Assembly: GCA_021647785.1 (NCBI GenBank)
Contig: JAKIUC010000045.1
Location: forward strand, 1 to 36,465
DNA from: Melioribacteraceae bacterium
GTDB lineage: Bacteria; Bacteroidota; Ignavibacteria; Ignavibacteriales; Melioribacteraceae
Direction: 5' to 3'
Length of the DNA stretch: 36,465 bases
A program made the translations under genes and the position numbers. The stretch's first letter is position 1. Each line of letters starts with the position of its first letter. Below are positions 1-36,465 of this stretch, piece by piece. A model generated the notes under the pieces. That model made no database searches. It saw nothing but the letters and a program-made list of their open reading frames with translations, and was not told where the DNA came from.

Positions 1-1
1 T

Positions 2-1288
2 TTGAAGAAACAAAAAATTGGAATAATAACAATGGGCTGTTCAAAAAACGCTGTGGATTCAGAACGTTTAATGGCTCAATTAAAAATAAATGATTTCGAA
101 ATAGTGGACGACCCAAACGATGCGGACTCACTTATAATAAATACTTGCGGATTTATTAACCCTGCAAAAGAGGAATCAATCAATACAATTCTTGAAGCAG
201 TAGCTCTAAAAAAAGAACACAAAGTTAAAAAAGTTTACGTTGCCGGATGTTTATCAGAGCGGTACGAAATTGAACTTAAAAAAGATATTCCAGAAGTTGA
301 TAAATACTTTGGAACAGAAGATTACAAAGGTATAGTTGAAGAACTTGGCGGCAGATTAAAAACCGAACTTCTTGGGGAACGTGAACTTACTACTCCAAAA
401 CATTTTGCTTATATTAAAATCTCGGAAGGGTGCGATAACCCTTGCTCGTTCTGTGCTATTCCATTAATTCGTGGTAGTTACCGTTCTAAACCAATTGATG
501 ATTTAGTAACCGAAACAAAATCACTTGCTGCCAAAGGTGTAAAAGAGCTTATTATTATTGGTCAAGATACAACAGAGTATGGCATTGACCTTTACGGCAA
601 AAGGAATCTTGATGAACTTCTAAACAAACTAAGTGAGGTAAAAGGCATAGAATGGATTCGACTTCTTTATACTTATCCATCCCACTTCCCTATTGAAGCC
701 ATTGAAACAATTGCAAGCAACCCCAAAGTTTTAAATTATGTTGATATCCCTTTGCAGCATATTTCTGATAATGTTCTAAAAGAGATGAGAAGAGGAATTT
801 CAAAACGAAAAACAATTGAATTAATTGAAACTCTAAAAAAGAAAATTCCGAACTTAACTTTAAGAACAACTTTTATTATTGGTTTCCCGAATGAAACAGA
901 AGCAGATTTTAATGAACTTTGCGAGTTTATTGAGAATACAAAATTTGATAGAGTTGGCGTTTTTAATTATTCGCAAGAGGATGATACTACTGGCTATGCT
1001 CTTGGAGATCCAATTTCAGAAGAGATAAAAACTGAGCGAAATAATAAAGTAATGGAGATTCAAAAAGAAATTTCACTTGAAAAAAATGCTTCTATGGTTG
1101 GTAAAAATATTGATGTTATTGTTGATACTCTTGATGGTGATTATTATGTTACACGCTCGGAGCGTGATGCCCCAGAGGTTGATGGTGAGGTTCTTGTTGA
1201 AAACTCTGTGAAATTAGAAATTGGCAATATTTATAATGTAGAAATTATTGACTTCAATGATTATGATTTATTTGCTAAATTAAGTTAA
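2..1288 (+). CDS. rimO: Ribosomal protein S12 methylthiotransferase RimO
   Basis: Radical-SAM enzyme that adds a methylthio group to the conserved aspartate of ribosomal protein S12, using two 4Fe-4S clusters in the cytoplasm. The N-terminal MTTase domain has its three cluster cysteines at C13 (in MGCSKN), C49 (in NTCGFI) and C83. The radical-SAM CxxxCxxC triad is C144, C148 and C151 in SEGCDNPCSFC, followed by IRGSYRSKP. A TRAM-like beta domain fills about residues 360-428. The length of 428 aa is normal. The start shown is TTG at base 2; the gene begins at the window edge, so a slightly upstream start cannot be excluded. Motif order and the MGCSKN start fit RimO better than the tRNA enzyme MiaB. 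It leads the plus-strand run, with 4 bp to the next gene. Confidence 0.95.
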   Translation: MKKQKIGIITMGCSKNAVDSERLMAQLKINDFEIVDDPNDADSLIINTCGFINPAKEESINTILEAVALKKEHKVKKVYVAGCLSERYEIELKKDIPEVDKYFGTEDYKGIVEELGGRLKTELLGERELTTPKHFAYIKISEGCDNPCSFCAIPLIRGSYRSKPIDDLVTETKSLAAKGVKELIIIGQDTTEYGIDLYGKRNLDELLNKLSEVKGIEWIRLLYTYPSHFPIEAIETIASNPKVLNYVDIPLQHISDNVLKEMRRGISKRKTIELIETLKKKIPNLTLRTTFIIGFPNETEADFNELCEFIENTKFDRVGVFNYSQEDDTTGYALGDPISEEIKTERNNKVMEIQKEISLEKNASMVGKNIDVIVDTLDGDYYVTRSERDAPEVDGEVLVENSVKLEIGNIYNVEIIDFNDYDLFAKLS

Positions 1289-1292
1289 ACAA

Positions 1293-2570
1293 ATGATGAG
1301 AAGATTAACAATGAAGTTCTTTTTCCTTTTAATATTTATAAGTTATTCTGTTTTAGCTCAGGTTGAATATTCACACGGCATAGTGCCACCTGGTGAATAT
1401 CCCGGTTTCTATATTGATGCTGCTAATTATAAAGGAGACTCACCCGAAATTACTCGCATCGATGTCTATTTCCAAATCCCTTATGCCAATCTTCAATTCG
1501 TTAAATTTCAGAATAAATTTAGAGCTAAGTATTCTCTTACTTTAACTATTTATGATGAAGACAAAGATAAAATAGTTATTGAAAAAACTTGGAATGGGAA
1601 AATAGTTGTAAATAATTTTGATGAAGCATCATCCGAAAACAATTTTAAATTCGGGTTTAAGTCCTTTGAACTTCCACCTAATGATTATGTTCTCTCGTGC
1701 TTGCTATATGATAAAGATTCAAAAAAAGATTTTTCGGTTGAAGCAAAAATGGAAGTTAGGAGTTTCAATAAGTCATTAGAGTTTAGTGATATTCTACTAA
1801 TTTCATCTGAGATTGATAACCAAATTATTTTAAATGTTTCTAATGCTATCTCTTCTTCCGATTCTTCGCTATTCTTTTTTTATGAATTGTATTCTGATAA
1901 AGATGATTCTGTAAACTTAGAATATTTAGTTGAAACTGTTGATGGTGAAATAGTATTACAACAAAAAGAAGTGGTTGAAATCGAGTCTGGTATTAACCAA
2001 ATCAAAAAGGAATTGGATAATTCTGATATTTCTCTTGGTCAGTATAAACTTACTGTTAAAGCTGTTGATAGCGATGAAGAAACTATTTCTGGAACAGCAA
2101 AGATTTTTGTATCAAAGATTTTCGGATTCCCTTCATCTATTATAAATCTTGATAAGGCTATTGAACAAATGGCATATATAGCTACTACAGATGAAAGAGA
2201 TGATATGTTAGAAACCGAAAACTTTGATGACAAAATGAAAAAATATAAAGAATTTTGGAAAAGGCAAGACCCATCTCCAACCACTACTCAAAATGAAGTA
2301 CTTCGAGAATATTATAGAAGAGTTTCATACGCAAATAAAAATTTCAAACACTATTTTGAAGGATGGAAGACTGATATGGGAATGATATACATTATTCTGG
2401 GTCCGCCCGATAATGTTGACCGTTATCCTTTTGAATATGACAGCAAGCCCTATGAGGTTTGGCATTATTACAATATCAATCAATCGTTCTATTTTATTGA
2501 TGAAACAGGTTTCGGAGATTACAGACTATTGAACAGAAACTATGGTGATTGGTACAGATATAGACAGTAA
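1293..2570 (+). CDS. Secreted GWxTD-domain protein
   Basis: Exported protein of unknown function. It has an N-terminal signal peptide: a hydrophobic stretch at residues 8-22 ending SVLAQ, probably cleaved near residue 22-23. A later in-frame start at Met7 would also leave a good signal peptide. Residues about 30-275 look like beta-rich repeats. The C-terminal GWxTD domain carries the motif GWKTD at 357-361, followed by YIILGPPDNVDRYPFE and a Tyr/Trp-rich end. GWxTD proteins are common in Bacteroidota, Ignavibacteriota and Acidobacteriota, but their biochemical role is not established. The gene sits 4 bp after rimO and 23 bp before the sugar kinase, so it is probably cotranscribed. The family call rests on the visible motif. 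Confidence 0.85.
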   Translation: MMRRLTMKFFFLLIFISYSVLAQVEYSHGIVPPGEYPGFYIDAANYKGDSPEITRIDVYFQIPYANLQFVKFQNKFRAKYSLTLTIYDEDKDKIVIEKTWNGKIVVNNFDEASSENNFKFGFKSFELPPNDYVLSCLLYDKDSKKDFSVEAKMEVRSFNKSLEFSDILLISSEIDNQIILNVSNAISSSDSSLFFFYELYSDKDDSVNLEYLVETVDGEIVLQQKEVVEIESGINQIKKELDNSDISLGQYKLTVKAVDSDEETISGTAKIFVSKIFGFPSSIINLDKAIEQMAYIATTDERDDMLETENFDDKMKKYKEFWKRQDPSPTTTQNEVLREYYRRVSYANKNFKHYFEGWKTDMGMIYIILGPPDNVDRYPFEYDSKPYEVWHYYNINQSFYFIDETGFGDYRLLNRNYGDWYRYRQ

Positions 2571-2593
2571 TTTTTCTAAATGAATTTAAGAAT

Positions 2594-3565
2594 ATGATTT
2601 TAACTGTAACAATAAATCCTCTGCTTGAAAACAGAGTAGAGTTCGAAACTCTTACTTTGGGTAGAGTAAATCGTGGCGTTAGTAAAGAACAGAAAGCTGG
2701 CGGAAAGGGAATTAATGTTAGCAGGCAGCTTAACTACCTTTCAATAAAGAACACAGCCCTACTCTTCCTTGGTGGAAACAATGGTAAACAGTTACGGAAA
2801 GTATTGATTGATGAAAATATAAATTTTACATCTATCTCTGCAAAAGGAGAAACAAGAGGAGCAACACTCGCAATTGAAAAATCTAAAAATAGAATTACAT
2901 CTATCTTTGAACCTCAAAGCAGATTATCTGAAAATGAAATAAATGAGTTTAAAACAAAACTCATAAAAATGATTCAGAATTGTAAAATTGTTGTTTTTTC
3001 CGGAAGCATTCCAAACAAGGAATCCGCCTCGATAATTACTTATGGAATTGAATTAGCAAACGAATTAGATAAAATATCAATACTCGATACTTATGGCGAT
3101 CATCTACAGAGCTGCATTGATGCTTCTCCAACAATACTCCATAATAATATTCACGAAATTGAAAGTTCGTTAAACATCAAACTTAAAACTCAGCAAAGTA
3201 AAATTGATTTCTTAAAAAGACTTTACCCCAAAGGAGTTAAACTCGCTTTCATCACTGATGGATGGAAGCCAACATTCGCTTCAAAATTTGATTTCATCTA
3301 TAAAATTGAATCAAAAAAAATAGATGAGATTGATGCAACAGGAAGCGGTGATGCTTTTGTTGCAGGAATTGCTTACGGCTTAGAGAAGGCATTAGTCTTT
3401 GATGAGTTTGTAAAAATTGCATCTGCTCTTGGAAGTGTAAACGCATCACAGTGGAGTGTTTGCACAGTAATGTTAAAAGAGGTTGAAAATATTATTAATT
3501 CGATTACAGTAAAACCAATTGGTAAAAAACTAAAGTTGATAAATGACTCGCCCACTCACAAGTAA
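2594..3565 (+). CDS. PfkB-family sugar kinase, 1-phosphofructokinase-like
   Basis: Ribokinase-fold kinase of the 1-phosphofructokinase/tagatose-6-phosphate kinase branch, which phosphorylates a sugar phosphate with ATP. The N terminus MILTVTINP is typical of the branch, though the next residues (LLENRVEFE) differ from the usual NPAID pattern. The glycine-rich substrate-binding motif KAGGKGINVSRQL is at about 36-48. The PfkB signature DATGSGDAF is at 247-255, with catalytic Asp253. The length of 323 aa is normal. No fru PTS gene lies nearby, so the true substrate is uncertain and no symbol is given. The last 23 bp overlap the start of the Omp85 gene, implying translational coupling or at least cotranscription. 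Confidence 0.85.
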   Translation: MILTVTINPLLENRVEFETLTLGRVNRGVSKEQKAGGKGINVSRQLNYLSIKNTALLFLGGNNGKQLRKVLIDENINFTSISAKGETRGATLAIEKSKNRITSIFEPQSRLSENEINEFKTKLIKMIQNCKIVVFSGSIPNKESASIITYGIELANELDKISILDTYGDHLQSCIDASPTILHNNIHEIESSLNIKLKTQQSKIDFLKRLYPKGVKLAFITDGWKPTFASKFDFIYKIESKKIDEIDATGSGDAFVAGIAYGLEKALVFDEFVKIASALGSVNASQWSVCTVMLKEVENIINSITVKPIGKKLKLINDSPTHK

Positions 3566-5315
3566 AATTATTTTCTGCTTTTTATTCATCTTTCTCACAT
3601 TCTCAATATTTGCTCAAACTATTGAAAACATTGAGGTTCGTGGCAGTTCTGATTTTGCTGAAAGTGATTATTCAAAATGGATTAATCTAAACAATAAAAA
3701 GTATTTTGATTCTGTAACCGATACTATTAAGCAGCGTATTGCTTTTAACCTACAGCACAACGGGTATTACAATTTTCAGATAGATAGTATAAAATCATTT
3801 TTCTCTGACGATTCACAAAGAGTAAACATAAGCATCAATCTTAATGAAGGAAATCCAACTTATGTGAATGAGATATTTATTAAAAATCTTGATTCACTTG
3901 AATTAGAAAGAGTTAACGAAAAATTCTACTTATTAAAAGATTCTCCTTTCATCGTTTCAGAATTTGAGAATAGCTTCTCTGAAATGTTAACATATTTTGA
4001 GAACAACGGATTTCCCTTTACATCAATAAATATTGAATCCCTTTTCTTTTTTAATGATACCGAAGCAGATCAATATCTTGTTGATATTTATCTCAATTTT
4101 TCAAAAAACCAAATTAGCAAAATTGATACTATAATTATTAATGGTAATTCGAAAACAAAAGATTATGTTATAACTCGTGAACTCCGCATTAACAAAGGGG
4201 ATGTTTACTCTCAAGATAAAATTGATAAAATGCCATCCAAATTAAATAGACTCCATTTTTTTGAAACCATTTCAACTCCAAAATATTTTTTCAACTCAGA
4301 AGATAAAGGTATTTTACAAATTGATGTAGTTGAAAAAGGGACTAACTTCTTTGATGGAATAATTGGGTACATACCCCCTAACAACGATAACAAAAAAGGA
4401 TACTTAACCGGACTGGTTAATGTTAACCTACGAAATCTTTTTGGAACTGGGCGTGCTGTCTCATTCAAGTGGAGCAAGCTTGATCAATATTCACAAGAGC
4501 TTGAGTTAAAATATTTGGAGCCGTGGGTCTTTGGTTTCCCCTTTAACATTGACTTACTACTCTTTCAGCGACAGCAGGACTCATCATACGTGCAGCGTAC
4601 ATTAAATGGAAAAATAGAATTCCTTGCAACTGAATCATTCTCATCTGCTCTAATATTTTCGGAAGAGTTTACTATTCCAACTAATCCGGATGAAAGTGGA
4701 TTTACTGTTTTCAATTCAACTACCATTAATAGTGGAGTAAATTTTAAGTACGATACTCGCGATGATATATTTGTACCGACAAAAGGGCTTTATGTGCTGA
4801 ACACTTTTAAGTATAGTTCAAAAACAATTAATGGTCCAGAGCAGTATGTTTCCGATACAACAAACACAAATCCAAATCAATTTAGAATTGAATTAGATTT
4901 ACTTCTTTTCAAAAGTTTCTACACTCGGCATATTCCCTTTATTGGTCTGCATCTAAGAGAGTTGCGGGGGGATGATATTGAAATAAGTGATATGTTCAGA
5001 GTTGGCGGGAACAATACGCTTCGCGGTTATGAGGAAAATCAATTTACAGCCAACAGATTTTTGTGGGCGAACATTGAGTATCGCTATCTAATTGGACGCC
5101 GTTCCTACGCCTTTCTTTTTACTGACATTGCATATTATAAAAGAAACTCCTTGCCGCTGCAACAGTTGCCGGAACTATCAGCAACAAAAATTGGCTATGG
5201 AATTGGAATAACTTTTGAAACTGCTCTTGGTATGCTTGCCGTTAGTTATGCAATTGCACAAGGGGATAACTTTAATCAAGGAAAAATTCATTTTGGTTTG
5301 ATTGGTGAGTTTTGA
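3543..5315 (+). CDS. Omp85/BamA-TamA-like outer-membrane protein
   Basis: Outer-membrane beta-barrel protein of the Omp85 superfamily, whose members insert or translocate proteins or lipids at the outer membrane. A signal peptide covers residues 1-24 (hydrophobic core FCFLFIFLTFSIFAQ). Residues about 25-270 hold POTRA-like alpha/beta repeats, for example the stretch with IINGNSKTKDYVITRELRI. The remaining 300 residues are the barrel, with the lid-loop motif LRGY at 493-496 inside VGGNNTLRGYEENQF. The chain ends in GEF, a C-terminal aromatic typical of barrel proteins. At 590 aa it is shorter than true BamA (about 800 aa, five POTRAs) and nearer TamA size. It starts inside the upstream kinase gene. 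Specific function is unknown. Confidence 0.85.
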   Translation: MTRPLTSKIIFCFLFIFLTFSIFAQTIENIEVRGSSDFAESDYSKWINLNNKKYFDSVTDTIKQRIAFNLQHNGYYNFQIDSIKSFFSDDSQRVNISINLNEGNPTYVNEIFIKNLDSLELERVNEKFYLLKDSPFIVSEFENSFSEMLTYFENNGFPFTSINIESLFFFNDTEADQYLVDIYLNFSKNQISKIDTIIINGNSKTKDYVITRELRINKGDVYSQDKIDKMPSKLNRLHFFETISTPKYFFNSEDKGILQIDVVEKGTNFFDGIIGYIPPNNDNKKGYLTGLVNVNLRNLFGTGRAVSFKWSKLDQYSQELELKYLEPWVFGFPFNIDLLLFQRQQDSSYVQRTLNGKIEFLATESFSSALIFSEEFTIPTNPDESGFTVFNSTTINSGVNFKYDTRDDIFVPTKGLYVLNTFKYSSKTINGPEQYVSDTTNTNPNQFRIELDLLLFKSFYTRHIPFIGLHLRELRGDDIEISDMFRVGGNNTLRGYEENQFTANRFLWANIEYRYLIGRRSYAFLFTDIAYYKRNSLPLQQLPELSATKIGYGIGITFETALGMLAVSYAIAQGDNFNQGKIHFGLIGEF

Positions 5316-5391
5316 AAATGTTATGCTATTCTTTTACACAAAGGATTTTCTTTATTACTATTTTTGAAGAACAAAACTTGTCTAGGTTATT

Positions 5392-6234
5392 TTGAAAAAC
5401 TTTAAATCACTAATCTCTATCATTCGTCCACTCAATTGTTTAATTACATTTTTTACAATTGTTGCAGCGTGTTTAATTTGTGCTGATTCAGTTAACTACA
5501 CTTTATTTTTAATTGCTGGTTTTGCTGGATACCTTGTAAACGCTGGCGGAAATATAATTAACGATTTTTTTGATATTGAAATAGATAAAATTAACCGACC
5601 GGATAGACCTTTGCCCTCTGGTGATATCTCCTCAACAACAGCATTAAATATATATGCATCCATTACTTTTTTTGCATTTGCACTCTCGTACTATAATTTA
5701 GGATTTAATGCTTTTTCAATTGTTGTTGCAACATCTATTATGATGTTTCTCTATTCTTACGAACTAAAGAGAACTCCACTGCTAGGAAATATTGTTGTCG
5801 CTTTCTTTACTGGGTTAGCTTTCTTGTTTGGTAGTGTTGTTGTAGGAAGTATCTATTGTGGAATTATTCCAATGACGTTCGCTTTTTTAATAAGCCTGAT
5901 GCGAGAACTGGTAAAAGATATTGAAGATATTGAAGGAGATAAATCTATTGGCATTTTAACTTTTCCAATAAAGTATGGAGTTGATAATTCTGTTAAACTT
6001 ATCTCTGCCATTGGACTTCTTCTAATTGTATCTACAACACTTCCATTTTTATTGAAAATTTATAATCTATACTATTTTATTTTTGTGTTACTCTTTGTAA
6101 ATGGAATTTTAATTTATGTAATTCGTGAACTTAGAAGAGAAACATCCCAGAAGGTAATTCGGAAAGTAAGTAAACTACTTAAACTTGGAATGGTGCTGGG
6201 AGTGATTGCAATATTTATAGGTGCAAAACTTTGA
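5392..6234 (+). CDS. UbiA-family prenyltransferase
   Basis: Polytopic inner-membrane enzyme that transfers a polyprenyl group from its diphosphate to an acceptor. Both Mg-diphosphate motifs are visible: NDFFDIEID at 57-65 and KDIEDIEGDK at 175-184. Eight to nine hydrophobic segments cover the rest. The sequence NRPDRPLPSG after the first motif is characteristic of the geranylgeranylglycerol-phosphate transferase/UbiA group; a quinone or ether-lipid-like acceptor are both possible. The start is TTG at 5392, with a weak AGG a few bases upstream. The stop overlaps the next gene's TTG (TTGA), so it is translationally coupled to rnhB. Family is certain, substrate is not. Confidence 0.88.
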   Translation: MKNFKSLISIIRPLNCLITFFTIVAACLICADSVNYTLFLIAGFAGYLVNAGGNIINDFFDIEIDKINRPDRPLPSGDISSTTALNIYASITFFAFALSYYNLGFNAFSIVVATSIMMFLYSYELKRTPLLGNIVVAFFTGLAFLFGSVVVGSIYCGIIPMTFAFLISLMRELVKDIEDIEGDKSIGILTFPIKYGVDNSVKLISAIGLLLIVSTTLPFLLKIYNLYYFIFVLLFVNGILIYVIRELRRETSQKVIRKVSKLLKLGMVLGVIAIFIGAKL

Positions 6235-6854
6235 AGAACTTAAAAGAATTTGATAAATCGTTTTTGAATAATTCTGTGAAATCAATTGCTGGAGTTGATG
6301 AAGCTGGTCGCGGACCCCTTGCTGGCCCAGTGGTTGCGGCTGCCGTTATCTTTGATGACAAAACAATTATTCATAAAATAAATGATTCGAAAAAACTAAC
6401 TGCGAAAGTACGAGAGGAACTTTACGATGAAATAATTAAACATGCGGTTAGTTATGGTGTAGGAATTGTTCATCAAAAAGAAATTGATAAAATCAACATT
6501 CTGCAAGCTGCACTTAAAGCAATGGAACTTGCTGTAGCAGAATTAAAAACAACTCCAGATTTAATTCTGATTGATGGGAACAAATCATTCAATTCGCAAA
6601 CCTCAACAAAGACGGTGGTAAAAGGAGATTCCAAATCTTTCTCAATTGCTGCTGCATCCATATTGGCTAAAGTAACTCGCGATAGAATTATGATTGCTGA
6701 GAGTAAAAAGCATCCGGAATATTTATGGCACAAAAACAAAGGCTACGGTACTCGTGAACATGTTAAAGCAATTAAAGAAAATGGAACTACAAAACTTCAT
6801 AGAAAAAGTTTTTTGAACAATATAATTGAACATCAAGAAGAGCTTAGATTTTAA
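6231..6854 (+). CDS. rnhB: Ribonuclease HII
   Basis: Endonuclease that cuts the RNA strand of RNA-DNA hybrids and starts removal of single ribonucleotides misincorporated in DNA. The N-terminal signature GVDEAGRGPLAGPVVAAAV supplies catalytic Asp23 and Glu24. Asp115 (in LIDGNK) and Asp133 (in KGDSKS) complete the acidic site, followed by SIAAASILAKVTRD. The length of 207 aa is normal. The start is TTG at 6231, overlapping the upstream stop by 4 bp, and the stop overlaps the next start by one base (TAATG). rnhB next to yraN is a widespread bacterial arrangement and supports both calls. Confidence 0.97.
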   Translation: MKNLKEFDKSFLNNSVKSIAGVDEAGRGPLAGPVVAAAVIFDDKTIIHKINDSKKLTAKVREELYDEIIKHAVSYGVGIVHQKEIDKINILQAALKAMELAVAELKTTPDLILIDGNKSFNSQTSTKTVVKGDSKSFSIAAASILAKVTRDRIMIAESKKHPEYLWHKNKGYGTREHVKAIKENGTTKLHRKSFLNNIIEHQEELRF

Positions 6855-7213
6855 TGCCGCATTACAAACAACACACTGGAGATAAGGGCGAAGATTACGC
6901 TTGCGATTTATTAATTGAAAGCAACTTTACAATAATAGAACGCAACTACCATTTTGGTCACGGAGAAATTGACATAATTGCAATGGATGGTGAAGTGTTA
7001 GTTTTTGTTGAAGTTAAAACAAGAAAAAATCTTGAATTTGGTGACCCAATTCAAGGAGTAACAAAAAACAAACAACGCCAAATAAGGAAAATAGCAGAGG
7101 GCTATTTAATGGAGAAAAAGATTACTGATATTGATTGCAGATTTGATGTTGTTGGAGTTCTTCTTAGAGGAAATGAAGCTCCAAAAATAAATCATATTGA
7201 AAATGCCTTTTAA
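6854..7213 (+). CDS. YraN family (UPF0102) nuclease-fold protein
   Basis: Small protein of the UPF0102/YraN family, which has a restriction-endonuclease-like fold. The visible core is GDKGEDYACDLL at 9-20, GHGEIDIIA at 36-43 (Asp40) and VFVEVKTR at 50-57 (Glu53, Lys55), matching the D-ExK pattern of the fold. The length of 119 aa is typical. Its biological role is not firmly established. The ATG overlaps the rnhB stop by one base, so translation is coupled. It is the last gene of the plus-strand run; a GC-rich palindrome lies about 100 bp downstream. Confidence 0.9.
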   Translation: MPHYKQHTGDKGEDYACDLLIESNFTIIERNYHFGHGEIDIIAMDGEVLVFVEVKTRKNLEFGDPIQGVTKNKQRQIRKIAEGYLMEKKITDIDCRFDVVGVLLRGNEAPKINHIENAF

Positions 7214-7311
7214 ATTATTGTAATTCCTATTTATACCGACAATGAAATGGTTTTTCCGAAAACGGAACATGTCGGAATTTCCAAAGTAGATGTTGGCGGT
7301 ATATAACATCA

Positions 7312-7328
7312 ATCCCGCCATGCGGGAT
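7312..7328. repeat. GC-rich palindrome between converging genes
   Basis: A perfect inverted repeat with 7-bp arms ATCCCGC/GCGGGAT and a CAT loop lies between yraN (plus) and the lipoprotein gene (minus). It may end transcription from one or both sides, but no strong T-run follows. It resembles the palindrome at 8002-8015, so it may belong to a dispersed family. Confidence 0.55.
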
Positions 7329-7363
7329 CAAAACCGAAAACCAATTTGTGTTGTGTATACCAC

Positions 7364-7783
7364 CTAATTTTTATTTGCCAAAAACTCACCGCATCCTTTA
7401 AATAGTTGGAAATCATCATCAGCAGTATTTTTTGCTTGAACACGAACTTCATATTTGAACTCTTTATATTCTTCTGAATCGATACATTGCTTCTTGAAAA
7501 TCTCAATTTTAATCTGTGCAGATTCAGTCTCTGCATTATAATTTGTTGTTGCCACATTTATAATTTCAACTAATGTAGAGCTTGGTGTTACTATCTTTTC
7601 CAATTTGGTGTTTGAATAGAAATGAATTCCATTGTTTGAATCAATTTCTAATTTCCACGCTGGATTGTTTCCTTCAGCTCTAAATATTGCATCTTTTAAG
7701 TTGATATTTTTTATCTCTGGTTCACTACAATTTAAGAATATTAGTGATGTGATTAAAAGCAGAGCCAATAACTTCAGCTTCAT
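7364..7783 (-). CDS. Small lipoprotein, COG3650-like
   Basis: Predicted lipoprotein of 139 aa and unknown function. Residues 1-18 form a signal peptide with lipobox FLNC and lipidation at Cys19. The motif FRAEGNNPAWKLEID at about 34-48 and the C-terminal FKGCGEF resemble the 'GNEPFW ... GCG' pattern I associate with COG3650-type lipoproteins; that match is from memory. Two further cysteines (one mid-chain, one in GCG) could form a disulfide. The ATG has a good Shine-Dalgarno (AGGAGT) upstream on the minus strand. It is monocistronic and converges on yraN. Confidence 0.7.
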   Translation of the reverse strand: MKLKLLALLLITSLIFLNCSEPEIKNINLKDAIFRAEGNNPAWKLEIDSNNGIHFYSNTKLEKIVTPSSTLVEIINVATTNYNAETESAQIKIEIFKKQCIDSEEYKEFKYEVRVQAKNTADDDFQLFKGCGEFLANKN

Positions 7784-8001
7784 TATTACTCCTGTTTATT
7801 GATTAGTTAACTTATTTATTTTAATATGTTACAACTCAAATTATATTTTGCAACAAGTAATTACCACAAAAATCATGGCTATATTTTATTTTGTTCGTAA
7901 ACTTCCTCGGAGATGTTCTATATATCATAATATACCCAAAATCATCCCAAAATTGGGAACCTTTTATAGTGAGTTTTGTATCAGACCTAAATAAATAACA
8001 A

Positions 8002-8015
8002 TCCGCCACGGCGGA
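8002..8015. repeat. GC-rich palindrome (TCCGCC-AC-GGCGGA)
   Basis: Perfect inverted repeat with 6-bp arms and a 2-bp spacer, in otherwise AT-rich spacer 22 bp upstream of a tiny ORF. Too short to be a convincing terminator. Similar in style to 7312-7328 and to the degenerate copy near 22424-22440. Confidence 0.5.
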
Positions 8016-8037
8016 CTAATAATTAAAGGAAAATATA

Positions 8038-8088
8038 ATGAAAAATCTAAAACTCAAATTTCAAATTTTTATTAAAGGATTCACATAG
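8038..8088 (+). other. Possible 16-codon leader ORF before ftcD-fchA
   Basis: An ATG preceded by AAAGGAAAATATA opens a 16-codon frame (MKNLKLKFQIFIKGFT) ending in TAG inside the left arm of the stem-loop at 8080-8150. The coding content is Lys/Phe/Ile rich, with no histidine run. The gap 7784-8267 holds otherwise only AT-rich sequence and the palindrome at 8002-8015. It could be a leader peptide or chance; position relative to the hairpin is the only support. Confidence 0.25.
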
Positions 8089-8150
8089 AAAAACTAAACG
8101 GTTATTTATCTCAATTGGGGAATTGGATTTGTAGCCGTTTTTTATGTGAA
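8080..8150 (+). promoter_or_regulatory. Interrupted stem-loop upstream of ftcD, possible attenuator
   Basis: TTCACATA (8080-8087) pairs with TATGTGAA (8143-8150). AAACGGTTA (8096-8104) pairs with TAGCCGTTT (8132-8140) with one GU, and CAATT/AATTG (8112-8126) forms an inner hairpin. The middle stem is followed by TTTTTT at 8138-8143, so it could end transcription. It lies about 120 bp before ftcD-fchA and overlaps the stop of the tiny ORF. The structure is drawn by eye; no energy was computed. Confidence 0.4.
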
Positions 8151-8267
8151 GCCCTTCAAAAACAAACCAACCTACAAACAAATTATCTTTTTTACACTCC
8201 TTGAATAACCGATTTAATTCAGTTAGATTTTAATATAAAATTATAAAAAGTAATCTTTGAGGAAGTT

Positions 8268-10097
8268 ATGCACGAACAACTAATTGAATGTGTCCCGAAC
8301 TTTTCCGAGGGAAGAAACCCAGAAATTATTAAGCAGATAACAGACGAAATTGAAAAAGTAGATGGAATAAAACTACTTGATGTTGACCCAGGCTACGATA
8401 TGAATAGAACTGTTGTTACTTTTATTGGCTCACCCAAAAGTGTAAAAGAAGCTGCATTTCAATCTATAAAAAAAGCATCTGAATTAATTGATATGTCAAC
8501 ACATCAAGGCTCGCATCCACGAATGGGTGCAACGGATGTTTGCCCGTTTGTTCCTGTAAGTGGTATTACAATTGAAGAGACTATTACACTTTCAAAAGAA
8601 ATAGCTGAGCGTGTTGGAAATGAATTAGGAATTCCAATTTACTTGTACGAGAAATCGGCACAAAGACCAGAAAGAGAAAACCTTGCAGTTGTGAGAGCAG
8701 GTGAGTATGAAGCACTTGCAGAGAAATTCAAAAAGCCAGAATGGGAACCCGACTTCGGACCATTCCAATTTAATGCTCGCAGTGGTGCTACAGTTATTGG
8801 AGTTCGAGAATTTTTAATTGCTTACAACATTAGTTTAAACACACGTGAAAAATTACACGCAACTGATATTGCTTTTGAACTACGAGAAAAAGGTCGCTCG
8901 GCTCGTTCCGGAAATACATTCCCATTTTACTATATGGGAACTTCAATTTTAAAATATAATGAAAACCATTATCCTTGTGGAAGCTGTGATTTTGTTGCTA
9001 CTACCTTTGAAGAAGTTGCAGAACATTGCAGAAAGGAACACGATTATTCACTAACAGATTTGCTAATACTTAATGGAATTGATATAAATAAATTGATTGG
9101 TCAATCAGTTAAAAAGCCCGGACTTTTTACTCACTGCAAAGCAATTGGCTGGATGGTTCCCAATTATGATAGAGTTCAAATATCTATTAACCTTACTGAT
9201 TACAACGTTACATCGATGCACCACGTTATTGCTGCAACACGAAAAATGGCAACCGAGCGAGGACTTATAGTAACCGGCTCCGAAATTGTTGGGATGGTTC
9301 CCTACCCAGCTTTGCTTGAAGTTGGCAAATATTATCTCGCAAAGCAAGGGCGTTCAGCAGGAATACCAATACGCGACATTTTGCAGACTGCCGTGCAATC
9401 ACTGGGCTTAACCGATGTTGCCAGTTTTAATATTGAAGAACGTGTGTTGGGGTTGCCATCCAATTTGGATGATGCACTTGTTGAGATGAAACTTACAGAC
9501 TTTGTTGATGAAGTCTCTCGTGAATCCCCAGCCCCTGGCGGAGGCTCTATTGCTGCACTTGCGGGTGCTTTGGGTGCTTCACTCTCTTCAATGGTAAGTA
9601 ACTTATCAGCTAATAAACGTGGAACTGAGAGTATTGATGGATTGCTTAATACATCAGCCGAAAAAGCACAAGCTGTTAAAAATTTTCTTGTTAAAGCTAT
9701 TGATGCAGACACTGACGCATTTAATGCCTATATGGATGCGCGTCGCTTACCGCAAAAAACGGATGAACAAAAAGCAGTACGCTTTGAAGCAATGCAAAAC
9801 GGACTTAAGAAAGCTGTGGCAGTTCCCTACAACACTGCTGTAGAAAGTAACAAAGCAATTGAGATTTCAAAAATGGTTGCCGAACTTGGTAATCCAAATT
9901 CTATTACTGATGTTGGTGTTGGTGCACAAATTGCATACACTGGTGTTATTGGCGGAATTTATAATGTGCTTATAAACCTTAAAGATATTGAGGATGAAGA
10001 ATTTAATTCCAAAATGCGAAAAGATTGTGACGAGTTAAAATTAAAAGCTAATAGAATGCTAAGAGATGTAATAGAAATTGTTGATGAGAAATTGTGA
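8268..10097 (+). CDS. ftcD: Bifunctional glutamate formimidoyltransferase / formimido-THF cyclodeaminase with zinc-finger-like insert
   Basis: Two-domain folate enzyme: residues 1 to about 400 move the formimino group from formiminoglutamate to tetrahydrofolate, and residues about 408-609 release ammonia to give 5,10-methenyl-THF. The first domain shows ECVPNFSEGRNPE at 7-19 and the HQGSHPRMGATDVCPF block with active-site His83. The second shows APGGGSIAALAGALGASL from residue 422. The layout matches animal FTCD. Unlike that enzyme there is an insert of about 60 residues (roughly 213-282) between LREKGRSAR and KKPGLFTHCKAIGW, holding C237-x2-C240-x12-H253-x4-H258, a C2H2 zinc-finger pattern. 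I recall similar inserts in Bacteroidota FTCD, so it may be clade-typical. A clear ribosome-binding site (GAGGAAG) precedes the ATG. No hut genes are nearby. Confidence 0.93.
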   Translation: MHEQLIECVPNFSEGRNPEIIKQITDEIEKVDGIKLLDVDPGYDMNRTVVTFIGSPKSVKEAAFQSIKKASELIDMSTHQGSHPRMGATDVCPFVPVSGITIEETITLSKEIAERVGNELGIPIYLYEKSAQRPERENLAVVRAGEYEALAEKFKKPEWEPDFGPFQFNARSGATVIGVREFLIAYNISLNTREKLHATDIAFELREKGRSARSGNTFPFYYMGTSILKYNENHYPCGSCDFVATTFEEVAEHCRKEHDYSLTDLLILNGIDINKLIGQSVKKPGLFTHCKAIGWMVPNYDRVQISINLTDYNVTSMHHVIAATRKMATERGLIVTGSEIVGMVPYPALLEVGKYYLAKQGRSAGIPIRDILQTAVQSLGLTDVASFNIEERVLGLPSNLDDALVEMKLTDFVDEVSRESPAPGGGSIAALAGALGASLSSMVSNLSANKRGTESIDGLLNTSAEKAQAVKNFLVKAIDADTDAFNAYMDARRLPQKTDEQKAVRFEAMQNGLKKAVAVPYNTAVESNKAIEISKMVAELGNPNSITDVGVGAQIAYTGVIGGIYNVLINLKDIEDEEFNSKMRKDCDELKLKANRMLRDVIEIVDEKL

Positions 10098-10130
10098 TAT
10101 TAAATGTAACTATACGCAACACGCTTAAAA

Positions 10131-10364
10131 TCATTTTTTAAGATTTTTCAAATCTAATAAATCTTTATCTCTACCTGAAGCTTGCTTGTTTTTAATAAGT
10201 TCATTTAGTCCAATAAAATTGATTTCAACTTCATCAATAATTTTCATAATTTTTTTTCGATAAGCTTCTATTGCATCAATTCGTTCTTGATAGCTTTTGG
10301 TAATCCAATAAGAAAAGTCATTCTGCTCATCTTTCATTGATATTATTTTTAGTTTTTTTTCCAT
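10131..10364 (-). pseudogene. Remnant fusion of a nucleotidyltransferase toxin-antitoxin-like pair
   Basis: Intact 77-codon frame with the look of a deletion remnant. Residues 1 to about 38 (IISMKDEQNDFSYWITKSYQ and on) resemble the N terminus of a small helper protein encoded next to MNT/AbiEii-type nucleotidyltransferases in Bacteroidota. Residues about 43-77 (VEINFIGLNELIKNKQASGR then DKDLLDLKNL) resemble the extreme C terminus of such a nucleotidyltransferase, lacking all catalytic motifs. An in-frame deletion joining the two genes would give this product. The family resemblance is recalled, not searched. It could still be an expressed small protein. Confidence 0.5.
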
Positions 10365-10437
10365 AAGTTCAAATTGTTTTCAGGCAAAATAGATTTTCAT
10401 TATAAAAAAAACAATTCTATAAGAGTTTGTTTTTCTT

Positions 10438-10893
10438 CTATTTAACTTTTACAATCATTTCAATCTCTACAGGAGCATTAATTGGAAGCTCATTTACACC
10501 AACTGCACTGCGGACGTGCTTACCAGCATCTCCAAAAACATTTACTAAAAACTCTGATGCACCATTTGCAATTTGTGGTTGGGCAGTAAAGCCATCTGCA
10601 CTATTTACAAAGACTGTAAGTTTTACAATTTGCTCAATGTTTTCTAAATCTCCAATTTCAGATTTAATTACACTTAAGCAATTAAGTGCACAAATTTCTG
10701 CAACTTTTGTTCCCACTTCATCCGATACTTCTCTGCCAAGTTTTCCTTCGGCAATTAGTTTACCATCCACCATTGGTAACTGTCCGGCAGTGAAAACCAA
10801 ATTACCAATTTTTATTACTGGTATGTATGCTGCTAACGGCTTTGGTGCTTCTGGTACTGAGTATCCTAATTCTTTAATCTTATCTTCAATCAT
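10438..10893 (-). CDS. RidA/YjgF-family protein (150-aa subgroup)
   Basis: Small trimeric-fold protein of the RidA/YjgF/UK114 family; the classic RidA hydrolyses reactive enamine/imine intermediates from PLP enzymes. The visible core is LVFTAGQLPMVDGKL at about 32-46 and the C-terminal block GKHVRSAVGVNELPINAPVE, with the conserved Arg-Ser-Ala and a closing E-I-E strand. At 151 aa it is longer than canonical RidA (about 128 aa) and matches the longer subgroup, whose substrates are less certain. The ATG at 10893 reads MIEDKIKELG. It is divergent from mazG and has no operon partner except the remnant gene downstream. Confidence 0.9.
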   Translation of the reverse strand: MIEDKIKELGYSVPEAPKPLAAYIPVIKIGNLVFTAGQLPMVDGKLIAEGKLGREVSDEVGTKVAEICALNCLSVIKSEIGDLENIEQIVKLTVFVNSADGFTAQPQIANGASEFLVNVFGDAGKHVRSAVGVNELPINAPVEIEMIVKVK

Positions 10894-11003
10894 TAAAACT
10901 CCAATACATAAATTAATAGTTCAAAGTTAATTAAAATAAATTTTACTTTGGAAGCATTCAACAAAAAACTAATTTAGCATTAATAATAAATTTGAGGTGA
11001 AAA

Positions 11004-11765
11004 TTGACTGGTAAAAAATTTGAAGAACTGATTAGCATTATGAGACGACTAAGAAGTGATTGCTCGTGGGATAGTGTACAAACTCATGATTCAATAAAAG
11101 CTAACACACTCGAAGAAGCATACGAAGTTGTTGAGGCTATTGATGAAAAGGACTATGCTGAATTAAAAGTTGAACTTGGGGATTTACTTCTCCACATTGT
11201 TTTCCACTCTGTGATTGCCGAAGATATGAAAAACTTTAATATTGATAATGTAATTGACTCGATCTGTGAAAAATTAATCCGCAGGCATCCGCATATTTTT
11301 GGCGATATTTCAGTTAAAAACAATAGTGATATTGAACGAAATTGGGAGACTATAAAATTGAAAGAGGGACGAAGTTCAGTATTGGAAGGTGTTCCAAAGC
11401 ATCTCCCAGAATTGCATAAAGCATTCCGACTACAGCAGAAAGCAGCTAAGGTTGGCTTTGATTGGGAAAAGAAGGAAGACGTTTGGAATAAAGTTACCGA
11501 AGAAATTGAAGAGATGAAGGAAGCTGAAAAGAAAAATGATACAGAACATATTGAAGAAGAGATGGGAGATTTACTTTTTTCGCTTGTTAACTACTCACGC
11601 TTTATTGGTATAAATCCGGCAAATGCTTTACGCAGAACAAATGAGAAATTCATAAAACGATTTCAGTATATAGAAAATGAACTCTCTAAAAAAAATGTAA
11701 AAATTTATGATGCCTCTCTCGAAGAGATGGATAAGTATTGGAATGAGAGTAAAAATAATTTGTGA
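11004..11765 (+). CDS. mazG: Nucleoside triphosphate pyrophosphohydrolase MazG
   Basis: House-cleaning enzyme that hydrolyses (d)NTPs to monophosphate and pyrophosphate, and so can limit damaged nucleotides and, in E. coli, ppGpp levels. Two MazG repeats are present. The first has E37-E38-x2-E41 and E57-x2-D60 (TLEEAYEVVEAI ... VELGDLLL); the second has IEEMKEAEK ... EEEMGDLLFSLVNYSRF near 170-205. The length of 253 aa is usual. The start is TTG at 11004, chosen because GAGGTGA at 10994-11000 sits just upstream and the protein begins in register with family members (MRRLRSDCSWD). Confidence 0.95.
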   Translation: MTGKKFEELISIMRRLRSDCSWDSVQTHDSIKANTLEEAYEVVEAIDEKDYAELKVELGDLLLHIVFHSVIAEDMKNFNIDNVIDSICEKLIRRHPHIFGDISVKNNSDIERNWETIKLKEGRSSVLEGVPKHLPELHKAFRLQQKAAKVGFDWEKKEDVWNKVTEEIEEMKEAEKKNDTEHIEEEMGDLLFSLVNYSRFIGINPANALRRTNEKFIKRFQYIENELSKKNVKIYDASLEEMDKYWNESKNNL

Positions 11766-12300
11766 TATTTAAAAATAGCACGCAGATTGAACGAATTAAA
11801 CGAATAAGAACAGATTAAAAGATAGAAAAAGCATTTTTTAATTTATTCTAACTTTAAAATAAAACCAACCCACCATAAATAATTTCTATCGAGACTACTC
11901 ACCAAATCAATTTGCTATATTTAGACACTTTAAGTATTTTGGATTAAGTAAGAAGAAAAATTTCTACATATTAAAATTGAAAAATTGGACGTTTGAACAA
12001 ATAATAAAGTAGTAGTAAAATAAAAGTAAAGTGTAATAAAATTCCGCACTAAAGTACAAGGCAAAGACCGAGGCTAAGAAAAAGTAGAATTGAATATTTT
12101 TTGTTCTACGCCACGGCAAATTATTTCTTTACTAACCTGCTCCGTATCCTTTTTGATGAAAAACACGATGTGCTGAGCTTTGACGAAGCAAGGCTTTAGT
12201 TGTAAATACTATAGCAAGTTTGTTGGCATTCATTATAAAACAATAGAGGAAACCGAAAATCTATAAAAAGAGTAGGTGTACATTAAAAAGGAGAAGTACT
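11766..12300. other. 535-bp spacer, nothing recognised
   Basis: AT-rich spacer between mazG and the aldehyde dehydrogenase gene. I see no convincing ORF, tRNA, riboswitch or long hairpin. The only clear signal is the AAGGAG ribosome-binding site just before 12301. The promoter of aldB must lie here but no consensus could be singled out. The slightly less AT-rich stretch around 12040-12230 could be a decayed fragment of something, without evidence for what. Confidence 0.5.
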
Positions 12301-13800
12301 ATGGGTTATTCAAAACCAGAATTTAAAGAAAGGCATGGTAATTTTATCAACGGAAAGTTCGTTGATCCTGTAGGTGGTGAGTATTTTGATAATACTTCCC
12401 CGGTTGATAATTCACTAATTGCAAAATATCCGCGGTCGCAAAAAGAAGATGTGGACAATGCTGTTGCAGCAGCCAATGCAGCTAAAGATGCTTGGGGAAA
12501 TACTTCAGCAGCAGAAAGAGCAGGTTTGCTAAACAAGGTTGCAGATATTATTGAAGCTAATTTAGAAGAATTTGCTTTGGTTGAAACTTGCGACAACGGT
12601 AAGCCAATTAGAGAAACAATAAACGCAGATGTTCCTCTCGCTATTGACCATTGGCGCTATTTTGCTGCGGTAATAAGGGCTGAAGAAGGTTCTGCTACAG
12701 AATTGGATGCCAATACGCTTTCAATAATTATCAGAGAACCTATTGGTGTTGTTGCACAAATTATCCCATGGAACTTCCCATTATTGATGTTGTCTTGGAA
12801 ATTACCGCCAGCACTTGCAGCAGGAAACTGTGTTGTGTTAAAACCGGCTGAGCAAACTCCCTCATCTGCCACATTATTATTAGAAAAAATTGCTGATTTA
12901 TTCCCTCCGGGAGTTATCAATGTAATACATGGTTTTGGTCCAGAAGCTGGCAAGCCCTTGGCTTCACACACTGGCGTAGATAAAGTTGCCTTTACAGGAG
13001 AAACTACCACAGGTCAATTAATTATGCAATATGCATCTAAAAACCTGAACCCTGTAACTATGGAATTAGGTGGTAAATCACCTAACATATTCTTCAATTC
13101 TGTAATGGAAAAAGATGATGCTTTCTTAGATAAAGCAATTGAAGGAGCCGTTTTGTTTGCTTTCAATCAAGGCGAAGTTTGTACTTGTCCCTCCAGAATA
13201 TTGGTACAGGAAGATATTTATGATGCGTTTATGGATAAAGTTATTGAAAGAACAGAAGCAATTATTCAGGACAACCCGTATGACGTAAACACAATGCTTG
13301 GTGCACAAGCATCAAACGACCAATACGAAAAAATTCTTTCCTACATCAAAATTGGAAAAGAAGAAGGCGTAAAAGTTTTAACTGGCGGAGAGGCTTGTAA
13401 ATTAGATGGTGACCTTGCAAACGGATACTACATACAACCAACCATTTTGGAAGGGCATAACAAAATGAGGGTCTTTCAAGAAGAAATTTTTGGACCTGTT
13501 GTTTGTGTTACTAAATTTAAAGATGAAGCTGAAGCATTAGAAATTGCAAACGATACACTTTATGGTCTCGGTGCCGGTGTTTGGACAAGAGACGCACATC
13601 AGTTGTACCAAATACCAAGAGCAATAAAGGCTGGTAGAGTTTGGGTTAATTGTTACCACGCCTATCCTGCCCATGCCCCATTTGGTGGTTATAAAAAATC
13701 CGGATTTGGTAGAGAAAATCATTTAATGATGATGAACCACTATCGCCAAACCAAAAATATGTTAATCTCTTACGACAAGAACAAATTAGGTTTCTTTTAG
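12301..13800 (+). CDS. aldB: NAD-dependent aldehyde dehydrogenase, AldB/ExaC type
   Basis: Oxidises an aldehyde, probably acetaldehyde or a similar short aldehyde, to the acid with NAD(P). The fold is complete at 499 aa: cofactor site PWNFPLLM at 156-163, nucleotide loop FTGETTTG at 231-238, general base Glu255 in MELGGKSPN, catalytic Cys294 in [12 protein letters not shown], and EEIFGPVV near 393-400. The [11 protein letters not shown] signature is that of AldB/ExaC acetaldehyde dehydrogenases. A strong ribosome-binding site (AAGGAGAAG) precedes the ATG. A hairpin terminator follows, then a DUF779 gene, the usual partner of this dehydrogenase group. Exact substrate is inferred. Confidence 0.92.
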
Positions 13801-13821
13801 TAGGTAATTTATCCAAAAGTT

Positions 13822-13853
13822 AAAGGGTCGGTCAAATATTTGACTGACCTTTT
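13822..13853 (+). terminator. Hairpin terminator after aldB
   Basis: AAAGGGTCGGTCAAAT pairs with ATTTGACTGACCTTT and continues into TTTTTAATT, giving a stem of about 13-16 bp with three GU or GT pairs and a T-rich tail. It lies 22 bp after the aldB stop and 37 bp before the DUF779 gene, so it may only partly block read-through. Confidence 0.8.
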
Positions 13854-13889
13854 TAATTCATTTAATTTACACATAGTGTTTGGAGCGTT

Positions 13890-14249
13890 ATGAAATGCGA
13901 AAGAATAGCAATAACAGAAAAAGCTGCGGATGTTGTAAAACGGCTAAAAGTTAGACACGGAAATTTAATATTTCATCAAAGCGGCGGTTGTTGTGATGGT
14001 TCAGCTCCTATGATATTTGAAGAAGGAGATATGTACTTAGACGATAGTGATATTCTACTTGGACATTTGGAGGGTGCAAATTATTATATGAACCAAGACC
14101 AATTCGAGTACTGGAAACACACACACTTAACTGTTGATATCACAGAAGGAAGAGGCTCAAGTTTTTCGCTTGAAATTCCACTTGGGTTACGGTTTATTAT
14201 TCACTCAAGATTATTAACAGATGAAGAAAGTACCGAATTGAATAAATAA
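13890..14249 (+). CDS. DUF779 protein, aldehyde dehydrogenase partner
   Basis: Protein of 119 aa in the DUF779 family, of unknown biochemical function. The family signature is seen as FHQSGGCCDGSAPMIF at 28-43, with adjacent cysteines at about 34-35 that could bind metal or react with an aldehyde. EYWKHTHLTVDI and the Gly/Ser-rich loop EGRGSSFSLE follow. DUF779 genes are regularly found beside AldB/ExaC-type aldehyde dehydrogenases, exactly the context here, so a role in the same aldehyde oxidation is inferred. Start ATG with GGAG upstream. Confidence 0.88.
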   Translation: MKCERIAITEKAADVVKRLKVRHGNLIFHQSGGCCDGSAPMIFEEGDMYLDDSDILLGHLEGANYYMNQDQFEYWKHTHLTVDITEGRGSSFSLEIPLGLRFIIHSRLLTDEESTELNK

Positions 14250-14531
14250 TAAACCGAATTGAAAACGCTCAACTTTTCATACCCACCGTTAAAATTTCTC
14301 AACCACTTAAACCCTCTCGTCATAAAAGTTTTATAATAAAGTTAACTACATTTAGTTATTAGAGAATCTGTAGAAACAGACTAATGCAAACTAATAATTA
14401 TCCATTATTTTGTAATAAACCAACATTCAATTCCATTGTTTGATGAATTAGTAATATCAAATATCAATTATTTGTATATTGAGACCTACGAAAAAATTCC
14501 ACTTTAATTTGAAACTAATCAAACAGGCGCG

Positions 14532-15623
14532 ATGAATAAAAATCAAGAACGAGCTACGCTAATTTTAGAAGATGGCTCAATTTTTTCCGGATATTCTTTT
14601 GGGTATTTAGGAAAAACTGAGGGCGAGGTTGTCTTCAACACAGGGATGGTAGGGTATCCCGAAACATTAACCGACCCATCCTATGCCGGACAAATATTAG
14701 TTACAACCTATCCGCTAATAGGCAATTATGGAGTACCTCCAAAGACTTATGAAAAATCACTTCTGCTCCATTTCGAATCTGAAAAAATTCAGACAAAAGC
14801 TTTAATAGTTTCCGATTACTCCGAGAACTACTCCCATTGGAATGCAGAACGCTCACTGAGCGATTGGATGGAGGAAGAGAAGATTCCAGGAATATCTGGG
14901 ATTGATACTCGTGCATTAACAAGAAAATTACGTGATAAAGGAACAATGCTTGGATGGGTTATACCGGGCGATGATGTTACTGAAGCAGACTTAAATAAAA
15001 AAGTAGAAGACCCAAACAAAACTGATTTAGTTGGTTCTGCATCTACAAAAGAGATTGTGGAATATGAAGGTGGAGAAACAAAAATAATATTGGTCGATTG
15101 TGGAGTGAAGAACAATATTATTCGTGCATTTCAAGGAAGAGATATTACTGTTGTGCGAGTTCCGTACGACTATGATTTTATGAATATCGAAGCTGATGGA
15201 ATAATGATATCCAACGGACCTGGTGACCCGAAGATGTGCCAAGCCACAATTAAAAACACAAAACTTGCTATGGATAAAGGGATACCTACACTTGGCGTTT
15301 GTCTCGGAAGCCAAATAATAGGGCTTGCTGCTGGTATGGAAACGTATAAATTGAAGTATGGACACAGAAGTTTAAACCAGCCAGTTAACGAAGCCGGCAC
15401 AAACAGAAGCTATATTACTTCGCAAAACCACGGCTATGCTTTGGATGCTGAAACACTTCCGTTAGATTGGCGTGAATGGTTCACAAATGATAACGATGGT
15501 TCCAACGAAGGAATTATCCATATTTCAAAACCATTTTTTGGAACACAGTTTCATCCCGAAGCCTCTCCAGGACCGGATGACACAGAATTTATTTTTGATA
15601 TGTTTGTGAGGTCGTTAAAATGA
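14532..15623 (+). CDS. carA: Carbamoyl-phosphate synthase small subunit
   Basis: Glutaminase subunit that feeds ammonia to CarB to make carbamoyl phosphate for pyrimidines and arginine. The N-terminal CPSase domain (residues 5-150) is followed by a class I glutamine amidotransferase domain with nucleophile Cys257 in GVCLGSQ and the His341/Glu343 pair in FHPEASPGP. The residue after CLG is Ser where many family members have His or Asn; the catalytic triad is intact. The length of 363 aa is normal. The stop overlaps the carB ATG by 4 bp (ATGA). The 280-bp AT-rich region upstream shows no recognisable PyrR site or attenuator. Confidence 0.97.
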   Translation: MNKNQERATLILEDGSIFSGYSFGYLGKTEGEVVFNTGMVGYPETLTDPSYAGQILVTTYPLIGNYGVPPKTYEKSLLLHFESEKIQTKALIVSDYSENYSHWNAERSLSDWMEEEKIPGISGIDTRALTRKLRDKGTMLGWVIPGDDVTEADLNKKVEDPNKTDLVGSASTKEIVEYEGGETKIILVDCGVKNNIIRAFQGRDITVVRVPYDYDFMNIEADGIMISNGPGDPKMCQATIKNTKLAMDKGIPTLGVCLGSQIIGLAAGMETYKLKYGHRSLNQPVNEAGTNRSYITSQNHGYALDAETLPLDWREWFTNDNDGSNEGIIHISKPFFGTQFHPEASPGPDDTEFIFDMFVRSLK

Positions 15624-18600
15624 TAAAGAAAAATAAACCGAAAAAAGTTCTAATTCTTGGTTCTGGTGCTTTGCAAATTGGGCAAGCTGGCGAGTTCGAT
15701 TACTCCGGAAGCCAAGCAATTAAAGCCCTAAAAGAGGATGGAATAAAAACTGTTTTAATAAATCCTAATATTGCTACAATTCAAACATCAGAAGATTTTG
15801 CGGATACAGTTTACTTTCTTCCAATTCAAGTAAAGTTTGTTGAAGAGATTATTATTAAAGAGAAACCTGATGGAATATTACTTGGCTTTGGCGGGCAAAC
15901 TGGCTTGAATACTGGGGTTGAGCTTTATGAACAAGGAATTTTAGAAAAATATAATGTTAAAGTTCTTGGAACTTCAGTTGATACAATATTGGATACAGAG
16001 GATAGAAGTCTTTTTAATAAAAAAGTTGAAGAAGCCGGGTTAAATGTGGCACTAAGCAAAACGGCTGAAAATGTTGAAGAAGCAATTGAAGTTGCTGAGG
16101 AAATTGGCTTTCCTGTAATGGTGCGTATTGCTTTTGCCCTTGGTGGGCTTGGCTCTGGCATTGTTGAGACTAAAGATGAATTGATTGAAAAAGCTAAGCG
16201 AGCGTTTGCGTTTACAAGTCAGATATTGATTGAGGAATCTCTTTATGGTTGGAAAGAATTAGAGTACGAAATTGTTCGCGATAAATATGATAACTGCATA
16301 ACTGTTTGTTCAATGGAAAACATTGACCCAATGGGTATCCATACTGGCGATAGCATTGTTGTTGCTCCTCTTCAAACTCTCTCTGCAAAAGAGAATTTTA
16401 AACTCCGCTCTAATGGAATAAAATTAATCCGCCATCTTGGAATTGTTGGCGAGTGTAATATTCAGTACGCACTTTCTCCAACTTCGGATGATTACAGAAT
16501 TATTGAAGTAAATGCACGCCTTAGCAGAAGTTCCGCACTTGCATCGAAAGCCACTGGATATCCGCTTGCCTTTGTTGCAACAAAACTTTCTATTGGCTAC
16601 GCACTAAATGAAATTGAAAATGAAATAACAAAAGAGACATCTGCTTGCTGCGAGCCAGCACTCGATTATGTTGTGTTAAAATTTCCACGATGGGATTTAC
16701 AGAAGTTCAGTCAAGTTAGTACTTTACTTGGTTCCGAAATGAAATCGGTTGGTGAGGTAATGTCAATAGGGCGTAGCTTCGAGGAGGTTTTGCAAAAGGC
16801 AATTCGTATGCTTGATATTGGAATGAACGGATTTGTGTGTAACGAGTTTGAAGTTAAAGAACTGGATAGAGAACTGCAGCAGCCAAGTGATAAAAGACTC
16901 TACTTTGTTTCAAAAGCATTGCAGCAAGGATATTCTATTGATAGAATAAATGACCTTACAAAAATTGACAAATGGTTTTTATATAAAATGAAAAACATTG
17001 TTGATCAAGCAGAGTTATTGGAAGGGCAAAAATTAGATGAGATTGATAAACTTAATCTTCTTCGCTCAAAGCAGTTTGGATTTTCCGACAAACAAATTGG
17101 GATACTTACGAATTCAGATGAGTTTGATGTTAGAAAGTATCGTAAGGAGTTAGATATTATTCCGTGCATAAAGCAGATAGATACTATGGCTGCGGAGTTT
17201 CCTGCTCAGACAAATTATCTTTATATGACCTACAACGGTTTCGTTGATGATATTGAGCTTGGTGAAGAGAAGCAGATAATAGTGCTTGGTGGAGGGGCTT
17301 ACCGTATTGGCTCTTCTGTTGAGTTTGATTGGTGTTGCGTTAATGCTGCAAACACTTTGGATAATCATGGGTACAAATCGATTATGATTAATTACAATCC
17401 GGAGACTGTTAGTACAGATCACGACACTGCACACAAACTCTACTTTGAAGAGATGAGCATGGAACGTGTAATGGATATTTATGAAAAGGAATCTCCAGAA
17501 GGTGTTATCGTCTCTGTTGGCGGGCAAATCCCAAATATTCTTGCAATGAAGTTACACAAACATGGAGTTAAAATAGTTGGAACATCTCCCGAACAGATTG
17601 ATAATGCTGAGAGCCGTCATAAGTTCTCTGCAATTTTGGATAGAGAAGAAATTGACCAGCCAGAGTGGGAAGAACTAACAAGTCTTGAATCGGCAAAAGA
17701 TTTTTGCAATAGAGTTGGGTATCCGGTTCTTATCCGCCCGAGTTATGTTTTAAGTGGTGCAGCAATGAGCATTGTACTTAGTGAAGATGAACTTGAAGTG
17801 TTCTTAAAAAAAGCAGCCGATATCAGTAGCGAACATCCTGTTGTAATTACTAAATTTATAGAAGATGCTCGTGAAATAGAAGTTGATGCTGTTGCTGACA
17901 ATGGCGAGTTATTTGTCTATGCAATCTCTGAACACGTTGAGAATGCTGGAGTTCATTCGGGTGATGCTACAATTGTACTCCCTCCGCAAAGGCTTTATCT
18001 CGAAACAATGCGCCGTATTAAAATGATTACTAAAAAAATTGCAAAAGCTCTCGAAATTACTGGTCCATTTAATATGCAGTTTATTGCAAAAGATAATGCA
18101 GTAAAAGTTATTGAATGTAATTTGCGTGCTTCGAGAAGTTTCCCTTTTGTATCAAAAGTTTTGAAACAGAATTTTATTGACATTGCAACTCAATTAATGA
18201 TTGGAGAAAAACCTCACAAGATTGACAAATCTTCATTTGACCTTGACTACGTTGGTGTTAAAGCCCCTCAGTTCTCATTCACAAGATTAAAAGGTTCTGA
18301 CCCAGTACTTGGAGTTGAGATGTCATCAACCGGTGAAGTAGCATGTCTTGGAGATGATTTTAATGAAGCATTCTTAAAATCTGTTCTTTCCATTGGTTTT
18401 AGAATTCCAGAAAAAGGGGTACTTCTTTCTACCGGACCAGTAAAATATAAAACAGAATTTTTGGAAGAGATGAAAATGCTCCAAAAATTAGAAATTGAAT
18501 TTTACGGTACAAAGGGAACAAGCAGTTTTTACAAAGAAAACAATTTTAATATGATTGAATTAAACAGACCCTTTACAAAAAAAGAACCCAACATCTTAAC

Positions 18601-18811
18601 TTATATGGAAGAGGGAAAAATAGACCTTGTTATTAATATTCCGAAAAATAATGAGAAAGCTGAATTAGATAGCGACTATTTTATTCGCAGAAAAGCAGTT
18701 GATTTGAACATACCATTAATTACAAACATACAAGTGGCTAAACGTTTTGTGAAGTCTATTTATTATAGCTTAGATAAACTTGCTGTTAAGAGTTGGGCAG
18801 AGTATAAGTAA
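15620..18811 (+). CDS. carB: Carbamoyl-phosphate synthase large subunit
   Basis: Synthetase subunit that makes carbamoyl phosphate from bicarbonate, ammonia and two ATP. Two homologous ATP-grasp halves are visible. The first opens with KKVLILGSGALQIGQAGEFD and has GFGGQTGLN and VRIAFALGGLGSG. The second opens at about residue 554 with IIVLGGGAYRIGSSVEFDWC and has SVGGQIPN and IRPSYVLSGAAMS. The C-terminal MGS-type allosteric domain covers about 930-1063 (KIDLVINIP). At 1063 aa it matches E. coli CarB (1073 aa). Overlap with carA ensures coupled synthesis. A strong hairpin follows 6 bp after the stop. Confidence 0.97.
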   Translation: MIKKNKPKKVLILGSGALQIGQAGEFDYSGSQAIKALKEDGIKTVLINPNIATIQTSEDFADTVYFLPIQVKFVEEIIIKEKPDGILLGFGGQTGLNTGVELYEQGILEKYNVKVLGTSVDTILDTEDRSLFNKKVEEAGLNVALSKTAENVEEAIEVAEEIGFPVMVRIAFALGGLGSGIVETKDELIEKAKRAFAFTSQILIEESLYGWKELEYEIVRDKYDNCITVCSMENIDPMGIHTGDSIVVAPLQTLSAKENFKLRSNGIKLIRHLGIVGECNIQYALSPTSDDYRIIEVNARLSRSSALASKATGYPLAFVATKLSIGYALNEIENEITKETSACCEPALDYVVLKFPRWDLQKFSQVSTLLGSEMKSVGEVMSIGRSFEEVLQKAIRMLDIGMNGFVCNEFEVKELDRELQQPSDKRLYFVSKALQQGYSIDRINDLTKIDKWFLYKMKNIVDQAELLEGQKLDEIDKLNLLRSKQFGFSDKQIGILTNSDEFDVRKYRKELDIIPCIKQIDTMAAEFPAQTNYLYMTYNGFVDDIELGEEKQIIVLGGGAYRIGSSVEFDWCCVNAANTLDNHGYKSIMINYNPETVSTDHDTAHKLYFEEMSMERVMDIYEKESPEGVIVSVGGQIPNILAMKLHKHGVKIVGTSPEQIDNAESRHKFSAILDREEIDQPEWEELTSLESAKDFCNRVGYPVLIRPSYVLSGAAMSIVLSEDELEVFLKKAADISSEHPVVITKFIEDAREIEVDAVADNGELFVYAISEHVENAGVHSGDATIVLPPQRLYLETMRRIKMITKKIAKALEITGPFNMQFIAKDNAVKVIECNLRASRSFPFVSKVLKQNFIDIATQLMIGEKPHKIDKSSFDLDYVGVKAPQFSFTRLKGSDPVLGVEMSSTGEVACLGDDFNEAFLKSVLSIGFRIPEKGVLLSTGPVKYKTEFLEEMKMLQKLEIEFYGTKGTSSFYKENNFNMIELNRPFTKKEPNILTYMEEGKIDLVINIPKNNEKAELDSDYFIRRKAVDLNIPLITNIQVAKRFVKSIYYSLDKLAVKSWAEYK

Positions 18812-18817
18812 CCTCTT

Positions 18818-18853
18818 TTTTTACGAGACATTCAGTTGAATGTCTCGTAAAAA
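18818..18853 (+). terminator. Terminator after carB
   Basis: Perfect 17-bp inverted repeat (TTTTTACGAGACATTCA with its complement at 18837-18853) and a 2-base loop. The A/T-rich base gives a T-run on either strand, so it can work in both directions. It separates carAB from the sulfur-cluster regulator. Confidence 0.85.
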
Positions 18854-18970
18854 TCATTTATATAGTTTGTTTTCTTTCTAAAATTCCTATAAGACAAATT
18901 CCCATTATTAAAACAAAGTTTCTTATTCTTGATAATTCCTTATTTCTAAACCTCATACAAAGCATAAATA

Positions 18971-19016
18971 TTGACATAATACATTGGCAAGAAAGTTGAT
19001 ACTCTCCAATATCAAC
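18971..19016 (+). promoter_or_regulatory. Candidate promoter/operator before the MerR-type regulator
   Basis: TTGACA at 18971-18976 could be a -35 box. The dyad GTTGATA (18995-19001) / TATCAAC (19010-19016), with an 8-bp spacer, lies 17 bp before the regulator's ATG. Such a dyad just ahead of a MerR-family gene is a plausible autoregulatory operator. No good -10 box at the right distance could be fixed. The stretch 18858-19033 otherwise holds no convincing gene. Confidence 0.4.
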
Positions 19017-19033
19017 AATTATGGTAAAAAGTA

Positions 19034-19468
19034 ATGTTAAGAGATTTGGAAAATCCAAAATATACAATTAGTAATGCTGCAAAATTATTAAATATTTCAG
19101 TTCATACAATGAGAATGTACGAAAGAGAAGGTTTAATTATTCCATTTAAAAAAGAGAGTGGGCAGCGTCTCTATTCCGATAATGATATTGAACGTATTAG
19201 GTGCATCCGAACTTCTATAAATGAAGAAAAATTAAATATTCAAGGAATTAGAAAAATACTGAGTTTAATTCCTTGTTGGACAATTGTTAAGTGTTCAGAG
19301 AGTGATAAAATAAATTGTAAAGCTTATAGTTCATCAGTAAAACCTTGCTGGATGTATAACCATAAAGATAATATTTGCAAAGATAAGAACTGTCGGGAAT
19401 GCGAAGTTTACCATAGTTTAGGTACATGTGAATCTATTAAAAATAAAATTAAAGAACTATTATTTTAA
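19034..19468 (+). CDS. MerR-family regulator with cysteine-rich two-CW-like tail
   Basis: DNA-binding regulator. Residues about 10-75 form the MerR winged helix-turn-helix (YTISNAAKLLNISVHTMRMY, then EREGLI and GQRLYSDNDIERI). The tail has eight cysteines: C81, C87, C95, C105, C115, C120, C123 and C132. The spacing, with CW at 81-82 and again at 105-106, CKAY at 95-98 and CEVY at 123-126, resembles the 'two-CW' metal-binding module. The short linker helix and the tail suggest metal, Fe-S or persulfide sensing rather than a drug pocket. It lies 17 bp upstream of the SQR-like gene, so it probably controls that operon and itself. The ligand is unknown. Confidence 0.85.
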   Translation: MLRDLENPKYTISNAAKLLNISVHTMRMYEREGLIIPFKKESGQRLYSDNDIERIRCIRTSINEEKLNIQGIRKILSLIPCWTIVKCSESDKINCKAYSSSVKPCWMYNHKDNICKDKNCRECEVYHSLGTCESIKNKIKELLF

Positions 19469-19485
19469 TATTGAAAAGGTAAAAA

Positions 19486-20715
19486 ATGAAAAAATTATTA
19501 ATTTTAGGTGCTGGTACTGCTGGTACAATGATGTTAAACAAATTTGCAAAAGAACTTGATAGTAATGAGTGGGGCATTACGATAGTTGACCAACACGAAA
19601 CACACTATTACCAACCTGGGTTTCTTTTTATTCCATTTGGAATATATAACAAAAAAGATGTAATTAAACCAAAGCGTGATTTTTTCCCAAGGGGTGTAGA
19701 AGTAATAGTTTCGGGAATTGATAAAATTGAACCGAAAGAAAATAGAGTTCTATTACAAAACAATCAGGTTTTAACTTACGATTATTTGATAGTTGCAACT
19801 GGATCAAAAATAAACCCGAAAGAGACGGAAGGTTTAGCCGGAGAACTATGGCAGAAAAGTATTTTCGATTTTTATACAGTTGAAGGTGCTGTTGCTTTAG
19901 CCGATTTCTTCAAACACTGGGAAGGCGGCAAATTAGTTTTAAATATTACTGAGATGCCAATTAAATGCCCTGTTGCTCCATTGGAATTTGTCTTCTTAGC
20001 AGACTCTTATTTTACTGAACGAGGAATGCGAGATAAGGTAGATATCCATTTTGTTACTCCGCTACCTGGTGCATTTACAAAACCCAAAGCATCATCAATA
20101 TTAGGTGATTTTTTGTCTAAAAAAAATATTAGCCTAACTACAGAGTATAATATTGCAAAGGTAGATAACGAAAATAAAAAAATTGTTTCGTGGGATGAAA
20201 TCGAAATTCCTTTTGATGTTCTAATTACTATCCCAACAAACATGGGCGACGAGATGATTGAAAGAAGTGGAATGGGTGATGAGTTAAACTTTATTCCAAC
20301 TGATAATTATACACTTATGGTAGATGGATATGATAACATTTTTGCAATTGGTGATTGTACAAATCTTCCTAGCTCAAAGGCTGGCTCAGTTGCTCACTTT
20401 CAAGCAGATATTCTTTTCGAAAATTTCCTTGATGTTATTGATGGAAGAGAACCCAGAGCGAAATTTGATGGACATGCAAACTGCTATATTGAAAGTGGTT
20501 TTGGAAAAGGAATTCTTATTGATTTTAATTACGATACAGAACCATTGCCAGGTAAATATCCACTTCCTGGGGTTGGACCTTTTTCATTGCTCGAAGAGAC
20601 AAAAATGAATCATTACGGTAAAATTATGTTCAGATGGATATATTGGAACTTGTTATTGAAAGGGAAAGAACTTCCAATTGAATCAAATATGTCAATGGCT
20701 GGTAAGAGGTTATAG
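19486..20715 (+). CDS. SQR-like FAD/NAD(P)-dependent oxidoreductase
   Basis: Flavoprotein of the disulfide-reductase fold, closest in pattern to sulfide:quinone oxidoreductases, which oxidise sulfide to polysulfide or a persulfide and reduce quinone at the membrane. The FAD Rossmann motif LGAGTAG is at 7-13, YDYLIVATGSKINP at 98-111, and the second FAD motif NIFAIGDCTNLP at 284-295. Cysteines C161 (MPIKCPVAP) and C333 (ANCYIESGFG) sit where SQRs carry their redox-active pair; C291 is also present. The length of 409 aa fits. The context (two-CW MerR, DUF1641, DsrC-like, DsrE-like) supports a sulfur role. A related dehydrogenase activity cannot be excluded. Confidence 0.82.
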   Translation: MKKLLILGAGTAGTMMLNKFAKELDSNEWGITIVDQHETHYYQPGFLFIPFGIYNKKDVIKPKRDFFPRGVEVIVSGIDKIEPKENRVLLQNNQVLTYDYLIVATGSKINPKETEGLAGELWQKSIFDFYTVEGAVALADFFKHWEGGKLVLNITEMPIKCPVAPLEFVFLADSYFTERGMRDKVDIHFVTPLPGAFTKPKASSILGDFLSKKNISLTTEYNIAKVDNENKKIVSWDEIEIPFDVLITIPTNMGDEMIERSGMGDELNFIPTDNYTLMVDGYDNIFAIGDCTNLPSSKAGSVAHFQADILFENFLDVIDGREPRAKFDGHANCYIESGFGKGILIDFNYDTEPLPGKYPLPGVGPFSLLEETKMNHYGKIMFRWIYWNLLLKGKELPIESNMSMAGKRL

Positions 20716-20716
20716 A

Positions 20717-21385
20717 ATGGAAGAGAATAAAACACAAAATCAGATAAATGAAATTAATAGGAAACTTGATATAATTCTTGAAGAGATTGAATTACAGAGA
20801 AAACATCGTAAAGAGATGGAAGACCTAAAAGATGACCTTATGCGAGTAGGAAAAGATGTTTATCAAACTACAGTAGAAGAATTAGAGGAAGTTTCGGAAC
20901 ATGTTAAGACAGGTGATATACTTCACTTAAGTAAAAAACTTATTAGGAATGTAAATAACATTAGTGGTATGTTTGATCAATTAGAAAGTATGAATGATCT
21001 CCTACAAGATGTTGCCCCTATTTCACGTGAAATTATAATTGATTTTATGCAAAAACTTGATGAGTTTGATCGCAAAGGTTATTTCGATTTTATCAGAGAA
21101 ATTAGTAAAGCTATGGATAATGTTGTTGAATCTTTTACAGTAGAAGATGTTAGAGCACTTGGAGATAATGTTGTAACAATTCTTAATACAGTTAAAAACT
21201 TAACACAACCCGATATGCTTCATGCAATAGACAATGCACTTACAGTCTATAAAAAGCTTGATATTGAAGTGGAGGAAAAAATATCCTATTTTACGTTACT
21301 TAAAAGAATGAATACACCAGAAATGAAAAGAGGACTGGCATTTGCAATGCACTTTTTGAAAAGTATGGTAGAGAAACCAGTTTGA
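20717..21385 (+). CDS. DUF1641 protein
   Basis: Mostly helical protein in the DUF1641 family, which often sits beside SQR-like or formate dehydrogenase genes; its function is not established. The start is placed at ATG 20717 (MEENKTQNQINEI), 2 bp after the upstream stop, rather than at an in-frame ATG at 20678 inside the SQR gene; GAGGT lies just upstream. Residues about 1-50 predict a coiled coil (NRKLDIILEEIELQRKHRKE). The C-terminal conserved part includes LLKRMNTPEMKRGLAFAMHF. No signal peptide or membrane segment. At 222 aa it probably works with the flavoprotein, for example as a membrane-docking or assembly partner (inference). Confidence 0.8.
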   Translation: MEENKTQNQINEINRKLDIILEEIELQRKHRKEMEDLKDDLMRVGKDVYQTTVEELEEVSEHVKTGDILHLSKKLIRNVNNISGMFDQLESMNDLLQDVAPISREIIIDFMQKLDEFDRKGYFDFIREISKAMDNVVESFTVEDVRALGDNVVTILNTVKNLTQPDMLHAIDNALTVYKKLDIEVEEKISYFTLLKRMNTPEMKRGLAFAMHFLKSMVEKPV

Positions 21386-21429
21386 AGAAGATAATAATAA
21401 ACAACAATAATTAAATTAAAGGAGTTATA

Positions 21430-21747
21430 ATGAGTACAATTGAAATTGGTGGTAAAACACTGGAATTAGATGCTGACGGAAATCTAGCAAATATTTCTGA
21501 TTGGAATGAAGAAATTGCTCGTGAACTTGCTAAAAGTGAGGGAATTGAGGAACTGAATGAAAGCCATTGGCAAGTAATAAACTACATGCGAAAAGTTTTT
21601 GTGGAAGATGGTGGTGCACCATCAATTAGAAAATTAACAAAGGAGAGTGGAGTTAATACAAAAGAATTGTATGCACTATTTCCAAATGGTCCTGCAAAAA
21701 AATCAGCTAAAATTGCTGGTTTACCTAAACCCAAAGGATGTATTTAA
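21430..21747 (+). CDS. DsrC/TusE-family sulfur carrier with single C-terminal Cys
   Basis: Small sulfur-transfer protein of the DsrC/TusE/RspA family. The C terminus AKIAGLPKPKGCI carries the conserved penultimate cysteine C104, which binds persulfide. The second cysteine of true DsrC, 11 residues earlier, is Ala93 here, so the trisulfide chemistry of dissimilatory sulfite reduction is not expected; this is the TusE-like situation. The family blocks DWNEEIARELAKSEGI and ESHWQVINYMRKVF are present, and 105 aa is usual. A good ribosome-binding site (AAAGGAG) precedes the ATG. No tusBCD or dsrAB lies nearby. It probably accepts sulfur within this operon or passes it to the DsrE-like protein. Confidence 0.88.
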   Translation: MSTIEIGGKTLELDADGNLANISDWNEEIARELAKSEGIEELNESHWQVINYMRKVFVEDGGAPSIRKLTKESGVNTKELYALFPNGPAKKSAKIAGLPKPKGCI

Positions 21748-21764
21748 TTTTAAAATCTTGAATT

Positions 21765-21800
21765 AGCCGTAGGGATGTAGCTCGCTACGTCCCTACGGCT
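21765..21800. repeat. GTAGGGAY palindrome between dsrC-like and dsrE-like genes
   Basis: Near-perfect inverted repeat with 17-bp arms (one mismatch) and a TC loop, containing GTAGGGAT...GTCCCTAC. No T-run follows, so it is unlikely to be a classical terminator; as an mRNA hairpin it could tune expression of the downstream gene. It shares its outer sequence pattern with the palindrome at 31437-31464, suggesting a dispersed repeat family. Confidence 0.75.
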
Positions 21801-21825
21801 TATCTAAATAAAATAGGAGAAAAAA

Positions 21826-22311
21826 ATGGCTGATCCAATTGAAAGAGTATCAATAGTTGTTTCAAAAGGTTCGTTGGAAGGAGTTTATCCAGGACTAATA
21901 ATGGCAAATGGTGCAAGAATGGAGGGAATTGAAGCTACATTATTTTTTACATTTTTTGGTCTCGATGCAATCATCGATAAAAGAATGGATAGTTGTAGCG
22001 TAGCAACAGTAGGAAACTCTGCAATGAGAATACCTGGCGGATTGAAAATGCCCACACTTCTTGGTGCTATACCTGGCATGGAAGCATTTGCCACATTTAT
22101 GATGAAAAAAGAGATGGAAAAAATAGACATCCCACCAGTTCGCGAATTTATAGAAATGATTCACGATGCAGGTTGCGATATTTATGCTTGTAAAGCTACT
22201 GTAGATATGTTTCATTTAAGCAAAGATGATTTCTGCCCACAGATGGATGAAATAATTACGGTTGGTGAGTTTTACGAAAAATCGGCAGGTGCTCAAATTA
22301 TTTTTACTTAA
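21826..22311 (+). CDS. DsrE/DsrF/DrsH-like (DsrE2-type) sulfurtransferase
   Basis: Small protein of the DsrE superfamily, DsrE2 group, which binds or transfers sulfane sulfur on a conserved cysteine. The start MADPIERVSIVVSKGSLEGV is the typical first strand and loop. Candidate active cysteine C122 is in DIYACKATVDMF, with C117 five residues earlier; C57 and C137 are also present. The hydrophobic stretch LFFTFFGLDAII at 39-50 and the Gly/Met-rich segment at 70-95 are usual for DsrE2. The length of 161 aa is normal. A strong ribosome-binding site (AGGAG) precedes the ATG. As the last gene of the cluster it probably exchanges sulfur with the DsrC-like carrier. Confidence 0.87.
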   Translation: MADPIERVSIVVSKGSLEGVYPGLIMANGARMEGIEATLFFTFFGLDAIIDKRMDSCSVATVGNSAMRIPGGLKMPTLLGAIPGMEAFATFMMKKEMEKIDIPPVREFIEMIHDAGCDIYACKATVDMFHLSKDDFCPQMDEIITVGEFYEKSAGAQIIFT

Positions 22312-22355
22312 TTTTTGGCATTAGTAATGAGTTCACTCTAAAAGTTATATTTCCA

Positions 22356-22387
22356 TTAACCCCATCCAGCACGCGGGATGGGGTTAA
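22356..22387. terminator. Strong hairpin between converging genes
   Basis: Perfect 12-bp arms TTAACCCCATCC/GGATGGGGTTAA with an 8-base GC-rich loop, 45 bp after the DsrE-like gene and about 90 bp from the end of the response-regulator gene on the other strand. No long T-run, but the position suggests a shared transcription end. A degenerate TCCGCC/GGCAGA palindrome follows at about 22424-22440. Confidence 0.6.
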
Positions 22388-22478
22388 CACGATAAGAAAC
22401 ATAAAAAATGGGATGCTGTAATTATCCGCCCTGGCAGATTACCTTTTATATACAGTTTGCTGCAATGTGAATTATTAA

Positions 22479-23870
22479 TCACCGAATATTTTTCACTACT
22501 TCAATATCAAATTGTTCCATTCTGTATCTTAGTTTAGAGCGAGAAAGTCCAAGAATTTTTGCGGCTTTTACTTGATTTCCATCAGTGATATTTAAAGTTT
22601 TAAGTATTAAATCTTTTAACACTACCTCCATCTTAATACCAAGAGGAGGAATTTCTAAATTAAACCGCCTGTCGGATGATTGCCCGGAATTTGATTTCTC
22701 AACCAAAAAATTAAGATGATAATCCTTCAATGTATCTTCCTCTAATAAAAGAACAACTCTTTCCATAATATTTCTAAGCTCACGGATATTACCTTTCCAT
22801 TCGTGCATCTTAAGAATTTCAAGAGCTTTCTCATCAATATCTTTAACATTTTTATTGAATTTTTTTGCAAATTCCATTAAGAATGAATATGCTAAATATG
22901 GTAGGTCTTCGCTTCTTTCTTTTAGTGAAGGTACACGTATATTTGCAACATTAATTCTATAAAATAAATCTTCTCTAAAGTTCCCCTTTGCAACCTCTTC
23001 TTCCAAATCTCGGTTTGTAGCAGCTAAAATTCTAACATCAACTTTAATTTCTCTTTCACCACCTACACGGTAGAACTTCCTTTCTTGAAGAACTCTTAAG
23101 AGCTTCACTTGTAAATCGAGCGATAGTTCTCCAATTTCATCGAGAAGAATAGTGCCGCCATCTGCAAGCTCGAACTTACCAAGTTTTGTTTTTTGCGATG
23201 CACCGGTAAATGCACCTTTTTCGTGTCCAAAAAACTCACTCTCTGCTAACTCTTTTGGAATTGCCGAACAATTGATTTGAATAAAAGCCTTCTCTTTTCT
23301 CGGACTTCGCTGATGTATGAAACGAGCAAACATCTCCTTCCCAGTTCCACTTTCGCCCTCAATTAAAATTGTAGTATCCGAACTTGAAGAGAGTTTTTCA
23401 ACGGCATTAACTAACTTCTGAATTTTTCTACCCTTCCCAAAAAACTCTTTCGATAAATAATCATCTTCAAGAAGTTTGTTTAATTTATTTACTTCATCCT
23501 TTAGCTTAATGTTTTTCATTGCCTTTTCAATTACAAGTTGTAATTGTTCAAGGTCAATAGGTTTTAATAGAAAATCTAATGCACCACCTTTAATAGCACT
23601 TACAGCAATATTCACATCGGCATAGCCGGTAATCATTATTACAGGAGCGTCTATCCCTTCATCTTTAATGATTTTTAATAATTCTAATCCGTTGTGCGTT
23701 GTTAAATAGATATCAAGTAAAATTAAATCGGGTTCAAACGTTTTAATTGCATGTATAGTTTTTCCACCATCCATACAAACTTCAACTTCATTATCTAAAC
23801 GAGTAAGAGCTTTCTTTAGAGAAATGCAAACTAAATTATCATCATCTATTACTAGAATTCTCGGTTTCAT
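22479..23870 (-). CDS. NtrC-family sigma-54-dependent response regulator (FlrC/FleR-like)
   Basis: Transcription activator with three domains. The receiver (1-120) has phosphoacceptor Asp53 in LILLDIYL and Lys103. The AAA+ domain (145-370) has Walker A GESGTGKE at 172-179, the sigma-54 contact loop GAFTGA at 219-224 and Walker B ILLDEIGE at 241-248. The C-terminal Fis-type helix-turn-helix ends [19 protein letters not shown]. The length of 463 aa is normal. Its ATG lies inside the kinase gene (29-bp overlap), so the pair is coexpressed. Adjacency to fliS-fliD-flgM suggests it switches on flagellar genes with sigma-54, like FlrC/FleR, but no -24/-12 promoter was recognised in the window. Confidence 0.93.
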
Positions 23871-24585
23871 ATAATTTTCTCATTCTATTTACACTAAATG
23901 TAATTTTAAACTTTGTTCCAACTTCAAGTTTACTTTCAAAATCTATCTCTGCACCTTGTTCATTTATTAACATTTTACAAACGCTAAGCCCTAATCCTGT
24001 TCCGTTCTCTTTGCTTGTATAAAAATCTTCAAAAATCTTTTTTTGATTCTCTTTTGAAATCCCAGATCCATTATCTTCAATAATCCAATGAACTTTCCCT
24101 CCATCTTTGCAAGCTTTATACAAAGTTTTAATTACAATTTTACCACCATTATTTTCTTCGCACGATTCTATTGCATTTGTAATTAAATTAAGAATAACTT
24201 GGAGAAGTTTATTTTCATCAGCATAAACATAAATTAAATTTTCATCTAAATTATGTTTTATTTGCACACCATACTTTGTTGCTTTAACGGCTAATAAATC
24301 AACTGCATTTAAGGTTATTTTATTGAGTGAAATATTTTCACGCCCATGTGTAACAACCCTGGCAAATGAGAGAAGGCTATCAACCATATACTCTATTCTA
24401 TCAGTAGCAGAAAGACTATCGTTTACTGATTCGAGTACATCTTTCGACAAAAGATTTCCTTCCATCTTAATTAAATCGAGATTGAGTTTTATTGCTGAAA
24501 GAGGGTTGCGTATTTCATGGATTAAACTCGCAGTTAGTTTACCCAAAATTCGTAGTTTGTTATTTTGTATATCGCCAGATAGCAT
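23842..24585 (-). CDS. Soluble sensor histidine kinase (FlrB-like)
   Basis: Short kinase of 247 aa with no membrane segment and almost no sensor region. The H-box LIHEIRNPLSAIKLNLDL places phospho-His23. The ATPase domain has N-box ILNLITNAIES, G1 DNGSGI and G2 ENGTGLGLS. It overlaps the downstream response-regulator gene by 29 bp. The ATG at 24585 is the only usable start, since an in-frame stop lies 8 codons upstream. A cytoplasmic kinase lacking a sensor, paired with a sigma-54 activator and next to late flagellar genes, matches FlrB/FleS-type control, where flagellar assembly state is the input (inference). Confidence 0.88.
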   Translation of the reverse strand: MLSGDIQNNKLRILGKLTASLIHEIRNPLSAIKLNLDLIKMEGNLLSKDVLESVNDSLSATDRIEYMVDSLLSFARVVTHGRENISLNKITLNAVDLLAVKATKYGVQIKHNLDENLIYVYADENKLLQVILNLITNAIESCEENNGGKIVIKTLYKACKDGGKVHWIIEDNGSGISKENQKKIFEDFYTSKENGTGLGLSVCKMLINEQGAEIDFESKLEVGTKFKITFSVNRMRKLYETENSSNR

Positions 24586-24715
24586 AAGAAGTTGGCTTCT
24601 AAATAATTATAATTAAGTATAATATTATCTAATTATTTATAAACTATCAACCTATTCTTTTTTTTAATTTTACTATTAAGAATTAAGAAGAGAATAATTC
24701 CTTTTAAAAGCTCCG

Positions 24716-24982
24716 TTAAGCTCCTCTTATTTCTTTTAATATTGCATCAGCAACACTACTAATAACACCATCTTTATTGTAAAAACCGCTATTAATTCGT
24801 TCCCTAACTTCAGTTAGTTTTGTTGTGTTAGGAATTTCTAAACTTTTTACTTTTGCCTCATTGGATATCTCTAACTTATCATTAGCAATGTTAGAAGCAG
24901 CTTTTGTATCTTTGCTGTTACTTCCTTTCTTTACATAATCAGCAACTGGAAGCATTCCGCTCCCTACTCTGTTCACAGTCAT
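24716..24982 (-). CDS. flgM: Anti-sigma-28 factor FlgM
   Basis: Small inhibitor of FliA (sigma-28) that is exported through the completed hook-basal body to release late flagellar genes. The C-terminal sigma-binding half has the family pattern DKLEISNEAK ... RERINSGFYNKDGVISSVAD and ends ILKEIRGA; the N-terminal half is low-complexity and presumably unfolded. The start is placed at ATG 24982 because AGGTGA lies 5 bases upstream; a GTG at 24991 would overlap the previous gene's stop. Its presence fits the sigma-28-type promoters at 27481-27507 and 30841-30867. Confidence 0.85.
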   Translation of the reverse strand: MTVNRVGSGMLPVADYVKKGSNSKDTKAASNIANDKLEISNEAKVKSLEIPNTTKLTEVRERINSGFYNKDGVISSVADAILKEIRGA

Positions 24983-24987
24983 CTTTT

Positions 24988-25305
24988 TCACCTATTATAA
25001 TTTGACAGTTTTCTTTTATTGTTCACAAATTTTAGCTCGCCAGCTATCCTTTTTTGCTCAATAGTTTTTCTGTCAATTAGATTATCGAGTTTTTTTTGAA
25101 TTTGTTGAGTCATAGTATCAAAATATTTTGAACTTGACTCTAAATCTTTTTCTGAAAGAATATTTTTTAAATTTTTTCTTTTAGCAACAACATTGTCAAT
25201 CATTTCTCTTAAACCGGAAAGGTCGTCATCTACCTTTCCAAGCTTGCTAAGAAACGCTAACAAATCTAACATATTTGATCTTATTTCCAAAATTGCGTAA
25301 TGCAT
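24988..25305 (-). CDS. FlgN/FliT-like flagellar chaperone candidate
   Basis: Protein of 105 aa, almost wholly helical and Lys/Leu/Asp rich, with long heptad-like helices (residues about 30-90). There is no firm motif. Its place between fliD and flgM is where FlgN (hook-filament junction chaperone) or FliT (FliD chaperone) is usually coded, and size and helicity fit. Start ATG at 25305, 12 bp after fliD; a second in-frame Met at residue 12 is possible. The assignment is by context more than by sequence. Confidence 0.55.
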   Translation of the reverse strand: MHYAILEIRSNMLDLLAFLSKLGKVDDDLSGLREMIDNVVAKRKNLKNILSEKDLESSSKYFDTMTQQIQKKLDNLIDRKTIEQKRIAGELKFVNNKRKLSNYNR

Positions 25306-25317
25306 TATACACTCTAC

Positions 25318-27072
25318 TTAAAACTGACCATTACTAAAAGCAGCCATCGAGTTAAATGAATATTGCAATGTTAATAATTGCATTTGTAAATCCTCATATT
25401 GGCGTCTTAAAATATCGGCACTTTTATCAATACTTGTATTAGTACTTTCAATTTTGGTCTTATAGTACGAGACGTTGCTGTCATACGATTTAATTAAATT
25501 TGAAATTGACCCATCCACACCGAGATAATTTTCCAATGTATCATAGAGAGAAGTTGCAATTCCATTTGTTGAGTTAAATAAATCAGCAACTTGGTCAGCA
25601 TTTTCTTCTAATGCAGTATCTAACAAAGAGGAGTCTGATATAGAGAGTCCTCCAGTAGGGCTGAAAGTGATTCCAATTTCTGATAGGTAGCTATAATTTC
25701 CATCTTGCAGACCAGTAACCTGCCCCATTCCAAGATTAGTTAGAGTTGTCATTAAACTTCTCGCAGTTGAATCGCCAACAAATGCTCCTCGGTTATCTTT
25801 ATCGCCACTACTGTACGAATTGTTCTTTATATATGTGTATGCATTATTAAAATTACTTATAAATTCTTTAATGTCAGTTGAAATAGCCGATGTATCAACT
25901 TTTACAGATACCGATACATCAGGGTCAGCTACTTCGTTTACTGCACTTAAATTTAAAGTTACTGAGTTAACCAAATCGGTAATTATATTTGAATTACGCT
26001 GAATATTAATTCCATTAAATTCTACTTTTGAATTTAATTGGTTATCAGTAGAAGATGTTGATGTGTAAATAAATCCGGCAGTTATATCATCTGTAGTAAC
26101 TGTTCTTCCAGAGAGCAATGCACTTGTTAGTCCAATCTGATTAAGAATTGAACCTGAAGTATCGGACATTATTAATCTATTATCGTAACCAGATTCTTTT
26201 GCAGTTATTGAAAATTTTGATTGATCTGTTGCTGGAGAAAAAACCGAACCATCTGCTAAACCAGAAGCACCTTTCTCTTTTGTAACATCCATATTTAGAA
26301 AAGAGGCGGTTCCTCCAATAGTAATGTAGTCATCAGAATCTTCAACCGTAATTTGTAAACTGACAAACCCTGTTGTGCTGTCAACAATTTTTTCTGCCAA
26401 TACCCCAGTTACGTTTGTGTTAATATCGTTTACCAAATCGTCCATAACCTCATCATAGGTTTTGGATGTTGTTCCATAATCGTAAGAAATTGTATCTTCT
26501 GTTCCATTAACATCAATTGTAAAACTTCCCGTTCCGCTAAACATTGCTGCTGGGTCAAAAGAGCCTGAGAGAGCAACTGCCTTATCTGCATTTATTGCAG
26601 CAGAAAGCTTTTCCATTATTGTTTGATTTGTTTCAGCACCTGTTAGTTCAATATCAACACTACTTGTGTAATCGCCACTTCCTATTTGGATAGTTTGTGT
26701 TCCTGCCATTGATGAAACAGCAGTTGCAGATGCTTGTGTATCCGATACTATTAAATCACTCTTTGCCAATTGATTAACTCGCATAGTGTAAGAGCTTTGA
26801 GAAGCATTGTTGGTTGCAGTTGCTGTTAAAATTGATTCGTCAGAAACAGAAATACTTCGTTTAAAAAACAGAGCACTATCGGATGTTGTTTTAAAATCGT
26901 TAGCAGAAGATTTTAACGTAGTTAACTTTGTTTTGAGATCACCCCAACCAGTAGAAAGTGTTGAGAACTTCTGCTGCCGAACCTCAAGAGGATATACTCT
27001 GCGGCTATATTGTACTGATTGATAGCTTCTTATTAAATTATCAACACCAGATGTTGTTAAAAAATCATTCAT
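25318..27072 (-). CDS. fliD: Flagellar filament cap protein FliD (HAP2)
   Basis: Forms the cap at the filament tip under which flagellin subunits fold. The N-terminal FliD domain (about 1-110) and C-terminal FliD domain (about 330-584, from NSKVEFNGINIQRNSNIITD) are both visible, with Thr/Ser-rich middle domains. The C terminus is a helical segment with RRQYEDLQMQLLTLQYSFNS and ends MAAFSNGQF, as usual for the coiled end of FliD. At 584 aa it is somewhat above the E. coli length (468 aa). The ribosome-binding site AAAGGAG precedes the ATG; the gene begins 5 bp after fliS. It is read from the sigma-28-type promoter ahead of fliS. Confidence 0.93.
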   Translation of the reverse strand: MNDFLTTSGVDNLIRSYQSVQYSRRVYPLEVRQQKFSTLSTGWGDLKTKLTTLKSSANDFKTTSDSALFFKRSISVSDESILTATATNNASQSSYTMRVNQLAKSDLIVSDTQASATAVSSMAGTQTIQIGSGDYTSSVDIELTGAETNQTIMEKLSAAINADKAVALSGSFDPAAMFSGTGSFTIDVNGTEDTISYDYGTTSKTYDEVMDDLVNDINTNVTGVLAEKIVDSTTGFVSLQITVEDSDDYITIGGTASFLNMDVTKEKGASGLADGSVFSPATDQSKFSITAKESGYDNRLIMSDTSGSILNQIGLTSALLSGRTVTTDDITAGFIYTSTSSTDNQLNSKVEFNGINIQRNSNIITDLVNSVTLNLSAVNEVADPDVSVSVKVDTSAISTDIKEFISNFNNAYTYIKNNSYSSGDKDNRGAFVGDSTARSLMTTLTNLGMGQVTGLQDGNYSYLSEIGITFSPTGGLSISDSSLLDTALEENADQVADLFNSTNGIATSLYDTLENYLGVDGSISNLIKSYDSNVSYYKTKIESTNTSIDKSADILRRQYEDLQMQLLTLQYSFNSMAAFSNGQF

Positions 27073-27077
27073 AGCTT

Positions 27078-27419
27078 TTAACTCCTTTCGGTAAAAATAT
27101 CAACCCAACTAGCTCTTAATTCTAACAATATTTTTTCAACAATTTCGTATTCACCTTTTCTCATCTGATCCTGACAAAATTGGTAAAGACTCATTAAGCC
27201 CAAAGAGAACTCCTTTGTTTCACTACTTTCAAAATTCAAAGAATTTATTAACTCTCCAAGAGCTTTGTTTGTTCTGTTCATATCATTTTTTCTACAATTA
27301 GTTATTGCATAATCATAGACTTTTAATAATAGCTTCTGCGGAGATGCATCAAGAATATCTTTTGATAAATATGCATTTACTCTTTTTGCTCTTCCCCTCG
27401 CCATTGCAGCATTGTACAT
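27078..27419 (-). CDS. fliS: Flagellin export chaperone FliS
   Basis: Cytoplasmic four-helix chaperone that binds the flagellin C terminus and prevents early polymerisation. The family core is visible: NAYLSKDILDASPQKLLLKV followed by YDYAITNCRK, then a helix ending SLYQFCQDQMRKGEYE. The length of 113 aa is normal. Met1 or Met6 could be the start. It is the first gene of the fliS-fliD-flgN-flgM run and lies about 60 bp downstream of the sigma-28-type promoter at 27481-27507. Confidence 0.9.
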   Translation of the reverse strand: MYNAAMARGRAKRVNAYLSKDILDASPQKLLLKVYDYAITNCRKNDMNRTNKALGELINSLNFESSETKEFSLGLMSLYQFCQDQMRKGEYEIVEKILLELRASWVDIFTERS

Positions 27420-27480
27420 AAAAATACCAGTTGTTTTGATTTAATAAATTTTAAAGAATAGACTACTATTCCTATCACAA

Positions 27481-27507
27481 TTATCGAAAAAGTGTATGGA
27501 AAGTTTA
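27481..27507 (-). promoter_or_regulatory. Sigma-28 (FliA) promoter of the fliS operon
   Basis: Read on the minus strand: TAAA (27507-27504), exactly 15 bases, then TTCGATAA (27488-27481). This matches the sigma-28 pattern TAAA-N15-GCCGATAA with 6 of 8 in the -10 box. The start codon of fliS lies about 60 bases downstream. Confidence 0.8.
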
Positions 27508-27621
27508 ATAATTAGGAAATTAAATTAAATTCTGGCTGAGTTAATACAATTCTGTCGAGTAAAGTTGAGATTGTTTTCACATACACGTTTCACCATATGA
27601 GTTCCACGGACATCTGTTTAT

Positions 27622-27707
27622 AAGTATTGAATTTCGAAGACTGAACACAGAATAACGAATTCTTTTCCCTTCGAGATTCCTTGTTCATCATTCAGAGTTC
27701 GATACTC
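27622..27707. repeat. Degenerate 39-bp inverted repeat
   Basis: Segment 27622-27660 and the reverse complement of 27669-27707 match at about 26 of 39 positions, separated by 8 bp. The units contain GAA-rich words such as CTGAACA and ATCGAA. It looks like a decayed snap-back repeat between the fliS promoter and the flagellin 1 terminator. The rest of 27420-27893 holds only that promoter, this repeat, the terminator at 27748-27778 and a small stem at 27785-27812 (ATAGTTAG/CTAACTAT). Confidence 0.5.
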
Positions 27708-27747
27708 TTTTTATTTCCTGTTTCCATTTTTGCAACACCCATATTTT

Positions 27748-27778
27748 AAAAATAAAAAGGACCCCACGAATGGGGCCC
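27748..27778 (-). terminator. Rho-independent terminator of the flagellin genes
   Basis: On the minus strand: GGCCCCA-TTCG-TGGGGTCC with one GU pair, followed at once by TTTTTATTTTT. The UUCG tetraloop and the U-tract make this the clearest terminator in the window. It lies about 115 bp after the flagellin 1 stop. Confidence 0.93.
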
Positions 27779-27893
27779 CAAGGGATAGTTAGCGAGTACC
27801 AATCCTAACTATTTTATTCATCACTATAATAAGAATCTTTTTCAGATAAACCAGTCTGATGAATAGAGACTAGTTTAATCCTAAGCTATTAGA

Positions 27894-28805
27894 TTAACCT
27901 AATAACTGAAGTACCGCCTGGGGGGCAAAGTTCAACTGAGCTAACATTGATGTAGCTGCCTGTCCACCTATCGAACTTTTAGTAGCATTCAACTGCTCCA
28001 ATGCCATATCTGCATCAAACAATCTAGATACTGATGCTTGTGAGTTTGCAATAGCCGATGTTAAGAAATCATCCTTTGCATCAAGCCTCTGAACAAAGTT
28101 ACCTATTGCACCAAGTGCATCATCAACTTCTGTTTCAAACAACTCTAGATTTGTAAGCAAATCAGAAATATTTGAAGTAGTTAATTCTGCAATACCAATA
28201 TCACTACCACTATCTGTACCAAGAGCATTATTTACAATAGCTGATACACCAGCTACAGCGTTACTTCCATCTGTAGTTAATTCAGTTGTTCCAGAAAGAT
28301 CACCACCACCTGCACTTACTGCATAATTAACAGTTAGTGTATCGGCAGAAGCTGCACCTGTTTGGAATGAGAAACTAGGGGCTGAACCACCTGCTGAAAC
28401 CAAGAGTGAAGTATCATTAAATTTGGTTGTTTCAAAAGCACTCGCTATTTCTTCACCAATTGCTTTTATATCATTTACAATTGCAGATTTATCTGCTGCA
28501 GGATTTGATGCATCGGCTACTTTTGCTTTAATTTGAGTAATCATATCTTTAATAGATATTAACTGACTCTCGGCTGTTGCAAGCATGTCTTTCGCAGAAC
28601 CTACGTTACCTTGTGCAGATTGCATTAGTTTTACTTTTTGGTCTAATGATTTACCTACATTAAAACCAGATGTGTCATCAGCTACCGAATTGATTCTCTT
28701 TTGAGTTGCAAGACGTAACTGAGCTTTTTGTGTTCTTGAGTTCAAACTAGATAGAGCATTATAAGCCTTCAATGCTCCGATGTTAGTGTTAATTTGAAAT
28801 CCCAT
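27894..28805 (-). CDS. fliC: Flagellin, copy 1
   Basis: Filament subunit of 303 aa, the longest of five paralogues here. The N terminus MGFQINTNIGALKAYNALSS and C terminus SMLAQLNFAPQAVLQLLG are the D0/D1 helices that pack the filament core; both termini are almost identical to copies 2 and 3. The central part (about 140-225: FSFQTGAASADTLTVNYAVS onward, then Asp/Gly/Ser/Thr-rich sequence) is unlike the others. D2/D3 domains are absent. No cysteine. The leader shares the GGA hairpin with copies 2 and 3. No sigma-28 box was seen just upstream, so it is probably read from the promoter ahead of copy 3 or from an unrecognised one; the strong terminator at 27748-27778 lies downstream. Confidence 0.96.
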   Translation of the reverse strand: MGFQINTNIGALKAYNALSSLNSRTQKAQLRLATQKRINSVADDTSGFNVGKSLDQKVKLMQSAQGNVGSAKDMLATAESQLISIKDMITQIKAKVADASNPAADKSAIVNDIKAIGEEIASAFETTKFNDTSLLVSAGGSAPSFSFQTGAASADTLTVNYAVSAGGGDLSGTTELTTDGSNAVAGVSAIVNNALGTDSGSDIGIAELTTSNISDLLTNLELFETEVDDALGAIGNFVQRLDAKDDFLTSAIANSQASVSRLFDADMALEQLNATKSSIGGQAATSMLAQLNFAPQAVLQLLG

Positions 28806-28810
28806 GATAT

Positions 28811-28851
28811 ACCTCCATGTATGTTGTTATTAAATATGGCTTCCTTGCCAT
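28811..28851 (-). promoter_or_regulatory. Flagellin 1 leader: GGA hairpin plus GGA at the ribosome-binding site
   Basis: On the minus strand ATGGC-AAGGAA-GCCAT forms a 5-bp stem with GGA in a 6-base loop (28851-28836). ATACATGGAGGT (28822-28811) holds the Shine-Dalgarno and a second GGA, matching the CsrA consensus RUACARGGAUGU at 10 of 12 positions. The layout resembles CsrA-controlled leaders such as B. subtilis hag. Confidence 0.55.
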
Positions 28852-28877
28852 TAAAATTATTATACTCTTTTTCCATT

Positions 28878-28907
28878 GCCCGCATCCAGATATATTTGAA
28901 TGCGGAC
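28878..28907 (-). other. Intergenic hairpin between flagellins 2 and 1
   Basis: In minus-strand RNA, GUCCGCAUUCA pairs with UGGAUGCGGGC (11 pairs, two GU) around an 8-base AU loop. No U-tract follows in that direction, so it may be a processing or partial termination site rather than a full terminator. Confidence 0.5.
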
Positions 28908-28934
28908 ATTGAAATTATTTTTTTATTCAGTCAA

Positions 28935-29801
28935 CTATCCAAGTAACTGAAGTATCGCCTGGGGGGCGAAGTTCAACTGAGCTAACATTGATGTAGCTGC
29001 CTGGCTACCTATTGAACTTTTAGTGGCATTCAACTGCTCCAAAGCCATATCTGCATCAAATAATCTAGAAACAGATGCTTGCGAGTTTGCAATAGCCGAT
29101 GTTAAGAAATCATCTTTTGCATCAAGCCTTTGCACGTAGTTACCTATTGAGCCAAGAGCATTATCAACTGCTGTTTCAAAATCATCAATATCAAGTGCTG
29201 CAATTGTTGTTGAAGTTACAGCAATAGCTGCACTTAGATCAGTTGCAACATCCGCTTGAACATTGGTTGCACTTCCGCCAGTTACACTACCCGAACCACC
29301 AATATATTCTCCATAATTAACAGCAAGTGTATCTCCTGCTGCTGCACCAGTTTGGAATACGAATCCGGTTGCACCTGTTCCACCACTACCAGACATTAAC
29401 AGATTTGTATCGTTAAATTTGGTAGTAGCAATTGCACTATCAATTTCGAGTGCTATCGATTTGATGTCATTTGCTATTGCAGCTTTATCTGCTGCTGGGT
29501 TTGATGCATCAGCTTTTTTAGCTCTAATTTGAGTAAGCATATCTTTTATAGATATTAACTGACTCTCTGCGGTTGCAAGCATATCCTTTGCAGAACCTAC
29601 ATTGCCTTGTGCTGCTTGCATTAGTTTTACTTTTTGGTCTAATGATTTACCTACATTAAAACCAGATGTGTCATCAGCTACTGAATTGATTCTCTTTTGA
29701 GTTGCAAGACGTAACTGAGCTTTTTGTGTTCTTGAGTTCAAACTAGATAGAGCATTATAAGCTTTTAATGCTCCGATGTTAGTGTTAATTTGAAATCCCA
29801 T
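28935..29801 (-). CDS. fliC: Flagellin, copy 2 (mosaic)
   Basis: Filament subunit of 288 aa. The N-terminal 80 residues and the last 75 follow copies 1 and 3 (NALSSLNSRTQKAQ; MALEQLNATKSS; NFAPQAILQLLG). The middle (about 135-215: SGSGGTGATGFVFQTGAA, GGSGSVTGGSATNVQADVAT, LDIDDFETAVDNALGSIGN) closely follows copies 4 and 5. The gene therefore looks like a recombinant of the two subgroups. IGSQAATS replaces IGGQAATS near the C terminus. Leader and ribosome-binding site are nearly identical to those of copy 1. It lies 95 bp after copy 3. Confidence 0.96.
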   Translation of the reverse strand: MGFQINTNIGALKAYNALSSLNSRTQKAQLRLATQKRINSVADDTSGFNVGKSLDQKVKLMQAAQGNVGSAKDMLATAESQLISIKDMLTQIRAKKADASNPAADKAAIANDIKSIALEIDSAIATTKFNDTNLLMSGSGGTGATGFVFQTGAAAGDTLAVNYGEYIGGSGSVTGGSATNVQADVATDLSAAIAVTSTTIAALDIDDFETAVDNALGSIGNYVQRLDAKDDFLTSAIANSQASVSRLFDADMALEQLNATKSSIGSQAATSMLAQLNFAPQAILQLLG

Positions 29802-29806
29802 GATAT

Positions 29807-29848
29807 ACCTCCATGTATGTTGTTATAAATTATGGCTTCCGTGCCATA
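29807..29848 (-). promoter_or_regulatory. Flagellin 2 leader: GGA hairpin plus GGA at the ribosome-binding site
   Basis: TATGGC-ACGGAA-GCCATA forms a 6-bp stem with GGA in the loop (29848-29831). The same ATACATGGAGGT box as in flagellin 1 lies at 29818-29807, five bases before the ATG. The loop base change (AAGGAA to ACGGAA) leaves the GGA intact. Confidence 0.55.
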
Positions 29849-29896
29849 TTGTTTTTTGCTTTATTGCCAACTATTATTAGCAACAAAATTATTTTT

Positions 29897-30763
29897 CTAT
29901 CCAAGTAATTGCAATACCGCTTGTGGGGCAAAATTTAACTGCGCTAACATTGATGTTGCTGCTTGTCCACCTATCGAAGCTTTGGTTGCATTTAATTGTT
30001 CTAATGCCATATCTGCATCAAATAATCTAGAAACTGATGCTTGAGAATTTGCAATTGCTGATGTTAAAAAATCATCCTTTGCATCTAATCTTTGTACTGA
30101 ATTACCTATTTTCCCTAGTGCGTTATCTACAGCAGTTTCTAAGTCACCAAAGTCTAAATCAGCTATTGTAGTACCTGTCCCGGATACTGCTACTAGAGCT
30201 TCTAATTCTGTTGAGATTGCTGTTTTAAGAGTTGCACCTGTACTATTAACTTGATCTGTTCCAGCAAGCTCGCTTCTAAAATCTACCGATAATGTATCTG
30301 TAGAACCCGCACCTGTTTGGAAACTAAATGCAGTACTAGTTTCACTAGCTCCGGTCATTAATAATTGTGTGTCGTTGAATTTTGTGGTTGCAAAACCATT
30401 GATTATTTCATTGCCAATAGCTTGGATATCTTTAGCAATAGCACCTTTATCTGCTGCTGGGTTTGAAGCATCTGCTTGTTTTGCTTTTATTTGAGTAATC
30501 ATATCTTTAATGCTAATCAACTGACTTTCTGCTGTAGCCAACATATCCTTTGCCGACCCAACATTACCCTGAGCTGCTTGCATTAATTTTACTTTTTGGT
30601 CTAATGATTTTCCTACATTAAAACCAGATGTGTCATCAGCTACACTATTAATTCTCTTTTGAGTTGCAAGACGTAACTGAGCTTTTTGTGTTCTCGAGTT
30701 TAAACTAGATAGAGCGTTATATGCTTTTAACGCACCAATATTAGTGTTAATTTGAAAACCCAT
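29897..30763 (-). CDS. fliC: Flagellin, copy 3
   Basis: Filament subunit of 288 aa with the same D0/D1 termini as copies 1 and 2 and a distinct centre (about 135-215: TGASETSTAFSFQTGAGSTD, then FRSELAGTDQVNSTGATLKT). Codon usage differs visibly from copies 1 and 2 in the shared ends, so this copy is older or has escaped recent conversion. It is the first gene after the sigma-28-type promoter at 30841-30867, with a leader of about 70 bases that contains the GGA hairpin. It probably heads a run with copies 2 and 1. Confidence 0.96.
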   Translation of the reverse strand: MGFQINTNIGALKAYNALSSLNSRTQKAQLRLATQKRINSVADDTSGFNVGKSLDQKVKLMQAAQGNVGSAKDMLATAESQLISIKDMITQIKAKQADASNPAADKGAIAKDIQAIGNEIINGFATTKFNDTQLLMTGASETSTAFSFQTGAGSTDTLSVDFRSELAGTDQVNSTGATLKTAISTELEALVAVSGTGTTIADLDFGDLETAVDNALGKIGNSVQRLDAKDDFLTSAIANSQASVSRLFDADMALEQLNATKASIGGQAATSMLAQLNFAPQAVLQLLG

Positions 30764-30768
30764 TTTCT

Positions 30769-30809
30769 ACCTCCATGTATTATGTTTTAATTAACAGGCA
30801 TCCTTGCCT
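30769..30809 (-). promoter_or_regulatory. Flagellin 3 leader: GGA hairpin plus GGA at the ribosome-binding site
   Basis: AGGC-AAGGAT-GCCT forms the stem (30809-30796), with CAAGGATG matching the core of the CsrA consensus. ATACATGGAGGT lies at 30780-30769. The stem sequence differs from copies 1 and 2 (AGGC/GCCT against ATGGC/GCCAT) while pairing and the GGA loop are kept, which is covariation in favour of a real RNA structure. Confidence 0.6.
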
Positions 30810-30840
30810 ATTTACTTTATCGATTTTCTTTTCAACAATA

Positions 30841-30867
30841 CTATCGGAGAGATAAAAGAATTGTTTA
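30841..30867 (-). promoter_or_regulatory. Sigma-28 (FliA) promoter of flagellin 3
   Basis: On the minus strand: TAAA (30867-30864), exactly 15 bases, then TCCGATAG (30848-30841), matching TAAA-N15-GCCGATAA at 6 of 8 in the -10 box with invariant CGATA. The expected transcript start is near 30833, about 70 bases before the flagellin 3 ATG. Confidence 0.82.
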
Positions 30868-30992
30868 GTTTTTTTGATAAAATAATTTAGAGGGAGGAAA
30901 TATACAATGGGGTTCAAGTGATTTTTGGGTGGATAAAATAAATACTTTTGTAGTGAACACTTCGATACAAATTACATTTAAAAACAAAATTC

Positions 30993-31367
30993 AATCCCTC
31001 TGGGATTGGGAAATATTGTAATCTTTTTTTCTACAAAAATTTAACCCCTCTGGGATTATGTGGCACTGTTACTCATCAATTCTTAATTATAATAATCTTT
31101 TATTTTGCGGTATAGCAGTTATGTACCTGTCCCGTTTACGGGAAAGTCTCTAAGTTTCAAAGTAAATTGTGTTTTTAATAACTCCGTTAGGAGTTACAAT
31201 TTAGTAGAGAACAAAAAAAAAAAAAAATGAATAAGAATCCCAGAGGGATTCCATTTTTAATAACAAATTGGAATCAAAAAATAATTCAATCCTCTGTCCT
31301 GTAAGGATGCCCTCGGCATAAGAGTCTCACCGACCTCTGGGATTATGTGGCACTGTTACTCATCAAT
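30993..31367. repeat. Cluster of palindromes and a 34-bp direct repeat between flagellins 3 and 4
   Basis: The 700-bp gap 30764-31473 has no gene. It holds AATCCCTCTGGGATT at 30993-31007 and its reverse complement at 31236-31250; a perfect 34-bp direct repeat at 31047-31080 and 31334-31367 (begins CCTCTGGGATTATG, ends ACTCATCAAT); the palindromes TCCCG-TTTA-CGGGA at 31130-31143 and TAACTCC-GTTA-GGAGTTA at 31179-31196; and a run of 15 A at 31213-31227. This looks like nested insertion of short mobile or REP-like repeats. Confidence 0.75.
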
Positions 31368-31436
31368 CCTTAAATTACAAATGTATATTTTATCAACCTA
31401 AAAATCATTTGAACCAAAAAGTAAACCAAACACAAA

Positions 31437-31464
31437 GTAGAGACACGCTGCGGCGTGTCTCTAC
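31437..31464 (-). terminator. Hairpin after flagellin 4; GTAGAGAC-type palindrome
   Basis: Perfect 12-bp arms GTAGAGACACGC/GCGTGTCTCTAC with a 4-base loop, 9 bp after the flagellin 4 stop. On the minus strand it is followed by TTTGTGTTTGG, so it can plausibly end the flagellin 5-4 transcript. The outer sequence shares GTAGRGA...TCYCTAC with 21765-21800 and may be a dispersed repeat reused as terminator. Confidence 0.7.
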
Positions 31465-31473
31465 AAAATTATA

Positions 31474-32343
31474 TTATGAATTTAATAATTGCAGAACTTG
31501 CTGCGGAGATACATTTAACTGAGCAAGCATAGCTGTTGCTGCCTGTCCGCCAATAGATGCTTTAGTTGCATTCAATTGCTCCATTGCCATATCTGCATCA
31601 AATAGTCGCGAAACCGATGCTTGAGAATTAGCAATTGCCGATGTTAAAAAATCATCCTTTGCATCTAACCGCTGCACCGAATTACCAATACTGCCAAGGG
31701 CATTATCAATAGCTGTTTCAAAATCATCAATATCAAGTGATGAAATTGTTGAGGCAGCTACAGCTATGGCTGCACCGAGATCAGTTGCAACATCTGCATG
31801 AACATTAGTTGCACTTCCACCACTTACACTACCTGCACCGCCAACATATTGACCATAATCAACAGTCAATGTATCTGTAGAAGCTGCTCCAGTTTGGAAT
31901 ACAAACCCGCTTCCACCAGTTCCACTTGCTCCAGACATTAAAAGATTTGTATCATTAAACTTGGTTGATGCTATTGCACTATCAATTTCAAGAGCAATAG
32001 ATTTTATATCGTTAGCTATCGCAGCTTTATCCGCCGCCGGATTTGATGCATCAGCAACTTTTGCTCTTATTTGAGTAAGCATATCCTTAATTGAAATAAG
32101 CTGACTCTCTGCTGTTGCCAGCATATCCTTTGCAGAACCTACATTTCCTTTAGCAGCCTGCATTAGCTGAACTTTTTGATCTAACGATTTTCCTACATTA
32201 AATCCGGAAGTATCATCAGCAACACTGTTAATCCTTTTCTGTGTTGCGAGTCGTAATTGAGCCTTTTGCGTTTTCGCATTTAAATCTGCCAAAGCATTAT
32301 ATGCTTTTAAAGCTCCGATGTTTGTGTTAATTTGAAATCCCAT
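31474..32343 (-). CDS. fliC: Flagellin, copy 4
   Basis: Filament subunit of 289 aa. The N terminus varies from the others (NALADLNAKTQKAQ), and the C terminus ends NVSPQQVLQLLNS rather than QLLG. MAMEQLNATKASIGG is shared with copy 5 only. The central block (SGASGTGGSGFVFQTGAAST, then GQYVGGAGSVSGGSATNVHA) is nearly the same as in copy 5, so these two are recent duplicates. The leader lacks the GGA hairpin of copies 1-3 and has a plain GAGGAAA site. It lies 42 bp after copy 5 and is presumably cotranscribed with it. Confidence 0.96.
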   Translation of the reverse strand: MGFQINTNIGALKAYNALADLNAKTQKAQLRLATQKRINSVADDTSGFNVGKSLDQKVQLMQAAKGNVGSAKDMLATAESQLISIKDMLTQIRAKVADASNPAADKAAIANDIKSIALEIDSAIASTKFNDTNLLMSGASGTGGSGFVFQTGAASTDTLTVDYGQYVGGAGSVSGGSATNVHADVATDLGAAIAVAASTISSLDIDDFETAIDNALGSIGNSVQRLDAKDDFLTSAIANSQASVSRLFDADMAMEQLNATKASIGGQAATAMLAQLNVSPQQVLQLLNS

Positions 32344-32385
32344 TTCATTTCCTCATATATTTAGAACTCAGTCTTAATTTCTACT

Positions 32386-33252
32386 TTAACCTAATAGTTG
32401 TAATATCTGCTGTGGTCCCATGTTTAATTGAGCTAACATTGCTGTAGCTGCCTGTCCGCCAATAGAGGCTTTAGTTGCATTCAATTGCTCCATTGCCATA
32501 TCAGCATCAAATAGTCGCGAAACCGATGCTTGAGAATTAGCAATTGCCGATGTTAAGAAATCATCCTTTGCATCTAACCGCTGCACCGAATTACCAATAC
32601 TGCCAAGGGCATTATCAATTGCTGTTTCAAAGTCGTCAATATCAAGTGATGAAATTGTAGAAGCAGTTACAGCTATAGCCGCACCTAAATCGGTTGCAAC
32701 ATCTGCATGAACATTAGTTGCGTTTCCTCCTGTTACACTCCCTGCACCGCCAGTATACTGACCATAATCAACAGTTAATGTATCTGTAGAAGCTGCTCCA
32801 GTTTGGAATACAAACCCGCTTGCACCAGTTCCACTTGCTCCGGACATTAAAAGATCTGTATCATTAAACTTGGTTGATGCTATTGCACTATCAATTTCAA
32901 GAGCAATTGATTTAATATCGTTAGCAATAGCTGATTTATCAGCCGCCGGATTTGAGGCATCGGCAACTTTTGCTCTAATTTTAGTTAACATATCTTTAAT
33001 TGATATTAACTGACTCTCTGCTGTTGCAAGCATATCTTTAGCAGAACCCACATTCCCTTTTGCAGCTTGCATTAATTTCACTTTTTGATCTAACGATTTT
33101 CCCACATTAAACCCTGATGTATCATCTGCAACACTATTAATCCTTTTCTGTGTGGCTAAACGTAGCTGTGCTTTTTGGGAGCGTGAATTTAAGCTTGCTA
33201 AAGAATTGTATGCTTTTAAAGCTCCAATGTTTGTGTTAATTTGAAAACCCAT
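32386..33252 (-). CDS. fliC: Flagellin, copy 5
   Basis: Filament subunit of 288 aa with N terminus NSLASLNSRSQKAQ and C terminus NMGPQQILQLLG; otherwise near-identical in protein to copy 4. It starts only 15 bp after the end of the glycosyltransferase-TPR gene, with a strong site GGAGGAAA, and no promoter could be seen in between. It is therefore probably read together with that gene, which points to a joint function such as glycosylation of this flagellin. Confidence 0.96.
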   Translation of the reverse strand: MGFQINTNIGALKAYNSLASLNSRSQKAQLRLATQKRINSVADDTSGFNVGKSLDQKVKLMQAAKGNVGSAKDMLATAESQLISIKDMLTKIRAKVADASNPAADKSAIANDIKSIALEIDSAIASTKFNDTDLLMSGASGTGASGFVFQTGAASTDTLTVDYGQYTGGAGSVTGGNATNVHADVATDLGAAIAVTASTISSLDIDDFETAIDNALGSIGNSVQRLDAKDDFLTSAIANSQASVSRLFDADMAMEQLNATKASIGGQAATAMLAQLNMGPQQILQLLG

Positions 33253-33267
33253 AGTTTCCTCCGTTAC

Positions 33268-34779
33268 CTAATTTATTAATATTGGTTCTAATTTTTTAAT
33301 CATTTTATTAAGTTTTTCTTGAAATCCAACTATGTGCTTAAAATTATTCATTGCATACTCCAATACATCCGGAATTTTTTCATAAACATTTTCGTTTACA
33401 TAAATTGAGATTAAATAGAAAACCTGCGAAGGATCCTTCTCTTCTAATTTCAGCGAGTTTTCAAATACCTGAATTGCCTCACTTGAAAATCCATTTTCAT
33501 CTAATGTTAGCCCAAGTTTTGTTAAAAATTTTGAATTGGTTTCAAAACTATCGTGTAAATAAAAAAGTGTGTTTAACTCCTCTTCTTTATTATTCAGTCT
33601 TGAGATTAAATTGAGATACAAATCCAAACTATCAACATCAACCGAACTACCGAGATGAGCAAACTCATCCTCAGTTAAATTTATTTTGTTGTAAAGTTTT
33701 TCTATTAATAGAGCTTCAAATTTATCAGCGTTATCAAGTTTATTCAATTCAAGCAAAAAGTAGTTAAACATATATTGATTATCGCCAGAAACAGCAAGGT
33801 ATAATCCGTGCTTCAATATTTTTTCTTCGGGTACTACAACATCAATTGAGTTCAATTGAGCAGCTCTGTTTTTAACTTTTCTATTTGTAATTAGAGCCGT
33901 TTTACAATACTCAATAGCTTTGCTGTTCTCTTTTAACGAATTATAAACTTGGGAGGCAACTAAATTTAGTAGGGGATGGTTTGGAGATAAATTTAATCCG
34001 TTCTCAACATATTCAAGTGCAAGAGGTACATTATTTTCGCGTAAAGAATAATCTGCCAAAGTTAAAAAGCCAATTGCTTTATATTCACTTTTAAGCTGCG
34101 GGTCAGAAATAGCAATTTGATGATATTTCATTTCGCTCTCTTTATCACCAAGTACTTTATATGTGTTTGCTAATTGAAATGCATAGTAGGCTGATTGGTT
34201 TTCCTGATATTCTTCAAGAAGTGGTGTTAAATTTCTTTCAGCTTTTTTCTTAAGTTCAGATGCTTCAACATTATAACCAAGATGTATAATCTCAATTTTG
34301 GAATCTATAATTGAATAGATATTTTGCACAAGAGACATTTCAATCTGCTCGTGTGCTTTTCCGGTAAATCGGATATTATCAGAATTACGAAAAAGTCGAA
34401 TATACTTCATAAATTTTGGAGTTCCAGTAATTTCATCAACATTGTTAATTAAACAATTTACTCCAACAAGATTTTGATTGTCAAGAAATTTTGATAATTC
34501 TTGTTTTGATCTGCCATCTAATCTTTCATCTGCATCAAGATATAATATCCAATCACCAGTAGATTTTGACAAAGCAAAATTTCGAGCTGCCGAAAAATCA
34601 TTTATCCAATTAAAATGATAAATCTTTGCACTAAACTCTTCAGCAATTTTAACAGTAGCATCTGTCGAGCCAGTATCAACTAGAACTATTTCATCCACAA
34701 TTCCGCTAACAGATTCGAGACATTCTCTCAAATTTGCTTCTTCGTTTTTTACAATCATACTGAGTGTTAATCTTGGCAT
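33268..34779 (-). CDS. Family 2 glycosyltransferase with TPR repeats
   Basis: Cytoplasmic enzyme that transfers a sugar from a nucleotide sugar. Residues 1 to about 230 are a GT-A glycosyltransferase domain: LSMIVKNEEANLRECLESV at 6-24, VDTGSTD at 34-40 and the metal-binding DxD site LDADER at 81-86. Residues about 230-503 form helical TPR-like repeats (for example ALEYVENGLNLSPNHPLLNL). This SunS-like architecture is often used for peptide or protein glycosylation. It lies directly upstream of flagellin 5 (15 bp) and 11 bp after a TPR gene. The target is inferred to be flagellin from position; a cell-surface polysaccharide role is the alternative. Confidence 0.85.
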   Translation of the reverse strand: MPRLTLSMIVKNEEANLRECLESVSGIVDEIVLVDTGSTDATVKIAEEFSAKIYHFNWINDFSAARNFALSKSTGDWILYLDADERLDGRSKQELSKFLDNQNLVGVNCLINNVDEITGTPKFMKYIRLFRNSDNIRFTGKAHEQIEMSLVQNIYSIIDSKIEIIHLGYNVEASELKKKAERNLTPLLEEYQENQSAYYAFQLANTYKVLGDKESEMKYHQIAISDPQLKSEYKAIGFLTLADYSLRENNVPLALEYVENGLNLSPNHPLLNLVASQVYNSLKENSKAIEYCKTALITNRKVKNRAAQLNSIDVVVPEEKILKHGLYLAVSGDNQYMFNYFLLELNKLDNADKFEALLIEKLYNKINLTEDEFAHLGSSVDVDSLDLYLNLISRLNNKEEELNTLFYLHDSFETNSKFLTKLGLTLDENGFSSEAIQVFENSLKLEEKDPSQVFYLISIYVNENVYEKIPDVLEYAMNNFKHIVGFQEKLNKMIKKLEPILIN

Positions 34780-34790
34780 CTTTTGAACCG

Positions 34791-35216
34791 TTAGTTTAAT
34801 ACTAAATTATTATGGCTCTCGGCTAATCCTAAATCTCTATTAACTTTTGCAAGACCAGAAACGGCAAATAAATTACCTGGGTTATTCTTAATAGCCCATT
34901 CAAACATTGTTTTTGCTTCATCTTCTTTGTATTGCATATGAAATACTTCTCCTAAACCTGCACATGCTTGTGAGGAGTTTGGATTAATTTCTAATGCACC
35001 AGCATACATCTCAGTAGCTTTTTCAAGGGCATTTAGTCCTAAAAAGTTAAATCCTTTAAGATTTAATAAACTAACACGAATTGCATCTTTCTCTTTATCA
35101 GCCATTGTTTCACTTTGTAAAACTTCATCAAGCTGTGATAATACTTCTAATGATTCGCTATATTTTTTAGAGTTAAAAAAATCATAGGCTGAATCTACTA
35201 ATTGATTCACGTTCAT
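34791..35216 (-). CDS. TPR-repeat protein
   Basis: Protein of 141 aa made of tetratricopeptide repeats (YDFFNSKKYSESLEVLSQL; ALEKATEMYAGALEINPN; DEAKTMFEWAIKNNPGN). The start is placed at ATG 35216, which has AAAAGGAGAAT upstream, and not at the in-frame ATG 69 bp earlier, which would add an unrelated stretch. The repeat with NPNSSQACAGLGEVF and TMFEWAIKN is also found in the C-terminal part of the neighbouring glycosyltransferase-TPR gene. No signal peptide. It is probably an interaction partner of the adjacent glycosyltransferase (inference). Confidence 0.8.
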   Translation of the reverse strand: MNVNQLVDSAYDFFNSKKYSESLEVLSQLDEVLQSETMADKEKDAIRVSLLNLKGFNFLGLNALEKATEMYAGALEINPNSSQACAGLGEVFHMQYKEDEAKTMFEWAIKNNPGNLFAVSGLAKVNRDLGLAESHNNLVLN

Positions 35217-35390
35217 AATAATTCTCCTTTTATTATTAGGTTTACCCAACTCATTCAACAGATGTGCCAAAAGAGTAAAAGACATAAAACGAGTTGAATT
35301 ATAGGTTTACAATGATTTGATAAAAATATGTGGTTTATAATATGGCTAATATTGTACAGATGGGGGAAATGGGAAATTAAAACAATAGAA

Positions 35391-35469
35391 CGCTGATAAC
35401 ACGGATTACGCAGATATGCACGGAAGGAAAACAAATAATCTATCAGCGAAAATCTGCGTCATCCGTGTT
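35391..35469. repeat. Interleaved inverted repeats between TPR genes
   Basis: AACACGGATTACGCAGAT (35398-35415) pairs with 35452-35469 at 17 of 18 positions, and CGCTGATA (35391-35398) pairs perfectly with TATCAGCG (35441-35448). The order is A-B-A'-B', so the two stems cannot nest. The rest of the gap 35217-35513 shows only AT-rich sequence; no sigma-28 promoter was found. It looks like a dispersed intergenic repeat; I recall similar 'cgctgataacacggatt' repeats in other genomes of this group. Confidence 0.65.
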
Positions 35470-35513
35470 CCATGCTTTCCGCAAGTTTAAGAATATTTTG
35501 ATTACAGTTCATA

Positions 35514-36465
35514 CTAGCCAAGTGATTTATTTAGTAGTGTTAATTTTTGAAGCGCAACTTCGTTTGTTTCATCATTTTTAACTGCCCATTCAAACATTGT
35601 TTTCGAGGCTTCATATTCTTCAATTGTTTCAAATATTTCACCAAGTCCTTGGCATGCTTGCGATGAATTTGGGTTTTCATTTAATGCTGCTTCAAAAGTC
35701 TCTTTTGCTTTTTCTAAATTGTTTGTAGCAAAATAGAGATTGCCGAGGATTACAATCAATTCATCCAACACTAAATTTTCAAATCCTTTTCGTTCCGATT
35801 CATTAAAACTATTAACAGCTATTTCAAGATTTTCTATTGCTAACAATGGTTCATTTTCATCAATGTTTGTGAACGTTCGTTCAATGTGTTGAATAAATTT
35901 ATTTGAATTAATGGAATATTTAATTATTCTTTCTTTTGGTTTTGTTCCTTTAATCCAAATTTCTTCCGGGTCTGCACCCCATTTATCAATAAATTTTTGC
36001 TTATTAATTTCAAGTCGTTTCGCATATTCACTTTCGCCATCAGCTTTAAAGCTAATGGAGCCAAAATGATGAATAAAAACATCGGTAGCAATTACTGTTT
36101 TATATCCCGCTTTTTGTACACGCAAACAGAAGTCATCATCTTCAAAATTGCCTGGTGAGTAACGTTCGTCAAGTCCCCCTATTTTATCAATAACCTCTTT
36201 TTTAATTAGCGTACATAAAAATGCAACTCGTGGAAATTGGAAAAATTGTCCTTTGTTTTCCTTTCTAATTCTATCTGCATATTTGTACATTTCTGGAATT
36301 GATTTGTACTTTGCATTTTTATCAAACTGTCGTCCACTCACAGAATTACTAATTGGTCCAACAATTCCAACATCCGGATGTTGTTTTGCAATTTCGAGCA
36401 TTCTATTTATCCAATTTTCTGTGAAGACTATATCATTGTTTGCAATAATAATATATTCACCTTTT
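35514..36465 (-). CDS. Glycosyltransferase family 2 - TPR protein, 5' end outside the window
   Basis: Partial gene: the reading frame stays open to the window edge, and residues upstream of the first in-window Met (GEYIIIANNDIVFTENWINR) are typical GT2 sequence carrying the NND metal site. After it come VGIVGPISNSVSGRQF and the acceptor-side motif GLDERYSPGNFEDDDFCLRV, then a His-His pair (DVFIHHFGS). From about residue 200 of the visible part there are TPR-like helices, ending with NPNSSQACQGLGEIF and TMFEWAVKN, the same repeat as in the small TPR gene downstream. Probably a surface-polysaccharide or flagellin glycosyltransferase. The N terminus and total length are unknown. Confidence 0.85.
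   Translation of the reverse strand, partial: KGEYIIIANNDIVFTENWINRMLEIAKQHPDVGIVGPISNSVSGRQFDKNAKYKSIPEMYKYADRIRKENKGQFFQFPRVAFLCTLIKKEVIDKIGGLDERYSPGNFEDDDFCLRVQKAGYKTVIATDVFIHHFGSISFKADGESEYAKRLEINKQKFIDKWGADPEEIWIKGTKPKERIIKYSINSNKFIQHIERTFTNIDENEPLLAIENLEIAVNSFNESERKGFENLVLDELIVILGNLYFATNNLEKAKETFEAALNENPNSSQACQGLGEIFETIEEYEASKTMFEWAVKNDETNEVALQKLTLLNKSLG

Follow-up and report, generated by a model that had tools for sequence, protein, structure and literature searches.

A conserved family of MerR-type regulators with a predicted two-CW-like cysteine domain, often heading dissimilatory sulfur operons

The stretch of DNA analysed here, referred to as the window, comprises 36,465 nucleotides of contig JAKIUC010000045.1 from a Melioribacteraceae bacterium. 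On its forward strand, at positions 19034 to 19468, lies a gene of 435 bases that encodes a regulator of 144 amino acids, in the frame reported by the first-pass annotation, and that is the first gene of a putative operon. The stop codon of this gene is separated by 17 bases from the start of a gene for a type III sulfide:quinone reductase-like flavoprotein (SQR; 19486-20715; NF049943, 657.8 bits against a cut-off of 525), the product of which matches solved sulfide:quinone oxidoreductases with E-values of 1.7e-48 and weaker. Its cysteines are found at positions 161, 291 and 333, of which we take 161 and 333 to be candidate redox cysteines by analogy. Further along the same strand follow genes for a DUF1641 protein (20717-21385; PF07849, E 2.8e-8), a DsrC/TusE-type sulfur relay protein (21430-21747; PF04358, E 3.6e-36; TIGR03342, 106 bits, cut-off 53.5) and a DsrE2-like protein (21826-22311; PF13686, E 2.1e-31; NF047629, 102.5 bits, below the cut-off of 210). 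The SQR-like operon that had been proposed to lie directly downstream of the regulator is thus indeed present. A terminator-like hairpin with a 16-pair stem and a T-rich tail (18818-18853, forward strand) is located between this operon and upstream genes that appear carAB-like by eye; 1 such hairpin was found in the stretch against 1.7 expected in shuffled sequences, and only its position speaks for it. Elsewhere in the window, the reverse strand carries a run of five similar flagellin-like genes (27894-33252, by eye), as well as an NtrC-type response regulator and a histidine kinase (22479-24585, by eye) that are convergent with the sulfur operon, the NtrC-type protein being a possible sigma54 activator.

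The N-terminal part of the regulator (residues 1-78; 19034-19267, forward strand) is a MerR-type helix-turn-helix (HTH) DNA-binding part. Residues 10-77 match Pfam MerR_1 (PF13411) with an E-value of 8.5e-18 and 64.7 bits (cut-off 21.6), in agreement with the normal MerR DNA-binding domain described earlier. The 21 NCBIfam models that matched the regulator all started in the HTH and all stayed below their own cut-offs. Foremost among them was HspR, the heat-shock repressor of the MerR superfamily (NF047375; 66.3 bits, cut-off 105), with a match that ended at residue 78. HspR acts on an inverted repeat, and its operator and neighbours differ from those of the present family. The equivalog models for MerR, CueR, ZntR and CadR-PbrR were not reached (40.4, 35.2, 37.3 and 30.8 bits against 150.85, 147.4, 167.95 and 151.45, respectively), nor was that for SoxR (TIGR01950; 22.2 bits, cut-off 116.9). 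An AlphaFold model of the whole regulator as a monomer had a pLDDT of 91.7 and a pTM of 0.83, and its Foldseek/VIA matches included GlnR, SoxR and CueR folds. The closest solved folds for the HTH were GlnR (7tea_C; residues 2-78, Z 12.9, rmsd 1.7 over 76 residues) and, in second place, the TnrA-type fold 4r24_B (Z 12.3), both from the MerR superfamily. Where classical MerR metal and drug sensors have a long dimerisation helix behind the HTH, the monomer model shows short helices at residues 81-84 and 89-93. GlnR and TnrA answer to glutamine synthetase and, to our knowledge, have no comparable cysteine domain.

The remainder of the protein (residues 79-144; 19268-19465, forward strand) is a cysteine-rich tail. 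As had been noted from the sequence, the 65 residues from position 80 onwards contain cysteines at 81, 87, 95, 105, 115, 120, 123 and 132, with CW at 81-82 and 105-106; a ninth cysteine, C57, is located in the HTH part. If cysteine is assumed to make up 1% of residues, at least 8 cysteines in 65 residues have a probability of about 3e-7. A Pfam scan of the 144-residue protein gave no match for the tail. The order CW-x4-C ... C ... CW ... C ... CxxC is shared with the two-CW model NF045718, from which the tail differs in lacking the conserved GT after the second CW and in having the extra C132. Three tails were scanned against this model with hmmscan (cut-off 35): those of the window and of locus L026 had no match, and that of L012 reached 13.1 bits (E 0.097, positions 2-77 of 80). 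The case for homology comes from comparing a profile of 26 regulator tails by hhalign with one of 19 two-CW domains (including L172, L173 and L175): the probability was 98 and the E-value 2.3e-13, and the 53 aligned columns bring CW, C, C, CW and CxxC into register. On this profile-profile comparison, the label 'two-CW-like' of the first-pass annotation is well chosen, and the tail is by homology predicted to be a distant sub-type of the two-CW domain, below the curated cut-off. The two-CW domains were gathered from the phylum of a genome (G338) reached via locus L079, where the domain was found in 34 of the 79 genomes searched (E 0.001; 31 above the cut-off). No match to the two-CW family was obtained in the window's genome or in 14 control genomes of the same search. 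Searching solved structures by sequence with either alignment returned none, and the tail modelled alone (pLDDT 78, pTM 0.52) had no VIA row and a single Foldseek match with an E-value of 9.8, an outcome that points neither to a new fold nor to a known one. We found neither the phrase 'two-CW domain' nor a function for this domain in the open-access literature.

At an E-value of 1e-12 or better, the regulator family is represented in 29 of 296 genomes sampled from the phylum, one of which is the window's own. Wider relatives were taken as the best 80 matches of a contig scan with the window's protein. Among these, tail-bearing loci stem from Ignavibacteria, Melioribacteraceae, Bacteroidetes, Kapaibacterium, Calditrichota, KSB1, Neomarinimicrobiota/Marinimicrobia and a few otherwise titled sources; one scan of viral contigs with the same protein gave no relative. 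Two loci cut off within the HTH (L080 and L098) were dropped, and the alignment leaves out L013, L025, L032, L045, L048 and L068 besides repeats and truncated rows. The 68 tail-bearing relatives that were aligned belong mostly to Ignavibacteria, Calditrichota/KSB1 and Neomarinimicrobiota. All 68 keep C81, C95, C105, C120 and C123, together with W106, V125 and Y126, while C87 is kept in 67, C57 in 62, C115 in 58 and C132 in 52, figures that describe the tail-bearing family rather than MerR proteins in general because the relatives had been selected by similarity and by presence of the tail. C132 is thus the least fixed cysteine of the tail, and 10 of the 16 sequences without it are from Marinimicrobia. 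This degree of conservation rules out a chance origin of the cysteines and answers the question, raised at the outset, of whether orthologues retain them. The family member at L048:2514-2948, whose tail is interrupted by an in-frame stop and whose flanks lack all of the sulfur genes tested, is apparently decaying.

To describe the genomic context, the proteins encoded by the window operon and by partner operons were compared by tblastn with 76 tail-bearing loci and with 34 control loci that match the HTH only (L002-L004, L081 and L083-L113 minus L098) and that lack the two-CW-like pattern in all frames. Flanks extended to at most 1.5 kb for L002-L033 and up to 8 kb for other loci. Counts refer to 74 loci, namely the 76 minus the repeats L044, L052 and L054 (of L013, L027 and L030) plus the window; the near-identical pairs L067/L068, L023/L051 and L028/L055 were kept, and two further matches from the 296 genomes (G082:C62 and G259:C2) lie outside the counts. 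The gene directly downstream encodes a PsrA-type protein in 25 loci, SQR in 10 and an octaheme cytochrome of the tetrathionate reductase family in 9, which amounts to 44 loci. In 2 further loci, a near-identical pair, the regulator lies directly behind an SQR-DsrE2 operon, so that 46 of 74 loci adjoin SQR, PsrA-type (Psr/Phs) or octaheme genes. The others have downstream a multihaem cytochrome whose function was not recognised (8 loci, Marinimicrobia), genes for an SBF-family (ACR3-like) transporter and an ArsC-like protein, which we take to be ACR3 and ArsC (2 loci, L028 and L055), a protein without Pfam match followed by an outer-membrane-like gene (2 loci), or no recognised partner (16 loci, 3 of which end within 200 bases). 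None of the 34 control loci had matches to SQR, DUF1641, DsrC, DsrE2 or octaheme proteins; 2 had a molybdopterin protein of 21-30% identity at a distance of about 5-7 kb.

The partner assignments were examined for representative proteins. For PsrA of L037, the solved thiosulfate reductase 2vpw, presumably from Thermus, gave a match of 741 bits, but the score against PhsA was below the cut-off (517 vs 694 bits). The octaheme protein exceeds the cut-off of TIGR04315 (tetrathionate reductase family; 575.9 bits vs 375) and matches 1sp3. Further along the partner operons, Sulf_transp (PF04143) proteins are encoded, one of them fused to a rhodanese domain. Sulfur genes are the most frequent neighbours of the family, in contrast to the refuting case, named at the outset, of conserved neighbours unrelated to sulfur. 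The original suggestion that the regulator controls sulfide oxidation holds with regard to its sulfur partners, but these point to sulfur redox metabolism in general, with reductases being more frequent than SQR. An SQR above the NF049943 cut-off is present in 73 of the 296 genomes of the phylum and the regulator in 29, so that most such SQRs occur without it. By parsimony on a quick tree of 68 regulators, the partner class changed 12 times when the class 'other' was disregarded and 20 times when it was included (shuffled mean 37.8); 33 of the 65 inner branches of this tree are weak, and the starred branches by themselves require 4 changes for SQR, 3 for PSR, 2 for MHC and 1 for OTR. Partners thus appear to have been swapped, mostly for another sulfur operon. 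Altogether, the MerR-type regulators that carry a two-CW-like domain form a conserved family, so far without a name, whose members often head dissimilatory sulfur operons. No description of it was found in the open-access literature, most subscription papers lying beyond the search.

Several individual loci deserve mention. L060 (1695-6600) encodes the regulator, SQR, DUF1641, DsrC, DsrE2 and then ACR3-like and ArsC-like proteins in one run. In L053 (5085-9600), two family regulators are located close together, one beside psrABC and Sulf_transp genes and the second ahead of genes for a protein without Pfam or NCBIfam match and for what we presume to be an OmpP1-like protein; the pair recurs in L034. 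In the Marinimicrobia loci L061, L066, L069, L071, L073, L075, L078 and L082, the regulator precedes the multihaem cytochrome; the one cytochrome that was scanned matched Cytochrome_C7 only. This protein is a candidate sulfur enzyme.

The two-CW domain is also found on a different DNA-binding part: in the G338 phylum it is often combined with an XRE-type HTH. By eye, this combination is present in all of 11 loci (L206-L216), and among 4 such proteins scanned, 3 exceeded the HTH_3 cut-off, two of them narrowly, and 1 did not. In 7 of the 11 loci, genes for sulfur assimilation, mobilisation or relay lie within about 5 kb. The neighbours confirmed by Pfam are Cys_Met_Meta_PP and MetW at L213, NifU_N, ThiS, ThiF and a class-V aminotransferase at L207, NifU_N at L212 and DsrE at L209. 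Those at L214 and L215 are MetX-MetW-MetY-like by resemblance only, and L210 combines MetX-MetW-like neighbours, again by resemblance, with SQR and DUF1641 detected by tblastn. Within the same distance, no recognised sulfur genes were seen near L206, L208, L211 and L216. The count was made without a control set and such genes are common, which makes the link between XRE-two-CW proteins and sulfur genes a lead that is perhaps worth following.

Upstream of the regulator gene, a TGGCA-N6-TTG element is located at 18985-18998 on the forward strand. It has the -24/-12 spacing of a sigma54-type promoter with A instead of C at -12. Its TTG overlaps a palindrome at 18995-19016, read directly from the sequence as GTTGATACTCTCCAATATCAAC, with arms GTTGATA/TATCAAC around 8 bases and 8 of 11 pairs. 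The element is family-wide: TGGCA-N6-[TC]TG precedes 42 of 76 regulator genes (repeats included), against a mean of 0.3 and a maximum of 3 in 200 resamplings, it is common to SQR-, PsrA- and octaheme-linked regulators, and the exact pattern is missing from 34 of the 76 upstream regions. In most Ignavibacteria the element leads straight into the palindrome, which at its best reads GTTGATATTTATAAATATCAAC. In 38 sites aligned in the same register, the mean number of pairs was 6.8 of 11 compared with 3.5 in shuffles; only 0-4 pairs were counted in L024, L025, L028, L030, L055, L059, L060 and L063-L065 despite the presence of the TGGCA element. Both arms are altered together in L053 (TTGACAAT/ATTGTCAA), and related TGTATT/AATACA repeats were observed by eye in Calditrichota, KSB1 and Marinimicrobia. 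When TGGCA-N6-TTGATA was searched in 12 genomes with zero mismatches, a setting that weaker sites may escape, all 11 sites with at least 7 of 11 pairs preceded family regulators, and the three other sites in the window's genome had 1, 3 and 4 pairs. The restriction of strong sites to these positions fits a local switch. The TGGCA/palindrome element itself is thus well supported, and the palindrome is likely to be an operator.

The sigma54 reading of the TGGCA element is a weak one. The sigma54 consensus is GG-N10-GC within TGGCA/TTGC, and C at -12 occurs in 5 of the 38 aligned sites. RpoN is encoded in 69 of 73 genomes and, being nearly universal, does not discriminate. Both TGGCA-N6-TTGC and TGGCA-N6-TTGA exceeded a reversed control in most of the 12 genomes, this control being unbalanced for codon use, and the canonical pattern was found 0 times in the window with 0.94 expected. 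If the sigma54 reading were right, transcription would start at about 19011 and the palindrome would extend from about -16 to +6, which would be a repressor's place.

We see an even chance that the regulator is a local, autoregulated repressor of its sulfur operon that senses sulfane sulfur through the two-CW cysteines. A dimer bound to the promoter-overlapping palindrome (18995-19016) would keep its own gene and those for SQR, DUF1641, DsrC and DsrE2 at a low level of expression. The trigger would be sulfur in an oxidised, zero-valent ('sulfane') form, polysulfide or persulfide for example, with which the two-CW cysteines may react directly or in response to which they may give up a bound metal. 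The dimer would then leave the DNA or change its shape, and the operon would be expressed. Cysteine-based control of sulfide or sulfane-sulfur operons is, as far as the accessible parts of the sources go, also exerted by SqrR/BigR (ArsR), CstR (CsoR) and FisR (NtrC). The mechanisms of these regulators operate through DNA-binding folds other than the MerR-type fold considered here, and in the open-access literature, as far as its text was available, we found no MerR-type sulfane-sulfur sensor.

An alternative on the side of the signal would be a redox or oxygen sensor in which the two-CW domain holds an Fe-S cluster or zinc, with the sulfur operons as targets. A small domain with six near-invariant cysteines offers a set of ligands that is typical of metal or cluster sites, and L207 and L212, two of the XRE-two-CW relatives, have NifU_N-type genes as neighbours, but the partners of the regulators are enzymes acting on sulfur substrates. 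We regard this reading as unlikely, and it would overlap with sulfane-sulfur sensing if sulfur attacks the metal site. Concerning the output only, the signal possibly being the same, the regulator might be a classical MerR activator that stays bound and, on binding its ligand, twists a poorly spaced sigma70-type promoter. At such promoters the operator is located inside an over-long -35/-10 spacer. The MerR-family HTH and a TTGATA-18-TATGGT pair at 18996-19025 that overlaps the palindrome would be in line with this. However, promoter-like pairs are common in the region (26 vs 17.8 +/- 4.1 in shuffles), and the 38 aligned sites, which were chosen for TGGCA, show TGGCA and the palindrome clearly but no conspicuous -10 hexamer. 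In the monomer model, moreover, the HTH is not followed by a long helix. Activation of this kind is improbable in our view, and we favour repression.

The only expression data that we found for the family are from Melioribacter roseus. Its genome holds two members, one (L005) ahead of SQR and one (L033) ahead of PsrA; the latter is almost certainly MROS_1773, the regulator preceding psrABC. The psr/phsA gene preceded by MROS_1773 was hardly transcribed during aerobic, microaerobic or fermentative growth, and its transcripts increased when arsenate was respired (adjusted p 0.03; PMC5492636), so that the Psr-linked operon is inducible from near zero. Arsenite or an oxidised sulfur species could be its inducer, as could the mode of growth. 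The fermentation culture, at -130 mV, contained 1 mM sulfide (PMC5492636) and psr/phsA was near-silent in it, so that plain sulfide is unlikely to be the signal for at least this Psr-linked member.

The arsenate response brings up a third possibility, namely a sensor of arsenite or thioarsenate whose cysteines bind As(III) and whose Psr/Phs-type partners serve arsenate respiration. Psr/phsA transcripts did rise in cells grown with arsenate (adjusted p 0.03; PMC5492636), L033 precedes PsrA, and L028 and L055 lie ahead of genes for an SBF-family transporter and an ArsC-like protein. However, arsenic-type genes were found in 3 of 74 loci (L028, L055 and, behind its SQR operon, L060), compared with 46 loci that adjoin SQR, PsrA or octaheme genes, and the neighbouring DsrC, DsrE2, Sulf_transp and rhodanese proteins handle sulfur. 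Moreover, any sensor with vicinal thiols might be induced gratuitously by As(III), and the M. roseus conditions that were reported differed in growth mode as well. In view of the 46 sulfur-linked and 3 arsenic-type loci, sulfane sulfur is our preferred signal, with arsenite as a main rival that we judge to be quite unlikely.

In print, MROS_1773 appears as a MerR-like or MerR family regulator, and so does the regulator that precedes psrABC in Ca. Thermonerobacter. In the parts of PMC5492636, PMC3534657 and PMC6338057 that were accessible, family members are named plain MerR-type regulators, one of these papers remarks that MerR-type proteins can answer metals or stress, and no mention was found of the cysteine domain of either protein. 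The finding is thus wider than first noted, in that a family extends across several lineages of which single members had previously appeared, in these accessible parts, only as plain MerR regulators.

A broader view, which we put forward tentatively and with more doubt than confidence, is that the two-CW domain may be a portable sensor of sulfur status, attached to MerR-type HTHs that switch dissimilatory sulfur operons and to XRE-type HTHs encoded beside genes for sulfur assimilation and mobilisation (MetX-MetW-MetY, NifS-IscU and ThiS-ThiF). The MerR form would act at a palindrome over a sigma54-like promoter, a mode for which we know of no precedent among MerR proteins. It is equally tentative that the MerR-type fusions belong to Ignavibacteria and neighbouring phyla and the XRE-type fusions to another group, with at least two unrelated DNA-binding folds. 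With a fixed set of cysteines, a candidate operator and a cultured host, M. roseus, that has two copies of the regulator, the switching of sulfur enzymes in uncultured sulfur-cycling Ignavibacteria, Calditrichota, KSB1 and Marinimicrobia becomes directly testable, and the family could give the two-CW domain its first function.
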